Assembly: GCF_000013205.1 (NCBI RefSeq)
Contig: NC_007775.1
Coordinates: forward strand, 1,670,501 to 1,734,500
Source: Synechococcus sp. JA-3-3Ab
Lineage (GTDB): Bacteria > Cyanobacteriota > Cyanobacteriia > Thermostichales > Thermostichaceae
Reading direction: 5' to 3'
DNA: 64,000 bases
A model generated the notes under the pieces. It did not search any database. It was given only the letters and a program-made list of their open reading frames with translations, and was not told the origin of the DNA. The position numbers and the translations under genes are program-made. Every line of letters begins with the position of its first letter. Position 1 is the first letter of the stretch. Shown here piece by piece: positions 1 through 64,000 of this stretch.

Positions 1-131
1 GCGGCGATCCCGCCCTGCAACAACGGGTGCTGGCCTACCGGGAAAGCCTCAAGCAAGCGGTGCAAGAGAAAAACGCCCAGTTGCAAACTCAGGGGTGGAA
101 AGCCTATCTCAGCTCCGCCGGCAGAGCATAA
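1..131 (+). CDS. purE: PurE C-terminus (partial): 5-carboxyaminoimidazole ribonucleotide mutase
   Basis: The open frame enters from the left edge and ends at TAA 129-131. It encodes about 42 residues beginning GDPALQQRVLAYRESLKQ and ending in KAYLSSAGRA. A helical tail with L-x-x-Y-R-x-x-L-K-x-x-V is typical of the last helix of PurE, the N5-CAIR mutase of purine synthesis, and cyanobacterial PurE often ends with a short extension of this kind. The catalytic part lies outside the window, so this is recognition from the tail alone. Another soluble enzyme with a similar terminal helix cannot be excluded. Confidence 0.55.
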   Translation, partial: GDPALQQRVLAYRESLKQAVQEKNAQLQTQGWKAYLSSAGRA

Positions 132-202
132 TTATTGAGTGAGAGAGCGTTGGCCTGTCTTGACAGGGATCAGATGGGACGAAGTTGGGGGAGTTGCCAG
201 CG

Positions 203-982
203 GTGAAGGATGGATCGGGTCGCCCCTCTTCCGGACAGGGATCCTGGCGGGAATATCTGCAGCGAGTTCAGAAAGGGGCAGTGGAGAGGGGATCCCAGGT
301 GGCCCTGTGGCTACTCTCGGGGCCGCAATGGCGGGTTTTGGCCCTGTCGGGCTTGGCCTTGGCGGGGCTGGCTTTTTGGCACTGGCGGCTAGCTCTTTCT
401 CTAGCTGTGGGCAGTGGGGCAATGCTGGGGCTGTATGCTGCGCGCAGCCCTGAGTTCAGCCGCCGCTGGCAGGAGTTGCAAGCCTGGTTTCGCCAAGCCG
501 ATCGCTCCCTGCTGCTTGCTGTTGTCGGGGGGGCAGGCGCCGCTCTGGGCACCTACATCGTGGTTTCCATCTGGGCAGAATCCAGCCAGCGCTGGCTGGC
601 CACGGGCGCCATTTTGCAGGGGCTAGCCACCTTTGCCTTGTTGGCGCTGCTGTTTTGGGAGTGGCTTAGCCGCCGCCAAGAGCGGCAGCGTTCCCAACTG
701 GAGCGAGATCTCAGCGACATCGCTTCCCCCGACTCCTACCGACGGCTGCTGGGCGTGCGTCGGCTGCAGAGCTTGATGCCATACCTGGATGCCGAGCAGA
801 CGCGGCTAGCGGTGGACTACCTCCGCCTCGCCCTTGACCAAGAAACCGTGGCTGTCGTCCGGGAAGCCCTGCTGGAAGCTCTGCAGGGGTGGGGGATCCT
901 GCGTCGCCTCAACGATTTGGCCGACCTCAAACGCCCCGAAAGCAGCGGGGATCCCTCTTCAGGTCGGAACCACAGCGTCTAG
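203..982 (+). CDS. Cyanobacterial membrane protein of unknown function
   Basis: I do not recognise a named family. The protein has a polar N-terminus, about four hydrophobic segments (roughly residues 38-60, 62-80, 100-125 and 135-158), and then a charged cytosolic tail of about 100 residues. The tail is helical and resembles one or two HEAT/armadillo-like helices (the DAEQTRLAVDYLRLAL region). No ATG is available near the 5' end. I chose GTG 203 because GGGGGAG lies nine bases upstream; TTG 185 is the alternative. The gene ends just before the region leading to the CobW gene and may share a transcript with it. Confidence 0.6.
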   Translation: MKDGSGRPSSGQGSWREYLQRVQKGAVERGSQVALWLLSGPQWRVLALSGLALAGLAFWHWRLALSLAVGSGAMLGLYAARSPEFSRRWQELQAWFRQADRSLLLAVVGGAGAALGTYIVVSIWAESSQRWLATGAILQGLATFALLALLFWEWLSRRQERQRSQLERDLSDIASPDSYRRLLGVRRLQSLMPYLDAEQTRLAVDYLRLALDQETVAVVREALLEALQGWGILRRLNDLADLKRPESSGDPSSGRNHSV

Positions 983-1084
983 ATGGCTGCCTCAACATCT
1001 CCGCTGGGTCAGCGAGTCTTCAAAGAGCGTCATTACAATGAGGATAAAGTGGAAGGGTCCTCTTTAGCAGATTGCGGTTCCTCC

Positions 1085-2107
1085 ATGACCACCACCATTG
1101 AAGTGCCCAAGCGAGGCTTGCCTGTCACCATCATCACTGGCTTTCTGGGGAGCGGGAAAACCACTCTGCTCAACCACATCCTCCGCAACCAGAAAGGGAT
1201 GCGCACAGCGGTGCTGGTCAACGAATTTGGGGAGATTGGCATCGACGGCGAGCTGATTGTCTCCAGCGAAGAAGACCTCGTAGAGCTCAACAACGGCTGC
1301 ATCTGCTGCACCATCCGCGACGACATTGTCGAGAGTGTGCTGCGCCTGATGGAGCGCTCCGACAAAATCGACTACCTGGTGGTGGAGACCACAGGACTGG
1401 CGGATCCCTTGCCGGTTGCCCTCACCTTTTTGGGGCCAGAACTGCGGGATCTGACACGGCTGGATTCGATCATCACCCTGGTGGATGCCAGCAACTTCGC
1501 TCCTGATCTGTTCAACAGTGACGTGGCCTACAGCCAAATTGCCTATGGGGATGTCATTCTCCTCAACAAAACCGACCTGGTTGAGCCGGCGGAGATCGAG
1601 CGCCTGGAAAAACGCATTCGCGAGATCAAGGAAGATGCCCGCATTTTGCGCACGGTCAACAGCGCAGTGCCCCTAGAGCTGATCCTGGATACAGACCTGT
1701 TTCAGTCCAGCTCTCTGCCCCAGGAGGAGGCTCCCGACGCTGAGCATGACCATGAGCATGACCACGAACACGGCCATGATCACGGCCACTCGCACCGCAG
1801 CCACATCGAGGTCGATGGTTTTAACTCCCTGGCCTTTGAGAGCGATCGCCCCTTCTCTCTAGACGCTTTCCAGAACTTTCTCAACGAGTTGCCCGATGCA
1901 GTCTTTCGGGCCAAAGGGATCCTGTGGTTTGAGGAAAGCCCAGAGCGACATATCTTCCACCTCAGCGGTCGGCGCTACACCCTCAGCAGCGACGCCTGGC
2001 CTCGCCAGCCCAAAAACCAGTTGGTGCTCATCGGCCAGCACCTCGATACGGCCAAGCTGCGGCAAAAGTTGGAAGCCTGTCTTGTCCCGGCGCCCGTCCA
2101 GGGCTAA
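1085..2107 (+). CDS. CobW/COG0523 G3E GTPase, probable zinc chaperone
   Basis: This is a P-loop GTPase of the G3E family that hands metal, usually zinc, to client proteins. Walker A is GFLGSGKT at residues 19-26, the diagnostic metal-binding CxCC is NNGCICC ending near residue 75, and the guanine-specificity motif is LLNKTDL. A histidine-rich insert follows at about residues 217-240, alternating H with D/E/G, as in zinc-binding members. The CobW C-terminal domain completes about 340 residues. The frame is open further upstream, but MTTTIEVPKRG at 1085 matches the family start. The target could be cobalt or nitrile-hydratase-type instead; the His-rich loop favours zinc. Confidence 0.9.
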   Translation: MTTTIEVPKRGLPVTIITGFLGSGKTTLLNHILRNQKGMRTAVLVNEFGEIGIDGELIVSSEEDLVELNNGCICCTIRDDIVESVLRLMERSDKIDYLVVETTGLADPLPVALTFLGPELRDLTRLDSIITLVDASNFAPDLFNSDVAYSQIAYGDVILLNKTDLVEPAEIERLEKRIREIKEDARILRTVNSAVPLELILDTDLFQSSSLPQEEAPDAEHDHEHDHEHGHDHGHSHRSHIEVDGFNSLAFESDRPFSLDAFQNFLNELPDAVFRAKGILWFEESPERHIFHLSGRRYTLSSDAWPRQPKNQLVLIGQHLDTAKLRQKLEACLVPAPVQG

Positions 2108-2187
2108 GAACTGGGTGGCGGCTTAGAATCGTCGGGCCCTGTTCCGGCAGCCTCGCGAGGGGAGCCTTGAGAGAGGGCATCCCAGCT

Positions 2188-2514
2188 ATGTCCGACATCT
2201 TTGTGATGATCCGCAACCAGGCCAACAACGCCCTCACTTCCATCGACGGGATCCCTTTTGTCGCCTTTCTGGAGCGGGAGGGGCAACTGATTGCCGAAGA
2301 AACCATCGAGTTAATCTACGCCGACGCCGGCTTTGATGACCTGCCGATTGGAGAATACACTGTGGGGGTACGGCATGAACGGGTGGAACCGCAAAAAGCC
2401 ACCTGCCCGGTTGCGATTAGGGGTGCCAACGAAGTTGTTTTGGTAACATTTGTTTACCTCGAGCCGGAGCGGGTTCTGCTGAACGCTCAGATTGCTGTGG
2501 AAAAAAGGTTGTAA
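2188..2514 (+). CDS. Small conserved hypothetical protein
   Basis: A protein of 108 residues starting MSDIFVMIRNQANN. It looks like an all-beta domain: alternating hydrophobic strands, a central LPIGEYTVGVRHERV segment and a VVLVTFVYLEPERV strand that resembles an extracellular or Ig-like beta sandwich. There is no signal peptide or membrane segment. I chose ATG 2188, preceded by GAGAGAGG; TTG 2167 is also open. The stop is two bases before the next small gene, so the two are almost certainly cotranscribed. Function unknown. Confidence 0.6.
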   Translation: MSDIFVMIRNQANNALTSIDGIPFVAFLEREGQLIAEETIELIYADAGFDDLPIGEYTVGVRHERVEPQKATCPVAIRGANEVVLVTFVYLEPERVLLNAQIAVEKRL

Positions 2515-2516
2515 CC

Positions 2517-2738
2517 ATGACCGTCAAAGTGATCCCATCGCACTCCATCAAAGCTTTTCGCTATCGAGTGTTTTGTCTGGGACAAGATCTCTGGAATGCC
2601 CGGGATCCGATTAGCCGTGCCAACCTAGCCCTACAACTGGCCGACGCGGCCACAACCCTGGCCCGTATGGAAGTGCAAGCCGCTCAGCCTTTCAGCTCAA
2701 GCCCTTCCTATTCCCTGCCGGAAGCAGGCCATAGGTAA
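2517..2738 (+). CDS. Small hypothetical protein, downstream partner of the beta-rich protein
   Basis: A 73-residue protein beginning MTVKVIPSHSIKAFRYRVF. Its start is two bases after the preceding stop. The first half is basic and aromatic, the middle (RANLALQLADAATTLARMEV) is an amphipathic helix, and the tail is low complexity (SSSPSYSLP). I recognise no family. The tight coupling to the preceding gene is the main argument that it is real; the convergent guaA gene ends about 50 bases further on. Confidence 0.5.
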   Translation: MTVKVIPSHSIKAFRYRVFCLGQDLWNARDPISRANLALQLADAATTLARMEVQAAQPFSSSPSYSLPEAGHR

Positions 2739-2790
2739 TCGCTCCAGTCCGGCCTTGAGGCCAGAGGCAAGGGATCCCGCCCGACCAGCA

Positions 2791-4341
2791 TCACTCCCAC
2801 TCGATGGTGCCGGGGGGCTTGGAGGTGATGTCGTAGACTACGCGGTTGACGCCCGGCACCTCGTTGACGATGCGGTTGGAGATGGTGGCCAAGAGGTCGT
2901 AGGGCACCCTAGCCCAGTCCGCCGTCATGCCGTCTTCGCTGGTGACCAGTCGCACCACCACCGGGCAGGCATAGGTGCGCTTATCCCCCATCACCCCCAC
3001 CGAGCGCACTTCCGGCAGCAACACGGCAAAGGCTTGCCACAGCTTGGGATAGTAGCCGGAGCGGTTGATCTCCTGGCGGACAATCATGTCGGCCTCGCGC
3101 AGGATCTCCAGCCGCTCTTTGGTGACCTCGCCCACAATGCGGATGGCCAGGCCCGGCCCCGGGAAAGGATGGCGGCCAACAATTTCTTCCGGCAAGCCCA
3201 ACGAACGGGCCAGTTGCCGTACCTCATCTTTGAAGAGCTTGCGCAGAGGTTCTACCAGCTTAAAGCGCAGATTCTCCGGCAAGCCGCCGACGTTGTGGTG
3301 GCTTTTGATCTTGACGGCAATGCGCTCTCCGGTAACCGGATCCACATTGGTGTTGGCCGACTCGATCACATCGGGGTAAAGGGTGCCCTGGGCCAGGTAC
3401 TCGAAGGGGCCCAGCCGCTGCGACTCCTCCTCAAACACGCGAATAAACTCTGCCCCGATGCGTTTGCGCTTCTCCTCGGGATCGGTGACCCCCTGCAACT
3501 GGCGGAGAAAGCGCTCTTGTCCGTCCACGTAGTGGACAGGGATGTGAAATTGCTCTTGGAAAAGGCGCAGCAGCCGCTGCGGCTCATCTTTGCGCATGAA
3601 CCCCTGGTCGATGAACACGCAGGTGAGCTGATCCCCAATGGCCTTGTGTAGCAGAAAAGCCAAAGTAGAGCTGTCCACCCCCCCCGAAAGGGCCAACAGC
3701 ACCCTCTTGTCGCCCACGCGGGCACGGACTTCCCGAATGGCCTCCTCCAGAAAAGCTTCCGTTGTCCAGGTGGGCTCGCAGCCGCAGATGTGATAGACAA
3801 AATTGCGAATGAGAAAGGTACCGGCCTCCGAGTGGGCCACCTCTGGGTGAAATTGCACCCCGTAGAGACGGCGCGCCGGATCGGCAATGGCGGCAAAGGG
3901 GGTGTTGTCAGTGTAAGCCAGCGAATGAAAGCCCGGGGGCAACTCGGTCACCGAGTCTCCGTGGCTCATCCACATGATGCTGCTTTCTGGCAGGTTGGTG
4001 AGCAGATCGGTGGGATCCAAAATGTGCAGGGCGGCACGGCCGTATTCCCCCTTCTGGGCCGGCTCCACCTTGCCCCCCAACTGCTGCACCATAAGCTGCA
4101 TACCGTAGCACACGCCCAGGATGGGGATCCCCAAGTTCCAGATCTCCAGGTCACAAGCGGGAGCGCCCGGCTCATAGACCGAGTTGGGGCCGCCGGAGAG
4201 GATGATGCCCTGGGGCCGCAGTTGCCGCAGTTGCTCGGCAGTGGTGCGGTAGGAAAGGATTTCCGAATAGACGTGGGTTTCGCGAATACGCCGGGCAATG
4301 AGCTCAGAGTACTGGGATCCAAAATCGAGAATAACAATCAT
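2791..4341 (-). CDS. guaA: GMP synthase (glutamine-hydrolysing)
   Basis: Converts XMP, ATP and glutamine to GMP, the last step of guanine nucleotide synthesis. The N-terminal class I amidotransferase domain carries the nucleophile in GVCYGMQL (Cys near residue 78) and the triad His/Glu in [11 protein letters not shown]. The ATP-pyrophosphatase domain has the PP-loop SGGVDSS, and the C-terminal dimerisation domain ends in the conserved PPGTIEWE. Length is 516 residues with the start at [10 protein letters not shown], which begins the amidotransferase domain directly; the frame extends 26 codons upstream without family support. Single gene, convergent with the two small genes before it. Confidence 0.97.
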
Positions 4342-4715
4342 CTGGCGCTGCACCTTGAGGGAGGAAGGAAAAAGGCCGGGAGGGAGGGGAGAGGTAGAAG
4401 AGTTCACAAAACCTCGCAAGTGCAGAATGAGAAAGCCGGGCCTAGCGACTAACTCGGCTGTGGATAAGAAACATTAAGGGCTCTTCCATCGTAACAGGGA
4501 TGGAGGCGCTTGCTTGCAGTTGCCTGTCCTGGAGAGTCCCTATCGGGTGGGAAGAGAGTTTTCGCTAAAAAACCGCTCACTGGCTAGGCAATGATTCCCA
4601 GCAACCATCGCAACGGGGAACCCAGATGACCAGGTAAAGGCAAGACTTATGATCGAAAAAAGAAGCCATCCAGACCGGTGGAGATACTGGCAAAGATCCG
4701 CAGTGCCATCGTTTT
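4342..4715. other. Divergent intergenic region, guaA / coiled-coil membrane protein
   Basis: This 374-base stretch separates two divergently transcribed genes and must hold both promoters. It is more AT-rich around 4560-4670 (TTTTCGCTAAAAAACC, CTTATGATCGAAAAAAG) than the flanking genes. I see no open frame, tRNA or obvious structured RNA, and no confident -35/-10 pair. Confidence 0.5.
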
Positions 4716-5720
4716 ATGTCCGTTGTTGCTGAGTCCTTTCAAACGTATCTTCGTCGTCGCCGTCGTCTGCTGGCTCGCCGTCTCAAGCGGCAGCAAGGGT
4801 GGGGTGTGGTTTTGGCTTTGTTGGCCTTGTACTTGCTCAGTTGGGATGCGCTGAGCGAGGGTGGGTCGTTGCTGCACTTGGGGAGAGGGCAACCCCTATG
4901 GCTGGTGGTGATCCCGCTGTTGGGGGGAGGACTCTACAGCTTGGGCGCTGGGATGGTCTGGATGCTGCGCCAGCGCTGCTCTGCCCAGCTTTTGGCCGAG
5001 ATGATCAGCTTGCCCCACTTGGCTTTGGCCGCCCTGCTCTGGCTGGGTCTGGCCATCTGGGGAGAGCAGCTTTCGCCTTTCCTGTTACGACAAAAAAACC
5101 AGTTATTGGCGGGCCTGGTGATGAGTTGGCTGTTGGCTCAGGGGTGGAGTTTTCTTCGCTCCCACTGGATCGTGGAGGTGGGGCAGCTGTGGAGGGATTA
5201 TCTGCAGGAGCTGCGAGCCTCGGTGTTACAGCCCTGCTACCGGCGCCTGGAAAGCTGCCGCCATTCGCTGCGCCTCTATCAGGCCATTTGGCAAGACCTA
5301 CAACTGGAAGAGCTGGAAGCCCAGCACCTGATCCAGGTGCTCTCTGAATCGCTGTTGCCGCTGACCTTGCCGCTCAAGGTCTATGCCCAGCGGGTTCACC
5401 ACTACTGCCAACAGTTGGCAGCCCTGCTGGCGCAGATGCAAGAGCAGGTGGAGCGACTGGAGCAGGTGCTTCTGGATGTGGAGCTGGAGTTGGCCTCCCG
5501 TCAATCCTTCCAGGCCCAGCCACAGCCGATTAACCTGCTGGTGGAAGAGGGGATCCACTGTCAGGAGCTGGATTTGCAGGAGTTGGTTTGCCTGAACCAG
5601 GAGCTGCTGGGGGCCGATCGCTCTTTGCAGGGCTTGGCCGAAGAGCTCAAGGGCTGGGCCGACAAAGCCATCCCCGCCGGCTTAAAACTGGGATTGCCAT
5701 GGCTGCGATCCCTGGGATGA
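4716..5720 (+). CDS. Membrane protein with long C-terminal coiled coil
   Basis: A protein of 334 residues, family not recognised. A very basic N-terminus (YLRRRRRLLARRLKRQQ) precedes about four transmembrane helices at roughly residues 28-48, 60-85, 98-120 and 130-146. The remainder is a cytosolic region of long amphipathic helices rich in Leu, Gln and Glu (for example LLAQMQEQVERLEQVLLDVE) that should form a coiled coil. The ATG follows the AT-rich intergenic leader. Its stop overlaps the start of rsmG, so the two are translationally coupled. A role as a membrane-anchored scaffold is only a guess. Confidence 0.65.
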   Translation: MSVVAESFQTYLRRRRRLLARRLKRQQGWGVVLALLALYLLSWDALSEGGSLLHLGRGQPLWLVVIPLLGGGLYSLGAGMVWMLRQRCSAQLLAEMISLPHLALAALLWLGLAIWGEQLSPFLLRQKNQLLAGLVMSWLLAQGWSFLRSHWIVEVGQLWRDYLQELRASVLQPCYRRLESCRHSLRLYQAIWQDLQLEELEAQHLIQVLSESLLPLTLPLKVYAQRVHHYCQQLAALLAQMQEQVERLEQVLLDVELELASRQSFQAQPQPINLLVEEGIHCQELDLQELVCLNQELLGADRSLQGLAEELKGWADKAIPAGLKLGLPWLRSLG

Positions 5721-6499
5721 AGAAGGCTGACCCGCCTGCTTCTGAGCCCCCAGAACTGGAGGCCCTGTGGTCAAGCTGGCTGGTGGATCTGGGCTGGCAG
5801 CCTTCTGAGCCGCAGCAGCAGCAACTGCAACAGCTCTATTCCCTGGTGATGGCCGGAAACCGCACCCAAAACCTCACCCGCATCACCGATCCCATCGATT
5901 TTTGGGAGAAACACCTGTGGGACTCGCTGCGGGGCCTGCGCCTGCTGGGATCCTGGGATGAAATCCAAGCTCAGCCCTGGCGCGGGATCGACATCGGCAC
6001 CGGGGCAGGGTTTCCAGGGATCCCGGCCCAGATCGCCCTGCCCCAGGCCCACTTCACCCTCCTAGACAGCAGCCAACGCAAGATCGCCTTTGTGCAAGAA
6101 GTTTTGCAGCAGCTTTCCCTCGCCCAGGCGCGGGCGGTGGCCCAACGGGCAGAGATCTGGGGGCAAGACCCGCAGGAACGCGGCAGCTACGATCTGGCCT
6201 TGGCCAGAGCCGTGGCAGCGGCGGAGATCTGCGCCGAGTATTGCCTGCCCCTGCTCAAGGTGGGGGGACGCGCCATTCTCTACCGCGGCCATTGGACCGA
6301 GGCAGAAGCCCAAACCCTGAAGCGGGCCCTTTCTCTTTTGGGGGGGAAGCTGATCCATGTCGAAGCCTTCACTACCCCCCACAGCCACGGGATGCGGCAT
6401 TGCCTGCTGTTGGAGAAAGTCGCCCCTACACCAGCTTGCTATCCCCGTCCTCCCGGCATTCCCAAACGCCAACCTCTGGGACAGGACAAGCGCCGCTAA
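5699..6499 (+). CDS. rsmG: 16S rRNA (guanine527-N7) methyltransferase RsmG (GidB)
   Basis: Methylates G527 of 16S rRNA using S-adenosylmethionine. The SAM-binding motif I is GIDIGTGAGFPGIP, followed by the acidic FTLLDSSQRKIAFVQEV segment and the family signature AEIWGQDP / DLALARAVA. The N-terminal NLTRITDPIDFWEKHLWDSL helix is characteristic. Two starts are plausible: ATG 5699, or ATG 5717, which overlaps the upstream TGA as ATGA and suggests translational coupling. A proline/arginine-rich C-terminal tail of about 25 residues follows the core and is likely disordered. Confidence 0.93.
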   Translation: MAAIPGMKKADPPASEPPELEALWSSWLVDLGWQPSEPQQQQLQQLYSLVMAGNRTQNLTRITDPIDFWEKHLWDSLRGLRLLGSWDEIQAQPWRGIDIGTGAGFPGIPAQIALPQAHFTLLDSSQRKIAFVQEVLQQLSLAQARAVAQRAEIWGQDPQERGSYDLALARAVAAAEICAEYCLPLLKVGGRAILYRGHWTEAEAQTLKRALSLLGGKLIHVEAFTTPHSHGMRHCLLLEKVAPTPACYPRPPGIPKRQPLGQDKRR

Positions 6500-6612
6500 A
6501 AGTTGGGATCCTTAATTTCCTAGTTCAAAAAAGCTTCTGCACATTCCTGGAGAAAGATCTTGGACAGGTAGTTTGCAAATGCCGTCGGGGAGACTAAGAT
6601 GTGGATGGCATC

Positions 6613-6681
6613 AGGTTCGGATTGAGCCAATGGTCTAACCAGGTGAGCTTCCGAACTGAGCGCTAAAGGTTAAGGTTCGGA
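6613..6681 (+). promoter_or_regulatory. Leader of the RRM gene with mutually exclusive hairpins
   Basis: The gene-free leader contains the nine-base direct repeat AGGTTCGGA at 6613-6621 and 6673-6681. Between them, TCCGAAC at 6650-6656 can pair with either copy, giving two alternative stems. The second copy ends 12 bases before the start codon, so pairing there could cover the ribosome-binding region. The sequence shows the complementarity; the regulatory role is inference. Confidence 0.35.
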
Positions 6682-6693
6682 GTTCGCTACGTT

Positions 6694-6984
6694 ATGACCA
6701 TTTTTGTGGGCAATCTGTCCTTCAAGGCCAGTGAAGAAGACCTACGGCTTGTGTTTTCCGAGTACGGCACCGTCAAGCAAATCAAGCTGCCGGTGGATCG
6801 GGAGACGGGCCGCAAGCGCGGCTTTGCTTTTGTGGAACTGGAAAACGAGGCCGACGAGCAAAAAGCCATCGATGAGTTGGATGGCGCCACCTGGATGGGC
6901 CGGGATCTGAGGGTTAACAAGGCCATGCCGCGTCAGGCCGGCGCAGGCGGCGGCAGGCGGGATAGCCGTTCTTCCCGCTTCTAA
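6694..6984 (+). CDS. rbp: RRM-type RNA-binding protein (cyanobacterial Rbp)
   Basis: A 96-residue protein with a single RNA recognition motif. RNP2 is IFVGNL at residues 3-8, and RNP1 is KRGFAFVE at about residues 42-49, with the aromatic residues that stack on RNA. A Gly/Arg-rich tail (GAGGGRRDSRSSRF) follows, as in the glycine-rich Rbp proteins of cyanobacteria. Such proteins are often temperature- or stress-regulated and act on mRNA structure, stability or localisation. It is monocistronic, with a leader of up to 190 bases and a strong terminator immediately downstream. Confidence 0.95.
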   Translation: MTIFVGNLSFKASEEDLRLVFSEYGTVKQIKLPVDRETGRKRGFAFVELENEADEQKAIDELDGATWMGRDLRVNKAMPRQAGAGGGRRDSRSSRF

Positions 6985-6998
6985 TCCGATAGGCTCTG

Positions 6999-7025
6999 GG
7001 CCGGGGATCCCTCTCCCCGGCCTTT
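6999..7025. terminator. Bidirectional terminator between rbp and mntB
   Basis: GGCCGGGGA (6999-7007) and TCCCCGGCC (7014-7022) form a perfect nine-base stem with a six-base loop, followed by TTT. The stem lies between two convergent genes and touches the mntB stop codon. The loop contains part of a GGGATCCC-type octamer. Confidence 0.75.
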
Positions 7026-7857
7026 AGCTTTGGCCGAAGATGACTTTGGCCAGAAAGGCCAAGCCAAACCAGGTGGAGGCCACCAGGACAATAGCCGGGC
7101 CAGAAGCGACGTTGAGGTAGTAGCTGGCGTACATCCCCAGCAAGCTAGCGCTGACGCCAAACAGGGATCCCAGCAGCATCACCTGCTGCAGGCGAGGCAC
7201 CAACAGGTAGGCTGTTGCTGCCGGCGTGATGAGCATGGCCAGCACCAGCAGCACCCCCACCGCCTTCATGCTGGCCACCAAAGTTAGGGAGGTGAGCGCC
7301 ATCAGCCCCCAGCCCAGTCCCTCGGTGGGCAGGCCGGCTGCCTTGGCTCCCAGGGGATCGAAACTGTAAAAAGTCAGCTCTTTAAAAAAGAGGGCCACCA
7401 ATCCCAGCACCAGAGCGGTGATGCCCACCACCGTCAACACGTCGGCAGCACTTACCCCCAGCAGGTTGCCGAAGAGGAAGTGGTTGAGATCGATGCGGGC
7501 CCGCCGTTGGATCAGGGTGATCAACAGGATCCCCAAAGCAAAGAAAGCAGAAAAGACGATCCCCATGGCCGCATCGGGCTTGAGGGGAGTGGCGGAGCGG
7601 ATCCACTGGATGAGCAGAGCGCTCAGCAACCCCGCCACGAAGGCGCCGACAAAAAGGTTTAGGCCCAGCATGTAGGCAATGGCCAGGCCCGGCAGCAGCG
7701 AATGGCTGAGGGCATCTCCCAGCAGGGCCAAGCTTTGCACCAGCAGATAGCTGCCCACCACGGCGCAGAGCATGCCGATGGCCACGGCCACCAACAGGGC
7801 CCGCTGCATGAAGGCAAAGCGCAAGGGATCCGCCAGGGTGTGCCAGAGCCCTTCCAT
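7024..7857 (-). CDS. mntB: ABC transporter permease for manganese/zinc
   Basis: An ABC-3 family integral membrane permease of about 277 residues with eight or nine hydrophobic helices. The family-typical GDALSHSLLPGLAIAY segment near the N-terminus and the LALLGDALSH motif contact the ATPase. I chose ATG 7857, preceded by AGAGGTGG; GTG 7869 is also possible. It lies directly downstream of the ATPase gene and divergent from the binding-protein gene, the classic mntCAB arrangement split into two arms. Zinc rather than manganese specificity cannot be excluded from the permease. Confidence 0.88.
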   Translation of the reverse strand: MEGLWHTLADPLRFAFMQRALLVAVAIGMLCAVVGSYLLVQSLALLGDALSHSLLPGLAIAYMLGLNLFVGAFVAGLLSALLIQWIRSATPLKPDAAMGIVFSAFFALGILLITLIQRRARIDLNHFLFGNLLGVSAADVLTVVGITALVLGLVALFFKELTFYSFDPLGAKAAGLPTEGLGWGLMALTSLTLVASMKAVGVLLVLAMLITPAATAYLLVPRLQQVMLLGSLFGVSASLLGMYASYYLNVASGPAIVLVASTWFGLAFLAKVIFGQS

Positions 7858-7872
7858 ACCACCTCTCACCCC

Positions 7873-8628
7873 CTAGGCAGCCGAGTCCAAGGGCAGGATA
7901 CGGCCATAGGCCCGCTGCAACACCTGCGGCTGCAACACCTGCTGCGGGGATCCCTGGGCAATCAGCACGCGGTTGAGGAGCAGCACCTCGTCAAAGTAGG
8001 CCAGCGCCTGCCCCAGGTCGTGGTGCACCACCATCACGATATGGCCGGCGTCGGCCAGCTCCCGCAACACCTGAAACACAATGGCCTCGCTGGGCTGGTC
8101 GATCCCGGCCAGCGGCTCGTCCAGGGCGTAGATCTCCGCTTCCTGCGCTAGAGCCCGCGCCAAAAACACCCGCTGCTGCTGTCCCCCTGATAGCCGACCA
8201 ATGGGCCGATCCCGATAGGCTCCCATCCCCACCCGCTCCAGGGCTTGCGCGGCCCGCTCCCGACCTTCTGGCCCGATGCGGCGCAACCAGCCGGCAGCTC
8301 TTACCTGTCCCATCAGCACCACATCCCACACCGTGGCCGGAAAGCTCCAGTCGATGGCCGACCGCTGCGGCACATAGGCCACTTGCTCCCCCCGCAGCAC
8401 CTGGCCGCCGTAGCGCACCTCGCCCCCCTCTTTGGGCACCAACCCCAACAGCGCCTTGAGCAATGTACTCTTGCCGGCCCCGTTGGGCCCCAGGATGCCC
8501 GTGATGCGCCCCGGCCGGATCTCGGCGCCGATCCTCTCCAACGCCAGCAACTTGCCGTAGCGCACCGTCAGATCCCGCACCACCAGGGAGGCCGGACGAA
8601 GCGGGAGAGAAACCGCTGGTTTTTTCAT
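7873..8628 (-). CDS. mntA: ABC transporter ATPase for manganese/zinc
   Basis: A 251-residue ATPase that powers the neighbouring permease. Walker A is GPNGAGKST, the signature is LSGGQQQR, Walker B ends in IYALDEP, and the switch histidine is in VVHHDLG. VAYVPQRSAIDWSFPATV is the Q-loop region typical of the Mn/Zn subfamily. The start ATG overlaps a tandem 11-base AT-rich repeat (TTTCATTTTCC) at 8623-8644 on the plus strand. A tiny overlapping reading frame, M-K-G-K-stop, ends on this ATG, so re-initiation may contribute to its translation. Confidence 0.92.
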   Translation of the reverse strand: MKKPAVSLPLRPASLVVRDLTVRYGKLLALERIGAEIRPGRITGILGPNGAGKSTLLKALLGLVPKEGGEVRYGGQVLRGEQVAYVPQRSAIDWSFPATVWDVVLMGQVRAAGWLRRIGPEGRERAAQALERVGMGAYRDRPIGRLSGGQQQRVFLARALAQEAEIYALDEPLAGIDQPSEAIVFQVLRELADAGHIVMVVHHDLGQALAYFDEVLLLNRVLIAQGSPQQVLQPQVLQRAYGRILPLDSAA

Positions 8629-8672
8629 TTTCCTTTCATTTTCATCAAGACCAGTGTAACCTAGGGGGGTAC

Positions 8673-9626
8673 ATGAATCATGAAACGATTATGAAAATAA
8701 AAGCTTTGTTTTTTGCTGGGCGCCGCTTGGCGGTGGGATTTGGCCTGGTGATCGGGGGTTGGCTGTCCCTGGCTGGCTTGGCTGTGGCGCGTCCCCGCGT
8801 CGTGGTCACCACCACCTTGATTGCCGATTGGGTAGGGCAGGTGGGGCAGGATCGCATCCAGCTCAGCAGCCTGCTGCAGCCGGGCGTGGATCCCCACGTC
8901 TATGAGCCGACGCCGGCCGATGCCGCGGCCCTGGAGCAAGCGGATCTGGTGTTTTACAACGGCTACAACCTGGAGCCGGGGTTAATTCGTCTTATCGAGG
9001 CCACGGCCCAAGGAGCGCGGCGGGTTGCCCTGGCCGAGATCCTTGAGCCCATCGTCGCCGATGAAGACGGGATCCCGACGCCGGATCCCCACGTGTGGGG
9101 CAATGTGGAAAACGTCATCCTCATGGTGGAGCACATTGCCCAGGAGCTGACGGAGCAAGTCCCCAACGAAGCCGCTTTTTTCCAGGCCAATGCCGCCGCC
9201 TATCGGGCGGAGCTGGAGGAGCTCCACACCTGGATCGGGGAACAGATTCCGACCATTCCCCCCGCCAACCGGGTTCTGGTGACCACCCACGATGCCTTTG
9301 CCTACTACACCCAAGCCTACGGCCTGAAGATGGGGGGATCCCTCCTGGGGATCAGCACCGAGGAACAGCCCAGCGCCCAGACGGTGGCCCAGTTGGTGGA
9401 GGAGATCCGCGCCCTGGGGGTGCCGGCGGTCTTTGCCGAGACCACCCTTAACCCCGCTCTCATCCAGACGGTGGCCGCCGAAGCCGGGGTGCAGGTAGCC
9501 GAACAGGAACTGTACTCGGACTCTTTGGGGGAAGCAGGCAGCGGCGCCGAAACCTACGTCGCCATGATGCGCCTCAACACCTGCACCATCGTGGCGGCCT
9601 TGGGCGGATCCCCTGACTGTCCTTGA
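8673..9626 (+). CDS. mntC: Periplasmic manganese/zinc-binding protein of the ABC importer
   Basis: A cluster A-I (ZnuA/MntC) metal-binding protein, 317 residues, with an N-terminal signal segment (AVGFGLVIGGWLSLAGLAVA). No lipobox cysteine follows, so it is probably soluble or uncleaved. Metal ligands are visible as His in GVDPHVYEP, His in TPDPHVWG, Glu in VFAETTLN and Asp in LYSDSLG. There is no His-rich loop between the lobes, which favours Mn over Zn. Two C-terminal cysteines (about 304 and 316) could form a disulfide, as described for cyanobacterial MntC. It is transcribed divergently from mntA across 44 bases. Confidence 0.92.
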   Translation: MNHETIMKIKALFFAGRRLAVGFGLVIGGWLSLAGLAVARPRVVVTTTLIADWVGQVGQDRIQLSSLLQPGVDPHVYEPTPADAAALEQADLVFYNGYNLEPGLIRLIEATAQGARRVALAEILEPIVADEDGIPTPDPHVWGNVENVILMVEHIAQELTEQVPNEAAFFQANAAAYRAELEELHTWIGEQIPTIPPANRVLVTTHDAFAYYTQAYGLKMGGSLLGISTEEQPSAQTVAQLVEEIRALGVPAVFAETTLNPALIQTVAAEAGVQVAEQELYSDSLGEAGSGAETYVAMMRLNTCTIVAALGGSPDCP

Positions 9627-9698
9627 GGGGCAGCATCGAGACGGTGGGGCTGAGTTTTGTATGATAGGGGCTCAGACCCTCGTTATCTCACCGCGTCC

Positions 9699-11504
9699 AT
9701 GCCTGCTGCCATCCGTCGCCCGCCTCGTTCCCTCTACTGTGGCCAAGTGCGCCCGGCCCACATCGGCCAGACCGTCACCCTCTACGGCTGGATCGACCGC
9801 CGCCGCGACCACGGCGGTGTGATCTTCTTGGATCTGCGGGATCGCTCCGGCATCGTGCAACTGGTGGCCGATCCCCAGAAAACCCCCCTCTCCTACGAGC
9901 TGGCGGGGCAGGTGCGCAGCGAATATGTGGTGCGGGTAACGGGAACGGTTCACCAAAGACCTAGTGACTCCTTTAATCCCCGCCTGGCCACCGGCGAGGT
10001 GGAGGTCTACGCGGAAGAGTTGGAAATTCTCAGCCGGGTGGGCAAGCAGCTTCCCTTCAGCGTCTCGGGGGAGGAAGGGGAAGAGGTGCGGGAGGAGATC
10101 CGCCTGCGCTACCGCTACTTGGACTTGAGGCGAGAGCGCCTGTCCCGCAACCTGCAGCTGCGTCACCAGGTCATCAAGGCCATCCGCCGCTTCCTGGAGG
10201 ACGAAGAAGGCTTTATCGAGGTGGAAACCCCCATCCTCACCCGCTCTACCCCCGAAGGTGCCAGAGATTACCTGGTGCCGAGCCGCGTCAACCCCGGGGA
10301 GTGGTTTGCCCTGCCGCAGTCGCCCCAGCTTTTTAAGCAGTTGCTGATGGTGGCCGGCGTGGATCGCTACTACCAAATTGCCCGCTGCTTTCGGGATGAG
10401 GATCTGCGGGCGGATCGCCAGCCGGAGTTTACCCAGCTGGACATGGAGATGAGCTTTATGGATCAGGAGGCGATCCTGGAACTCAACGAGCGGCTCCTCT
10501 GCCATATCTTCAAAACCGTCAAAGGCATCGACCTGCCCCGCCCTTTCCCGCGGCTGACCTATGCCGAGGCCATGGCCCGCTACGGCTCCGACAAGCCCGA
10601 CACCCGCTTTGGGCTGGAATTGGTGGATGTTTCGCCGCTGTTTCAGGGATCCGGCTTCAAGGTCTTCGCCAAGGCCTTGCAAGAGGGCGGTGTGATCAAA
10701 GTTCTGCCGGTGCCGGGCGGCGACGAAAAGATCTCCAACACCCGCATCAAGCCGGGCGGGGATCTGTTCAAGCTGGTCACCCAGTACGGGGCGGGTGGCC
10801 TGGCCTTCATCCGGGTGCGGCCCGGCAGCCTCGACACCATCGGCGCCCTCAAAGAAAGCCTCAGCCCCGAGCAGGAACAGCAGTTGCTGCAGCTTACCAA
10901 CGCCAAGCCGGGGGATCTGCTGCTGTTTGGAGCAGGGCCGGCTGCCGTGGTCAACGAGTCGCTGGGCCGCCTGCGGCTGCACCTGGGCCAGGAGCTGGGC
11001 TTGATCCCGGAGAACGCCTTGAATCTCCTCTGGATCACCGATTTTCCCCTGTTTGAATTCAATGCCGAGGAAAACCGCCTGGAAGCCCTGCACCACCCCT
11101 TTACCGCCCCCCACCCCGACGACTTGGCCGACCTGAAAACGGCGCGGGCCCAGGCCTACGACCTGGTCTGGAACGGCGTGGAAGTGGGCGGGGGATCCCT
11201 GCGCATCTACCAGCGCGAGATCCAGGAGCAGGTTTTCCAGACCATTGGCCTTACCCCTGAGCAGGCGCGGGACAAGTTTGGCTTTTTGCTGGAAGCCTTC
11301 GAGTACGGCACCCCGCCCCACGGCGGCATCGCCTATGGCCTAGACCGGCTGGTGATGCTCTTGGCGGGGGAAGATTCCATCCGCGATGTCATCGCCTTTC
11401 CCAAAACCCAGCAGGCCAGGTGTTTGCTCACCGGTGCCCCTTCCGGCGTCGAGGCCAAGCAGCTCAAAGAACTGCACGTGGCCTCCACCTATCAGCCCGG
11501 CTGA
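9699..11504 (+). CDS. aspS: Aspartyl-tRNA synthetase
   Basis: A class IIb synthetase of about 601 residues. The N-terminal OB-fold anticodon-binding domain ([20 protein letters not shown]) is followed by class II motif 2 ([19 protein letters not shown]), the GAD insertion typical of bacterial AspRS, and motif 3 ([17 protein letters not shown]). The start is ATG 9699 ([11 protein letters not shown]). An upstream TTG at 9657 is in frame, but the bases after it (TATGAT) look more like a -10 element than coding sequence. Confidence 0.96.
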
Positions 11505-11520
11505 ACAGGATCCCCTGTTC
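11503..11520. terminator. Small hairpin after aspS
   Basis: GAACAGG (11503-11509) and CCTGTTC (11514-11520) form a seven-base stem with loop ATCC. No T-run follows, so it may be an mRNA processing or attenuation hairpin rather than a full terminator. Confidence 0.35.
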
Positions 11521-11563
11521 CGGACTGTGGAAGGATAGAGAAGAACCTACCCCACCTTTCCGT

Positions 11564-12340
11564 ATGCTAGACCTGACCGGAAAAAAAGCCTTGGTAACCG
11601 GCATTGCCAACGAGCGCTCCATCGCCTGGGGCATTGCCCAGCAACTGCACAAAGCGGGGGCGACGTTGGGGGTTACCTATCTGCCGGACGAGCGGGATCG
11701 CTTCAAGACCAAAGTCCAGCAGCTCACCGAGCCCCTGCAGCCGGATTTTCTCCTCCCTTGCGACGTGCAAAGCGACCAGCAGATTGACGAGCTGTTTCAG
11801 GCAATAGCCCAGAAATGGGGTCAGGTCGATATCTTGGTTCACTGCCTGGCTTTCGTCAAAAAAGAAGAGCTGAGCGGCAACTTTAGCGATATCTCGCGGG
11901 AAGGGTTTGCCCTGGCCATGGATGTGAGCACCTACTCCCTGATTGCCCTCTGCCGGGCCGCCAAGCCTCTCTTGAGATCCGGCAGCAGCATCCTCACCCT
12001 CACCTATTTGGGGGGGGTGCGGGTGGTGCCCAACTACAACATGGCCGCTGTCACCAAAGCGGGCCTGGAAACCTGCGTTCGCTACCTGGCGGCCGAGCTG
12101 GGCCCCGCCGGGATCCGGGTGAATGCCATCTCCGCTGGACCCATTCGCACCTTGGCTTCTTCGGCCATTGCTGATTTCCATGCCATGCTGCACGCGGTCG
12201 AGGAGAAAGCTCCGCTGCGGCGCAATATCACCCAGCTCGAGGTGGGCAATGTGGCAGCTTTTCTGGCCAGCGACCTGGCCAGCGGCATTACCGGCCAGGT
12301 GATCTATGTGGATAGTGGATATAGCATCCTGGGTTTTTAG
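11564..12340 (+). CDS. fabI: Enoyl-[acyl-carrier-protein] reductase (NADH)
   Basis: Catalyses the last reduction of each fatty-acid elongation cycle. This is an SDR of 258 residues with the FabI-type cofactor motif VTGIANERSIAWGIA and the catalytic Tyr-x6-Lys in NYNMAAVTKAG, together with VVPNYN. The C-terminus has the family GNVAAFLASDLASGITGQVIYVD. The start is ATG 11564 (MLDLTGKKALVTG); the frame is open much further upstream, but that part overlaps aspS in another frame. Confidence 0.96.
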   Translation: MLDLTGKKALVTGIANERSIAWGIAQQLHKAGATLGVTYLPDERDRFKTKVQQLTEPLQPDFLLPCDVQSDQQIDELFQAIAQKWGQVDILVHCLAFVKKEELSGNFSDISREGFALAMDVSTYSLIALCRAAKPLLRSGSSILTLTYLGGVRVVPNYNMAAVTKAGLETCVRYLAAELGPAGIRVNAISAGPIRTLASSAIADFHAMLHAVEEKAPLRRNITQLEVGNVAAFLASDLASGITGQVIYVDSGYSILGF

Positions 12341-12361
12341 GCTCTTGGGGATCCCCCTGGC

Positions 12362-13498
12362 ATGAATCGCTTCTCGCCTTTGCAGCGGCTGCTGCTCACC
12401 TGGATTTTGATCGTCATCAGCGGCTGGCTGGCCCTACAGGTGGGCCGGCTGTTTGGCCATCTGCTCACCACCATCCTGACGGCGGCGGTGCTGGCTTTTT
12501 TGCTCAACTATCCGGTGCAGGTGCTGCGGCGCTATCGGGTAAGCCGCGGTTTGGCAGTCACCCTGGTTTTTGCCCTGTCGGTGGTGCTGCTGGCCTTGGT
12601 GGGGATCGCTGTGGTGCCCATCCTGGCCAAGCAGGTGGTGCAGTTGGGGGCGCGGATCCCGGAGTGGGTGGATACCTTACAAAGCTGGCTGGATCAAATC
12701 AGCCTGTGGGCGGCAGAGCGCAACATCAACCTCGGCCAGACAGAGCTGGTGAACACCCTCCTCAACCGCCTGCAGGCCAGCGCCGAAAAAATTGCCGGCC
12801 AATCCCTGGACATCCTCCTGGGCACCTTCAATCAGGTGATCGATCTGGTGTTGGTGTTGGTGCTGGCCCTCTACATGCTGCTCTACGGGGGGCAGTTCTG
12901 GCAGGGGTTGCTCAGCCTCTTCCCCAAGCCCTGGGGACCGCGCATCGGCGAAGCCCTGGCTCTGAGTTTCCAGAACTTTCTCATCAGCCAGTTGGTGTTG
13001 GGGTTCATCATGGCCCTGATGCTGGTGCCAATTTTTGGGTTTTTGCGCGTGCCCTTCGGGCTTTTGTTTGGCCTGTTGATCGGCCTGCTGGAGGTGATCC
13101 CACTGGTGGGGGGCTTTATTGGCATCGGCGCGGCAGCGGTGCTGCTGGCCTTTCAGGATATCTGGCTCAGCCTCAAGGTGGTGCTGGTCTCCCTAATTGT
13201 GCAGCAGGTTAAGGATCGGGTCATCGCCCCCCGCCTGATGGGGGAACTGATCGGCCTCAACCCGGTGTGGATCTTGATCGCCCTGTTGGTGGGGGCGCAA
13301 CTGGGGGGCATCCTGGGCGTCATCGTCGCGATTCCCCTAACCAGTGTGGTGAAAAGCCTCTACGAGATCGCGCGTTCCGCCGACTTGGCCGCCGAAGAGG
13401 GCTTGGACTCGACCACGAGAGTGACCTCTCTGGGCGAAAGTCGCAGAGAAACTCGCCGGGATCCCACCTTGCCCAAACCGGAGACCCAACAGGTTTAG
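12362..13498 (+). CDS. AI-2E family (PerM/YdiK-like) membrane transporter
   Basis: A polytopic membrane protein of 378 residues in the DUF20/AI-2E transporter family. It has two or three N-terminal helices, an amphipathic periplasmic stretch (GARIPEWVDTLQSWLDQISL), then at least four helices including the family-conserved LLIGLLEVIPLVGGFIGIG and RLMGELIGLNPVWILIALLVG segments. The C-terminus is charged. The transported substrate is unknown. It starts 21 bases after fabI and is probably cotranscribed. Confidence 0.9.
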   Translation: MNRFSPLQRLLLTWILIVISGWLALQVGRLFGHLLTTILTAAVLAFLLNYPVQVLRRYRVSRGLAVTLVFALSVVLLALVGIAVVPILAKQVVQLGARIPEWVDTLQSWLDQISLWAAERNINLGQTELVNTLLNRLQASAEKIAGQSLDILLGTFNQVIDLVLVLVLALYMLLYGGQFWQGLLSLFPKPWGPRIGEALALSFQNFLISQLVLGFIMALMLVPIFGFLRVPFGLLFGLLIGLLEVIPLVGGFIGIGAAAVLLAFQDIWLSLKVVLVSLIVQQVKDRVIAPRLMGELIGLNPVWILIALLVGAQLGGILGVIVAIPLTSVVKSLYEIARSADLAAEEGLDSTTRVTSLGESRRETRRDPTLPKPETQQV

Positions 13499-13540
13499 CG
13501 TGCTGACGTTCCAAGCGGAGCCGAACCCGAATCCGTATCT

Positions 13541-13575
13541 CCCCTCTCCCTTTGGGAGAGGGGCCGGGGGTGAGG
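13541..13575. repeat. Dispersed CCCCTCTCCC palindromic repeat, likely bidirectional terminator
   Basis: CCCCTCTCCC (13541-13550) and GGGAGAGGGG (13554-13563) form a perfect ten-base stem with loop TTT. The flank CCGGGGGTGAGGGCC continues the reverse complement of the same repeat seen at 43196-43303. It sits between two convergent genes and abuts the stop of the next one. Confidence 0.7.
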
Positions 13576-13578
13576 GCC

Positions 13579-14475
13579 TCAGCGAATTTTTCCCTCGATA
13601 AAAGGCACCTCCAGCACCTTTTCGTGGTGGATGGGGCCATGGCCAAAATAGCCCCCTTCCCCGAACAATTCGCCGTGGTCGGCGGTAACGGTGATGTAGG
13701 TGTTTTTGGGAACCAGATCGAACAATTGTTCAAAAACCCCATCTAGGTAGCGCACCGCCTCGATCTGCCGCTGGCGCAGCTCCTCCAACTGGGCGGCGCT
13801 GAAAAAGGGGATCCCGGCCTCTTCCCCTTCATCCAGGCGCTTTAACACGCCATTCACCCCAGAGATGCGGGGCCACAGGCTGGGATCCTCATCGGGCAGG
13901 GCGTAGGGATAGTGAGTTTCGCCCACATTCAACAGGTAAAAGCTGGGGCGATCCGGATCAAAGCGCAACTGCTCCACCATGGCTGCCATGTCGTTGTGGC
14001 GCGGCATGAGGCGGTAGGAATCGAAGTCGCGGTTGAGCAGGGTGCTGGGGTTGAGCACCGGCAGGGAGACCATGGCGTGGGTGGTGTAGCCCAGTTGGTG
14101 CTTCAGTAGCGTCGGCAAATAGAGGTGGGGCAGCAGATGCTTGAACTCGATCGGCTGCCGGGTACCGAGGCGCTCGTTGTAGCGCAAATATTCCTGCTTG
14201 TAGTGTTCAGACGCGAAAACCTGGGTGGGGCTGGTGTGGGGCAGCAGGCCCATGAGCAGGTTGTAGTGGGCGGGAGCCGTCCAGGAAGCGTAGCTCCAGC
14301 GCTTTTCCAGGGATCCCAGCTTGAGCAGATGCTTGGGGTTGGCGGCCAGCAGGCTGTCGAAACGGCAACTGTCGAGAACGATCAGCAGATAGTTATTCTG
14401 TCCCTGGGGTTCCGGTCGAGGGTCGGACTCAGACGAGGGAGCCGCAGAAGATCGCCACCAGTTCAAGAGTCCCAT
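13579..14475 (-). CDS. Alkaline-phosphatase-superfamily (sulfatase-fold) hydrolase
   Basis: A metal-dependent hydrolase fold of 298 residues with no signal peptide or membrane anchor. Metal-binding motifs are LLIVLDSCRFDS at the N-terminus and TVTADHGELFGE plus GHGPIHHEK at the C-terminus. The nucleophile region reads SWTAPAHYNLLMG: the position occupied by the formylglycine cysteine in true sulfatases is a threonine, and the following arginine is replaced by histidine. It is therefore more likely a phosphodiesterase, phosphatase or phosphotransferase than a sulfatase. It overlaps the upstream membrane-protein gene by 13 bases. Confidence 0.75.
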   Translation of the reverse strand: MGLLNWWRSSAAPSSESDPRPEPQGQNNYLLIVLDSCRFDSLLAANPKHLLKLGSLEKRWSYASWTAPAHYNLLMGLLPHTSPTQVFASEHYKQEYLRYNERLGTRQPIEFKHLLPHLYLPTLLKHQLGYTTHAMVSLPVLNPSTLLNRDFDSYRLMPRHNDMAAMVEQLRFDPDRPSFYLLNVGETHYPYALPDEDPSLWPRISGVNGVLKRLDEGEEAGIPFFSAAQLEELRQRQIEAVRYLDGVFEQLFDLVPKNTYITVTADHGELFGEGGYFGHGPIHHEKVLEVPFIEGKIR

Positions 14476-14963
14476 TCCTCTTCCTCCTGGGCAGAATAGG
14501 GCCGTCGGACGATCCGCCAGTTGGGGGCTGTGGCCGCGTCGTCTTCCTCCTCAAGTTCTTCCTCAGGATTGGCAGATTTAGGAGCCGGGTCGCGAATGCG
14601 TTCCGGCGGGATATTGGAGTAGGAATAGCGGCCTGCCTGGGGATCCGGCAGATCCTGAGGCAAATAGTGGTCGGGGGGAATCATCTGCGCTTCCAAAAAG
14701 CGCACTCGCTCGATGAGCTGGTTTAACTTGCGGATTGCCTGTCGCTGGAATACCCGGTCGTGCAGCCGCCAAGCGCCCACATACAGAAACCCCAAGCCCA
14801 CTCCTACCCCATAGGCCGTCAAGAGCGTCAGCGACAAAGGAATCGCAGCGCCAGCTTGCCCGGCTACGACTACGGCTGCCGCAGATCCCCAGTTTTGGAC
14901 AAGGAAAACGAGCAGGGTCAGTATCCACAGGCCCAGGAGTATGGAGCGGATATTCTGGAGCAT
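14463..14963 (-). CDS. LapA-like (DUF1049) membrane protein
   Basis: A protein of about 166 residues with two N-terminal transmembrane helices (ILLGLWILTLLVFLVQNW and LLTAYGVGVGLGFLYVGAW), a basic amphipathic helix, and a long acidic, proline-rich cytosolic tail (EEELEEEDD). The helix-loop-helix layout with QNW after the first helix resembles LapA/DUF1049 proteins. ATG 14963 follows GGAAGG; GTG 14972 is an alternative. Its 3' end overlaps the hydrolase gene, so the two form an operon. Confidence 0.65.
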   Translation of the reverse strand: MLQNIRSILLGLWILTLLVFLVQNWGSAAAVVVAGQAGAAIPLSLTLLTAYGVGVGLGFLYVGAWRLHDRVFQRQAIRKLNQLIERVRFLEAQMIPPDHYLPQDLPDPQAGRYSYSNIPPERIRDPAPKSANPEEELEEEDDAATAPNWRIVRRPYSAQEEEEWDS

Positions 14964-15033
14964 GGCCGCCACCTTCCCTCTTCACCAGGCTACCACCACC
15001 CCTGCAAGGAGCGGCGGAGGAAACCCCGACTCC

Positions 15034-15558
15034 TCAGCCACCTCCGATTGCGTTGGATCCCCAGCCCGGAGCCACTTGAGCCGCCCTGAGGATAAAGGCA
15101 GCCAGGTTGCGCAGCGCTTCATCATCCATCCAGGAGGGGGGCACGGGGCGGCAGCCATAGCTAACCTCGGTGCCATCGTAGCTGCGGGGATCCCGTTGGT
15201 ACTCCACCAAGGCTTGAATGGTGTCGCGGGGTGGGGTGGCGCCGCGCAAGTCCTTGAGCGACAGGGAAATGTTGGGGGCCGGTAGGGTAGAGCCACCCAC
15301 GTGGCAGTTCAGACAGGCGGACTGAAAGCGATTTTTCCCGTCGGTAAGTTGCTCTGGAGTAAAGGTGAGCATGTGCCCTTCCGCATCCCAGGGCAGCTCT
15401 ATCGGCTCAGTGGTTCGCAGATAGTGGCTCACGTAAGGATCAATGCGGCCTGCTGCTGGGCTAGCTAGCCCTAGCCATACCAGAAGCAGGATCCCGGCCC
15501 ACCTCCAGCCACGGCCCGGGACCCGCCACCGCTTTGCCCCTTGAGTTTGCCCAGGCAT
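15034..15558 (-). CDS. psbV2: Cytochrome c-550-like protein PsbV2
   Basis: An exported c-type cytochrome, 174 residues, paralogous to the PsbV encoded immediately upstream. The signal region is WAGILLLVWLGLASPAAG, and the haem site is CLNCH. Where PsbV has its second axial histidine (EYHP), this protein has SYGCRP, with cysteine as the only plausible ligand nearby. This matches the unusual His-Cys ligation reported for thermophilic cyanobacterial PsbV2. The start and the psbV stop overlap at 15558, so the two genes are translationally coupled. Its role is not established. Confidence 0.9.
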   Translation of the reverse strand: MPGQTQGAKRWRVPGRGWRWAGILLLVWLGLASPAAGRIDPYVSHYLRTTEPIELPWDAEGHMLTFTPEQLTDGKNRFQSACLNCHVGGSTLPAPNISLSLKDLRGATPPRDTIQALVEYQRDPRSYDGTEVSYGCRPVPPSWMDDEALRNLAAFILRAAQVAPGWGSNAIGGG

Positions 15559-16094
15559 CAGAGATAGGCCGAAAGGTCACTGTGGGATTCGCTCTTGGTG
15601 CCGCCCCAGCCGGGCACGGTCTTAGCCTGCACTAGGATGTAGCCGGCAATTAACTTCAGATCCTCATCGGTGAGGTTGCGCAGGCGAGGATACTCACTTA
15701 GAAGCTGGGTGTTGGGATGATATTCCACCAGGGACTCTACCCCGTCATAGGTGACCGGGTTCTTGATGTAGTCCACGATCGCCAACACATTATCGCGGGG
15801 AGGTGTTGCCCCCTCCAGATCCGAGAGCTTCAAGGTAACATCCGGATTGGGATAGGTCTGTCCACCCACATGACACTGGGCACAGGCCCTGTTGAATAAC
15901 TGCTTTCCTCTGGCCAGTTGCGCTTCCGTGAAAGTGATGGACTCGGTTGGCGACAAGGCTACAGGAGGAATCTGCCTGGCCGCCAAGGCCGGCCCCCAGG
16001 CATACCCGGCCATCCCCAAAACCAAGATCAGGATCAGTAACCGACGACGCGCCGCCGCGAACGCTTTCTGAAGAGAAAAAAATTTGCTAAACAT
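15558..16094 (-). CDS. psbV: Photosystem II extrinsic cytochrome c-550
   Basis: A lumenal subunit that stabilises the oxygen-evolving manganese cluster of photosystem II. It has a basic N-region followed by a hydrophobic core (LLILILVLGMAGYAWGPALA) ending in an Ala-x-Ala-type cleavage site, the haem-attachment motif CAQCH, and the distal axial histidine in VEYHPNT. The sequence ATPPRDNVLAIVDY is typical of PsbV. Length is 178 residues with the transit sequence. It is the first gene of a psbV-psbV2 pair. Confidence 0.96.
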   Translation of the reverse strand: MFSKFFSLQKAFAAARRRLLILILVLGMAGYAWGPALAARQIPPVALSPTESITFTEAQLARGKQLFNRACAQCHVGGQTYPNPDVTLKLSDLEGATPPRDNVLAIVDYIKNPVTYDGVESLVEYHPNTQLLSEYPRLRNLTDEDLKLIAGYILVQAKTVPGWGGTKSESHSDLSAYL

Positions 16095-16485
16095 GGTTCT
16101 CCGTAGTTCGATCTTAGAAAAGGGGTCAGCTCTGCTCCAGCGACAAACCCGACAACAGGATCAAGAATAGACCATTGCGAGATCATTTGCAGATGGGATC
16201 CGGGATCCGTTTTGCAAGGCGTTCTCTTCGACCTTGGTGTTAAGTTTGATTGCGAATTCAGGGCCCCTTCAACGGTCGGGTTATTGCCCCCACCCTGCCG
16301 AGATCGGCAATGCGATACACAAAAGCAAACTCGGAGAAGGGATCTCTTTCCTCCTGGAGAGGACAGCAGAGGTTGGGACAGATAGGGTTGAGGAGTCCTC
16401 AAAGGCGGTTCAATTGCCAGGGATCCCCTGGCTGGGGCTATCCTGTAAGCATCTCTCCTGCGTGCGTTCTCTAAGTGGGTAGGCA
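16095..16485. other. Divergent intergenic region psbV / CIA30 gene
   Basis: This 391-base region must carry the psbV promoter on the minus strand. Reading that way, TATTCT lies about 17 bases downstream of TGCAAA near 16190-16170, a weak -35/-10 candidate. Two GGATCC-type sites lie close together at 16197-16210. I see no small gene or clear RNA. Confidence 0.4.
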
Positions 16486-17547
16486 ATGCCTTGGGACCTG
16501 GGGCGGTTTTGGAACACGCTGACCTACTACGAAGCGCTGCCCTTTGCCGACCTATGGCGCTGGGTTCAGAATGGGTTCCAAGCAGCAGCGGTTGACTTCA
16601 TGCCTCCTTCCCTGGCGACTTCAGCTCCTCTTCCCGTGATCTTCTTGGGCGATGGCCTACCAGTGGGGCTGGCGGAGGCGCTGCAACAGCAGGGGGCGGA
16701 AGTCCAGGAGAGAGGGGATGAGGTGACAGCCAGGGTCATCCTGGGTCTGGAGAACCGGGAGGAAGCTAAGGCCCACCTGGAGCGGCTGCGCCGCAGCGGC
16801 CAGACGGAACAGATGCTCTTTGACTTTCGCCGGCCTGACCCCCAGGTGAACCAGTTCTGGGGCATCCTAGACGATGTGGTGATGGGCGGGGTGAGCCAAA
16901 GCCAACTGCTCTGGGGCGAGGGCGAGCTGCTGTTTACGGGGCAGGTTTCCACGGCCAACTTCGGCGGCTTTGTTTCCACGCGCACCCGCAACTGGCAGCC
17001 TCCCTTGGATGTGTCGGGGTTTGCCGGCCTGGAGCTGCGGCTGCGGGGGGATGGGCAGCGCTACAAGGTTCTGCTGCGGGATCAAGGGGGTTGGGACAGC
17101 CCGGCCTACGGCTATGCCTTCGACACCACCCCAGGGGAAGAGCAGACCGTCCAGGTGCCTTTTGCCGAGATGGTGCCTACCTTTCGCGCCCGCCGGGTTG
17201 CTGCTCCCCCTTTGAATACCCGCCAGATCTATTCCCTGCAACTGATGCTGAGCAAGTTTGAGGCGGACGGCAGCCCCAACCCCCGCTTTCGGCCTGGGCC
17301 CTTCCAACTGGGCCTGCGCTGGATCGGGCTCTACCGCCGCGATCCGCTGCCGCAACTGATGGGGGTGGCGCGGGGATCCCTAACTCCCGATTGGGTGGCG
17401 GCCTTGCGGGAGAGCTCCAGCCGCTGGTGTGGGGTGGAGATTCCTGCAGAGATCGAGGGATCCGCTCTGGCAGCCCAGTTGCTGCGGCTATTGCACTCGC
17501 CCGAGAGTGTGGGCCGGGTGGTGCCTCTAGAAGCTGTCCATGGCTAA
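16486..17547 (+). CDS. CIA30 (NDUFAF1-like) domain protein
   Basis: A protein of 353 residues whose central part (about residues 110-285) is a CIA30 domain, the beta-sandwich module of complex I intermediate-associated protein 30. Conserved features are DDVVMGGVSQS, FTGQVSTANFGGFVSTRT and LRGDGQRYKVLLRD, followed by VPFAEMVPTFRAR. The N-terminus is a short Rossmann-like remnant (VIFLGDGLPVGLAEALQQQGAEV), reminiscent of cyanobacterial SDR-CIA30 fusions but shortened. A role in assembling the NDH-1 complex is inferred from the family only. It overlaps the next gene by eight bases. Confidence 0.85.
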   Translation: MPWDLGRFWNTLTYYEALPFADLWRWVQNGFQAAAVDFMPPSLATSAPLPVIFLGDGLPVGLAEALQQQGAEVQERGDEVTARVILGLENREEAKAHLERLRRSGQTEQMLFDFRRPDPQVNQFWGILDDVVMGGVSQSQLLWGEGELLFTGQVSTANFGGFVSTRTRNWQPPLDVSGFAGLELRLRGDGQRYKVLLRDQGGWDSPAYGYAFDTTPGEEQTVQVPFAEMVPTFRARRVAAPPLNTRQIYSLQLMLSKFEADGSPNPRFRPGPFQLGLRWIGLYRRDPLPQLMGVARGSLTPDWVAALRESSSRWCGVEIPAEIEGSALAAQLLRLLHSPESVGRVVPLEAVHG

Positions 17548-19231
17548 GCTTCTGGGCCGCCTCAAGGGATCCCTGGGGCTTTTGGCCGGCCTATGGCTGT
17601 GGGCGGGCCAGGGGATCCCTTACCTGTTTGACTGGGACGAGCTCATTTACGCCAGCTTGGCGCGGCAGATGCTGGCCAGCGGCGATCCCCTGGCTTTGCA
17701 AATTAACGGCGAGCCTTTTTTCGAAAAGCCCCCCCTCTTTTTTTGGCTGCAGGCCCTGGCGATGGCGGCCCTGGGGGTCAACGAAGGGGCGGCGCGGCTG
17801 CCCAATGCCTGGGTTGGCGGGATCACCGTAGCCCTTTTGGTGGCGTGGGGAGGGCGGCTGCGCGGGGCGGGGTTTGGCTGCCTCTGGGGGATCCTGCTCC
17901 TGACGGGCTACCTGCCCCTGTTTTTCTACAAAACCGGCCTCATCGACCCGCTGCTGAATTTGGGTATGGGCGTGGGGCTGGGATCCCTTTGGGCTGCTGA
18001 GGAGGCGCGTCGGGCCGGGCGCTCCGGTCAGGGGTGGAGAGCTCTGGGCGCGCTGGCTTTGGGCCTGGCGGTGTTGGCCAAGGGGCCGGTGGGGCTGGTG
18101 TTGCCGCTAGCCATCTGGATCCTCTACAAGCTCTGGCAGCGGGATCCGCCAATGGGGTGGGGGGAGATGGTGATCTTTTTGGGCCTGGCGGCGGCTGTTC
18201 CCCTGGCCTGGCTGGTGCTGGAAGTGACAGCGCGGGGGCTGCAGTGGCTGGCGGCGTTTTGGCACTACCAGTGGGGTCTGGTGAGTACCCCCAGCGGCCA
18301 TCCGGGCCCGGTCTACCTGCATCTTTTGGCCTTTGCCTGGGGGTGCTTTCCCTGGGGGGCTTTGGCCCTGGCCGGGATCCTGGAGAGGATCCCCAGGAGT
18401 ATTGACTCGGCGGCTGCGGATTTAACTCAGCGGGCAGAACGCCTGCTCTTGGTGGCCTTTGGGGTGGTGCTGGCCCTGTTTTCGCTCCTGGTGCAAACCA
18501 AGTTGATCCACTACACCTCGCTGCTTTACCCCATCGGCGCCTACTTTGCCGCCCTGCGCCTGCAAGGCCTGGTTGCCGAGAAAAGGGGGCCCAGCTTTGG
18601 GGAAACTGCCTGGATCCTGCTCAGCGGCCTGGGTTGGCTGGCCCTGTGGCTGCTATTGCCGTGGCTGGGATCCCAGGATCCGGCTTTGCGGGCCCAAGTG
18701 GGGGCCGCCTTGGGGATCCCCGACAGCCTAACCGGCCGTTTGGCCCTGGGATACCTACAGGCCGAGGTGGAATGGCCCTTCTTCACCTATGGCCCTGCTT
18801 TGCTCCTGGTGCTGGGGGGACTGGCCTGGATCAGGGCGCGGCAGAGCGTTCGGGGATGGGCCATCTTGCTCTTGGCCACTGGACTCAGCGCCCAGTTGGC
18901 CTGGAGCTGCATCTTCCCAAGGGTGTTGCAGCATACCCAGGGGGGATCCGTCTACTTTTTCCGCCAGTTTGCCGGCCCAGAACCGGCTCTTTCGGGAAGG
19001 GTTGGCCTCTACGGGCTCCGCTCGTTTGTACCCTATTTTTATGGTCCGCTGCGGGTGCCCTATGCCGCCAAGCTGGAGGAGCTGGCTGCCTGGCAAGCCC
19101 AAGGCCAGGTGCCCGACTATCTGGTGACCTGGGATCCCTTTGTAGCTGAGCTAACGGAGCCAGGGATCCCAGCGGCAGCTTGGCAGGCCGTGGAGCGCCG
19201 CAGCCCCTTTTGGCTGTTGAAGAAAACCTAG
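17540..19231 (+). CDS. GT39/ArnT-like glycosyltransferase, polytopic membrane protein
   Basis: A 563-residue GT-C glycosyltransferase using a lipid-linked sugar donor. The first periplasmic loop carries the conserved acidic motif [16 protein letters not shown] (DE pair) and [17 protein letters not shown], both signatures of the ArnT/PMT-2 family. About ten to twelve transmembrane helices follow, with a soluble C-terminal domain. The start overlaps the preceding gene by eight bases, and radC follows seven bases after the stop. The acceptor, whether lipid A-like lipid or protein, is not evident. Confidence 0.88.
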
Positions 19232-19238
19232 GGAAGAT

Positions 19239-19970
19239 ATGGGCCAGTACGTGTTGCGGATCAGCGACCTTCCCCTTCAGGATCGCCCGCGCGAGCGGCT
19301 GCTCAGCCAAGGGGCCAAAAGCCTCTCCCACGCCGAGCTGCTGGCCATTTTGCTCAATACCGGCCAGGGGCCGGGCAAGCTCTCGGCTGTGGGCCTGGCC
19401 CAGTTGCTCTTGAAAACATTGGAAGCCCAAGGGGATCCCCTGGCCCAACTGCGCCAGGTGGAAGCCGGAGAGCTGCTGCAAATTGAGGGCATTGGCCCAG
19501 CCAAAGCAGCAACAGTGTTGGCCGCCATCGAGCTGGGGCGGCGGATCTTTTTGGCCCGACCCCCCGAGCGGACGGTGATTGAATCGCCGGAACAGGCGGC
19601 CATGGCCCTAAGCGGCGACCTGATGTGGGAGCCCCAGGAGCATTTTGCCGTCCTGCACCTGGACATCAAACACCGCCTCATCGGCCAGCAGATCGTAACC
19701 CGGGGAACCGCCACGGAAACCCTCACCCACCCGCGGGAAACCTTCCGCAGCGCCATTAGGCAAGGGGCCAGCCGCATCCTGGTGGCCCACAACCACCCCT
19801 CCGGCAGCTTGGATCCCAGCCCGGAAGATCTTGCTCTCACCCGGCAACTCTTGCAGGCGGGGCAACTGCTGCAGATCCCGGTTTTGGATCACCTCATCCT
19901 CGGCGGCGGGCAGTTCCTCAGCCTGCGCCAACACACCCGCCTGTGGGAGGAATTTCCCCAGCCCGAGTAG
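19239..19970 (+). CDS. radC: RadC-family JAB/MPN metalloprotein
   Basis: A protein of 243 residues. An N-terminal helix-hairpin-helix region ([18 protein letters not shown]) precedes the JAB1/MPN zinc domain with HNHPSG followed by D six residues later, the JAMM metal-binding motif, and an upstream conserved glutamate in the PRETFRSA helix. The family is named for DNA repair but its biochemical role is unresolved. The start ATG sits seven bases after the glycosyltransferase stop, implying one transcript. Confidence 0.95.
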
Positions 19971-20002
19971 TTCCAAGCGCTCCGCGCCGCTAACGCGACC
20001 AC

Positions 20003-20054
20003 CCCCGCCCCCCTACATCCCCCCGCAGGCGGGGGGACAAGAGGGGGGCCGGGG
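20003..20054. terminator. GC-rich palindrome between convergent radC and fmt
   Basis: CCCCCCGC (20019-20026) and GCGGGGGG (20029-20036) form an eight-base stem. A second, outer set of complementary C- and G-runs (20004-20012 and 20042-20054) can extend it. Its position between two convergent stops suggests bidirectional termination. It resembles the dispersed GC-palindromes elsewhere in the window. Confidence 0.5.
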
Positions 20055-21023
20055 CTAGGGATCCGGCAGCACCTCAAAGCGCATGCCCACCCTGAGTTGG
20101 CCGCCGTTGACCAGATCACAGGCCGACTGTTCCTTCCTGCCGGGCAGTTGGGCCCGCCGGATGAGGAGGGATCCCTCCCCTGTGGCCACATACACCCCTT
20201 CTCCCCTGGCCAGTCCCACCACTTCTCCGGGGCTGCCCGGGGGAAGCTCGGCAGGTGGCGGGTGCAACTGGGGAGCGGCGGAGCGGACAATCTTAATCCG
20301 CTGCCCCTGCAAGCCGGTAAAACAGTCCGGGGAAAAGGCGCGGATTTGGTTGTGCAAGGCCTGGGCCGGGCGCTGCCAGTCGAGCTGGAAGTCCTGTTTT
20401 TTAAGCAGGGGGGCATAGGTTGCCCGCGAGTCATCCTGGGGAATGGGGGTCAGCTCTCCTTTTTCCAGTTTCACCAGGGTTTCCACCAGCAGCTCTGCCC
20501 CCCGTTGGGCCAGTTGGGAGGCCAGCTCCAAGCCGGTCTGCTCCGGCTCGATGGGCAGCTTGGCCTGCAGCAAGATGGCCCCCGTATCCATGCCTTCGTC
20601 CATGAGCATGGTGGTGACGCCGGTCTCGGTCTCGCCGTTGGCAATGGCCCACTGGATGGGGGCGGCGCCGCGATAGGCCGGCAGGAGGGAAGCGTGGACA
20701 TTGATGCAGCCCAGCTTGGGCATCTGCAGCACCGCCGGCGGCAAGATCTGGCCGTAGGCCACCACCACAAACACATCGGCAGCCAGCGCCTCTAGCGCCG
20801 CCAGCACCTCTGGATCCCGCCGCAGCCGGCCAGGCTGCCACACCGGGATCCCGTGGGCTTGGGCGAGGATCTTGGTGGGCGGGGGGAGCACCTTCTGTCC
20901 TCGCCCCTGCGGCCGATCCGGCTGGCAGACCAATCCCACCACTTCAAAGGGAGACTGCGGCTGCAACAAGATCTGCAGTGAGGGCAGAGCAAACTCCGGC
21001 GTGCCAAAGAAAACAACCCGCAT
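20055..21023 (-). CDS. fmt: Methionyl-tRNA formyltransferase
   Basis: Formylates initiator Met-tRNA using 10-formyl-tetrahydrofolate. Length is 322 residues. The N-terminus MRVVFFGTPEFALPSLQ and the catalytic loop NVHASLLPAYRGAAPIQWA with the essential Asn, His and downstream Asp (TGVTTMLMDEGMDTGAIL) are diagnostic. The C-terminal OB-like domain begins near RTKIVRSA. It lies 24 bases downstream of a hypothetical gene in the same orientation and is probably cotranscribed with it. Confidence 0.97.
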   Translation of the reverse strand: MRVVFFGTPEFALPSLQILLQPQSPFEVVGLVCQPDRPQGRGQKVLPPPTKILAQAHGIPVWQPGRLRRDPEVLAALEALAADVFVVVAYGQILPPAVLQMPKLGCINVHASLLPAYRGAAPIQWAIANGETETGVTTMLMDEGMDTGAILLQAKLPIEPEQTGLELASQLAQRGAELLVETLVKLEKGELTPIPQDDSRATYAPLLKKQDFQLDWQRPAQALHNQIRAFSPDCFTGLQGQRIKIVRSAAPQLHPPPAELPPGSPGEVVGLARGEGVYVATGEGSLLIRRAQLPGRKEQSACDLVNGGQLRVGMRFEVLPDP

Positions 21024-21047
21024 GGCCGACCCCCTGAGCCCTGCCCT

Positions 21048-21755
21048 TTAGTCTAGAGCGGCCGGGGAAGGTGGAGAGGGCTCGCCCTCGGCGGCGTCGG
21101 CTGCTGGAGAAGGAAAGGGAGAAAGCCTGGTCGGGGAAGCCTGCCAAAAGGCGGGCTGTTTGAGATCGAACTCTTGGCTCCAGGCCGGCAAGAAGGAGCC
21201 CAGCTTTTGCCCGGAAAGCCGCAGCCGCTGCACAAAGGTCCATTCCAGACGGGTCAAGGCCCGCCGCACAAAGTCCTTGGCCCAAGCCGGATCCGGAACT
21301 TCCGCTGCCTGCAAGTTCACCTGTAAGAGGCCCAGCTTGGGGTGCAGATGGACGCGGGCCTGGATCCCCTGCGGGCGCAGCAGGTAGTCGAGCACATACT
21401 GGATGGCTTCTCCATCCCCGCGTTGGGCGCGATACAAGGGGCTGTTGGGGTTGGGCGGCGGCTGGTAGCGCCACTCGCGGTGCCACTCCGGGATCCCTTC
21501 GTTGGGGGGAAAGCCAAACAGCTCCACCTGGCGCTGCCGGTAGCTCAACGCTATTTCCTCTAGGGTTGGCAAGAGGCCCTGCAGCAGCCGATCCGCATCC
21601 GGGAGGGGATCCCCTTCCAGGCGCAGCAACAGGCGGTGTCCGGAAAGACGCGCCTGCACCTGCAGATGTCCCAGCCCCTGGGATCCCAGGGCTGCTTGCA
21701 AGCGAGCCACGATCTCCGGGAGAGCCGCCTGGACCTCCACAGAATGGTCAGACAT
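21048..21755 (-). CDS. Cyanobacterial conserved hypothetical protein
   Basis: A soluble acidic protein of 235 residues, starting MSDHSVEVQAALPEIVARLQ. The N-terminal half alternates helix and strand; the middle (EAIQYVLDYLLRPQGIQARV) and the HLHPKLGLLQVNLQAA stretch look like a compact alpha/beta domain. The tail is low-complexity Pro/Ser/Ala. I cannot assign a function. It precedes fmt with 24 bases between them. Confidence 0.6.
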   Translation of the reverse strand: MSDHSVEVQAALPEIVARLQAALGSQGLGHLQVQARLSGHRLLLRLEGDPLPDADRLLQGLLPTLEEIALSYRQRQVELFGFPPNEGIPEWHREWRYQPPPNPNSPLYRAQRGDGEAIQYVLDYLLRPQGIQARVHLHPKLGLLQVNLQAAEVPDPAWAKDFVRRALTRLEWTFVQRLRLSGQKLGSFLPAWSQEFDLKQPAFWQASPTRLSPFPSPAADAAEGEPSPPSPAALD

Positions 21756-21831
21756 CGGCAGGGATCCGCAACAAGACCAGATCCAACCTAGCCCAAGTTC
21801 GGCAAGGGCTTGGAGGGGTTGCCAGCCGGGG

Positions 21832-23250
21832 CTAGATTCCCAGGATTAAGCGGGCAACGGAGAAGTAGATCAACACCCCTAGCACATCCACAATCGTGGT
21901 GATGAAGGAGGTAGCCATCAAAGCGGGATCGAAGCCGAAGGAGCGGAACAAAAAGGGCAGCCCCGCCCCCGACACCGAAGAGAGAACAGAAATCCCAAAT
22001 AGGCTCAGCCCGACGCTGATCGCCACCAAGAGATCCCGCTGCAGGGCATAGGCCCAGCCGATGGTGATCAAGCTGAGCATGATCCCCAGCATGGCTCCCA
22101 CCGCCGCTTCCCGGGCCAGCACCCCAAACCCGTCCTTGAGGCGCACCGTCGCCGTGCTCAGGCCGCGAATCACCACCGTCGAAGACTGGGAGCCGACGTT
22201 GCCGCCGCTATCCACCAACAGGGGGATAAAAGCCGCCAGGGCAATCACCTGGCTTAAGACTTCTTCCTGACCGGCAATAATCGTGCTGGTAAAGGTGTTG
22301 GTAAACAGCAAAATCAGCAGCCACACCACCCGCTTGCGGGCCGCCTGCCAAAAGCTGAGGTCGAAATAGTCCTCTTCTCCAGACTGCAACCCCCCCAAGG
22401 AGTAGATGTCTTCGGTGGCCTCTTGCTCCAGGATGTCCAGTACATCATCTACCGTAACGATCCCCACCAGTCGCCGCTCGGCATCCACCACCGGCACCGC
22501 CAACAGGTCGTACCGCTGGATGACCCGCGCCACTTCTTCTTGGTCGGTGTGGGTGCTGACAAACACCACCTCCCGGTTCATCACCTCCTCCAGCCGCTGG
22601 GCCGGGTCGGCCATCACCAACTCCCGCAAGGACAGGGTTCCCGTCAGGTGTCGCTCTTGGTCGGTGACGTAGAGGTAGTAGATGGTCTCGGTTTCGCGGG
22701 CCAAGAGGCGCACCCGCTCCAGCGCCTCGGCTGCGGTCAGGTTCTCTCGCAGGGAAATGTATTCCGGAGTCATGATCCGCCCCGCGGTGTTGGGGGCATA
22801 GCCCAGCAGCAAGGCTGTGGCTTCCCGCTCTTCGGGGCTGAGCTGCGGCAGCAGTTCGGCAACCACCTTGGCCGGCAGTTCGTCGAAGAGGCGGGCCCGG
22901 TCGTCCGGCGACATCTTGTCCAGGATGTCCTGGATCTCTTGGCTTCTGAACTCGCGCAGCAGCGTCTGTTGCAGCTCTATGTCCAGGTGTTCGTAAACGC
23001 GGATAGCCAGATCCTTGGGCAGCAAGCGAAAGGCCAGAGCCTGCTGCGCCTCCGGCAACTCCCCAATGACCTCGGCAATGTCCACCGGCTGCACCGGCAG
23101 CAGGAGAGATTTGGCCTGTTCCAAGTTGTTTTCCTTTAAGGCCAAGCTGAGCTGGCCGCGCAAGAGCTCACAAGATTGCTCGCGGCTCAACTCAGGACTG
23201 GGGGCGGGTGGGATCAGCGGGGCGGAATTCAACGGCCTTGCTCCCTGCAA
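21832..23250 (-). CDS. mgtE: MgtE-family magnesium channel
   Basis: A 472-residue Mg2+ channel. In order there is an acidic N-domain of MgtE superhelix repeats (EVIGELPEAQQALAFRLLP; ILDKMSPDDRARLFDELP), two CBS domains (RIMTPEYISLRENLTAAEA; VMNREVVFVSTHTDQEEVA) that sense cytosolic Mg2+, a plug helix, and five C-terminal transmembrane helices. The pore signature PLLVDSGGNVGSQ is intact. The start MQGARPLNSAP gives a slightly long N-terminus. A 16-base palindrome lies about 55 bases upstream. Confidence 0.95.
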   Translation of the reverse strand: MQGARPLNSAPLIPPAPSPELSREQSCELLRGQLSLALKENNLEQAKSLLLPVQPVDIAEVIGELPEAQQALAFRLLPKDLAIRVYEHLDIELQQTLLREFRSQEIQDILDKMSPDDRARLFDELPAKVVAELLPQLSPEEREATALLLGYAPNTAGRIMTPEYISLRENLTAAEALERVRLLARETETIYYLYVTDQERHLTGTLSLRELVMADPAQRLEEVMNREVVFVSTHTDQEEVARVIQRYDLLAVPVVDAERRLVGIVTVDDVLDILEQEATEDIYSLGGLQSGEEDYFDLSFWQAARKRVVWLLILLFTNTFTSTIIAGQEEVLSQVIALAAFIPLLVDSGGNVGSQSSTVVIRGLSTATVRLKDGFGVLAREAAVGAMLGIMLSLITIGWAYALQRDLLVAISVGLSLFGISVLSSVSGAGLPFLFRSFGFDPALMATSFITTIVDVLGVLIYFSVARLILGI

Positions 23251-23303
23251 CTCTAGCTGTAACCAAAGGTCGGGCGGCGCAAGCCCCGGACTTTAGCCCT
23301 GGG

Positions 23304-23319
23304 GATAAGCCGCCTTATC
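23304..23319. promoter_or_regulatory. Perfect inverted repeat upstream of mgtE
   Basis: GATAAG (23304-23309) and CTTATC (23314-23319) are exact inverted arms around CCGC. It is an AT-rich element in a GC-rich region, about 55 bases before the mgtE start codon. It could be a repressor operator or a leader stem; no known factor is assigned. Confidence 0.4.
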
Positions 23320-23439
23320 TCGACTTTATGATGATGTCACGAGCGCCTGCGGATTTCGATCCACGGTATTGGTTCGAGCAATATCCGACGCAAGTATCTC
23401 GGCTTGGCCCAGTAGTTGGGGTTATGGCGTCCTCCCCAA

Positions 23440-23457
23440 CCCCCCGTCTACGGGGGG
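23440..23457. terminator. GC hairpin after the ETF-QO-like gene
   Basis: CCCCCCG (23440-23446) and CGGGGGG (23451-23457) flank loop TCTA. On the minus strand this lies about 65 bases after the flavoprotein stop and before mgtE. It has no T-run, so it may be a factor-dependent terminator or a dispersed palindrome. Confidence 0.4.
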
Positions 23458-23520
23458 CCCTGGAGAGAACGTCAATAATGCCAGCAAGGCTGAGCCCCTA
23501 TTTCGCTGGCCACAGCTCGG

Positions 23521-25245
23521 CTAGAGCCCATAAAAGTCGGGGCCGGATCCCTCGTAGCTGGGGTTAACCCGCAGGTTTAAGTGGGGGCAGACGATCTCGC
23601 AGGTGCGGCACTGGATGCAGTTTTCCAAAGCCATGGCGTGGGAGCGGATGCCGTTTTGCTCGCGGATGTGGTGGACTTCCGCGGTGCAATCGGCCACGCA
23701 GGGGGTGGGGCGGTTGAGCTTGTCGTAGGTGGCAATGCACTGGCGGCAGATCTCGGCGCTGAACTCGAGGATGTGCCGGTTGCCTTCGGGGTAGCGGGGA
23801 TCCGCAAAAAAGACGGCATCGGATCGCGAGAAATAGCCCGCTCGCGTGGTCAATGTTTCGGGATCCACAACGCTGGGGGCCACAAAGTCCGCCTGGATGG
23901 CGGCATGGGGGGCCACATATCCCCGTGGGGGTGGCTCGCTGGCGCTGACCCGTCCCGTCAGCAGGGTATAGGCACGCAGGAGTTCCCTGCCGCGACGCAC
24001 GGGATCCTGGAGGCCCCAGCGCAGGGATCCCAGCCAAGGGTGGCCGGCATCCACGCTGCGGCAGATCTGGGGCAGGTACGCTTCCAGCAGACGGGAGTTT
24101 TCCAAAAAGGCCTCCCGGAAGTAGCGGCTACGGTAGAGATCTTGGCCAACGGAGCTCTCCATCACCGCCTTTTGGTAGGCCTCTTGGATCCGCAGATCTC
24201 CTTTCAAGAAGCCGTCGTGAATGAGGCCCGCTGCTAGGTAGCCGGTCTCCATGGCGTTGTTGATCCCGGCCAGGCTGCCCACATCCAGCACCCCCAGGGC
24301 ATCGCCCAAAAGCAAAGCCCCTTCGACGCCAAAGCGGCTGGGCAAGCTGTAGTAGCCCCCCTCAGGAATGACGGCAGCCCCATATTTGAGCAACTTGCCG
24401 CCGGCAATGAGGGACTGGATCCAGGGGTGGGCCTTGAACTCCTGCAGGCGCTGCTGCGGGTTGAGGTTGGGGTTTTTGCTGTCGAGGCCGATGATCAAGC
24501 CCAGGGCCAGGCGGTTATCTTTGAGGCCGTAGACAAAGCCGCCGCTGAAGCTGCCATCCAAAACCGGGTAGCCCAGGGTATGCCACACCTGCCCCTGCAG
24601 TGAGCCAGGAATCTGCCACAGCTCCTTGACCCCCACTGACCACAGTTGCGGGCGGGGGCGCAGGTGAAATCTTTCGATCAGGTCCTTAGAGATAAACCCC
24701 TTGTCGCCAAAACAAGTGAGCTCGGCAAAGACACAGTCTTCATAAACCTGGCCGGAGTCGCTCACCCGCACCCCAATGACTCGCTCCCCCTCATAGAGGA
24801 TCTCATGGGCGGCAAAGCCAGGGAATACGTCCAGGGTGACGTTGGGGATCCCTTTAGCCTTTTCTTGTAGGGTTTCGGCTAGCCAGCGAATGACATGGCT
24901 GAGGGTGAGGATGAGCTGCCCCTGTTTGCGCAACCCCTTTGGGATCACTGCCTCTGGCAAGTCCCACCGTTCCTGGGATCCCAATATGCTCAGGTGGCTC
25001 ACCTCCACCCGCCCCTCGTGGGGAAATCCTTGGCTCTCAAAATCCGGGAAAAGCCTGGCGATTACCTGGGGATTGCAGATGGCACCACTGATGATGTGCC
25101 CGCCGAATTGCCGGGCTTTTTCCAAAAGGGCGATGGAGAGCTTGAGCCCCGAGAGCTTGGCCAGATCCAAAAGGCGATGGGCCAGGATCAGGTTGGAGGA
25201 GCTCCCCCCCACCAAAAGCAGGTCGTAGCGGATGGCGTCACTCAT
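23521..25245 (-). CDS. ETF-QO/FixC-like flavo-iron-sulfur oxidoreductase, unusual cofactor motifs
   Basis: A 574-residue protein related throughout to electron-transfer-flavoprotein:quinone oxidoreductase. N-terminal FAD region, FGGHIISGAI, AVIPEGGYYSLP, a second FAD motif GALLLGDALGVLDVGSLAGI, and the terminal GSGPDFYGL all align with the family. Two departures stand out. The FAD fingerprint GxGxxG is degraded to GGSSSN at residues 13-18. The C-terminus has eight cysteines (about 500, 503, 516, 520, 543, 546, 549, 553) instead of four, suggesting two [4Fe-4S] clusters. No ETF subunit genes are nearby, so the electron donor is unknown. Confidence 0.8.
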   Translation of the reverse strand: MSDAIRYDLLLVGGSSSNLILAHRLLDLAKLSGLKLSIALLEKARQFGGHIISGAICNPQVIARLFPDFESQGFPHEGRVEVSHLSILGSQERWDLPEAVIPKGLRKQGQLILTLSHVIRWLAETLQEKAKGIPNVTLDVFPGFAAHEILYEGERVIGVRVSDSGQVYEDCVFAELTCFGDKGFISKDLIERFHLRPRPQLWSVGVKELWQIPGSLQGQVWHTLGYPVLDGSFSGGFVYGLKDNRLALGLIIGLDSKNPNLNPQQRLQEFKAHPWIQSLIAGGKLLKYGAAVIPEGGYYSLPSRFGVEGALLLGDALGVLDVGSLAGINNAMETGYLAAGLIHDGFLKGDLRIQEAYQKAVMESSVGQDLYRSRYFREAFLENSRLLEAYLPQICRSVDAGHPWLGSLRWGLQDPVRRGRELLRAYTLLTGRVSASEPPPRGYVAPHAAIQADFVAPSVVDPETLTTRAGYFSRSDAVFFADPRYPEGNRHILEFSAEICRQCIATYDKLNRPTPCVADCTAEVHHIREQNGIRSHAMALENCIQCRTCEIVCPHLNLRVNPSYEGSGPDFYGL

Positions 25246-25536
25246 GCAAAATTCCCCACCCAGTGGCTCTGGAGAGTCTGCCCGTATCCTAGAAAGGAAA
25301 AGTGGAAAGATCCCAAAACTTTAGACCTTCTCAAGGCTTTGGGCGTTCTCCCCGCGGGGGCCCACCCCCAGCCTCTTGCCTTGCTTGGGTAGGGATCCCT
25401 CCTTCCTGCAATTTTTCCAGCTAGCCGGATTCGAGCCTCTCTTGCCAGAGAAAAAGGGGCTGTCTTTGAGCTGGCTTGCGGTCTTACTGCTAGCTGGCAG
25501 AGCTTGGATTCTACGCTAAACAAGTTGTAGGCGGCA

Positions 25537-26985
25537 ATGAAGGAACATCCTCTGTCCAAGTCTTTCTTGGCAACGCTGGTTGGAGCCTTCTTTGTTCTTT
25601 TAGGCTGCAGCGTTGTGCGGCACCACTTGTTTCAGTCGGGAGGGTATGATCTCGGTATTTTCGACCAAGCTGTTTATTTAATCAGCCGTGGCGAGGTTCC
25701 TTTTTCTACTATTCGCGGGATCCACATTCTTGGGGATCACGCAGCTTTTATCTTGTATCCTCTCAGTCTCTTGTATCGCATTGTTCCCTCTGTATATTGG
25801 CTGTTTGGCATCCAAGCTCTGGCACTAACGCTGGGAGCGCTGGCCGTTTACCATCTGGCGCTCCAGGCCGAGATTGATTCTGGCAGGGCGAGAACAATTG
25901 CCGCCGCCTATCTTCTCTACCCAGCCATCTTCAACGCCAACCTTTTTGATTTTCATCCAGAAGTGTTGGCCGTTCCCCTTTTTTTGGCCGCTATACTCTG
26001 TGTTCGCTCTGGCAAGCTGTGGGGGTTTTTGCTGTGCCTAGGCGGCATCCTCGGCTGTAAGGCGGCATTGTCTCTCAATGTCGCTGCCCTGGGAGTTTGG
26101 CTTTTGATCTGGGAAAGCCGGCGGATTGACAAGCGCTGGCAACGGCGCTGCCAAGTGGCCGGCTGGCTTGCCATAGCGGCAGGGTCGGCTTGGTTTGGCG
26201 TGGCTACTTTTTGGATTATTCCTCACTTCAGTGGCAGCGAGCCGGCAGCCGTTTCTCACTATAGCTATTTGGGCAGTTGTGTTCCTGAAATTATCCAAAA
26301 CTTGGTTCTCAAGCCAACATTAGTCCTGGGCAAGGTCTTCTCTCTCGACACCCTATTCTATGGATTTTTGTTAGTCATCCCTGTGGCTTGGGGCCTCTCT
26401 TGGCGCCACTGGGATCCCTGGATCCCTGCCCTGCCAACTTTGGGGCTGAATATCCTTTCTAGCAATCCTGCTTATCGGGACCTGGTGCACCAGTACGCGC
26501 TGCCTGTTGTTCCTTTTCTATTTCTAGCTGTTATCGAAAACGGGAAGACGACCAACCCTCCCGCCTCTTCTGCGAAAGTAAACAAAACAGCCCTGATCTG
26601 GTCTTTGCTGGCTTTTTTGGCTTTGGCCAAGTATACCTTTTTCGGCTCCCTCTATCTCCAGTCTCTCGACACTTGGCAGGCCACTCGTGAGGCCCTTGCC
26701 CAGATCGCCACCTCAGGGGGCGTTCTCACCACCCATGAGATCAGCCCCCACCTCACCCATCGGCGGGTTATTTACTTTACCGACGAGAGCCGCTTTAAGG
26801 GATCCCCTCCCGACCAATGGGATCCCTTTGATTATGTCTTGCTCAACAGCCGCCATCCGGGGTGGCGCAGCAGCCCAGAGTTCTCCCAGACCCTGATTGC
26901 CGCTTTACAAAACGAAACCTCATTTCGACTTCTCTACCATCGCGATGGGGTGTATCTGTTCTCCAGGCTACGAGAAAGATCCTGA
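25537..26985 (+). CDS. DUF2079 polytopic membrane protein
   Basis: A 482-residue membrane protein with about ten to twelve helices. The N-terminal periplasmic loop reads GGYDLGIFDQAVYLISRG, the conserved acidic motif of DUF2079 proteins, which share the GT-C fold with lipid-linked sugar glycosyltransferases. A histidine-containing segment (IFNANLFDFHPEVLAVPL) is also family-typical. The C-terminus is a soluble domain (LTTHEISPHLTHRRVIYF). The substrate is unknown. Codon use is less GC-rich than in the neighbours, which may indicate later acquisition. Confidence 0.82.
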   Translation: MKEHPLSKSFLATLVGAFFVLLGCSVVRHHLFQSGGYDLGIFDQAVYLISRGEVPFSTIRGIHILGDHAAFILYPLSLLYRIVPSVYWLFGIQALALTLGALAVYHLALQAEIDSGRARTIAAAYLLYPAIFNANLFDFHPEVLAVPLFLAAILCVRSGKLWGFLLCLGGILGCKAALSLNVAALGVWLLIWESRRIDKRWQRRCQVAGWLAIAAGSAWFGVATFWIIPHFSGSEPAAVSHYSYLGSCVPEIIQNLVLKPTLVLGKVFSLDTLFYGFLLVIPVAWGLSWRHWDPWIPALPTLGLNILSSNPAYRDLVHQYALPVVPFLFLAVIENGKTTNPPASSAKVNKTALIWSLLAFLALAKYTFFGSLYLQSLDTWQATREALAQIATSGGVLTTHEISPHLTHRRVIYFTDESRFKGSPPDQWDPFDYVLLNSRHPGWRSSPEFSQTLIAALQNETSFRLLYHRDGVYLFSRLRERS

Positions 26986-27076
26986 CAGGCAGCCGCAGCA
27001 ATGCCCTGCCTCATCGCAACAAATCGTTAAAAAAAATTGTTACGTCGATCTAAAGAAATTCTCCAAATCGGCAAGG

Positions 27077-27106
27077 CTTAACCTGGGCTTGGTCTCTCCT
27101 TAACTT
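27077..27106 (+). promoter_or_regulatory. Pho box (three PhoB-type repeats) upstream of phoX
   Basis: CTTAACCT (27077-27084), CTTGGTCT (27088-27095) and CTTAACTT (27099-27106) are spaced by three bases each, the 11-base periodicity of cyanobacterial Pho boxes with consensus PyTTAAPyPy(T/A). A plausible -10, TATCCT at 27130-27135, lies 23 bases downstream, as expected for an SphR/PhoB-activated promoter. Confidence 0.85.
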
Positions 27107-27228
27107 CGAGCCACTAGTTTTGTAGTGCCTATCCTTATGCGTGAAAACAGTCACGCGGGGAATAGATGTTTTTTGTAAAACATCTAGCTTCTAGAAGACC
27201 GACAAGACAAGAGAAGAGGAGAACCAAA

Positions 27229-29289
27229 GTGAATAGCAATCCGCATGGCCCCCGGCTCCGTCATGGGGACGAGCCTCTGTGCAATCATTCGCCCAACCCT
27301 ACCTTCAGCAGCATTCTGGAAACCCGCCTGCAGCGGCGCCAAGTGCTGCAGGGCGGCATTGCGGCGGCAGTGGCCACCTTTTTCGGCCTGCCGGCGCTAA
27401 ACGGCGCTTCCAAATCTGCCAAAGCGGCCAGCGGCAGCTCCTTGCTGGGCTTCAAGGCGATCCCCGTGAGTGCAGAAGACAAAGTGGTGGTGCCCGAAGG
27501 CTACACGGCTCGACCGCTGCTGGCCTGGGGTACCCCCATCACCGGCACCTACCCACAGTTCAAGCTGGAAAACACCGGCGCCGAGCAAGGGATGCAGGTG
27601 GGCAGCCACCACGACGGCATGCACTTCTTCCCCATTGATGGGAAGGATCCCTGGCAGGGCCGCTCTGATGAGGGCTTGTTGGTGTTCAACCACGAGTATG
27701 TGGAGCCGCGCTTCATGCACGCTGCCGCCAAGGGGCAAAAGTTTGACGACGAGGACTATCCGGTCAATCCCGACGGCAGCCGCGATCCCGATCAAGTACT
27801 CAAAGAGCTGAACGCCCACGGGGTGAGCATTGTCCACATCAAGCAGCAGGGGGACGGCAACTGGACTGTGGTGCGGGATCGCCTCAACCGCCGCATTACC
27901 GGCCTCACCCTCATGGAGATCCACGGGCCTGTGCGGGGATCTGACTTCGTCAAGACCAAGTTCAGCCCCGATGGCACGATGACGCGGGGCACCTTGAACA
28001 ACTGCGCCCACGGCGTTACCCCCTGGAACACCTACCTCACCTGCGAAGAAAACTGGGCCGGCTACTTCACCAACACCAGCAAAGGGCCGGATCAAAAGCC
28101 CAACCTGCCCCGCGAGCACAAGCGCTACGGCGTGAGCACCGAGACCTCCCGCTACGGCTGGGAGCTGGCCAGCAACAAAGCCGACGAGTTCATCCGCTTC
28201 AACGCCACCCCCACGGGCGCCGATCCCACCCAGGACTACCGCAACGAGCCCAACACCTTCGGCTGGGTGGTGGAGATCGATCCCTTTGATCCCAGCAGCA
28301 CGCCCAAGAAGCGCACGGCTCTGGGCCGCTTTGCCCACGAGGGCGTGGTGTTCCAGCCGCCGGTGGAAGGGCAGCCGATTGTGCTCTACATGGGGGACGA
28401 TGCCCGCTTCGAGTACATCTACAAGTACGTCTCTGCCGAGCCCTACCGCAAGGAGACGGCAGGTGGCCACCTGTTGGATAAAGGCACCCTCTACGTGGCC
28501 AAGTTCAACGAAGACGGCACAGGGGAGTGGATCCCGCTGGTGTTTGGGCAAAACGGCCTCACGCCCGAGAATGGCTTCACCAGCCAGGCGGACGTGTTGG
28601 TGAACACCCGCACGGCGGCGGATTTCGTCGGCGCCACCAAGATGGATCGGCCCGAATGGGGAGCGGTGGATCCGCAAACCCGCATGGTCTACTTCACCCT
28701 GACCAACAACAGCCGTCGGGAACAAGACCAGGTGAACGCTGCCAACCCCCGTCCCAAAAACAAGTGGGGCCACATCATCCGCTGGAAGGAAGCCAACGAC
28801 CGGCCTCAAGCCACCCGCTTTGAGTGGGATCTCTTTGTCTTGGCCGGGCCGCCTGAAGATAGCCGCACCCTATCAGGTCAACCCCTCAATGCAGATAACA
28901 TCTTCAACTCTCCCGATGGGCTGTGGTTCGATGCCAGCCGTCGCCTCTGGATCCAGACCGACACCAGCGAAAGCAATCTCAACCAAGGGGATTTTGCTCC
29001 TTTTGGCAATAACCAAATGTTGGCTGCCGATCCGGATACAGGGGAAATTCGCCGCTTCTTGGTAGGGCCGATTGGACAGGAGATTACCGGTGTGGTCACC
29101 ACTCCCGATCAGCGCACCATGTTCATCAACGTGCAGCACCCCGGCTCCACCACCAGTGACGAGGACTTTGCCGCCGGCAAGGTCGATTCCCGCTGGCCAG
29201 ACTACGACCCCAATCTCTACCCCCGCTCGGCGGTGGTGGTGATCACCAAAAATGACGGCAAAAATGACGGCGGGATCATCGGCACTTAA
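27229..29289 (+). CDS. phoX: PhoX-family alkaline phosphatase (DUF839)
   Basis: A secreted Ca/Fe-dependent phosphatase that releases phosphate from organic phosphoesters. Length is about 686 residues. The N-terminus carries a twin-arginine-type signal (RRQVLQGGIAAAVATFFGLP), as expected for PhoX export after folding. Family motifs include GSHHDGMHFFPIDG, VFNHEYVEPRF, NNCAHGVTPWNTYLTCEENW and SPDGLWFDASRRLW. The start is GTG 27229, preceded by an excellent GAGGAG; the frame is open 21 codons further upstream. The Pho box before it indicates induction under phosphate limitation. Confidence 0.93.
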   Translation: MNSNPHGPRLRHGDEPLCNHSPNPTFSSILETRLQRRQVLQGGIAAAVATFFGLPALNGASKSAKAASGSSLLGFKAIPVSAEDKVVVPEGYTARPLLAWGTPITGTYPQFKLENTGAEQGMQVGSHHDGMHFFPIDGKDPWQGRSDEGLLVFNHEYVEPRFMHAAAKGQKFDDEDYPVNPDGSRDPDQVLKELNAHGVSIVHIKQQGDGNWTVVRDRLNRRITGLTLMEIHGPVRGSDFVKTKFSPDGTMTRGTLNNCAHGVTPWNTYLTCEENWAGYFTNTSKGPDQKPNLPREHKRYGVSTETSRYGWELASNKADEFIRFNATPTGADPTQDYRNEPNTFGWVVEIDPFDPSSTPKKRTALGRFAHEGVVFQPPVEGQPIVLYMGDDARFEYIYKYVSAEPYRKETAGGHLLDKGTLYVAKFNEDGTGEWIPLVFGQNGLTPENGFTSQADVLVNTRTAADFVGATKMDRPEWGAVDPQTRMVYFTLTNNSRREQDQVNAANPRPKNKWGHIIRWKEANDRPQATRFEWDLFVLAGPPEDSRTLSGQPLNADNIFNSPDGLWFDASRRLWIQTDTSESNLNQGDFAPFGNNQMLAADPDTGEIRRFLVGPIGQEITGVVTTPDQRTMFINVQHPGSTTSDEDFAAGKVDSRWPDYDPNLYPRSAVVVITKNDGKNDGGIIGT

Positions 29290-29330
29290 TCGGCGCTGAA
29301 TCCTCATTATCAACCGCATCACGCAATCAG

Positions 29331-29364
29331 GCGGCAGGGATCCTTCATCTCTGCCGCTTTCTTG
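29331..29364 (+). terminator. Terminator after phoX
   Basis: GCGGCAGGGAT (29331-29341) pairs with ATCTCTGCCGC (29347-29357), with one internal mismatch, and is followed by TTTCTT. It lies about 40 bases after the phoX stop, between convergent genes. Confidence 0.8.
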
Positions 29365-29412
29365 CACTCATAGTCGCTTCAGGTTAGGTTGAGACGCCAG
29401 GGCTACGAGGAA

Positions 29413-31110
29413 TTAATCCCACAGGTTTAAATCCGTCACTGCCCCCAGGCTGCTGCTGGAGACCAGCTTGGCGTACTTGGCCAGAACACCCCGTTTGTAG
29501 CGGGGCTCGGGCGGAGCCCAGCGGGCGCGGCGGCGGGCCAGCTCTTCCTCACTAACATGCAGGTGCAACAGGCGAGCGGGGGCATCGATGGTAATGAGAT
29601 CCCCTTCCTCCACCAGGGCAATGGGGCCGCCTACGTAGGCCTCAGGGGCCACATGGCCCACCACCATGCCGTAGGTGCCGCCGGAGAAGCGGCCATCGGT
29701 AATCAGGCCCACGCTGTCCCCCAGGCCGGCGCCGATGATGGCCGAAGTGGGGGAGAGCATCTCCCGCATGCCGGGGCCGCCCTTGGGGCCCTCGTAGCGG
29801 ATCACCACTACGTCCCCCGGTCGAATTTGGCCGGCGAGGATGGCCTGCAGGCAGGATTCTTCTGAGTTGAAGACTCGCGCCGGCCCCGCGATCTTGGGAG
29901 TCTTGACGCCGCTGATCTTGGCCACCGCCCCTTCGGGCGCGAGGTTGCCTTTGAGGATAGCGATGTGCCCTTGGGGGTAAAGGGGGCTGTGCCAGGGGCG
30001 GATGACCTCTTGGTCGGGGCTGGGCTCGTCGGGCACGTCCCGCAAAACCTCGGCAATCGTCTGGCCGGAGATGGTGAGGCAGTCGCCGTGCAGCAGGCCG
30101 TGGTTGAGCAAGATCTTCATTACTTGGGGGATCCCGCCGGCCCGGTGCAGATCGGTGGCAACAAACCGGCCTGAAGGCTTGAGGTCGCAGAGGACGGGCA
30201 CGCGGGCGCGGATGGTCTCGAAGTCATCCAGCGTCAGGGGCACTTCTGCTGCGTGGGCAATGGCCAAAAAGTGGAGCACGGCGTTGGTGGATCCCCCTAC
30301 CGCCATGATGACCGAGATGGCGTTCTCAATGCTCTGGCGGGTGATGATGTCCCGGGGTCGGATATTGGCTTGGATGGCCTCAGCCAAGACCTTGGCCGAT
30401 TGGGCAGCGCTTTCGGCTTTCTCTTCGTCCTCTGCCGCCATCGTGGAAGAGTAGGGCAGGCTCATGCCCATGGCCTCAAAGGCGCTGGACATGGTGTTGG
30501 CCGTGTACATGCCGCCGCAGGATCCAGCACCGGGACAAGCATGGCGCTCGACTGCCAGCAGCTCGTCCTCGGAGATGCGGCCAGCGCTGTACTCCCCTAC
30601 GGCTTCAAAGGCGCTGACGATGGTGAGGTCGCGGCCGTTGTAATGCCCCGGCTTGATGGTGCCGCCGTAGACGAAGATGGCGGGCACGTTGAGACGGGCC
30701 ATGGCGATCATCGCCCCCGGCATGTTTTTGTCGCAGCCGCCGATGGCCAAGAGACCATCCATGCTCTGGCCGTTGACCACCGTCTCGATAGAATCGGCGA
30801 TCACCTCCCGCGACACCAAGGAGTATTTCATCCCCTCCGTACCCATGGAAATGCCGTCGCTGATGGTGATGGTGCCGAAGACCTGAGGCATGCAGCCGGC
30901 GGCCCTGAGGGCAGCTTCGGCGCGCTCGGCCAGGGTTTGGATGCCGATGTTGCAGGGAGTGATGGTGCTGTGGGCGTTGGCAATGCCGACGATGGGCTTG
31001 CCGAAGTCCTCATCACGGAAGCCCACGGCCCTGAGCATGGCGCGGTTGGGAGAGCGCTGCACCCCCTGGGTGACCACTTGGCTGCGCAGCGGAAAAGGAG
31101 GGTTGGCCAT
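29413..31110 (-). CDS. ilvD: Dihydroxy-acid dehydratase
   Basis: Dehydrates 2,3-dihydroxy-isovalerate and -methylvalerate in branched-chain amino acid synthesis. About 565 residues. Iron-sulfur ligands are visible in GGCDKNMPG and [17 protein letters not shown]. Also typical are [15 protein letters not shown] near the start and [20 protein letters not shown] near the end. Two adjacent ATGs at 31113 and 31110 are possible; the frame is open a further 13 codons, without family similarity. It is divergent from fbp across about 200 bases. Confidence 0.97.
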
Positions 31111-31315
31111 CATAGGTAAAGAGCGGGACAATAAGCCCGCGCTGGGATCCAATTCAAAAAAAACAAGTAGAACCTATCCTACTCGGTTTTTCGCCAGGCA
31201 AGCCGAACGAGAACCCTGCCGGCAGGCCAAATCTAAAGCAACCCTGTAAGTTCTCGGCTCTCGCTGTCGGGATTGGCCAGCCTAGCTAGTAAGAATCCTG
31301 AGGAAGCCTGCGATT

Positions 31316-32365
31316 ATGGTGGTCAGTTCTTCTCCGCCCGTAGTGCCCAGCAGCGCCGAGCGCGAGATGGCGCGGGATGTGCTTACCCTCTCCCGGCATG
31401 TGCTGCAGCAGTTTAGCGGCTTTACCCCTGAGGCCCAAGACTTCAGCGCCCTGATGAACCGCATTGCTCTGGCCGGCAAGATGATCGCCCGCCGCCTCAG
31501 CCAGGCAGGGCTGATCGAGGGGACGCTGGGGGTAACCGGCAGCGTCAATGTGCAGGGGGAAGAGCAGCAGCGGATGGACGACTACGCCAACCGGGCCTTC
31601 ATCCGCGCTTTGGAGCAGACCGGCCTGGTGTGCCGGCTGGTATCAGAAGAGCTGAAAACGCCGGCCCGCCTGCCGGAAAACTGCTCCCTCAGCCGCTTGG
31701 CCCTGCTGATCGATCCCTTGGATGGATCCTCCAACATTGACGCCAACCTCAGCGTCGGCTCTATCTTCTCCGTTCTTCACCCCCTTGAGGATCGTCCGGA
31801 AGCAGACAACCAAGATCTCCTCCAGCCAGGCCGTCGCCAACTGGCCGCCGGCTACATCCTCTACGGCCCCAGCACGCAACTGGTCTATTCCGTCGGCAAG
31901 GGAGTACACAGTTTTACCCTGGATCCCAGCTTGGGCGAGTTCATCCTCTCCAAGAGCGACCTTCGCATTCCCGAACGCGGCTCCGTCTACAGCCTTAACG
32001 AGGGCTACTTCTGTCAGTGGAGCGAAGGGATCCAGAACTATGTCCGCTATGTCCACCGCCGCGATGGCTACACCGCCCGCTACAGCGGCGCTCTGGTGGC
32101 GGATTTTCACCGCATCCTGTTGCAGGGAGGAGTGTATCTCTACCCTGGCACCCGGCAAAAACCAGAGGGCAAGCTGCGGCTGATGTACGAGGCCAACCCG
32201 CTGGCGTTTTTGGCTGAGCAGGCGGGAGGCGTAGCCACCACCGGCACCGAGGCCATCCTGGACATCGTGCCCCAATCCCTGCACCAACGAGTGCCTTTGA
32301 TTATCGGCAGCCGCAAGAATGTGGAAGAAGTGTTGCGCTGCCTGGAAGGGTCGTTGACCCCCTAG
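31316..32365 (+). CDS. fbp: Fructose-1,6-bisphosphatase class I
   Basis: Hydrolyses fructose-1,6-bisphosphate in the Calvin cycle and gluconeogenesis. Length is 349 residues. The metal site [17 protein letters not shown] is intact, and the sugar-phosphate pocket [22 protein letters not shown] and [20 protein letters not shown] are diagnostic of class I. The cyanobacterial order fbp-zwf is kept, with zwf starting 41 bases downstream. Confidence 0.96.
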
Positions 32366-32406
32366 CCACCCTTCCCAACCCCGCCCACCCAAGCTGAGCC
32401 GACCCT

Positions 32407-33957
32407 ATGGCAACCCTGACTGAAAACCCCTTGCGCGTTGGCCTCAACCAAGAGCGCATTCCGGATCCTTGTATTTTGGTGCAGTTTGGTGCTTCCGGAG
32501 ATCTGGCCGCCCGCAAGCTGATCCCGGCCTACTACCGGCTATTCGTGCAGCGACGGCTGCCGCCGGAGTTTACCCTGGTGGGGGTGGCCCGGCGCGACTG
32601 GAGCCACGAGGTCTATCGGGACAAGATGCGGGCGGCCCTGGAAGAATTTGCCCCCCAAGATCTGGGGCCAGAAGCCCTCTGGCAGGACTTCGCCAGCCGC
32701 CTGTTTTACTGTCGCCTGGATATTGGCGATGCCGAGGGCTACCTGCGCCTCAAGCAATTCCTCAGCGAATTGGACGAAGAGCGGGGCACCCGCGGCAACC
32801 GCGTGTTTTACCTGGCGGTGGCGCCGGACTTCTATGCCCAGGCCCTCCAGCAGTTGGGGGCAGCGGGGATGCTGGCGGATCCAACCAGGACGCGGGTGGT
32901 GATTGAAAAGCCCTTCGGCCACGACCTCACCTCGGCCCAGGAGCTGAACCGCCTTGTGCAGCGCATCTGTCAGGAAGAGCAGGTCTACCGCATCGACCAC
33001 TACCTGGGCAAAGAGACGGTGCAAAACCTGCTGGTCTTTCGCTTTGCCAACGCCATCTTTGAGCCTCTCTGGAACCGCAACTACATCGACCACGTGCAGA
33101 TTACGGTAGCGGAAACGGTGGGGGTGGAGGACCGGGCCGGCTACTACGACGCTGCCGGCGCTCTGCGGGACATGGTGCAAAACCACCTGATGCAGATCTA
33201 TTGCCTGACTGCCATGGAGCCGCCCGTCTCCTTGCGCAGCGACGGCGTGCGCAACGAAAAGACTAAGGTGCTGCAGGCCACCCGCCTGGCGGACACTCGC
33301 AATGTAGCTGCGGCAGCAGTGCGGGCCCAGTACGGCCCTGGTTGGATTGGCGGCAAGCCGGTGCCAGGCTATCGCCAAGAGCCCAATGTTAACCCCAACT
33401 CGCAAACCCCCACCTACGTTGCCCTGAAACTGGAATGCGACACCTGGCGGTGGCAGGGGGTGCCCTTTTACCTGCGCACCGGCAAGCGCCTAGCCAAGAA
33501 GGTCTCCGAGGTGGCCATCTACTTTAAGCAGGTGCCGCTATCTCTTTTTCCTTCGGCAGCGCGGGAGGTGAGCCCCAACATCCTGGTGCTGCGCATACAG
33601 CCCAACGAGGGCATCTCCTTGCGCTTTGAGGCCAAGATGCCGGGGCCGGAGATCCGCACCCGCTCGGTGGAAATGGATTTTCGCTACGGGACAGCCTTTG
33701 GGTCAACCACGCCAGATGCCTACGAGCGCCTACTGTTGGACTGCCTGCTGGGGGATCCCACCCTGTTCACCCGCGCTGACGAGGTGGAAGCCGCCTGGCG
33801 GGTGGTGACGCCGGTTTTATCGGCCTGGGAAGCCCAGCCCGGCGGCAATGGCAGCAGCGTTGCGCCGCCGCTGTACACCTACGAAGCCGGCACCTGGGGG
33901 CCGAAGGCCGCCGAAGACCTGCTGGCCCAGTCGGGGCGGCGGTGGCGACGCCTCTAG
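32407..33957 (+). CDS. zwf: Glucose-6-phosphate 1-dehydrogenase
   Basis: First enzyme of the oxidative pentose phosphate pathway, the main NADPH source of cyanobacteria in the dark. 516 residues. The NADP fingerprint is [12 protein letters not shown] near residue 28, the active-site motif is [13 protein letters not shown], and the substrate loop is [10 protein letters not shown]. It is cotranscribed with fbp. In many cyanobacteria the next gene is opcA, an allosteric activator of this enzyme; here it is not, and a dispersed repeat and a TPR gene follow. Confidence 0.97.
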
Positions 33958-33978
33958 TTTGTTTCAATCGCTGCCTTT

Positions 33979-34053
33979 ACCCCCAGCCCCTCTTCCTCAG
34001 GGAGGGGGGAGTTGGAGGCCGCCGACACGTTCGCGACAGCGTTGGATAGCAAT
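33979..34053. repeat. Degenerate copy of the dispersed CCCCAGCCCCTCT repeat
   Basis: CCCCAGCCCCTCTTCCTCAG followed by GGAGGGGGGAG forms an imperfect stem. The downstream part (GACACGTTCGCGACAGCGTTGGATAGCAA in two pieces) matches the tail of the copy at 43262-43303 (CGTTCGCAACCGCGTCGCC, TAGCAATA). It lies just after zwf. Confidence 0.6.
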
Positions 34054-34133
34054 ATGGTTGAAACCAGTCCTGGCAGGAAGGATCCCCGCTTGCTGCAGCT
34101 AACATGGGCATGGCCTGTTTTTGCGTGGGTGTC

Positions 34134-35048
34134 ATGCCGCCACTGTTATTCCGGTTGTCTGTCCGGTTTTTGCTAACCTTGCCGCTGGGCCTCGCCATGG
34201 TGTTGGGGAGAGGGAAATGGGATCCCGCTCGAGCCCAGGTGTTGCTGCGTGTTCCCCTGCCCAATGGGGAGTTGATGCGGGCGCAGGGGCTGCAACTGGC
34301 CACGGACGCGCTGCGGCTGGCCCAGTTTGGCCAGACGGAAGAGGCGCTGCGCCGCCTGCAACTGGCGGTGGCCATGGTGCCCACCTCTTCCGAGCTGCTC
34401 TACGTTTTGGGCAACGTCTATCTGGAGCTGGGGAACTCTGCCCAGGCCGTGCAGGTGCTGCAAAGGGCCCGCGCTCTGGCTCCCCAGGATGGGGATGTCC
34501 TCTACTCCCTGGGAGTGGCTTACTTGCGGCAGGGCAGCTATTTTGCCGCCGCTGAAACCCTGGAACGGGCTGTTGCCTTGCAGCCAGATAGCCCCAACGC
34601 CCGCTTTCAACTGGGCAATGCCTACCTCATGCTCGACCAATGGGATCGCGCCCGGCAGGAGTATGAGAAAACCTTGGAGTTGGATCCCGCCTATTGGCCG
34701 GCCATGAACAACATCGGCCTGGTGGACTATGAACAAGGGGATCTGGAGGCGGCCATCGAGCGCTGGGAACGCACCATCGAGATGAACGACGCGGTGGCAG
34801 AGCCCTACCTAGCCCTGGCTACGGCCCTCTACGTTCGCGGCGAAACCGAACGGGCGGAAGAACTGGGGGCCAAGGCCATGCGCCTGGATCCCAGCTATGC
34901 CCGGCTAGAGGTGCTGCGGGAGAACCTGTGGCGGGAGAACCTGCTGCGGGATGTGCAAATCCTCCTGCGCACCCGTCCTGTTGCAGAGGCTCTGCAGCAA
35001 GCCGCCATCGAGCAGTTCAACCAGCAGATGGGCCTTGGGAAAGAGTAG
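34134..35048 (+). CDS. Exported TPR-repeat protein
   Basis: A protein of about 304 residues with a signal-like N-terminus (LSVRFLLTLPLGLAMVLG) and six or so tetratricopeptide repeats covering the rest: LRLAQFGQTEEALRRLQLA, LELGNSAQAVQVLQRARAL, LRQGSYFAAAETLERAVAL, LMLDQWDRARQEYEKTLEL and so on. TPR arrays are protein-protein scaffolds. Partner unknown. ATG 34134 gives the cleanest signal segment; ATG 34104 is also open. Its stop is two bases before the dxs stop on the other strand. Confidence 0.8.
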   Translation: MPPLLFRLSVRFLLTLPLGLAMVLGRGKWDPARAQVLLRVPLPNGELMRAQGLQLATDALRLAQFGQTEEALRRLQLAVAMVPTSSELLYVLGNVYLELGNSAQAVQVLQRARALAPQDGDVLYSLGVAYLRQGSYFAAAETLERAVALQPDSPNARFQLGNAYLMLDQWDRARQEYEKTLELDPAYWPAMNNIGLVDYEQGDLEAAIERWERTIEMNDAVAEPYLALATALYVRGETERAEELGAKAMRLDPSYARLEVLRENLWRENLLRDVQILLRTRPVAEALQQAAIEQFNQQMGLGKE

Positions 35049-35050
35049 GC

Positions 35051-37000
35051 TCAGGAGCTGCCCAGAATAGCTTGAGCCTGCGAGGCCCTCTGTCCCTGAA
35101 GGGCCTCGACCTTGGCCCGGATGCGCTCGGCAATGCCGACGCTGTTCAGGCCCAGTTCCGCCAGCGATTCTTCAGGAGTGGCGTGCTCCACCCACACATC
35201 CGGCACCCCCAGGCGCAACAGCGGCACTCGGATATCGGCATCCAGGAGAGCTTCCCCCACTGCCGAGCCAAACCCGCCCATGAGGCAGCCTTCTTCCACC
35301 GTCACCACCAGGCGGCTCTGTTGGGCCAGGGGCAGGATCAGCTCGGTATCCAGAGGCTTGGCAAAGCGGGCATTGACTACCGTCGTGGAGATGCCGTGTT
35401 CCTTGAGGATCTCCGCTGCCTGCAAACTGGGATGCACCATCGACCCATAGGCTAGGATCAGGACCTCGCCGCCGCTGCGCAGCACCTCTGCTTTGCCGAT
35501 GGGAATGGGCTCCCACCCCTCTTCGGCCAGAGGCACCCCCACGCCAGCTCCGCGCGGGTAACGCATGGCGATGGGGCCCTTTGTGTACTGGATCCCGGTC
35601 ACCACCATGCGCTGCAGCTCCGCCTCGTCTTTGGGGGCCATCAGCACCATCTCGGGAATGCAGCGCAGATAGGCAATGTCGTACATGCCCTGGTGGGTGG
35701 GGCCGTCCGCTCCCACCACCCCTGCCCGATCCAAGCAGAAAAAGACCGGCAGCTTTTGAATGCAGACATCGTGGATGATCTGGTCGTAGGCCCGCTGCAG
35801 GAAGGTGGAATAGATGGCCACCACCGGTCGCATCCCCTCGCAGGCCATGCCAGCAGCCAAAGTAACAGCGTGCTGCTCGGCAATCCCCACATCCACGAAC
35901 TGATCCGGCAGTTTTTCTTTGAGCTTGTCTAGGCCGGTGCCGGTGTCCATAGCCGCCGTGATGCCAATGATGCGGGGATCCCGCTCCGCCAGTTTACAAA
36001 GAGTGTGGCCGAAGACCTTGCTATAGCTAGGGGGAGTGGGTTTGGTAGGAGGATAGGGTTTGCCGGTGGCTAGGTCGAAGCGGGATTGGGCGTGATAGCT
36101 TACCTGCTCAGCCTCTGCCGGTGGGTAGCCCTTGCCCTTGACCGTAGCCACGTGCACCAGCACCGGCCCAGAGATGCCGTGGGCCAGCTCAAAAGCATCC
36201 AACAATTCCGCCAGGTTGTGCCCGTCCACCGGCCCTACGTAGGTAAAGCCCAGCTCCTCAAAGATGATGCCGGCCTTGTTGTTCTGCACGGCAGTAACCA
36301 GCTTCACCGTCTCCTTGAGACGGTCGATTTCCGGGCTGAGGCTGGAGCCAACTAGAGGTAGGTTCTTTAGCTGCTCCTCCAGGCTGTCGGCCAAAAACTG
36401 CACCGGTGGGCTGAGGCGCAGGCGGTTTAAATAGCGCGGGATGGCCCCCACATTGGGGGAAATCGACATGCCGTTGTCGTTGAGAATCACCATCAAGTTG
36501 GTCTTGGGCAGGTGCCCGGCGTGGTTGATGGCTTCATAGGCCATGCCCCCAGTCAGGGCGCCATCCCCGATGATGGCCACCACCTTGAAGTTTTCTCCCC
36601 GCCGATCCCGAGCGATGGCCATGCCCAGGGCTGCCGAGATGCTGGTGGAGGCGTGCCCGGCCCCAAAGTGGTCGAAGCGGCTCTCACTCCGCTTGAGGTA
36701 GCCGGAAATCCCTCCTTTCTGGCGAATGGTATGGAAGTTGTGGTAGCGGCCAGTAAGCATTTTGTGGGCATAGGCTTGGTGGCCCACATCCCAAATCACC
36801 TTGTCGCGATCCAGGTCGAGGGTTTTGTAGAGCGCCAAGGTCAGCTCCACCACGCCCAGCCCCGGCCCCAGGTGACAGCCGACTGGAGAGTTGGCAGCCG
36901 TTTGCAAGTGCTTTTCGCGAATCTGGCGGGCTAGGCTGCGCAACTGGCTGAGGCTGAGGTTGCGGAGCTGGTTGGGGTGAGTGATCTCACTCAGGTGCAT
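35051..37000 (-). CDS. dxs: 1-deoxy-D-xylulose-5-phosphate synthase
   Basis: Thiamine-diphosphate enzyme that commits pyruvate and glyceraldehyde-3-phosphate to the MEP isoprenoid pathway, feeding carotenoid and phytol synthesis. About 649 residues. The ThDP motif begins [25 protein letters not shown] and [17 protein letters not shown] are family-typical, and the transketolase centre has [15 protein letters not shown] chose [12 protein letters not shown] at 37000; a longer open frame extends into what looks like mobile-element remnant. Confidence 0.97.
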
Positions 37001-37033
37001 AGGGGACTTGTCCTTCCGGTGTAATCTCACTGT

Positions 37034-37275
37034 GACATACTCCCGCACTCATGCTGACGTATAGAGTGCGGGCTTCTCGCTTCGTCGGGGAGCTTCTGCA
37101 AGAACCCTCTGCGTTCGGCTTTGCCGTGCCGTTAGGGATGCAGACATGGAATGCCCTACCGCGTAGTTGCACCAGGTTCCGGCAACGCCGTTTTCTACAA
37201 CTAGATCCATTTTATTGTTGCGAGTCTGCGACGGGGGTATCTGGCACTGACTGCCTCTCGACAGTACAGTGCGGG
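37034..37275 (-). mobile_element. Probable right-end remnant of an IS200/IS605-type TnpB element
   Basis: CCCGCACTC (37042-37050) and GAGTGCGGG (37064-37072) form a nine-base stem next to GTGACATAC, a layout like the right end of IS605-family elements. On the minus strand the upstream 200 bases read like the degraded C-terminus and tail of a cyanobacterial TnpB (NGTAKPNAEGS; KREARTLYVS). No intact transposase remains. This is recognition by pattern, without a database match. Confidence 0.4.
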
Positions 37276-37507
37276 GCTGATCTACCCCCGAACCCCCTTC
37301 AGCTAAATCATTTTCTGGGCGGGTTTTGTTGCCATCCCCTGCGGAACTTCGGAAAACATCGGGATCCCCTGGTCCAAGGGCAGTGAGATCCTGAGAGGGA
37401 GCACCAAGGAGCTCATGCAGGGGTTAGCATCGCACAAGGCCCTCGGCTGCTCTGGACTTGAGGCCGACGGCCTGCTGTCGCGATCGGTTTCTGCCTTTTT
37501 GTGAACC
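37276..37507 (+). other. Leader region of cysK
   Basis: About 230 bases without an open frame precede cysK. CTTTTTGTGAACC immediately precedes the ATG and contains no strong ribosome-binding site. I see no sulfur-regulatory box that I can name. Confidence 0.35.
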
Positions 37508-38488
37508 ATGAAAATTGCCGCCAACATCACTCAGCTCATCGGTCGTACCCCTCTTGTGCGGCTAAACCGGATCCCTCAATCCGAAGGGTGTCTGGCTGAG
37601 ATCGTCGTGAAATTGGAGAGCTTTAACCCTGCCGCCTCGGTGAAAGATCGCATTGCCGTGAGCATGATCGAGGCTGCCGAACGAGCTGGCTTGATCACCC
37701 CCGGCAAGACCATCTTGGTGGAGCCCACCTCTGGCAATACCGGCATTGGCCTGGCCATGGCTGCTGCTGCCAAGGGTTACCGGCTGATCATCGTTATGCC
37801 TGAGAGCATGAGCCTGGAGCGGCGGCGGCTGCTGAAGGCTTACGGAGCAGAGGTGCACCTGGCCAGCAGCGCCGGCGGCATGGGGGAGGCCATCTGGAAG
37901 GCCGAAGAGATCGTGCGCCGCACCCCCAATGCCTATATGCTGGGCCAATTCACCAATCCGGCCAACCCTCAAATCCACGCCCGCACCACTGGCCCGGAGA
38001 TCTGGGAGGATACCGATGGCCAGGTGGACATCTTGGTGGCGGGGGTGGGTACCGGCGGCACCATCACAGGGGCAGGCGGCTTCCTCAAAAGCCAAAAACC
38101 CTCCATTCGACTGGTGGCCGTCGAGCCCAAGGCCAGTGCTGTTTTAAGTGGAGGGCGGCCCGGTTTTCACCGCATCGAGGGCATCGGGGCGGGGTTTGTG
38201 CCGGAGGTGTTGCGGCGCGACCTGCTGGACGAGGTAATTGCGGTAGATGACGAGGAGAGCATGGTCTACAGCCGCCGCCTGGCCAAAGAAGAAGGGATCC
38301 TCTCCGGCATCTCCACCGGGGCAGCCCTGGCTGCCGCTATCCAGGTGGGGCGGCGACCGGAAAACGCCGGCAAGCTGATCGTGATGATCCAGCCCAGCTT
38401 TGGCGAGCGCTACCTGAGCACGCCCCTCTTCCGCAACCTGGAGCGGGAGGAGGCCGACGCCGGGATCCTGCAGGCCAACCCAACCTAG
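37508..38488 (+). CDS. cysK: Cysteine synthase (O-acetylserine sulfhydrylase)
   Basis: PLP enzyme that makes cysteine from O-acetylserine and sulfide. 326 residues. The PLP lysine lies in [11 protein letters not shown], the substrate loop is [12 protein letters not shown], and the phosphate-binding glycine loop is [12 protein letters not shown]. The C-terminus has [12 protein letters not shown]. Fits a CysK-type enzyme rather than cystathionine beta-synthase because no CBS domain follows. Confidence 0.96.
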
Positions 38489-38517
38489 GCCAACAATTCC
38501 GACAATCCATCCGACGT

Positions 38518-41328
38518 TCAAAATTCGCCGGCCAGGGCTGCCACACAGCGCTCGCACAGCTCTGGGTGTTCGGCAAACTCGCCCACCCGGGTGGAATAGT
38601 TCCAGCAGCGCACGCATTTTTTCCCCTCCGCTGGCTGAACGGCAACCTGTAGATCCTCCTCTCCAGGGCCGGCCTTGACCAACTCGACTTGGGAAGTGAT
38701 AAACAGGTAGCGCAGCTCGGCTGCCCGCTCCTCCAGCAGGGCATGTAGGTGGGGATCCGCCACCTTGAGGATGAGTTTGGCCTCGGTGGAAGCGCCGATG
38801 ACCTTGTCGGTGCGGGCCTGCTCCAGGGCCTTGTTCACCTCCTGCCGCACCGCCCGCAGCTTTTCCCAGGTGGCGGCCAACTGGGGATCCCGCCACTGCT
38901 CCGGCAGCCGCATCCAGCCCCCTTCGAACACCGAGCGGGTGGGCTTGGGGTAGGGCAGGTAGCTCCAGATCTCTTCGGCTAGGTGGGAGAGCACGGGGGC
39001 AATGGCCTTGGCCAAGTTCTCCAGCACCAGCGACAGCACCGTCTGGCACTGCCGCCGCCGCAGGCTGCGGGCGTGGCTGATGTAGAGGCGATCCTTGCCG
39101 ATATCCAAGTAGAAATTGGAGAGATCCACGACACAGAAGTTTTGAACCGCTTGGAAAAAGCGGTAGAACTGGTAGTTTTCAAACGATTCGGTGATCTCCG
39201 CTCCCACCTCCTGCAGGCGGTGCAGGATGTAGCGATCCAACTCCGTCAACGCTTCAAAAGGAACAGCATCCTGCGCCGGGTTGAAGTCGTAGAGGTTGCT
39301 CAGCAAAAAGCGGGCCGTGTTGCGGATCTTGCGGTAGACATCCGCCATCTGCCCCAGAATGGTCTTGCCTATCGGCACATCGCCGGAGTAGTCGACGCTG
39401 GAGACCCACAGCCGCAGCACATCGGCCCCGTAGGCGGGATCCGTCTGCGGATTGCTGCCGCCGTTGATGAGCAGCAGGGGATCGATGACGTTGCCCAGGG
39501 ACTTGCTCATCTTCTGGCCCTTTTCGTCCAGCACAAAGCCGTGGGTGAGCACCGCCTTGTAAGGGGCCTGGCCGTTGACGGCCACGGAAGTCAGCAAGCT
39601 GGACTGGAACCAACCCCGGTGCTGGTCGGAACCCTCCAGGTAGAGATCCACGGGGTAGCCCAACCCGCGTGCCCGGGCCACCGCCGCCCAGGAGGAGCCG
39701 GAGTCAAACCAGACATCCATGGTGTCTGTGCCCTTGCGGTAGGTGCGGCCATGGCGGCGGTACTGCTCCGGCAGCAGCTCTTCCACCGGGCGCTTCCACC
39801 AGGCGTCGGATCCCTCTTGGGCGAAGATGGCCTTGATGTGGTCGATAGTTTCGGCTGTGAGCAGCACCTCGCCGGTCTCCTCGTCGTAAAAGACGGGGAT
39901 GGGCACGCCCCAGGCCCGCTGGCGGGAGATACACCAGTCGGAGCGCTCCTTGACCATGGCGGTGATGCGGTTTTCCCCTTCCGGCGGGATCCACTTCACG
40001 GTTTTGATGGCCTGCAGAGCCAGCTCCCGGAAGCCGGCTACAGAGGCAAACCACTGCTCGGTGGCCCGGAAGATGGTTGGTTCTTTGGTGCGCCAGTCGT
40101 AGGGGTATTTGTGGTTGTAGGGTTCTTCCTTGAGCAGGGCGCCGACAGCCCGCAAAGCCTTAATGACAGCTAGGTTGCCACTGGTTTCTGGTTCTTTGGA
40201 GAGCACATCTAGCCCGACAAACTGGGATCCGGCCTCGGCGGTGAATCTCCCCTGCTCATCCACAGGGCTGAGGATGGGCAGGCCGTATTTTTGGCCGGTC
40301 TTGAAGTCCTCTTCCCCATGCCCCGGCGCCGTGTGGACAATGCCGGTGCCGGACTCGGTGGTAACATAGTCCCCCAGCACACAGAGGCTGCTGCGGTCGA
40401 AGAGGGGGTGGCGTCCCTGGCAGTACTCCAGGGCGGATCCCGGCAGGGTGGCCTTGACCTCTAACGGGGTCTCCAGGACTTTCTCCAGCCGCTGCCGCAA
40501 ATCGGCGGCAATCAGTAGTAGGCCGAAGCGGGGAGACTCCACCACCGCATAGGTAAGCTTGGGATTGAAACAGAGAGCCAAGTTGGCCGGGATCGTCCAC
40601 GGGGTAGTCGTCCAGATGGCCGCCCGCAGGCCTGGCAAGAAGGGCTCCAAAATCGGCTGCGCCGCCGGGCTGAGGCTCTGCAGAGGAAAAGCTACGTAGA
40701 TGCTGGGGGAGATGTGGTTGTCGGGATATTCCAGCTCCGCTTCCGCCAGGGCTGTCTGGGAGCTGGGGCTCCAGTGGACGGGCTTGAGGCCGCGGTAGAT
40801 GTAGCCTTTAAGGGCCATCTGGCCAAACACCTCGATCTGGGCCGCCTCGTACTCCGGCGATAGGGTCAGGTAGGGCCGATCCCAATCTCCCCATACCCCC
40901 AGCCGCTGAAAACTGGCCCGCTGCACGTTGACGTAGTGCAAGGCGTACTCTCTGGCCTTTTGCCGCAGTTGTAGGGGGGTGAGGCTCTGCCGCTCCTGGG
41001 GGGAGAGGCTTTGCAACACCTTCAGCTCGATGGGCAGACCGTGGCAATCCCAGCCGGGCACATAGCGCACCTTGCGCCCCTGCAGGAGGTGGTACTTGTT
41101 GATGATGTCCTTGAGGATCTTGTTGAGGGTGGTGCCCATGTGGATGTCGCCATTGGCATAGGGCGGCCCATCGTGCAGCACAAAGGGATCCCCAGGATTG
41201 TTCTCCGACAGACGCTGATAGATTTGCTCTTCCTGCCAAAAGGCTTGGATGGCGGGCTCCCTCTTGGCAGCCTCCGCCCGCATGGGAAACTGGGTTTGCG
41301 GCAGGTTGAGGGTACTTTTGTAGTCCAC
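38518..41328 (-). CDS. ileS: Isoleucyl-tRNA synthetase
   Basis: Class Ia synthetase, 936 residues. The HIGH-type motif is PYANGDIHMG, the KMSKS motif is KMSKSLGN, and the editing domain has TTPWTIPANLALC and VHTAPGHGEEDF. The C-terminal zinc finger shows CVRCW and CERC. This is the bacterial type. It converges on cysK with 29 bases between the stops. The tryptophan in DCHGLPIELKV context and the WFDSGSSW motif are also typical. Confidence 0.97.
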   Translation of the reverse strand: MDYKSTLNLPQTQFPMRAEAAKREPAIQAFWQEEQIYQRLSENNPGDPFVLHDGPPYANGDIHMGTTLNKILKDIINKYHLLQGRKVRYVPGWDCHGLPIELKVLQSLSPQERQSLTPLQLRQKAREYALHYVNVQRASFQRLGVWGDWDRPYLTLSPEYEAAQIEVFGQMALKGYIYRGLKPVHWSPSSQTALAEAELEYPDNHISPSIYVAFPLQSLSPAAQPILEPFLPGLRAAIWTTTPWTIPANLALCFNPKLTYAVVESPRFGLLLIAADLRQRLEKVLETPLEVKATLPGSALEYCQGRHPLFDRSSLCVLGDYVTTESGTGIVHTAPGHGEEDFKTGQKYGLPILSPVDEQGRFTAEAGSQFVGLDVLSKEPETSGNLAVIKALRAVGALLKEEPYNHKYPYDWRTKEPTIFRATEQWFASVAGFRELALQAIKTVKWIPPEGENRITAMVKERSDWCISRQRAWGVPIPVFYDEETGEVLLTAETIDHIKAIFAQEGSDAWWKRPVEELLPEQYRRHGRTYRKGTDTMDVWFDSGSSWAAVARARGLGYPVDLYLEGSDQHRGWFQSSLLTSVAVNGQAPYKAVLTHGFVLDEKGQKMSKSLGNVIDPLLLINGGSNPQTDPAYGADVLRLWVSSVDYSGDVPIGKTILGQMADVYRKIRNTARFLLSNLYDFNPAQDAVPFEALTELDRYILHRLQEVGAEITESFENYQFYRFFQAVQNFCVVDLSNFYLDIGKDRLYISHARSLRRRQCQTVLSLVLENLAKAIAPVLSHLAEEIWSYLPYPKPTRSVFEGGWMRLPEQWRDPQLAATWEKLRAVRQEVNKALEQARTDKVIGASTEAKLILKVADPHLHALLEERAAELRYLFITSQVELVKAGPGEEDLQVAVQPAEGKKCVRCWNYSTRVGEFAEHPELCERCVAALAGEF

Positions 41329-41847
41329 GGCAACTTGAGCAGGCTAAAGGGCGTCCTTCTATCCTACGCCGTTGCCTCGTTCTCAGTCTCCTTGGCCTGA
41401 GGGGAAGGGATCCGGCCCGCCACCTTGGTAAAGATTTGTGCTAGCCTCAGGATGTCGTTGAGTAAGGGAGGTTCCAGCGGATGCCAGATAGTAGTTGTTG
41501 TAAGGGTCGTCAAGTTGGGTTCAGCCGGCTGTGCGCCGGGGCTGTTCTCTAACGGCCTGAACTCAGATCCTTAGCTTGCTGAGGAGTCTTCGCGTTCTGG
41601 CTCGCTTGGAGTTCCTCCCGGCAGTCAGGTTCCAGTTGAAGGCCCGCTAGACCGCTCTCTCCTGGACCGCCTGTTTTGCCTGGGTGGTGGGGGAGAGCGG
41701 ATAGTTTTTCTGCAAGTTTTCGACGACCGCCGGGGCTTGGAGTCGAGCAGAAATCTTCCGAGGGCTTCCAGACCTCTCAAATCTCAGCTTCGCCCAAAAG
41801 ATCTCAACAACTACCCAGGTCAAGAGTCCTTAAGGGCTGTCGATCCC
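41329..41847. other. Gene-free region with structured segment
   Basis: More than 500 bases without a credible gene. At 41517-41564 an eight-base stem (GGGTTCAG with CTGAACTC, one wobble) encloses a second hairpin CCGGC/GCCGG (41525-41529 with 41535-41539). A further GAGGA/TCCTC stem spans 41581-41617. GGTTCCAG occurs twice (41470 region and 41628 region). It does not match tmRNA, RNase P RNA, SRP RNA or a tRNA as I know them. It may encode a noncoding RNA or be a decayed locus. Confidence 0.35.
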
Positions 41848-42711
41848 TCAGGGTTGAATGACGAGGCGCCGGCTTTCGACAACAAGGCCACTCTGGTTGA
41901 CTAGCATCACCGAGAGCCAGCGGGCGCCAGCTTCTGGCGGCGCATCTGCCTGCAGGAAGAGCCCGCCCGCCTGCAGAGGTTCAAGGGCAAACGAAGTTAG
42001 ATCTAAGTAGCCGGCCGCAGCCACGGGCTGCTCCTCGACGGCGCCCAACAGCAAAGATTGGGCAAGGGGCTCGGCCACAATGGCCTGCAGCGAGTAGGGG
42101 GATCCCGGCTTGACCACCTCCGGCAACCTGAAGGTGACGGTGGGGGGCGCCGAGCCGGAGGTGAGGGTGCTGGCCTCCCGCAGCACTTCCTGCTCCACCA
42201 ACAGCAGTTGCTCCGGCTTGGCCGCATTCGGGCGGTAGCGGTTGCGCACCAGGGCAGAGGCCTGCACCTGAAACTCCCCCCGCCCTGAAGATTGGGATCC
42301 CTGCACTTGGCTGGCGATCTCGGCCACGATCTCAGGGCCTAGCCGCCGCCAAGAGAGAATTTCCGCTGCGTAGGTCAGCTGGGGATGGGCCTCCCACAGC
42401 TTGCGAATGGCCCTTTCCACCCCCTGCCGATCCAGGCCGTCGCGGTGGCGGAAGTCGGGGCTATAGCCGGCCATCACCTCCTCCAGATCCCGCCGGTTGG
42501 CGGCCTCTATTTGCTCTTGCAGCCACTTCACCAAGGGAGCCGGTGCCGGGGCGGAGACCTGTTTTTGGATCCCGCTTTCCAGAGGCAAGGGGGCAGCCTG
42601 GGCCGCTGCCTTGCTGGGCAAAGGGATCCCCCAGCTCAAAGTCAGAGCAAGGAACCCAAGCAGTTGGGAAAGGGTGGATTGGAAGCTCAAACTGGGGGCC
42701 TCCGGCGGCAA
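41848..42711 (-). CDS. Exported protein with SnoaL/NTF2-like domain
   Basis: 287 residues with a signal peptide (LLGFLALTLSWGIPLPSKAAAQA). Residues about 60-150 look like a cystatin/NTF2-fold domain: VKWLQEQIEAANRRDLEEVM, YSPDFRHRDGLDRQGVE, then strands. The C-terminal half is beta-rich (VTFRLPEVVKPGSPYSLQ), resembling an Ig-like sandwich. Function unknown; probably periplasmic or thylakoid-lumenal. Confidence 0.6.
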   Translation of the reverse strand: MPPEAPSLSFQSTLSQLLGFLALTLSWGIPLPSKAAAQAAPLPLESGIQKQVSAPAPAPLVKWLQEQIEAANRRDLEEVMAGYSPDFRHRDGLDRQGVERAIRKLWEAHPQLTYAAEILSWRRLGPEIVAEIASQVQGSQSSGRGEFQVQASALVRNRYRPNAAKPEQLLLVEQEVLREASTLTSGSAPPTVTFRLPEVVKPGSPYSLQAIVAEPLAQSLLLGAVEEQPVAAAGYLDLTSFALEPLQAGGLFLQADAPPEAGARWLSVMLVNQSGLVVESRRLVIQP

Positions 42712-42823
42712 ATCTGCCTTTCTTTAGTTTAGCTTGCTGAGGATCGAGGTTTTGAGGTTTGGCGTTGCCTCACTGGAGTGGGCCTGGGTTTATCCTGGGA
42801 GCTGGGTTCTCGGCGAGGTGTGC

Positions 42824-43267
42824 ATGGCGTCCCACCACTCCCCTGCTTTCTTAGCTTTGGTCAACGAGGCCAAAAGCCGCATCCAAGAGCTGACAGTCGA
42901 GCAAGTCAGGCAGAAACAACTGCAAGGGGATCCCTTTTATTTGGTCGACGTGCGGGAAGAGTCGGAGTGGCAGGCCGGCCACATCGTCGGCGCCATTCAC
43001 CTCAGCAAAGGCATTATCGAGCGGGACATCGAGAAGGTGATCCCAGACAAAGAAGCCGAGATTGTCCTCTATTGTGGCGGCGGCTTTCGTTCGGCGCTGG
43101 CAGCCGATAACCTGCAAAAGATGGGCTACCGCCGCGTGATCTCCATGGACGGCGGGATCCGCGCTTGGCGAGAGGCCGGCTTTCCCGAATCTCAGCCCTC
43201 ACCCCCAGCCCCTCTCCCAGAAGCGCCCTCACCCCCAGCCCCTCTCCCAGAGGGAGAGGGGAGTTAG
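42824..43267 (+). CDS. Rhodanese-like protein with repeat-derived C-terminus
   Basis: A single rhodanese domain with the active-site cysteine in LYCGGGFRS and the CH2A-type YLVDVREESEW, which binds or transfers sulfane sulfur. About 147 residues starting MASHHSPAFLAL. The natural domain ends near GIRAWREAGFPE; the last 23 residues are two proline-rich copies of a peptide such as PSPPAPLPE. They are encoded by two tandem units of a dispersed DNA repeat that also supplies the stop codon. An insertion of the repeat after the original end is the simplest explanation. Confidence 0.85.
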   Translation: MASHHSPAFLALVNEAKSRIQELTVEQVRQKQLQGDPFYLVDVREESEWQAGHIVGAIHLSKGIIERDIEKVIPDKEAEIVLYCGGGFRSALAADNLQKMGYRRVISMDGGIRAWREAGFPESQPSPPAPLPEAPSPPAPLPEGEGS

Positions 43268-43303
43268 AGCGGTGCGTTCGCAACCGCGTCGCCTAGCAAT
43301 AAC
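43196..43303. repeat. Tandem dispersed repeat overlapping the rhodanese 3' end
   Basis: Two copies of a unit starting CCCTCACCCCCAGCCCCTCT lie at 43196-43225 and 43226-43250. The second continues into a perfect palindrome, CCCCTCTCCC (43239-43248) with GGGAGAGGGG (43252-43261), loop AGA. The tail to 43303 is shared with the copy at 33979-34053. It both codes for the end of the rhodanese and probably terminates transcription. Confidence 0.75.
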
Positions 43304-43443
43304 GCAGAAGCCCTTGGCTACTGCTTCGCAGTTGACCAGCGGCCTAGGTAGCCGGTTCCTCTCTTCCCATCTGCTTTCCCAAGGTAAAGAGAACTATATT
43401 GGTCTCTAAGGTCATCAGCCCAGATCTCCCTCTCATCCCCACC

Positions 43444-45246
43444 ATGCTCCAAACCCTGCCCCGCCTGGATATTGCCACTCGTTTGCAGCAGTTGCGCCAG
43501 CTTTTGCAGGAACAAAATCTCGATGGCTTTTGGGTGCCTTCGGCTGATGAGCACCTCAATGAGTATTTGCTGGAATATCGCAAGCGGCGGCAGTGGATCA
43601 CGGGCTTTACCGGCTCGGTGGGCGATGCCCTAATCAGCCAAGACCGCGCCTGGCTGTGGGTGGATCCCCGCTACCACGAGCAGGCGGAGCGGGAGGTGGA
43701 TCCCAACCTGTTTACGGTGATCAAAGGCGGCCTGCCGGATCAGCCCAGCCTGATGGAGATCGTGGAAGAGCTGGGATCCGGCTTTCGCCTGGGGGTGGAT
43801 CCTTTTACGGTGTCGGTGGCCACCTACCGCCAGTTGCAAGCCCACGCCCAAGCCGGAGGAGTGCTGTTGGTGCCGGTTAGCGAAAACCCACTGGACAAGC
43901 TGGCCAAGGAATCTAGCCAAGCCCTCTTGGAGCAACCCATCTACCCTGTCCCTGCCCAGCTCTGCGGAGCCCCCCCCAGCGACAAGCTGGCCCAGGTGCG
44001 CCAGGAGATGCGCCGCAAGCGGGTGGGACTGTTGTCCCTAACCAAACTGGATCAGGTAGCTTGGCTGTTTAACCTGCGCGGCTCCGACATTCCCTACAAC
44101 CCGGTCTTCCGCGCCTATGCGCTAGTTGCCCTGGAGAGGGTTGCCCTGTTTACTGATCTGGAGCGCCTCACTCCCTCCGCAAAGCAAGTGCTGGCTGAGG
44201 CAGGGGTAGAGCTCTGGCCCTACGAGGCCTACCGGGAACAACTGCCCCAGTGGGCCGAGCGCTACGGGCCAGTGGGAGTAGATCCCAAGCAGACTACCCA
44301 GGGCACGCAAGAGCTGCTGCGGGGGGCAACCTGTCGCGAGTTGGATCACCCCGTGGATCTCCTCAAGGCGGTCAAAAACCCCACCGAGCTGGAGCAGATG
44401 CGCCTGGCCAACCGCAAAGCCAGCCGGGCCAAGATCCGCACCCTGGCCTGGATTGACCGGCAAATCCAAGCAGGGATCCCCATCAGCGAAGCCGATGTGG
44501 CCGCTGTTATGGAGGCCCACTACCGCGAGGAAGGGGATTGGGTGGGCCTGAGCTTCAACACCATTGCTGGGGCCGGCGCCAACAGCTCCATCGTCCACTA
44601 CGGCACCCCCGATCCCCAGAAGTTCTTGCAGACAGGCGAGTTGTTTCTGTTGGATTCCGGATCCCACTACCTGGGGGGCACGACCGACGCTACCCGCACC
44701 CTCTGGATTGGCCCGCAACCGGCGGATCCCCTGTGCCGGCGGCGCTACACCGAGGTGCTCAAAGCCCACATTCACTGCGCCCGTCAGATCTTCCCCCCCG
44801 ATACCTACGGCGTCTCCTTGGATGGCATTGCCCGTTCCAGCCTTTGGCAAGCGGGGCTGGACTACGGCCACGGTACCGGCCACGGTGTCGGCGCCTTTTT
44901 GAACGTCCACGAGGGGCCCAACGGGATCCACCGCCGCGCCAGCACCCCCCTCAAGGTAGGCATGATCACCAGTATCGAGCCGGGCTACTACCAGCCGGGC
45001 TGGGGTGGAATTCGCCTAGAGAACCTCTACGAAGTGATTGCAATTCCGGAGCCAGAGGGCTGGATGGGCTTTCGCTCCCTGACTTGGATCCCTTTCGATA
45101 GGCGGCTGATCGATTGGGATCTCTTGGACGAGGCACAGCGGGCTTGGCTTGAGGAGTATCACCGCCAGGTCTACGCCATTCACCACGCCACCTTGTCAGA
45201 ACAAGATGCCGCCTGGTTAAAACGCGCCTGCGGCCTCGCCGAGTGA
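43444..45246 (+). CDS. M24B Xaa-Pro aminopeptidase family protein
   Basis: A creatinase-fold metallopeptidase of about 600 residues with two N-terminal creatinase-like domains and a C-terminal pita-bread domain. All five metal ligands are visible: Asp in LDSGSHYLGGTTDATR (two), His in GHGTGHGVGAFLNVHE, Glu in SIEPGYY and Glu in RLENLYE. It resembles eukaryotic-type XPNPEP1 in having three domains. The start is MLQTLPRLDIA at 43444; the frame is open 15 codons further upstream. Confidence 0.93.
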   Translation: MLQTLPRLDIATRLQQLRQLLQEQNLDGFWVPSADEHLNEYLLEYRKRRQWITGFTGSVGDALISQDRAWLWVDPRYHEQAEREVDPNLFTVIKGGLPDQPSLMEIVEELGSGFRLGVDPFTVSVATYRQLQAHAQAGGVLLVPVSENPLDKLAKESSQALLEQPIYPVPAQLCGAPPSDKLAQVRQEMRRKRVGLLSLTKLDQVAWLFNLRGSDIPYNPVFRAYALVALERVALFTDLERLTPSAKQVLAEAGVELWPYEAYREQLPQWAERYGPVGVDPKQTTQGTQELLRGATCRELDHPVDLLKAVKNPTELEQMRLANRKASRAKIRTLAWIDRQIQAGIPISEADVAAVMEAHYREEGDWVGLSFNTIAGAGANSSIVHYGTPDPQKFLQTGELFLLDSGSHYLGGTTDATRTLWIGPQPADPLCRRRYTEVLKAHIHCARQIFPPDTYGVSLDGIARSSLWQAGLDYGHGTGHGVGAFLNVHEGPNGIHRRASTPLKVGMITSIEPGYYQPGWGGIRLENLYEVIAIPEPEGWMGFRSLTWIPFDRRLIDWDLLDEAQRAWLEEYHRQVYAIHHATLSEQDAAWLKRACGLAE

Positions 45247-45334
45247 GACTGCCCCTGGCCAGCCCCTTCCCAGCTCGCTCAGGGCCCCAGAACCCCGACC
45301 GCCAGCGGCACCTCTAGCGACAAGGGATCCCGCC

Positions 45335-45760
45335 ATGAACCCGACAACCCAACATCGGCTCATCCTCAAAATTGTGGCCGGCTCCGCCTGGGCCGATGGG
45401 CACCTAGAGCCGCAGGAGTTGGCCTATCTGAGATCCCTGCTGCGCCGCTATGGTTTGGAGCACGATGCCGAGCTGCGAGAGCTGATCCAAGAGCCCATTC
45501 CGATGGCGCAAACGGAGCGCTGGATGGCCGATTATCTCGCCCAGGCCACCGAAACCGAGCGCCTACAACTTCTGGGGGCAATCGGCAACCTGATGATGGC
45601 CGACAACGCCGTTTCTCCGGAAGAGCACGACCTTTTGGATGACTACTACACCCTAATGGCAGGGATCCCGCCTCGCCCAGAATCGGCACCCCATCTGGTG
45701 AAGGGCGTGGGGCAGTTTTTCCGGCGCCTGGTCAAGGCTGTAAGGGGGGACATTGCTTAA
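45335..45760 (+). CDS. TerB-like domain protein
   Basis: A 141-residue all-alpha protein. AGSAWADGHLEPQELAYLRSLL and IGNLMMADNAVSPEEHDLLD show the pair of acidic, EF-hand-like motifs of TerB domains, which bind metal. The tellurite-resistance name is historical; the cellular role is unknown. The C-terminal KGVGQFFRRLVKAVRG is amphipathic and basic, perhaps membrane-associating. Confidence 0.75.
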   Translation: MNPTTQHRLILKIVAGSAWADGHLEPQELAYLRSLLRRYGLEHDAELRELIQEPIPMAQTERWMADYLAQATETERLQLLGAIGNLMMADNAVSPEEHDLLDDYYTLMAGIPPRPESAPHLVKGVGQFFRRLVKAVRGDIA

Positions 45761-45944
45761 TCAATTCTTAGCTGAAAAATAGGGTTCTCATAACCTGTAC
45801 GAGGTGCAATCTACTTCTGGAATAGACATAAGTTTGGAAAAGTTAAAAACTTGCTCTGAATTCTATAATTCTATAAAACGGCTAGATTTCATGGATAAAT
45901 AGAAGGGGCTGTGCTAGACTGAAGCCATCGCTGGGGACAGGGCT

Positions 45945-47071
45945 ATGGCTGAGCGTTATAGACAGGTAGAGCGGGTTGGGTTTGGCTCGCGGCTGGCCAG
46001 TTCTTTTGTATCAGTGTTTGTTGGATTGATTTATTTTTGGGATCGTTCTGGCTTTTGTTTTGGAATGAGGGGCGGGTCAACCTTGCCCAAGTGGCAACTG
46101 GGGCCATTGAAATCAGTCCATTGGGCTCGCCCTCTGCGCCTCTTGGAAGCTTAGTATCGCTCACAGGCCCAATTACCAGCAATGAGCTTTTGGGCGATAA
46201 TCTCTTCCTGCGGCCAGGGCCGTATATTGCCGTCAGGCGCAAGGCGGAAATGTATGCTTGGGAAGAGGAAAAAGAAACTCGCACTCAAGAGGAGTTTGGC
46301 GGATCGGAAGTCAGAGAGACAATCTATACTTACACCAAAGTCTGGACGGAAAACCCCGAAGATTCAAGCCGGTTTTATCGCAGCAGTGAGCACGTCAACC
46401 CACCGATGGCTTTTTCCAGCCAACTCTTTCGAGTCAGCCAGGCTCAAATTGGGAATTACCGAATTGGAATGCAAGATTTGCAGATCGAAACTCCCTACGC
46501 TGTTCCTCTGGAGCCCCAAACGTTGATCCCGGGGATCCCAGCTAGGGTGGAAGGCTCTTATGTTTTCAAGGGGCGGGGAACCCTGGCCAATCCACAAATT
46601 GGCGATATGCGAACTTCGTACACTGCCTTGTACAGCGGAACTCAAGTAACTGTCTTTGGTCGTTTGGCCACCCCTAACAGCCTAGAGAGCTACCTGGGGC
46701 CGCGCAGCATTCGATTTTATCGGCTATTTGCCAGCGATCGATTTGCAGCCATTGAGCGTCTTGCTGCCGAACACAATGCCCTGACTTGGATCCTGCGCTT
46801 TGTGGGATTCTTGATGATGTGGATCGGGGCCGACTCTTTCTTCGTCCCCCTTCATACGATGCTCAGCATCTTTCCTTTTCTAAGCGGCCTGGGGCGATCT
46901 ATGACGAGAGTGGTCACCTTTTTCATAGCCTTGGTTTTAATAGGGACGACTATTTTAGTCTCATCGATAGTGCATAATCCGGTGGCGCTGCTCCTCTGTT
47001 TGGGTGTGGCGGGAGTTTTCATCCTCAACGTGCTGGGGCGACGTCCCAGACGGCAAGTGGCAGGTTTTTAA
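45945..47071 (+). pseudogene. TMEM43-family membrane protein gene, frameshifted near the 5' end
   Basis: The C-terminal frame (46037-47071) encodes a TMEM43/LUMA-like protein: LLFWNEGRVN after the first helix, VSLTGPITSNELLGDNLF, then three or four C-terminal transmembrane helices. The natural N-terminus (MAERYRQVERVGFGSRLASS, then FVSVFVGLIYF) lies in a different frame starting at ATG 45945. The frames join if the T-run at 46034-46038 had six bases instead of five. Base composition is more AT-rich than in neighbours. It could be a real mutation, a sequencing error or a slippage site; otherwise translation from TTG 46037 would lack the first membrane segment. Confidence 0.7.
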
Positions 47072-47177
47072 GAGTTCCTCTGCCGGCACAGCAAAGAGCT
47101 TGCAGCGCTGCTGCATCCATTCAAATATGGCTGCTCCGAAGAGCAGCGAAATAGCTTGTCTCGATTCCTCTTACTTT

Positions 47178-47222
47178 CCCCTCACCCCCAACTTCTCTCC
47201 CGAAGGACAAAAGGAGCTGGGG
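47178..47222. repeat. Degraded copy of the dispersed repeat
   Basis: CCCCTCACCCCCAACTTCTC followed by CCCGAAGGACAAAAGGAGCTGGGG retains the order of the repeat at 43226-43261 but with several substitutions. It lies between the two disrupted genes. Confidence 0.5.
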
Positions 47223-47319
47223 ATCAAGGCAAACGGTTTCAACGCAATTTGGAGCGACCAACCTACTAATCCCCGAAGGTTAAGAGCCGCTTTGTGGCTG
47301 CCCTAGCAGATTCTTTTTC

Positions 47320-48525
47320 CTATATTGATCGTTGGCCCATGAGTTTGTACAGTTGCTCTCCGAGGATCTGGATGCCGCTGAGGATGCGCTCTTCCGGTTG
47401 GTAGCTGAAGGCGAGGCGCAGGGCGTGATCCCCTTGGCCATCAGCAAAGCAGTGGGTACCCGGCAAGAAAGTTACCCCCAGCGCTCGGGTGGCCTACAGC
47501 AAGGTGTTGGCACTCAGGGGAGGGGGCAGCTCGCACCAGATAAAGAATCCACCCCCAGGGGCCTCCACCTTGACTTCAGGGGGAAAACATTGAGCGATGG
47601 CCTCCAACATCAGGTGGCACTTTTCTCGGTAACGGCGGATCAAAAGCTGAATGTGGCTCTCTAGGCGGCCTTCCCCGCAGTATCGGGCCACCACCCGGCC
47701 CAAAAAAGGCCCCAGGGATCCCTCGCTGCGAAACATCTCCAAGCGGCGGATGATCTCGGGATGGCCACAGGCCCAGCCCACCCGCACCCCCGGCGCCACA
47801 ATCTTGGAAAAGGTGCCCACGTGCAGAACCCAGCCCTCTTTATCCAGCGCGGCCAAACTGGGCAAGGGATCCCCGACAAAGCGCAGGTCGTAGTAGGCCT
47901 CGTCCTCCACCACCACCACGCCGTATTCAGCCGCCAACTGCAGCAGCTTCTGCCGCCGCGGCCAAGAGAGGGTGCAGCCCCTAGGGTTGTGAAAGGTGGG
48001 AATGGTGTAGATAAAGCGGGGTGGGATCCCTTGGCGGGCTAGCTCGCGCAACACCTCTTCCAGGCGATCCACCACCATGCCCTCCCCATCCACCGGGATC
48101 GAGATCAGACGCGCCCCTGCCGCCGCAAAACGGCTGACCGCCCCCATGAAGGTGGGCCCCTCCACGATCACCACATCCCCCGGCTCCACAAAGACCTGGG
48201 GCAAGAGGCCAAGGATCTGCCCAGAGCCATAGCCGATCAAGAGGTTTTCCGGCTGCGCCTCCACCCCTCTGGCCCGCATCAACTGCTGCACCACCTCGAT
48301 CAACCCGGCAAAGGTGCCGCCGTAATTGAGGGCAGCATCCCCATCTTCCGCCAACACCTCCGCTGTCGCCCGCGCCAGGTCGGCCTTGGGAAACAACCGC
48401 GGATCCGCCAGGCCAAAGGTAAAACTGGTTACTACCGGCACCGCCCCAGCGATCTCCGCGCCAACAGGAGGCGGGATCACCGCCTGGGCCCGCCGGGCGA
48501 ACAGGGTCTCTAAGAGGGGCCGCAT
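47320..48525 (-). pseudogene. PLP aminotransferase (fold type I, LysN/2-aminoadipate type) with in-frame TAG
   Basis: A fold-type I aminotransferase of about 401 codons starting MRPLLETLFARRAQ. Motifs include the PLP lysine in GTFSKIVAPGVRVGWACG, YTIPTFHNPRGCTLS and EDEAYYDLRF. The frame is interrupted by TAG at 47494-47496 after SANTLL, then continues in the same frame with family-conserved sequence: ALGVTFLPGTHCF, ALRLAFSYQPEERILSG, up to a natural TAG at 47320-47322. A single C-to-T change of CAG, or GAG to TAG, would explain it. About 58 C-terminal residues, including the conserved R-L-x-F/S-Y region contacting substrate carboxylate, are lost unless the codon is read through. Confidence 0.85.
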
Positions 48526-48551
48526 CCGAATCTTCAAGGCAGGAGAAGAAC

Positions 48552-49649
48552 TCAGGCCAACGCTTGCCACGATAACAAGAACGAGCTGGCTAAGAGCAGG
48601 GATCCCAAAAACTGTCGCCAGCCCCGGCAGGGGATCTCCGCCAAGACGCCACCGGCACTCAGGCACAAAAAGGGCAGGGCCACCAGGCCCCAACGGGCGC
48701 TTTGCTGCAACAGGTTCATCTGGGGATCCCAAAGCCAAGCTGCTAGCACCCCCATCCACAGGACATGGCCCAAACCAGCCAAGCTGAGCAGGGTTTGTTG
48801 GCGTTCCGCCCAGGGCCAACCCAGCCGCACCAAGGCCAGCCCCAAGGGCAACATCAAGGTGGCCAGAACAGCCAGGCCGCTTTGGCTGGTGAGCGAATAG
48901 GACACCGTCGCCGTAGGAAAGCGCTCTGTCCCGGTGAAGGGATCGGCGGGCAGCTCGACCCGCAGCAACCAGGAGAGGCCAATCACCAGCAGCAGCCAGA
49001 GTAGCCCTTGCAACCGCTGCCGCGGCCAGTGTTGGCTAGTCCATAGCGCCCCCCAGAGCAGGGCCAAGAGCCAAACTTTGTAGCTCAAGGCACAGGCCAG
49101 CGCCAAACCCCCCCAGCGCAGGCGGGATCCCGGTCCAACACCGCTGCTGACCAACAAGACCAGGCTGGCCAAGATCTCGTTGCCCGGCTCCAAACCCTGG
49201 GTCAGCACCCAGGGGCTGAGTCCCCACAGGCCAGCGCTCCAGAAATTGCCCCAGCTCCAGCACAACAGCAGGATTACCAGGCAGGCCAGGGCCGAGACAG
49301 CTCGCAGGATCCCTTCGGGGGGGATCCCGGTTCCCTCAGCCAGCCAGGGCAGTAGCCCGTTTGCAATTGAATGGTAGAGAGGCAGTTCCGCTTGGACAGG
49401 GGGCAGGGATCCCTCAGGGCCACTGATGGGCACAGCGCGCCACCACAGCATCTGAGCCGGTTGCCCCACAAAGCGGAGCCGCTGACCCAGCAGCAACCCC
49501 ATCCCTCCCCACAGCAGCCAGTGGCTCACCCAACTGAGCCCGTCTGGGCGGTGGTGCCGACGTTTGTCCGCCCTGGACAGGCTCAGTTGAGGAAAAGAGG
49601 GACGAGACAGCCGTTTGCCCTGAGGAGGCATGGCGGGGGGAAACTTCAT
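48552..49649 (-). CDS. Polytopic membrane protein, possibly GT-C glycosyltransferase-like
   Basis: 365 residues with eight or nine hydrophobic helices after a basic N-terminus. The first loop (QPAQMLWWRAVPISGP) and the Leu/Trp-rich helices resemble GT-C family proteins, but I see no clear catalytic DE motif, so the assignment is tentative. It starts overlapping the upstream gene by four bases and ends 26 bases before the disrupted aminotransferase gene. Confidence 0.55.
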   Translation of the reverse strand: MKFPPAMPPQGKRLSRPSFPQLSLSRADKRRHHRPDGLSWVSHWLLWGGMGLLLGQRLRFVGQPAQMLWWRAVPISGPEGSLPPVQAELPLYHSIANGLLPWLAEGTGIPPEGILRAVSALACLVILLLCWSWGNFWSAGLWGLSPWVLTQGLEPGNEILASLVLLVSSGVGPGSRLRWGGLALACALSYKVWLLALLWGALWTSQHWPRQRLQGLLWLLLVIGLSWLLRVELPADPFTGTERFPTATVSYSLTSQSGLAVLATLMLPLGLALVRLGWPWAERQQTLLSLAGLGHVLWMGVLAAWLWDPQMNLLQQSARWGLVALPFLCLSAGGVLAEIPCRGWRQFLGSLLLASSFLLSWQALA

Positions 49650-50278
49650 AGGGTAGGCCTAGTCAACTCTAGATCGCCCGTCAAGGGACACCCAGCCTCC
49701 TGCCAGCGACGAATGGCTTGGGCGGTCAGTCCTTCGGTGACGTCGCGGACAGGAACACCGGCGCCGGTAACCTGCAGGCGCACCAGTTGCCAGGGATCCC
49801 CAGGTGTAGCCCGCAGCACATAAGCTTCATAAGCCAGTTGCAGGGTTTCGCTGCGCCGACCGGCTAGGGGGTTATCCTCCCGCTCGGGCTGCTGGGGCAG
49901 AACCAAGCGGCGCTCCAGCGTGGTGAAATACAAGCGAAAGCCTTGGGAAGCCGAGGCGGCTGGGCTATCCGGCAGAAGCTGGGCCAGCTCCTCGGCAGAG
50001 AGGAGTTCGGCCTCTGGCCGGCCCACCAACACCACCTGAAAGTCTGAGCGGGCGCGGCTCAAGGCCAAATTGAGAAACAAGGGCAACTGCTCTGTCAGGG
50101 CTTCAGCCCAGGTTTGCGGATCGGCAGCACAAACTTCTCCTCTGGCTGCTGTGGCAGTAAGGCAGCACAACCCCAAAGCCGCCGACAAACCTATCCGCCA
50201 CCCCCCTCGGGCGGGGTGGGGGAAAAGATACCCGCCCGCTTGTCTTCTTCGCCGGCTACACCAGCCTAGGAACGGCAT
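49646..50278 (-). CDS. Exported hypothetical protein
   Basis: 210 residues with a basic N-terminus and a hydrophobic stretch (IGLSAALGLCCLTATAARG) typical of a signal peptide. The mature part has an alpha/beta pattern: LFLNLALSRARSDFQVVLVG, EELAQLLPDS and LQLAYEAYVLRATPGDPWQLV. Family not recognised. The stop overlaps the start of the next membrane-protein gene by four bases, so they are coupled. Confidence 0.55.
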   Translation of the reverse strand: MPFLGWCSRRRRQAGGYLFPHPARGGWRIGLSAALGLCCLTATAARGEVCAADPQTWAEALTEQLPLFLNLALSRARSDFQVVLVGRPEAELLSAEELAQLLPDSPAASASQGFRLYFTTLERRLVLPQQPEREDNPLAGRRSETLQLAYEAYVLRATPGDPWQLVRLQVTGAGVPVRDVTEGLTAQAIRRWQEAGCPLTGDLELTRPTL

Positions 50279-50289
50279 TGCCCCAATCC

Positions 50290-50988
50290 TCAGCCGATCG
50301 CTTCCTCTACAGCTTGAAAGCGTTGCCAGGCCGAAACGGGATCCGCAGCCGCCGTGATGGGGCGGCCCACCACCAAATAATCGGCCCCCGCCCGCAGCGC
50401 TGCCGCGGGGGTGCAGACCCGCCGCTGGTCGTCCTCCGCTTCTGGATCCCCAAGGCGGATCCCTGGGGTTACCAGCAGCACCTCCGGCCCCAAAGCCTGC
50501 CGTAGCCGTCCCACTTCCTGGGGGGAGCAGACCAGCCCGCTCACGCCTTGATCCAGAGCTAGCCGCGCCAACTGCAACACATAGTCGCCGGGATCTCGTT
50601 CAACGCCCAACTCCTGCCGCACCTGGTCGGGGCCAAGGCTGGTGAGAAGAGTAACTGCCAACAGCCGGCAAGAACTGCCCTGGGTGGCGGCCACTGCTGC
50701 CCGCAACATGGCACTGCCGCCAGCGGCATGAACGGTGAGCAGATCCACCCCATAACCAACGGCCACCTGAGCGGCCCGCCCCACTGTGTGGGGAATGTCG
50801 TGCAGCTTTAAATCGAGAAAAATGCGCTTGCCCCGTTCCTTAAGGGCCTGCAAAATCTGAGGGCCAACAGCCGTAAACAGCTCCAGGCCCACCTTCCACC
50901 ACAGCACCTGGGGCAGGCGATCCACCCACTTCAGGGCCTGCTCCCAAGAAGCGGTATCTAGAGCAACAATGAGGCGGCTACCCTGCAT
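50290..50988 (-). CDS. pyrF: Orotidine 5'-phosphate decarboxylase
   Basis: Final step of UMP synthesis. 232 residues, TIM barrel. The catalytic [13 protein letters not shown] (D-x-K-x-x-D) is intact, with [13 protein letters not shown] at the N-terminus and [18 protein letters not shown] plus [14 protein letters not shown] at the C-terminal phosphate site. It precedes the exported protein by 11 bases and is probably cotranscribed with it. Confidence 0.97.
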
Positions 50989-51008
50989 GGCGAAAGCCCT
51001 CAGGCCGG

Positions 51009-51440
51009 CTAACGCGAAGGGCTCCGCTCTCGCGGCTCATAGTGGGAGCAGCCTTCACAGGGGCCATAGGGGTTGACGGCACAGCGCAACTCCGGGGAAA
51101 GCGCATTGTAGCGACAGGTGGGATCCCCAATCCAGCCAGGCGGCGAAGCGACATAAGTATAAACAACTACACCCCCGAACCCCAGTGGGCTGACGAAGAA
51201 ACGGCTGGTGCTGAAGGACTCCCCCCCAGCAGGGTTGAACGTTTCCTCATCGAGCTCTGAACCGGGCTGCGGCTCCTCCTCCAGGCTCCAGAAGGCTTCC
51301 CACTGCCGAAGGGTTTCTTGGAGAGGCGCGGCCAGGTGTTCCGCCAACTCCGTCAGGGCGGCTTCCAAAGCGGTGAGGCTTTCTTCCGCCGCCTGGGTGA
51401 AGGCTGCCACCCATTCCTCCAAGAGCTTCTCAAAATCCAT
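51009..51440 (-). CDS. DUF6464-type cyanobacterial protein
   Basis: 143 residues starting [20 protein letters not shown]. The N-terminal half is a long helix. The C-terminus ([20 protein letters not shown] followed by [13 protein letters not shown]) matches the conserved cysteine-rich signature I associate with DUF6464, probably a small metal or iron-sulfur site (four cysteines). Function unknown. It starts 55 bases after the preceding gene's stop and ends 20 bases before the pyrF start. Confidence 0.7.
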
Positions 51441-51495
51441 GCAGCAGCAACCTGAGAGCTTTCTTTTCACCTTACCGCTTGCCTGGGCAAGCCGG

Positions 51496-51837
51496 CTAAC
51501 TTCCCCCTTGACAAACGGCATCTACTAACTCTTGGTTGACCAAGGGAAACAGCTCCGCCAATTCTTCGGCAGATAGGTTGCCGGTACAAACATTGGCGCG
51601 GATATGCCACTCTGCCCACATCAGCGCCGAGGGAACGGTGGGATCCTGGCCTTGCTCGGAGCCGGAACCCTTTGCGGGCCCTGGAGCCAGGCGGCGTCCG
51701 GGCCCGATGTTCAGTTGCAGTACGTTGTCGCGGTTGATGCCCGTCAGAGAGGTCTGGGCAGGGGCTTCTCCGACAAAGGCAAAAGGGAAAGACAAAGCCA
51801 CCCAAACCAACCCCCGAAGGGCAAGCCGGCAAAGCAT
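51496..51837 (-). CDS. Small exported hypothetical protein
   Basis: About 113 residues starting MLCRLALRGLVWVALSFPF, a signal peptide ending in EAPAQ. The mature part has a central GPGRRLAPGPAKGSG loop and a helical C-terminus (AEELAELFPLVNQELVDAVC). Cysteines near ANVCTG and AVCQG could form a disulfide. No family recognised. Confidence 0.5.
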   Translation of the reverse strand: MLCRLALRGLVWVALSFPFAFVGEAPAQTSLTGINRDNVLQLNIGPGRRLAPGPAKGSGSEQGQDPTVPSALMWAEWHIRANVCTGNLSAEELAELFPLVNQELVDAVCQGGS

Positions 51838-51901
51838 GGGATCCCTCCCCCGCGAGATAGGGTTGAGTTTTGAGGGCAATTATAGCTGCTATTTTTGGCA
51901 G

Positions 51902-52714
51902 CTAGGATTTGTCAAAAGCCGCCTTTGGCAGGCCAATCGCCGACCACTGCACGCAACGACGGCCCTGGTCATCCTCTAAGGCCCCCTCGCGGCGATAGGA
52001 AAAGAAATCCTGAGGCTGGCCAAAGGTGCAATGAGGACTGATGGCGATGTGCTCCGGCGGGATCCCCTGAGCTTCGGCCTGGGCGCGGTTGATCCAGCGC
52101 AGATCCAGGCGCACCTTACCCGGCAGAGGATCTGGCCAGAGGGCAGGTTGTGGGTCTACCCCTGAAGGCAGCGACTGCAGCACCTGCTCGGCCACTTCCT
52201 GAGAAACCTGGTAGGCTGGCCCGGAGATGGCCGGCCCCAGGGCAATGCGGATTTGGCTGGCAGGGATCCCCCCCTGGAGAAAGGCCTGCAGCACCTTAGT
52301 CAGGATACCGGCAGCCGTCCCCCTCCAGCCGGCGTGAACTGCGGCCACCCAGTGGGGGCTGGCCACCAAAATGGGCACACAGTCGGCAGTGCAAACCCAG
52401 GCCGAGTCCCCTGGGCGACGGGCGATCACGGCATCTGCTTCGGGACGGGCGAAACTCCCTTCCCCGACGTGAGAACCTGAAGCCCTCCCCTGGGAGAAGA
52501 CAACTGCATCCGCCCACGTCCAGCGACAGCCATGCACCTGGTGGCCCCACGCAGCTCGTTCTGGGAGGAGTTGCAACTGGTCGGCCATATCGGCTGGTTG
52601 ATAGGGGGAAGCTTGACGACAGCCAAAAGCATGGGGCCACCCCGCCAGCAGTTGACACTGCAGCCAACGCCATCTCCCTGCCTCTTGCCAAACCCAGCCC
52701 CCGGAACCGCTCAT
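51902..52714 (-). CDS. pgeF: Laccase-domain (PgeF/YlmD) peptidoglycan-editing-type protein
   Basis: A multicopper-oxidase-like DUF152 protein; family members are now known as purine nucleoside hydrolases/phosphorylases or peptidoglycan-editing factors. Metal ligands appear in WGHQVHG, DCVPILV (Cys), AAVHAGWRGTAAGIL and HCTFGQPQDFFSYRREG. Length is about 270 residues from MSGSGGWVWQE; the longer open frame upstream belongs to a different gene. The start overlaps the DUF3119 stop (ATGA) at 52711-52714. Confidence 0.9.
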   Translation of the reverse strand: MSGSGGWVWQEAGRWRWLQCQLLAGWPHAFGCRQASPYQPADMADQLQLLPERAAWGHQVHGCRWTWADAVVFSQGRASGSHVGEGSFARPEADAVIARRPGDSAWVCTADCVPILVASPHWVAAVHAGWRGTAAGILTKVLQAFLQGGIPASQIRIALGPAISGPAYQVSQEVAEQVLQSLPSGVDPQPALWPDPLPGKVRLDLRWINRAQAEAQGIPPEHIAISPHCTFGQPQDFFSYRREGALEDDQGRRCVQWSAIGLPKAAFDKS

Positions 52715-53124
52715 CGGCCTGATGGGTGGAAAGGGGATCCCTGCCGTCGGGCGTGCAGGTGGCCTAGCCGCTCCTCCAGGCAGATGCGCAGCTCGACCGG
52801 GTTGAAGAGCATCGGCAAAAAGTGAATGCTCCGGCTTTCTCGGAAGAAAAACAAAATCGGCACCGGCCGCCAGAAGATCTGCCAGTCCTGCCACTCGCTG
52901 TAGGGGAACTCGCGGATGCGCCGGGAGCCGCTGTAGACCTGCAGCGCCGTGCGGGTAAAGGCCAGCCCGATCAGACAGGTCTGTACCAGCAAAAACAGGC
53001 CAAACAACCCCACTCCCAACCCTAGCCAAAACGAGAGCCACAACAGCGGCACCGCCAAAGCCAGCACTGCCAAGCTGAGGCGGAAGTCGGGGGTCAACAG
53101 ATGGGCAGAGTGGGGTTTGATCAC
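52711..53124 (-). CDS. DUF3119 membrane-associated protein
   Basis: About 137 residues. Two hydrophobic segments (LSLAVLALAVPLLWLSFWLG and GLFGLFLLVQTCLIGLAF) precede a soluble domain with YSEWQDWQIFWRPVPILFFF and SRSIHFLPMLFNPVELRICL, characteristic of the cyanobacterial DUF3119 family, and a related domain is also found in plants. No ATG is present; GTG 53124 has GGAGGAG nine bases upstream and is the best start. Its stop is coupled to the pgeF start. Function unknown. Confidence 0.8.
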   Translation of the reverse strand: MIKPHSAHLLTPDFRLSLAVLALAVPLLWLSFWLGLGVGLFGLFLLVQTCLIGLAFTRTALQVYSGSRRIREFPYSEWQDWQIFWRPVPILFFFRESRSIHFLPMLFNPVELRICLEERLGHLHARRQGSPFHPSGR

Positions 53125-53219
53125 TTTTTGCTTCTCCTCCGCTTGCCAGCTCCATTTTACGCCGCTGCCACTACCTTTCTCCGGAGGGATCCCGACTCTG
53201 GGTAAGTTGGGGGCATACC

Positions 53220-53232
53220 AAACAAGTTGTTT
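53220..53232. promoter_or_regulatory. Inverted repeat upstream of acr3
   Basis: AAACAA (53220-53225) and TTGTTT (53227-53232) are exact inverted arms around one G, 43 bases before the acr3 start codon. Such an AT-rich dyad is what an ArsR-type repressor site looks like, but the specific factor is unknown. It also lies between the divergent DUF3119 and acr3 genes. Confidence 0.45.
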
Positions 53233-53274
53233 TGATGTATCCTGACAGAGCACACAGGAACGCGGCTTTTGATC

Positions 53275-54423
53275 ATGGCCCTAACCGCATCTGACCCCAA
53301 AGCTCTCCCCAGCGGCGGCTCCCTGAGCTTTTTTGAGCGCTATCTCACCCTTTGGGTGGCCCTGTGTGTTGTTGCCGGGATCCTCCTGGGGCGATGGTTT
53401 CCGGGCGTGGCCGAGGCTTTGGATGCCTTGAGCCTCTATCAGGTCTCCCTTCCCATTGCCGTCTGCCTGTTTTTCATGATGTATCCCATCATGGTGAAAA
53501 TTGACTTCGGCCAGGCAGCCTATGCTTTGAAATCTCCCAAGCCAGTGCTGTTGACCCTGGCCGTGAACTGGCTGGTGAAGCCCTTTACCATGGTGGTGAT
53601 CGCCCAGTTTTTTTTGGGGTGGCTGTTTGCCCCTTGGATAACCGGCACGGAAATCATCCGCGGCACAGAGATTAGCCTCAGCAGCTCCTACATTGCCGGG
53701 GCCATTTTGTTGGGCATTGCTCCTTGTACAGCCATGGTGCTGATGTGGGGCTATCTCAGCTATGGCAACCAGGGCCACACCCTGGTGATGGTGGCGGTGA
53801 ACTCTTTAACCATGCTCTTCCTCTACGCACCGCTGGGCCGCTGGCTGCTGGCCATGAGCGATTTAACGGTGCCCTGGCAAACCATTTTGCTGTCGGTGGC
53901 CGTCTATGTGGGCCTACCGTTAGTTGCAGGAGCAGCCTCCCGCTATTGGATTCTCAAAACCAAGGGCCGGGAATGGTTTGAAAAAGCTTTTTTGCGCTAC
54001 CTCAACCCCATTGCCATCGCCGCCTTGCTGGTGACGTTGGTGCTTCTTTTTGCTTTTAAAGGGGATCTCATTGTGGAAAATCCCTTCCACATTTTGTTGA
54101 TCGCAGTGCCTCTTTTCGTTCAAACCAACCTCATTTTCGGCATCACCTATGTGGCAGCCCAGAAACTGGGCTTGTGCTATGAGGATGCGGCTCCGGCAGC
54201 TTTAATCGGCGCCAGCAACCACTTTGAGGTGGCCATTGCAACGGCGGTGGTGCTGTTTGGCTTGAACTCAGGGGCCGCCCTGGCCACCGTCGTAGGGGTG
54301 TTGATCGAGGTGCCGGTGATGTTGATGTTGGTGGAGATCTGCCGGCGTACCGCCTTTTATTTCCCCCGCCAGCCGGAAAAGGCCAGCTTGCCCGATCCCC
54401 GCTGCCTTAAAATTAGCCCCTGA
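53275..54423 (+). CDS. acr3: Acr3-type arsenite efflux permease
   Basis: A 382-residue arsenite exporter of the BART/Acr3 family with ten transmembrane helices. Family signatures include [34 protein letters not shown] with the essential cysteine, and [20 protein letters not shown]. Start ATG 53275 with AGGAA upstream; TTG 53269 is also open. DUF202 follows 16 bases after the stop. No arsenate reductase is visible in the window. Confidence 0.95.
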
Positions 54424-54439
54424 GGGATCCCTTCAGCCC

Positions 54440-54856
54440 ATGAACCTGCCCCCGGATCGCCAACGGGAACACCAGGCCAACGAGCGCACCTTTCTGGCTT
54501 GGCTGCGCACCTCTGTGGCTCTCATTGCCTTTGGTTTTGCCCTCACCCGCTTCAGCCTCTTTCTGCAGCAGATCGAAGCTTCCAGCTCCCCCGAGCAGCC
54601 CTCCCCGAGCCACGGCCTCTTGAGTACCCAGAACCTGGGCCTCCTGTTGGTGATCTTTGGGATCCTGACAATTGGCCTTTCAACCTGGCGCTACAACCAG
54701 GTGATGCGGCAAATCGAGGCGGGCAACTTTCGCCCCAGCCGTTTTCTCGTCTGGATCATGGCTGCGGTGGTGGCCCTGTTTGGGCTGCTGAGCCTTCCCC
54801 TGATGCTGCGCCGCCCCCGCCCTCAGGAGCCTTCCCGGCTCAGCCTGCCGGAGTGA
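54440..54856 (+). CDS. DUF202 (YidH-like) membrane protein
   Basis: A 138-residue inner-membrane protein with three helices. NERTFLAWLRTSVALIAFGF is the hallmark of DUF202, followed by LGLLLVIFGILTIGLSTWRY and a third helix. Function unknown. Likely cotranscribed with acr3. Its last 34 bases overlap the 3' end of the convergent regulator gene. Confidence 0.88.
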   Translation: MNLPPDRQREHQANERTFLAWLRTSVALIAFGFALTRFSLFLQQIEASSSPEQPSPSHGLLSTQNLGLLLVIFGILTIGLSTWRYNQVMRQIEAGNFRPSRFLVWIMAAVVALFGLLSLPLMLRRPRPQEPSRLSLPE

Positions 54857-55230
54857 AGGGCTGCCAGCGGCTGCAATTGCCGGGCTTGCTGCTTGAGCCG
54901 CTCGATCAACTGCTTGCACACCACCTCGCACAGCTCAAAGCAGATGGGATCGGCAATTTGGTAGTAGACGCTCACGCCCCTGGGCTCGCGGCTGACGATC
55001 CCTGCCTGCGCCAAGATCTTGAGATGTTTGGAAACATTGGCCTGGCCCATGCCGGTGGCCTCTAAGATCTGGGTGACGTTCTTGGGTCCCGAGCGCAACT
55101 GACACAGGATCTGCAGCCGGCTGGGCTCCGCCAAAACCTTGAAGTAATCCGCTACGCTGGTCAGCACTTCCGGCGTCAGAGTCAACTGGCACTCGTCTTT
55201 GCCACCTTTCACGAGCTCGTCCCAATCCAT
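54823..55230 (-). CDS. ArsR-family repressor, candidate sulfide/persulfide sensor (BigR/SqrR-like)
   Basis: A 135-residue winged-helix repressor: LAEPSRLQILCQLRSGPKNV, then the recognition helix QANVSKHLKILAQAGIV and the wing REPRGVSVYYQIAD. The arsenic-sensing ELCVCDL motif is absent from the DNA-binding helix. Instead, Cys43 lies in the second helix and Cys97, Cys101 and Cys105 in the last helix, close to the cysteine pair used by BigR/SqrR persulfide sensors. It is divergent from a persulfide dioxygenase, which supports that role. An arsenite or other thiol-reactive ligand remains possible. Confidence 0.85.
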   Translation of the reverse strand: MDWDELVKGGKDECQLTLTPEVLTSVADYFKVLAEPSRLQILCQLRSGPKNVTQILEATGMGQANVSKHLKILAQAGIVSREPRGVSVYYQIADPICFELCEVVCKQLIERLKQQARQLQPLAALHSGRLSREGS

Positions 55231-55342
55231 AGCCTGTCTTGAGGGATGCGCTGGCTTGATTTTAACACTAAATAGTTATACAGTAGATCTAGAGGCCCGA
55301 ATTGGATCGCGTTCGGGTTTTGCCAACAGACAGGAGGGCAGC
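55231..55342. promoter_or_regulatory. Divergent promoter/operator of the sulfide locus
   Basis: TTTTAACACTAAATAGTTAT (55260-55279) is a markedly AT-rich patch with ACTA/TAGT inverted arms around AA. It is the only such patch between the repressor and the dioxygenase gene and is the best candidate operator. AGGAGGG at 55331-55337 is the ribosome site of the dioxygenase. Confidence 0.5.
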
Positions 55343-56059
55343 ATGCTATTTCGCCAACTGTTCGACACCGAGACGAGCACCTACACCTATTTAATCGCAG
55401 ACCCAGACACCCGCGAGGCAGCTCTGGTGGATCCCGTTTTGGAGCAGGTGGAGCGGGACTTGAAGTTAATTCGAGAGCTGGGTCTGACCTTGAAGTACTG
55501 CTTGGAAACCCACGTCCACGCCGATCACATCACCGGCACTGGCAAGCTGCGCGAGCTGACCGGCTGCCAAGGGGTGGTGCCGGTTCAGGCCAAGGCGCAA
55601 TGTGCGGATCGCTTTATCGGCCATGGGGAAACGCTGCAGGTGGGATCCATTGTCATCGAGGCCATCGCCACCCTGGGCCACACCGACAGCCACATGACCT
55701 ATCGCGTCAATGGGGATCGCGTTCTTACCGGCGATGCCCTGCTCATTCGCGGCTGTGGGCGCACGGATTTCCAAAGTGGGGATCCCGGCCTGATGTACGA
55801 CCACGTTACGCAGCACCTGTTTACCCTGCCAGACGAGACGCTGGTCTATCCCGGCCACGACTACCGTGGGCACACCGTCTCCACCATTGGCGAAGAGAAG
55901 CGCTGGAACCCCCGCTTTGTGGATCTACAGACGGGCAAGCTGCGTTCGCGGGAGAGCTTCATCGCCCTGATGAACAGCCTCAACCTGCCTCAGCCCAAAA
56001 AGATCCAGGAAGCAGTGCCCGCCAACGAGCAGTGCGGCCAAGTGGCAGCCGCGGTTTAG
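55343..56059 (+). CDS. ETHE1/Blh-type persulfide dioxygenase
   Basis: A metallo-beta-lactamase-fold iron dioxygenase that oxidises glutathione persulfide to sulfite and glutathione. About 238 residues. The metal motif is THVHADHITG (HxHxDH), with additional ligands in LGHTDSHM and GDALLI and the C-terminal VYPGHDYRG. GCGRTDFQSGDP is specific to the ETHE1 subgroup rather than glyoxalase II. ATG 55343 follows AGGAGGG. It is the first gene of an operon with DUF29, rhodanese and SulP genes, divergent from the regulator. Confidence 0.92.
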   Translation: MLFRQLFDTETSTYTYLIADPDTREAALVDPVLEQVERDLKLIRELGLTLKYCLETHVHADHITGTGKLRELTGCQGVVPVQAKAQCADRFIGHGETLQVGSIVIEAIATLGHTDSHMTYRVNGDRVLTGDALLIRGCGRTDFQSGDPGLMYDHVTQHLFTLPDETLVYPGHDYRGHTVSTIGEEKRWNPRFVDLQTGKLRSRESFIALMNSLNLPQPKKIQEAVPANEQCGQVAAAV

Positions 56060-56156
56060 TGGGGCAAACCCTCTTGGGTGGGAGAGCCTGGCTGTAAAGC
56101 CTGCGGGGCTAGCTAGACTTCTCTGAGCCGGCGGGTCAGAAATGGGAGGGTTGAGA

Positions 56157-56624
56157 GTGGATCCAGAAAGTCTCTATGAGAAGGATTTCTATGCTTGGAC
56201 TCAGCAACAAGCTCAATTTCTGCGGGAGCGGGCCTGGGAGAAGCTAGACCTGCCCCATTTGATTGAGGAGATGGAATCGTTGGGCAGGCAACAGCGGCAA
56301 GAGCTGCGCAACCGGCTAGGGGTTTTGGTGGGGCACCTTCTGAAATGGGAGTATCAGCCGCAGGCTAGATCTGTAAGCTGGCTTCTTACCCTACAGGTGC
56401 AGCGACAGGAAGTTCTGGATCTATTGGAAGAAAACCCCAGCTTGAGGCCCTATTTGCCGGAGGCCATCTCCAAGTCTTACTTGAGGGCGCTGCAGCTGGC
56501 CCTGGAAGAGACAAAGCTGCCCAGAAAGACTTTTCCCAAGACCTGTCCTTATTCTCCCGAGCAAATCCTGGATAGCCAGTTTTACCCCGGCGAGCCCAGC
56601 AGGTTGCTTGAGGAAGAAGGTTAG
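56157..56624 (+). CDS. DUF29 family protein
   Basis: About 155 residues of helical sequence: LYEKDFYAWTQQQAQFLRER, LDLPHLIEEMESLGRQQRQE, and LRNRLGVLVGHLLKWEYQPQ, the conserved core of DUF29, common in cyanobacteria and often in variable regions. GTG 56157 has GGGAGG six bases upstream; ATG 56142 is also possible. It sits inside the sulfur operon, 20 bases before the rhodanese start, which is an unusual place for a DUF29 gene. Confidence 0.85.
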   Translation: MDPESLYEKDFYAWTQQQAQFLRERAWEKLDLPHLIEEMESLGRQQRQELRNRLGVLVGHLLKWEYQPQARSVSWLLTLQVQRQEVLDLLEENPSLRPYLPEAISKSYLRALQLALEETKLPRKTFPKTCPYSPEQILDSQFYPGEPSRLLEEEG

Positions 56625-56643
56625 TTACCCGAGGAGGAAACCA

Positions 56644-57225
56644 ATGACTGTAGCCCGACAAAATCCTACGCCTTCCGCTCAGCAGGAACGGGATCCCCGT
56701 CTTAAGGAGATCGACACCCTGACCTTAAAGCAGTGGCTGGATCAAGGGCGGGTACAGCTCATCGACGTGCGGGAGCCGGGAGAATATGCCGATGAGCGGA
56801 TCCCAGGGGCGATCAACATGCCTCTGTCTAGCTTTGATCCGGCCAGGGTGCCGGCCTCGACGCCGGAAAAACCGGTGGTGTTGCAGTGTCGCATGGGCAG
56901 TCGCTCCATCCGCGCTGCCTGTCAGTTGCTAGACCACGGCTGGCCGGAGGTGCTTAGTCTAAAAGGCGGGATTGAGGCTTGGAAGGCTGCCAAGCTGCCC
57001 ACCACCCGCACCCGCAACGCGCCCATTTCGCTAATGCGGCAGGTGCAGATTGCGGCGGGATCCCTGGTGCTCACCGGAACCCTTCTGGGGGCCTTTGTCA
57101 ACCCCTGGTGGCTGCTGCTGAGTGGCTTTGTGGGCGCCGGGCTGGTGTTTGCGGGTGTAACCAACACCTGTGGCATGGCTCTGCTCTTGGCTCGCATGCC
57201 CTGGAACCGAGGTCAGGCCCTATGA
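56644..57225 (+). CDS. Rhodanese-DUF2892 membrane protein (YgaP-like)
   Basis: 193 residues. An N-terminal rhodanese domain with LIDVREPGEYADERIPGA and the active-site loop QCRMGSRS, then a DUF2892 two-helix membrane hairpin (QIAAGSLVLTGTLLGAF; LLSGFVGAGLVFAGVTNTCG). This is the architecture of the membrane sulfurtransferase YgaP, which handles sulfane sulfur at the inner membrane. GAGGAGG precedes the ATG. The stop overlaps the SulP start as ATGA. Confidence 0.93.
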   Translation: MTVARQNPTPSAQQERDPRLKEIDTLTLKQWLDQGRVQLIDVREPGEYADERIPGAINMPLSSFDPARVPASTPEKPVVLQCRMGSRSIRAACQLLDHGWPEVLSLKGGIEAWKAAKLPTTRTRNAPISLMRQVQIAAGSLVLTGTLLGAFVNPWWLLLSGFVGAGLVFAGVTNTCGMALLLARMPWNRGQAL

Positions 57226-59003
57226 GCGGGATCCCTTCCCCCCAGAGAATCCCGGCGCGCTACCTGCCCTTTACCAGGGATTCCTTGTGGTGGCTTCGGT
57301 ATCGACCAGAGGATCTGCCAGGGGATCTCATTGCCGGACTGGTTACAGCCCTTCTCCTAGTGCCCCAGAGCATGGCCTATGCGCTGCTGGCCGGGCTGCC
57401 TCCCCAGACAGGTCTCTACGCCTCTATCCTGCCGGTCATCGCCTACGGCTTTCTAGGATCCAGCCGGGCTTTGTCGGTGGGGCCGGTGGCCATCATCTCC
57501 TTGCTGGTGGCCGCGGGCTTGGAGCCGCTGGCTGAGCCGAGCAGCCCGGAGTATGGCCGGTTGGCGCTGGGCTTGGCTCTAGAAGCGGGCCTGATCCAGG
57601 TAGGGGTAGGGCTACTGCGGCTGGGGTTTTTGGCCAATTTCTTGAGCCGCTCGGTGGTAACGGCCTTTGGCAGCGCCGCAGCCCTAATCATCGCCTTCAG
57701 CCAGCTCCGCCATCTGTTGGGGGTGAAGATCGCCAACACCGAGTCCTTCTGGCTGCTGCTGCAACGGCTTTGGCAGAGCCTGGAGGGGGTAAACTGGGTC
57801 ACCCTGGGGCTGGGGCTGTTGGCCATCACCCTCTTGGTGTACGCCCAGCAGAAGCTCCCCGCTCAACTGCGCCGCTGGGGGATCCCACCCCTCTGGGGCC
57901 TACTTCTCACCAAGGGCGCGCCGCTGGGAGCCGTCTTCGTGACCACGCTGCTGGTGTGGGGGTTGAACCTCTCGGAAAGAGCAGGAGTGGCGGTGGTGGG
58001 ATCCATTCCGGCGGGTTTGCCCCCCCTGACCTTCCCTTGGCTGAGCTGGCCAGAGTGGCGAGCTTTGCTGCCCACAGCCTTGGCCATTAGCTTGGTGGGC
58101 TTTACAGAAAGCTATGCGGTAGGTCAGTCGCTGGCCAGCCAGCGGCGGCAGAAAGTGGATCCCAACCAGGATCTAGTGGCCCTGGGGGTGGCCAACCTGG
58201 CCGCAGCCACAAGTGGTGGCTACCCCGTAACCGGCGGGATCAGCCGCTCAGTAGTTAACTTTCAGGCCGGGGCCAACAGCGGCCTGGCCTCGGTGGTCAC
58301 GGGATCCCTGATAGCCCTGGCCGTGATCTGGCTGATGCCCCTGTTTACCTTCCTGCCCCAGACGACCTTGGCAGCTATTGTTTTGGTAGCCGTGTTGGGG
58401 TTGGTGGATTTTCACCCCTTGCTGCAGAGCTGGCGCTACGACCGCGGCGATGCCTTGGTTTGGCTGGTCACCTTTGCCAGCGTGCTGGGGATCGGGGTGG
58501 AGCCGGGGATTGGGCTGGGAGTGCTGGTGTCTATCCTCCTCTTCCTCTGGCGGGCCAGCCGTCCCCACATCGCCATTGTTGGCCAGGTGCCGGGCACCGA
58601 GCACTACCGCAACGTGCTGCGCCATGAGGTGATTACCGATCCGCGCATCTTGGCGGTGCGGGTGGATGAAAGCCTGTTTTTTGCCAACGCGGCCTACCTG
58701 CAGGAGTCCATCCTGCAGGAGGTAGCAGCGCGGCCAGCAGTGGAACAGGTGCTGCTGGTGGCCAGCGCCATTAACTTCGTCGACGGCAGCGCTTTGGAGG
58801 CCCTGGCCCAGTTGGTAGAACGTCTGCAGCAAATGGGGGTGGGCTTTGCCCTGGCCGAGGTGAAGGGGCCGGTGATGGATCGCCTCAAAAGGGCTGGGTT
58901 TGTGGAGAAAGTGGGCGCCGAGCGCTTCTTCTTGTCGACCCACCAGGCGATGCAGGTTCTCAAGTCTCAGACGAACTCTATGCCGGCAGCCGCTTCCGGA
59001 TGA
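57222..59003 (+). CDS. SulP-family anion transporter (sulfate/sulfite or bicarbonate)
   Basis: A 593-residue SLC26/SulP transporter. The signature VPQSMAYALLAGLPPQTGLY is intact, followed by SRALSVGPVAIISLLVAAG and twelve or so helices, and a C-terminal STAS domain (VDGSALEALAQLVERLQQMG). Cyanobacterial SulP proteins include BicA bicarbonate importers as well as sulfate permeases; the coupling to a rhodanese and a persulfide dioxygenase suggests sulfite or sulfate movement here. The start overlaps the rhodanese stop, and the 3' end overlaps the convergent gene by 26 bases. Confidence 0.9.
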   Translation: MSGIPSPQRIPARYLPFTRDSLWWLRYRPEDLPGDLIAGLVTALLLVPQSMAYALLAGLPPQTGLYASILPVIAYGFLGSSRALSVGPVAIISLLVAAGLEPLAEPSSPEYGRLALGLALEAGLIQVGVGLLRLGFLANFLSRSVVTAFGSAAALIIAFSQLRHLLGVKIANTESFWLLLQRLWQSLEGVNWVTLGLGLLAITLLVYAQQKLPAQLRRWGIPPLWGLLLTKGAPLGAVFVTTLLVWGLNLSERAGVAVVGSIPAGLPPLTFPWLSWPEWRALLPTALAISLVGFTESYAVGQSLASQRRQKVDPNQDLVALGVANLAAATSGGYPVTGGISRSVVNFQAGANSGLASVVTGSLIALAVIWLMPLFTFLPQTTLAAIVLVAVLGLVDFHPLLQSWRYDRGDALVWLVTFASVLGIGVEPGIGLGVLVSILLFLWRASRPHIAIVGQVPGTEHYRNVLRHEVITDPRILAVRVDESLFFANAAYLQESILQEVAARPAVEQVLLVASAINFVDGSALEALAQLVERLQQMGVGFALAEVKGPVMDRLKRAGFVEKVGAERFFLSTHQAMQVLKSQTNSMPAAASG

Positions 59004-60234
59004 GCACAATCGGCGTTTGCTCTGCCGCATTGCCCGCCGGGTTCTTGCGCAGAGCCTGCTCCACCAGCTCCCGCTCCACACCTGGGCTGGCCGCCAAGAC
59101 GTTGACTTCGCCCAGGTCGTTGGCATCCACAATGGCCACCTCGTAGCCGGTCTGGGCGTGGAGCTCGGCCACCAGCTTGGCTGGATCCCGCGGCCCCAAG
59201 ACGATGAACTGGTCGTAGGGGGGCAAAGTGCCGGTGACATCGTCGATCAAGGCCGCCTGCTCCCCCGCCAGGGCGTAGAAGGCTCCGCGGATCCCCAGCA
59301 ATTTGGCCAGGGATCCGACGACAAAAGCCCCCAACACCCGCCAGGCCCCCGAACAGTCGATCAACGTCTGCATCCCATAGCAGCTTGAGAGACTGGTTTT
59401 GGAAGGGAAGAAGTAGCAGAGGGTGCGGGCCAGCCAGCCGGGCTGCACCTGCAGGGGATGGCGAAAGTTGCCCTGGACGATGGCCGCCGCGCTTTCCGAG
59501 ATGGCCACAATATCGCCGGGCTGGATATGGGGGCCTACGTAGTGCCGCAGCACCTCGGCTAGGTCGTCGCTGGGGGTAAGCAGATGGGTGGGAACAGGAG
59601 CCCAACTCACCAGCCCCTGCTGCTGCCAGGCCAGCTCCGGCAAGGGCTCCACTTCCTGCAAGGGCAGGATCAGGTGGCTGGTCTTCAGGGTGCGCCGTTG
59701 CCGCCCGTACTGGATGTAGTCCAACTCCAGCCAGGCCGAGCGCAAATCTGCCAGCCCTTCCCCCTCTAGCTCGATCTCGACTTCTAAGCCGGTCTGGCTT
59801 TGGGGGGAGATGATGTAGGCCTGCCAGTAGTTGTCTGGGCGGGGGGGCAGATCCGGATGGCGGGAGCGCAGGCGGATCCTACTTTGGATCCCTTCGAGGG
59901 AGCCGGCGCTGAGCAGATGCAGCCGCGGCTGCACCTGGGCCAAGGTGACCTCAAAAAGGGGGTTGAGGTTGCGGGCCACAAACTCGGCCTGGATAAGCCA
60001 GCGATGAGGGCTGAGGCGGCTGAGGCGCCAGCTCTGGGGCTCCACCAGCAGACAGTCGGCGGGGCGGGTCTTCAGCCAGTACAGCAACGTCGCCACACTT
60101 AGGAGCAGCCCGGCCACCACCTGGATCCAGGCCGAGGGATCCCAAAGCCAGCGCCCGATCCCCCAGAGGCTCAAGACCATGCCAGCCAATACGCCAGCCA
60201 CCACACCTCGGCTCACCATCCGAATGGTTGCCAT
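58978..60234 (-). CDS. Membrane-anchored F420:gamma-glutamyl ligase-like (CofE-like) protein
   Basis: About 418 residues. Two N-terminal transmembrane helices and a beta-rich domain precede a C-terminal domain resembling the F420-0:L-glutamate ligase family: VPTHLLTPSDDLAEVLRHYV, IQPGDIVAISESAAAIVQGN and VTGTLPPYDQFIVLGPRDPA. Cyanobacteria carry homologues whose substrate is not established, since most do not make F420 in the classical way. The start is MATIRMVSRGV at 60234. The 3' end overlaps sulP by 26 bases in convergent orientation. Confidence 0.78.
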   Translation of the reverse strand: MATIRMVSRGVVAGVLAGMVLSLWGIGRWLWDPSAWIQVVAGLLLSVATLLYWLKTRPADCLLVEPQSWRLSRLSPHRWLIQAEFVARNLNPLFEVTLAQVQPRLHLLSAGSLEGIQSRIRLRSRHPDLPPRPDNYWQAYIISPQSQTGLEVEIELEGEGLADLRSAWLELDYIQYGRQRRTLKTSHLILPLQEVEPLPELAWQQQGLVSWAPVPTHLLTPSDDLAEVLRHYVGPHIQPGDIVAISESAAAIVQGNFRHPLQVQPGWLARTLCYFFPSKTSLSSCYGMQTLIDCSGAWRVLGAFVVGSLAKLLGIRGAFYALAGEQAALIDDVTGTLPPYDQFIVLGPRDPAKLVAELHAQTGYEVAIVDANDLGEVNVLAASPGVERELVEQALRKNPAGNAAEQTPIVLIRKRLPA

Positions 60235-60443
60235 TGGGATCCCACTCCTTAAACCCTGCTCAAGTCTGCCCCTTCCTTCAGGCCTGCACCCTAGACTACA
60301 GGTACGCTCCCCAGCCCTAGCCATCCTACCGGGAAACCGCCAGCACCCTGTAGCGGGATCCCTATCTACACCTTCATCTCAAACAGTTAGACTAAAAATA
60401 GATTGCACCCTAAGTTTTCTGCCGCATCCTTTGGAGGTTGCCC

Positions 60444-60776
60444 ATGGCCCAAAAACAGCAGTTCAAGAGCTTTGACGACATGATCCAGGGATCCAAAACT
60501 CCCATTCTGGTGGACTTTTACGCTACCTGGTGTGGTCCCTGTCAGGTGATGGCTCAGGTGTTGGAGCAGGTGAAGCCGCAGGTGGGGGATGCTATTTCCT
60601 TCGTGAAGGTGGATATAGATAAATACCCCAACATTGCTGCCCGCTGGGGGATCTACGCTGTGCCGACTCTCATCCTGTTCAAAGACGGGAAGCCGGTTGA
60701 CCGCATCGAGGGGCTGTTGCAGCCTCGCGCCCTGGTGGAGCGGTTGCGGGCGCAGATCGGCCTGCCGGTCAGCTAA
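60444..60776 (+). CDS. trxA: Thioredoxin
   Basis: A 110-residue thioredoxin with the active site WCGPC in FYATWCGPCQVMAQ, the conserved VDIDKYPNIAARWGI and the cis-proline in AVPTLILFKDGK. TTGGAGG lies upstream of ATG 60444. It resembles the cyanobacterial single-domain thioredoxins, and its position before lipB, with a short gap, suggests an operon. Confidence 0.94.
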   Translation: MAQKQQFKSFDDMIQGSKTPILVDFYATWCGPCQVMAQVLEQVKPQVGDAISFVKVDIDKYPNIAARWGIYAVPTLILFKDGKPVDRIEGLLQPRALVERLRAQIGLPVS

Positions 60777-60789
60777 GGGCAGATAGACC

Positions 60790-61572
60790 TTGAGGGCGTT
60801 TTGGCAGGAGCTTGAGGCGGGGCCGGTTCTCCAAGTTCACCAGGCGGGAGAGGTGCCCTACCGCAGGGCGTGGGCTTGGCAGCAAGTCAGGTTGGCCCAG
60901 ATGATCCGCGATCCCCAGGTGCCAGATGGGCTTTTGTTGCTCACCCACCCGCCGGTCTACACCCTGGGGGCGGGGGCCGATCCCAAGTTTCTCAAAAGCC
61001 TGGCTGGACAGATAGGATCTCCAGACACTCAGCCAGAGTCCCCTGTTACTGAGGGGCCGGAGATCCTGCGGGTGGAGCGGGGCGGCGAAGTGACCTACCA
61101 CGGGCCGGGCCAGTGGGTGGGTTATGCCCTGCTCAACCTAAAGCGCCATAGGACTGTCTACGGCTCCCACGGCCAGCCGGATCTGCATCGCTACCTGCGC
61201 CACCTAGAAGAGGTGCTCATCCAGACTGTGGCCCACTTCGGCCTGCAGGGGGAGCGGATCCCTGGCCTAACAGGGGTTTGGGTGCAAGGCCACAAGGTGG
61301 CGGCCATCGGCATCAAGGTCTCCCGCTGGGTGACCTACCACGGCTTTGCCCTCAACGTTTGTCCGGATCTAGCTGCCTTCCAAGCCATCGTGCCCTGTGG
61401 GATCCCTGACCGGCCCGTGGGATCCCTGGTGCACTTTTGTCCAGAGGTAACGATGGCTGCCGTAGCTCCGGTGCTGGTGAAGTCCTTTTGTCAGGTCTTT
61501 GGGCTGCAAGCTCAGGAAGTTTCCTTATCAGAGTGGTTGGGAGAACGCAAGTCTCTAAAGACTCAAGGCTAA
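60790..61572 (+). CDS. lipB: Octanoyltransferase LipB
   Basis: Transfers octanoate from acyl carrier protein to lipoyl domains. 260 residues with RGGEVTYHGPGQWVGYALL, the catalytic lysine in VAAIGIKVSRWVTYHGFAL and the nucleophile Cys in AIVPCGIPD. The start is TTG 60790, 13 bases after trxA, since no ATG is available before the family core. A disordered insert (QPESPVTEGPE) is somewhat unusual. Its last four bases overlap the convergent TPR gene. Confidence 0.92.
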   Translation: MRAFWQELEAGPVLQVHQAGEVPYRRAWAWQQVRLAQMIRDPQVPDGLLLLTHPPVYTLGAGADPKFLKSLAGQIGSPDTQPESPVTEGPEILRVERGGEVTYHGPGQWVGYALLNLKRHRTVYGSHGQPDLHRYLRHLEEVLIQTVAHFGLQGERIPGLTGVWVQGHKVAAIGIKVSRWVTYHGFALNVCPDLAAFQAIVPCGIPDRPVGSLVHFCPEVTMAAVAPVLVKSFCQVFGLQAQEVSLSEWLGERKSLKTQG

Positions 61573-61901
61573 TCCACCCCCAACTGGCGCAGCAGTTGCT
61601 GCAGGATGGCCTGGTTGGCAAAGTTGCCGCTCTTGGAGAAGAGAGCCAACGCCTGGCGAAAGTCGGCCATCGCCGCTTCTCGATCCCCCAACTGAAGATA
61701 GGCCACGCCGCGGCTGAAGTAGGCTTCTGGAATTCGCGGATCCAACTGAATGGCCCGCTCCGCATCGGCCAGAGCTTCTTCCGGCTGGCGCAACTGGTTG
61801 TAGACGTAGCTGCGGTTCACATAGGCCGGCGCATAGCTGGGATCCAACTGCACCGCCCGATCCAGATCCGCCAGGGCAGCTACGGGATCCCCGCGCAGCA
61901 A
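61569..61901 (-). CDS. TPR-repeat protein fragment, probably 5'-truncated
   Basis: 110 residues with three tetratricopeptide repeats: ALADLDRAVQLDPSYAPAYV, EALADAERAIQLDPRIPEAY and YLQLGDREAAMADFRQALAL. Coding sequence continues upstream in frame (ANRPPPEKTSAPNTASEFNW) to the TAA that ends the Uma2 gene, without any ATG or GTG. The first TPR helix and an export signal seem to be missing, so the gene may have been truncated by a rearrangement. TTG 61901 is the only standard start. Confidence 0.55.
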   Translation of the reverse strand: MLRGDPVAALADLDRAVQLDPSYAPAYVNRSYVYNQLRQPEEALADAERAIQLDPRIPEAYFSRGVAYLQLGDREAAMADFRQALALFSKSGNFANQAILQQLLRQLGVD

Positions 61902-61997
61902 CTTGAGGGATCCCTGCCAGTTGAACTCGGAAGCGGTGTTTGGGGCCGAGGTCTTCTCAGGAGGAGGTCTATTGGCTAGAGTGAGGGCGGGGGGATG

Positions 61998-62579
61998 TTA
62001 CAAGGAAAGCTTCTGGAATAGATGAGCCACCGGCAGGGCAAATCCTGGAATAACCTCTTCACCTTCTAGAAGATCAACCGATTTCAGGAGGCGGTCAGGC
62101 TCTTGAGAGCTGCGATACACCAGGACGTAGTGCTCGCTGGGGTGAACCAGCCAAACCAGGCGGCTGCCATTTTCAAAGTACTCCACCAGCTTGTCATGAA
62201 TTTCTTCAACCGTATTGCGGGGGGAAAGCACTTCAACAGCCAGATCTGGAGCGCCTTCCAAAAATCCTGTGGGCAGTTCAGCCATGCCCTGCAAGCGTTC
62301 TTTAGCAAAAAAAGAGATGTCAGGGGAGCGCCAATTTCCACTCTTCATCTTAAAAGCAGTGCTGGAATCTAAAACGATCCCCAGCTTGTTGGACAAAACG
62401 TAGGGGGTCAAAGCTGCCAATAGGAGGCTGCAGACATAACCATGGAGTGCCCCCGCGCTTCCCATATCAATTGGCTTCCCATCAACAATCTCGTAGCGAT
62501 GTCCCTCCCTGGACAACGCCATGAATTCTTCGGCTGTCCAAGCTCTTTTTCCCTGAGTTGGCACAGCTCCGACGGTCAT
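61998..62579 (-). CDS. Uma2-family (DUF820) restriction-endonuclease-fold protein
   Basis: About 193 residues with the PD-(D/E)xK layout of Uma2: WTAEEFMALSREGHRYEIVD with the leading glutamate, RSPDISFFA (Asp), and APDLAVEVLSPRNTVEEI containing D-x9-E-V-L-S. Such proteins are highly expanded in cyanobacteria, often near mobile or variable DNA; their role is unclear. ATG 62579 is chosen from MTVGAVPTQGKRA. Its stop is in frame with the TPR fragment below. Confidence 0.88.
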   Translation of the reverse strand: MTVGAVPTQGKRAWTAEEFMALSREGHRYEIVDGKPIDMGSAGALHGYVCSLLLAALTPYVLSNKLGIVLDSSTAFKMKSGNWRSPDISFFAKERLQGMAELPTGFLEGAPDLAVEVLSPRNTVEEIHDKLVEYFENGSRLVWLVHPSEHYVLVYRSSQEPDRLLKSVDLLEGEEVIPGFALPVAHLFQKLSL

Positions 62580-62712
62580 CTGCAAACTCCTTGCTGCTCC
62601 TTCGACACCGCAAGCCAAGCCCGCAGGGATCCCCCAGCGGCTTTTCCTCGAGGGGGGACGCCAAAGGCTAAAATGGCTTAGATCATCCTACTGTACCGAC
62701 GGAAAAGGCACC

Positions 62713-64000
62713 TTGATCGAGCGCTACACTCTGCCCGAAATGGGCCAGATTTGGTCCACTGCCCACAAGCTCCAGACCTGGCTGCAGGTGGAGCTGGCTG
62801 TCTGTGAAGCGCAAGCGGAGCTGGGGCGGATCCCGCAAGAAGCCCTGCAGGAGATCAGAGCCAAAGCCGCCTTTGACCCGGCGCGGGTTTTGGAAATTGA
62901 GGCGGAAGTGAAGCACGATGTTATTGCCTTCTTAACCAACCTCAACGAGCACGTGGGCGAGGCAGGGCGCTACATCCACCTGGGCCTGACCAGCTCGGAT
63001 GTGTTGGATACCGCTCTGGCCCTGCAGCTTGTGGCCTCGGTGGAGATCTTGCAAGCCCGCCTGGCCGACCTCATCGCTGCTATCCGCGACCAAGCTCGGC
63101 AGCACCGCTACACCCTCATGATCGGCCGCACCCACGGTGTTCACGCCGAGCCGATTACCTTTGGCTTTAAGCTGGCAGGGTGGCTGGCCGAGTGCCTGCG
63201 CCATCAGGAGCGGCTGGAACGCCTGCAAGAGGTGGTGGCAGTGGGCAAGATCTCGGGGGCAGTGGGCACCTACGCCAACGTGCCTCCCCAGGTGGAGCAG
63301 TTGGCCTGCGCTCGCCTGGGCCTGAAGCCCGATACAGCCTCGACACAGGTAATCTCGCGGGATCGCCACGCTGAATACGTGCAAACCTTGGCTTTGATTG
63401 GCTCTTCCCTAGAGCGCTTTGCTACTGAAATCCGCCACCTGCAGCGAACAGAGGTACTGGAGGCTGAGGAGTACTTTGCCCCCGGCCAAAAGGGATCCTC
63501 TGCTATGCCCCACAAGCGCAACCCCATCAAATCTGAACAGCTAACCGGGATTTCCCGCCTCCTGCGGGGGTATGCCCTTCCGGCTCTGGAAAACATCCCC
63601 CTTTGGCATGAGCGGGACATCTCCCACAGCTCGGTGGAGCGGGTTATCCTGCCCGATGCCTCCATTCTCTGCCACTACCTGCTGGTGAACATGGCCGACC
63701 TGGTGCGCCACCTGCAGGTTCACACCGGCAACATGGAGCGCAACCTCAACATCTATGGCGGCGTCATCTTCAGCCAGCAGGTGCTTCTAGCCTTGGTGGA
63801 GAAGGGCTTGAGCCGGGAGGAAGCTTACCGCCTGGTGCAGGAAAATGCTCATCGCGCCTGGAACCAGCCGCAGGGGGACTTTCGCGCCAATCTGCTGGCG
63901 GATCCCCGGGTGATGGCCCACCTGAGCGAGGCAGAACTGCAGGACTGCTTTGATCCCCAGCGCCACCTAACTCACCTAGACGAGATCTTTGCCCGCCTGG
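62713..64000 (+). CDS. purB: Adenylosuccinate lyase (partial at 3')
   Basis: Acts twice in purine synthesis, on SAICAR and on adenylosuccinate. 429 codons are present and the frame runs off the window. TTG 62713 begins LIERYTLPEMGQIWST, typical of the family N-terminus. The signature loop SSAMPHKRNPIKSEQ with the catalytic serine, the THGVHAEPITFG histidine segment and HLGLTSSDVLDTA are intact. No ATG lies upstream in frame. Confidence 0.96.
   Translation, partial: MIERYTLPEMGQIWSTAHKLQTWLQVELAVCEAQAELGRIPQEALQEIRAKAAFDPARVLEIEAEVKHDVIAFLTNLNEHVGEAGRYIHLGLTSSDVLDTALALQLVASVEILQARLADLIAAIRDQARQHRYTLMIGRTHGVHAEPITFGFKLAGWLAECLRHQERLERLQEVVAVGKISGAVGTYANVPPQVEQLACARLGLKPDTASTQVISRDRHAEYVQTLALIGSSLERFATEIRHLQRTEVLEAEEYFAPGQKGSSAMPHKRNPIKSEQLTGISRLLRGYALPALENIPLWHERDISHSSVERVILPDASILCHYLLVNMADLVRHLQVHTGNMERNLNIYGGVIFSQQVLLALVEKGLSREEAYRLVQENAHRAWNQPQGDFRANLLADPRVMAHLSEAELQDCFDPQRHLTHLDEIFARL

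Follow-up and report, generated by a model that had tools for sequence, protein, structure and literature searches.

The window, by which we mean the whole 64,000-nucleotide stretch of Synechococcus sp. JA-3-3Ab DNA that was analyzed, carries on its minus strand an aminotransferase class I/II gene with an in-frame stop codon. Translation of positions 47320-48525 on that strand gives 343 residues (47497..48525), a TAG (47494..47496), 57 further residues and then a second TAG (47320-47322), such that the conserved C-terminal codons and their own stop occupy 47320..47493. The coordinates and peptide strings of an earlier note on this DNA proved correct on retranslation, and its central observation, an in-frame TAG followed by conserved C-terminal sequence, was confirmed by the translation and by alignment of orthologues. 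The start site is uncertain: the ATG at 48523-48525 is usable, but in several relatives an ATG is present some codons upstream of that point.

The predicted protein matched the aminotransferase class I/II domain PF00155 with an E value of 1.2e-28. In an alignment with 16 homologues, N180, D208, Y211 and K241 were invariant, and the domain match, together with the PLP lysine (K241, 47803-47805, upstream of the internal TAG) and this conserved Asn/Asp/Tyr set, places the protein in that family. The closest solved structures are archaeal and Thermus aminotransferase II homologues of the LysN group (PDB 1x0m, 3aov and 2egy). These matched residues 32-392 of the read-through frame, including the tail behind the stop, with E values of 2e-82 to 7e-71, whereas the JA-3-3Ab gene ends at residue 343. 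The catalytic domains of the MocR-like regulators PdxR (NF052282) and YczR (NF052290) were also among the best NCBIfam matches. The NCBIfam scores were far under the curated cutoffs (for PdxR, 218 bits versus a cutoff of 320), and alignment to the MocR-like profiles started at profile position 93 or later, which implies that the JA-3-3Ab gene has no N-terminal DNA-binding domain. We therefore rejected the idea that it encodes a MocR-type transcription factor, as the aminotransferase part alone was matched and there is no N-terminal winged helix-turn-helix (HTH).

The same alignment of 16 homologues showed what the tail contains. Six residues behind the stop were invariant (G356, R370, L371, I381, G384 and G389), and a product ending at the TAG, as is typical of a pseudogene, lacks these conserved functional residues, namely, Arg370 and the five others. 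We take Arg370, the arginine of an LRL motif encoded at 47416-47418, to be the residue that binds the substrate α-carboxylate, as the corresponding arginine does in the fold type I family. The 343-residue product is probably inactive, because it lacks this carboxylate-binding arginine along with the last part of the C-terminal domain. The conservation of Arg370 and its neighbors lends support to the claim, made when the stop was first noticed, that residues completing the active site are lost.

The species is represented by one genome, and we compared the gene with its orthologues in related genomes. One of these (G001) was fragmentary, lying at a contig end and falling short of the stop position, and it was left out of the codon comparison. 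The remaining five were 92% (G004), 90% (G003), 81% (G005), 81% (G002) and 68% (G007) identical to the JA-3-3Ab protein, and none of the five had an internal stop. Read across the internal TAG, all 401 codons of the frame aligned to them without a gap at the stop, which shows that the open frame behind the TAG is not there by chance. At the position of the TAG, G004, G003 and G002 encode Gln, G005 encodes Lys and G007 encodes Thr. We also sought an orthologue that ended naturally at the stop position and found none among the five. Since all five relatives have a sense codon and read on, the comparison indicates that the full-length frame is ancestral and that the stop is derived and, among the genomes compared, private to JA-3-3Ab. 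An in-frame stop with no counterpart in the orthologues is what marks a pseudogene formed by nonsense mutation; conservation of UAG at the same place, the mark of recoding, was not seen in these relatives. A search of viral contigs for a relative of the gene found none.

To date the stop, we fitted a codon model to six sequences and set the branch leading to JA-3-3Ab against the rest of the tree. For the whole gene, dN/dS was 0.089 on the JA-3-3Ab branch versus 0.104 elsewhere (LRT p 0.6), and for the tail, with just 50 aligned codons, it was 0.045 versus 0.097 (p 0.4). Thus, the model gave no sign of relaxed selection on that branch across the gene or the tail, which is compatible with a very young stop, the test of the tail being weak at 50 codons. 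The upper 95% limit for omega on the JA-3-3Ab branch was ~0.155 (likelihood profile), and in a simple two-phase model, in which evolution becomes neutral once the stop has arisen, the omega values allow no more than ~6% of the branch to have been neutral. For the tail, an omega of 1 along the whole branch was rejected weakly (2dlnL = 4.24, again with 50 aligned codons). The tail differed from that of the nearest relative by ~4 nonsynonymous and 23 synonymous changes. Before the stop, the JA-3-3Ab genome has 13 private residues versus 4 on the sister stem, an excess that the codon model attributes to a longer branch. The stop is therefore young, or it is not real (a base error), or the tail is still translated. 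The earlier note had called the event either recent or tolerated and had listed nonsense mutation, readthrough and sequencing error as the choices; the comparison with relatives backs a recent nonsense mutation.

Taken together, these results make it likely that a recent single-codon nonsense mutation struck an aminotransferase gene that was otherwise normal and maintained by selection. The mutation would have arisen recently in the lineage or the strain, translation would stop at codon 344 to yield the 343-residue product, and the tail would still look like coding sequence because too little time has passed since then for it to decay. We infer that the deposited sequence has no error here and that the mutation arose in nature rather than in the laboratory. 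A parallel comes from hot-spring Synechococcus A strains, in which a chemotaxis receptor gene is reported to have in-frame stops (PMC4477158). Like the aminotransferase gene, that gene is interrupted by stops and yet still recognizable, in the same group of organisms; unlike it, it is a different gene, with two stops that are common to two strains. In literature on JA-3-3Ab itself, we found no mention of a nonsense mutation.

The explanation that we rank second is an error of base calling, assembly or cloning in the deposited genome, such that the gene is really intact. A single wrong base in one genome would account for everything, including why selection looks entirely normal both before and after the stop. 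Weighing against it, the genome is a single contig of 2,932,766 bases with 100% completeness, and finished genomes seldom contain errors. Moreover, the in-frame stops reported to be common to two A-lineage strains (PMC4477158) imply that real nonsense mutations occur in these populations. We consider such an error a minority possibility, well worth keeping in mind, and place the nonsense mutation, as the probable cause, ahead of it.

A further explanation is that the full-length enzyme is made because UAG is regularly decoded, whether by a suppressor tRNA, by programmed readthrough or by reassignment. Purifying selection acts on the tail along the JA-3-3Ab branch, and strong conservation of the tail is also what would be expected if readthrough still translated it; in addition, there is no close paralogue to stand in for the enzyme. 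However, the decoding machinery and the context of the stop argue otherwise, as does the plain sense codon at this position in the relatives. RF1 is present in the genome. No tRNA with a CUA anticodon was found among 43 tRNAs (RF00005 matches), a list that may be incomplete, as its lack of tRNA-Ile(GAT) and tRNA-Ala(TGC) shows that this first search can miss some genes; a separate search for the CUA pattern gave six matches, three of which were the listed Arg, Leu and Leu tRNAs, and the rest were not CUA tRNAs. Of 41 long non-overlapping frames in the window, more end in TAG (17, with the internal TAG of the aminotransferase frame counted among them) than in TGA or TAA, and TAG is also the terminal stop of the aminotransferase frame itself. 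Finally, the RNA around and behind the stop folded like shuffled sequence (z −0.09), with no sign of a stimulatory structure. Readthrough was one of the options first proposed; a dedicated system for it is left without support by RF1, the tRNAs, stop usage and RNA folding, and regular decoding of UAG seems very improbable. Slightly more doubtful again is the idea that the stop is tolerated because low-level readthrough still yields some full-length enzyme, with the stop serving as a crude reducer of dosage in this strain. Least probable of all is that the 343-residue product functions as a shortened protein or that the gene yields two complementing fragments. In favor of this, the part before the stop includes the PLP lysine and most of the fold. 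Against it, the product lacks both Arg370 and the last part of the C-terminal domain, which are invariant in homologues, and no start codon follows closely after the stop: the earliest candidate in frame is a TTG ~11 codons on.

The stop therefore appears to be an event of an ordinary kind. Most likely it reflects either recent inactivation by mutation or a sequencing error, rather than special decoding, and this gene offers no support for amber recoding in the lineage. A close second paralogue, the existence of which had been raised as a check, was not found in the genome, where the next best matches were 26-31% identical. Three of the relatives (G002, G005 and G007) have an additional, longer relative, with ~38% identity and open frames of ~500 residues, which was not seen in the JA-3-3Ab genome. 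Other aminotransferases may overlap with this one in substrate. The significance of the finding is modest: one enzyme of a hot-spring cyanobacterium, with no close paralogue, is marked as probably inactive, which bears on metabolic models and gene annotation.

The 3′ neighborhood of the gene also differs from that of its relatives. An extra segment of ~1.6 kb (45750..47338) has taken the place of the frame's extreme 3′ end; its junction lies within the last aminotransferase codons and alters the extreme C terminus. The two nearest relatives (G003 and G004) have ~25-95 bp in its place, and in them a TerB-like gene (window positions 45335-45760) closely follows the aminotransferase gene, whereas in JA-3-3Ab ~1.6 kb lies between the two. 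The segment contains a TMEM43-family gene on the plus strand (46037-47071). The other five genomes of the genus contained neither this gene nor the segment, and we found no obvious terminal repeats. Synonymous divergence behind the stop (47339-47493) was about twice that before it: compared with G004, 23 of ~37 sites had changed behind the stop versus 92 of ~264 before it (Fisher p 0.002). This increase may stem from recombination at the 3′ end with a divergent relative, and hybridization between these species has been documented (PMC12755884). Just downstream of the gene, a stretch of ~50 bp (approximately window positions 47179-47231) has two further copies in the genome, with 79-82% identity, and is perhaps a small dispersed repeat. 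Outside the window, a tmRNA and tRNA-Lys(TTT) pair occurs in two copies encoding the same tag peptide (L043 998-1574 and L044 1500-2071).
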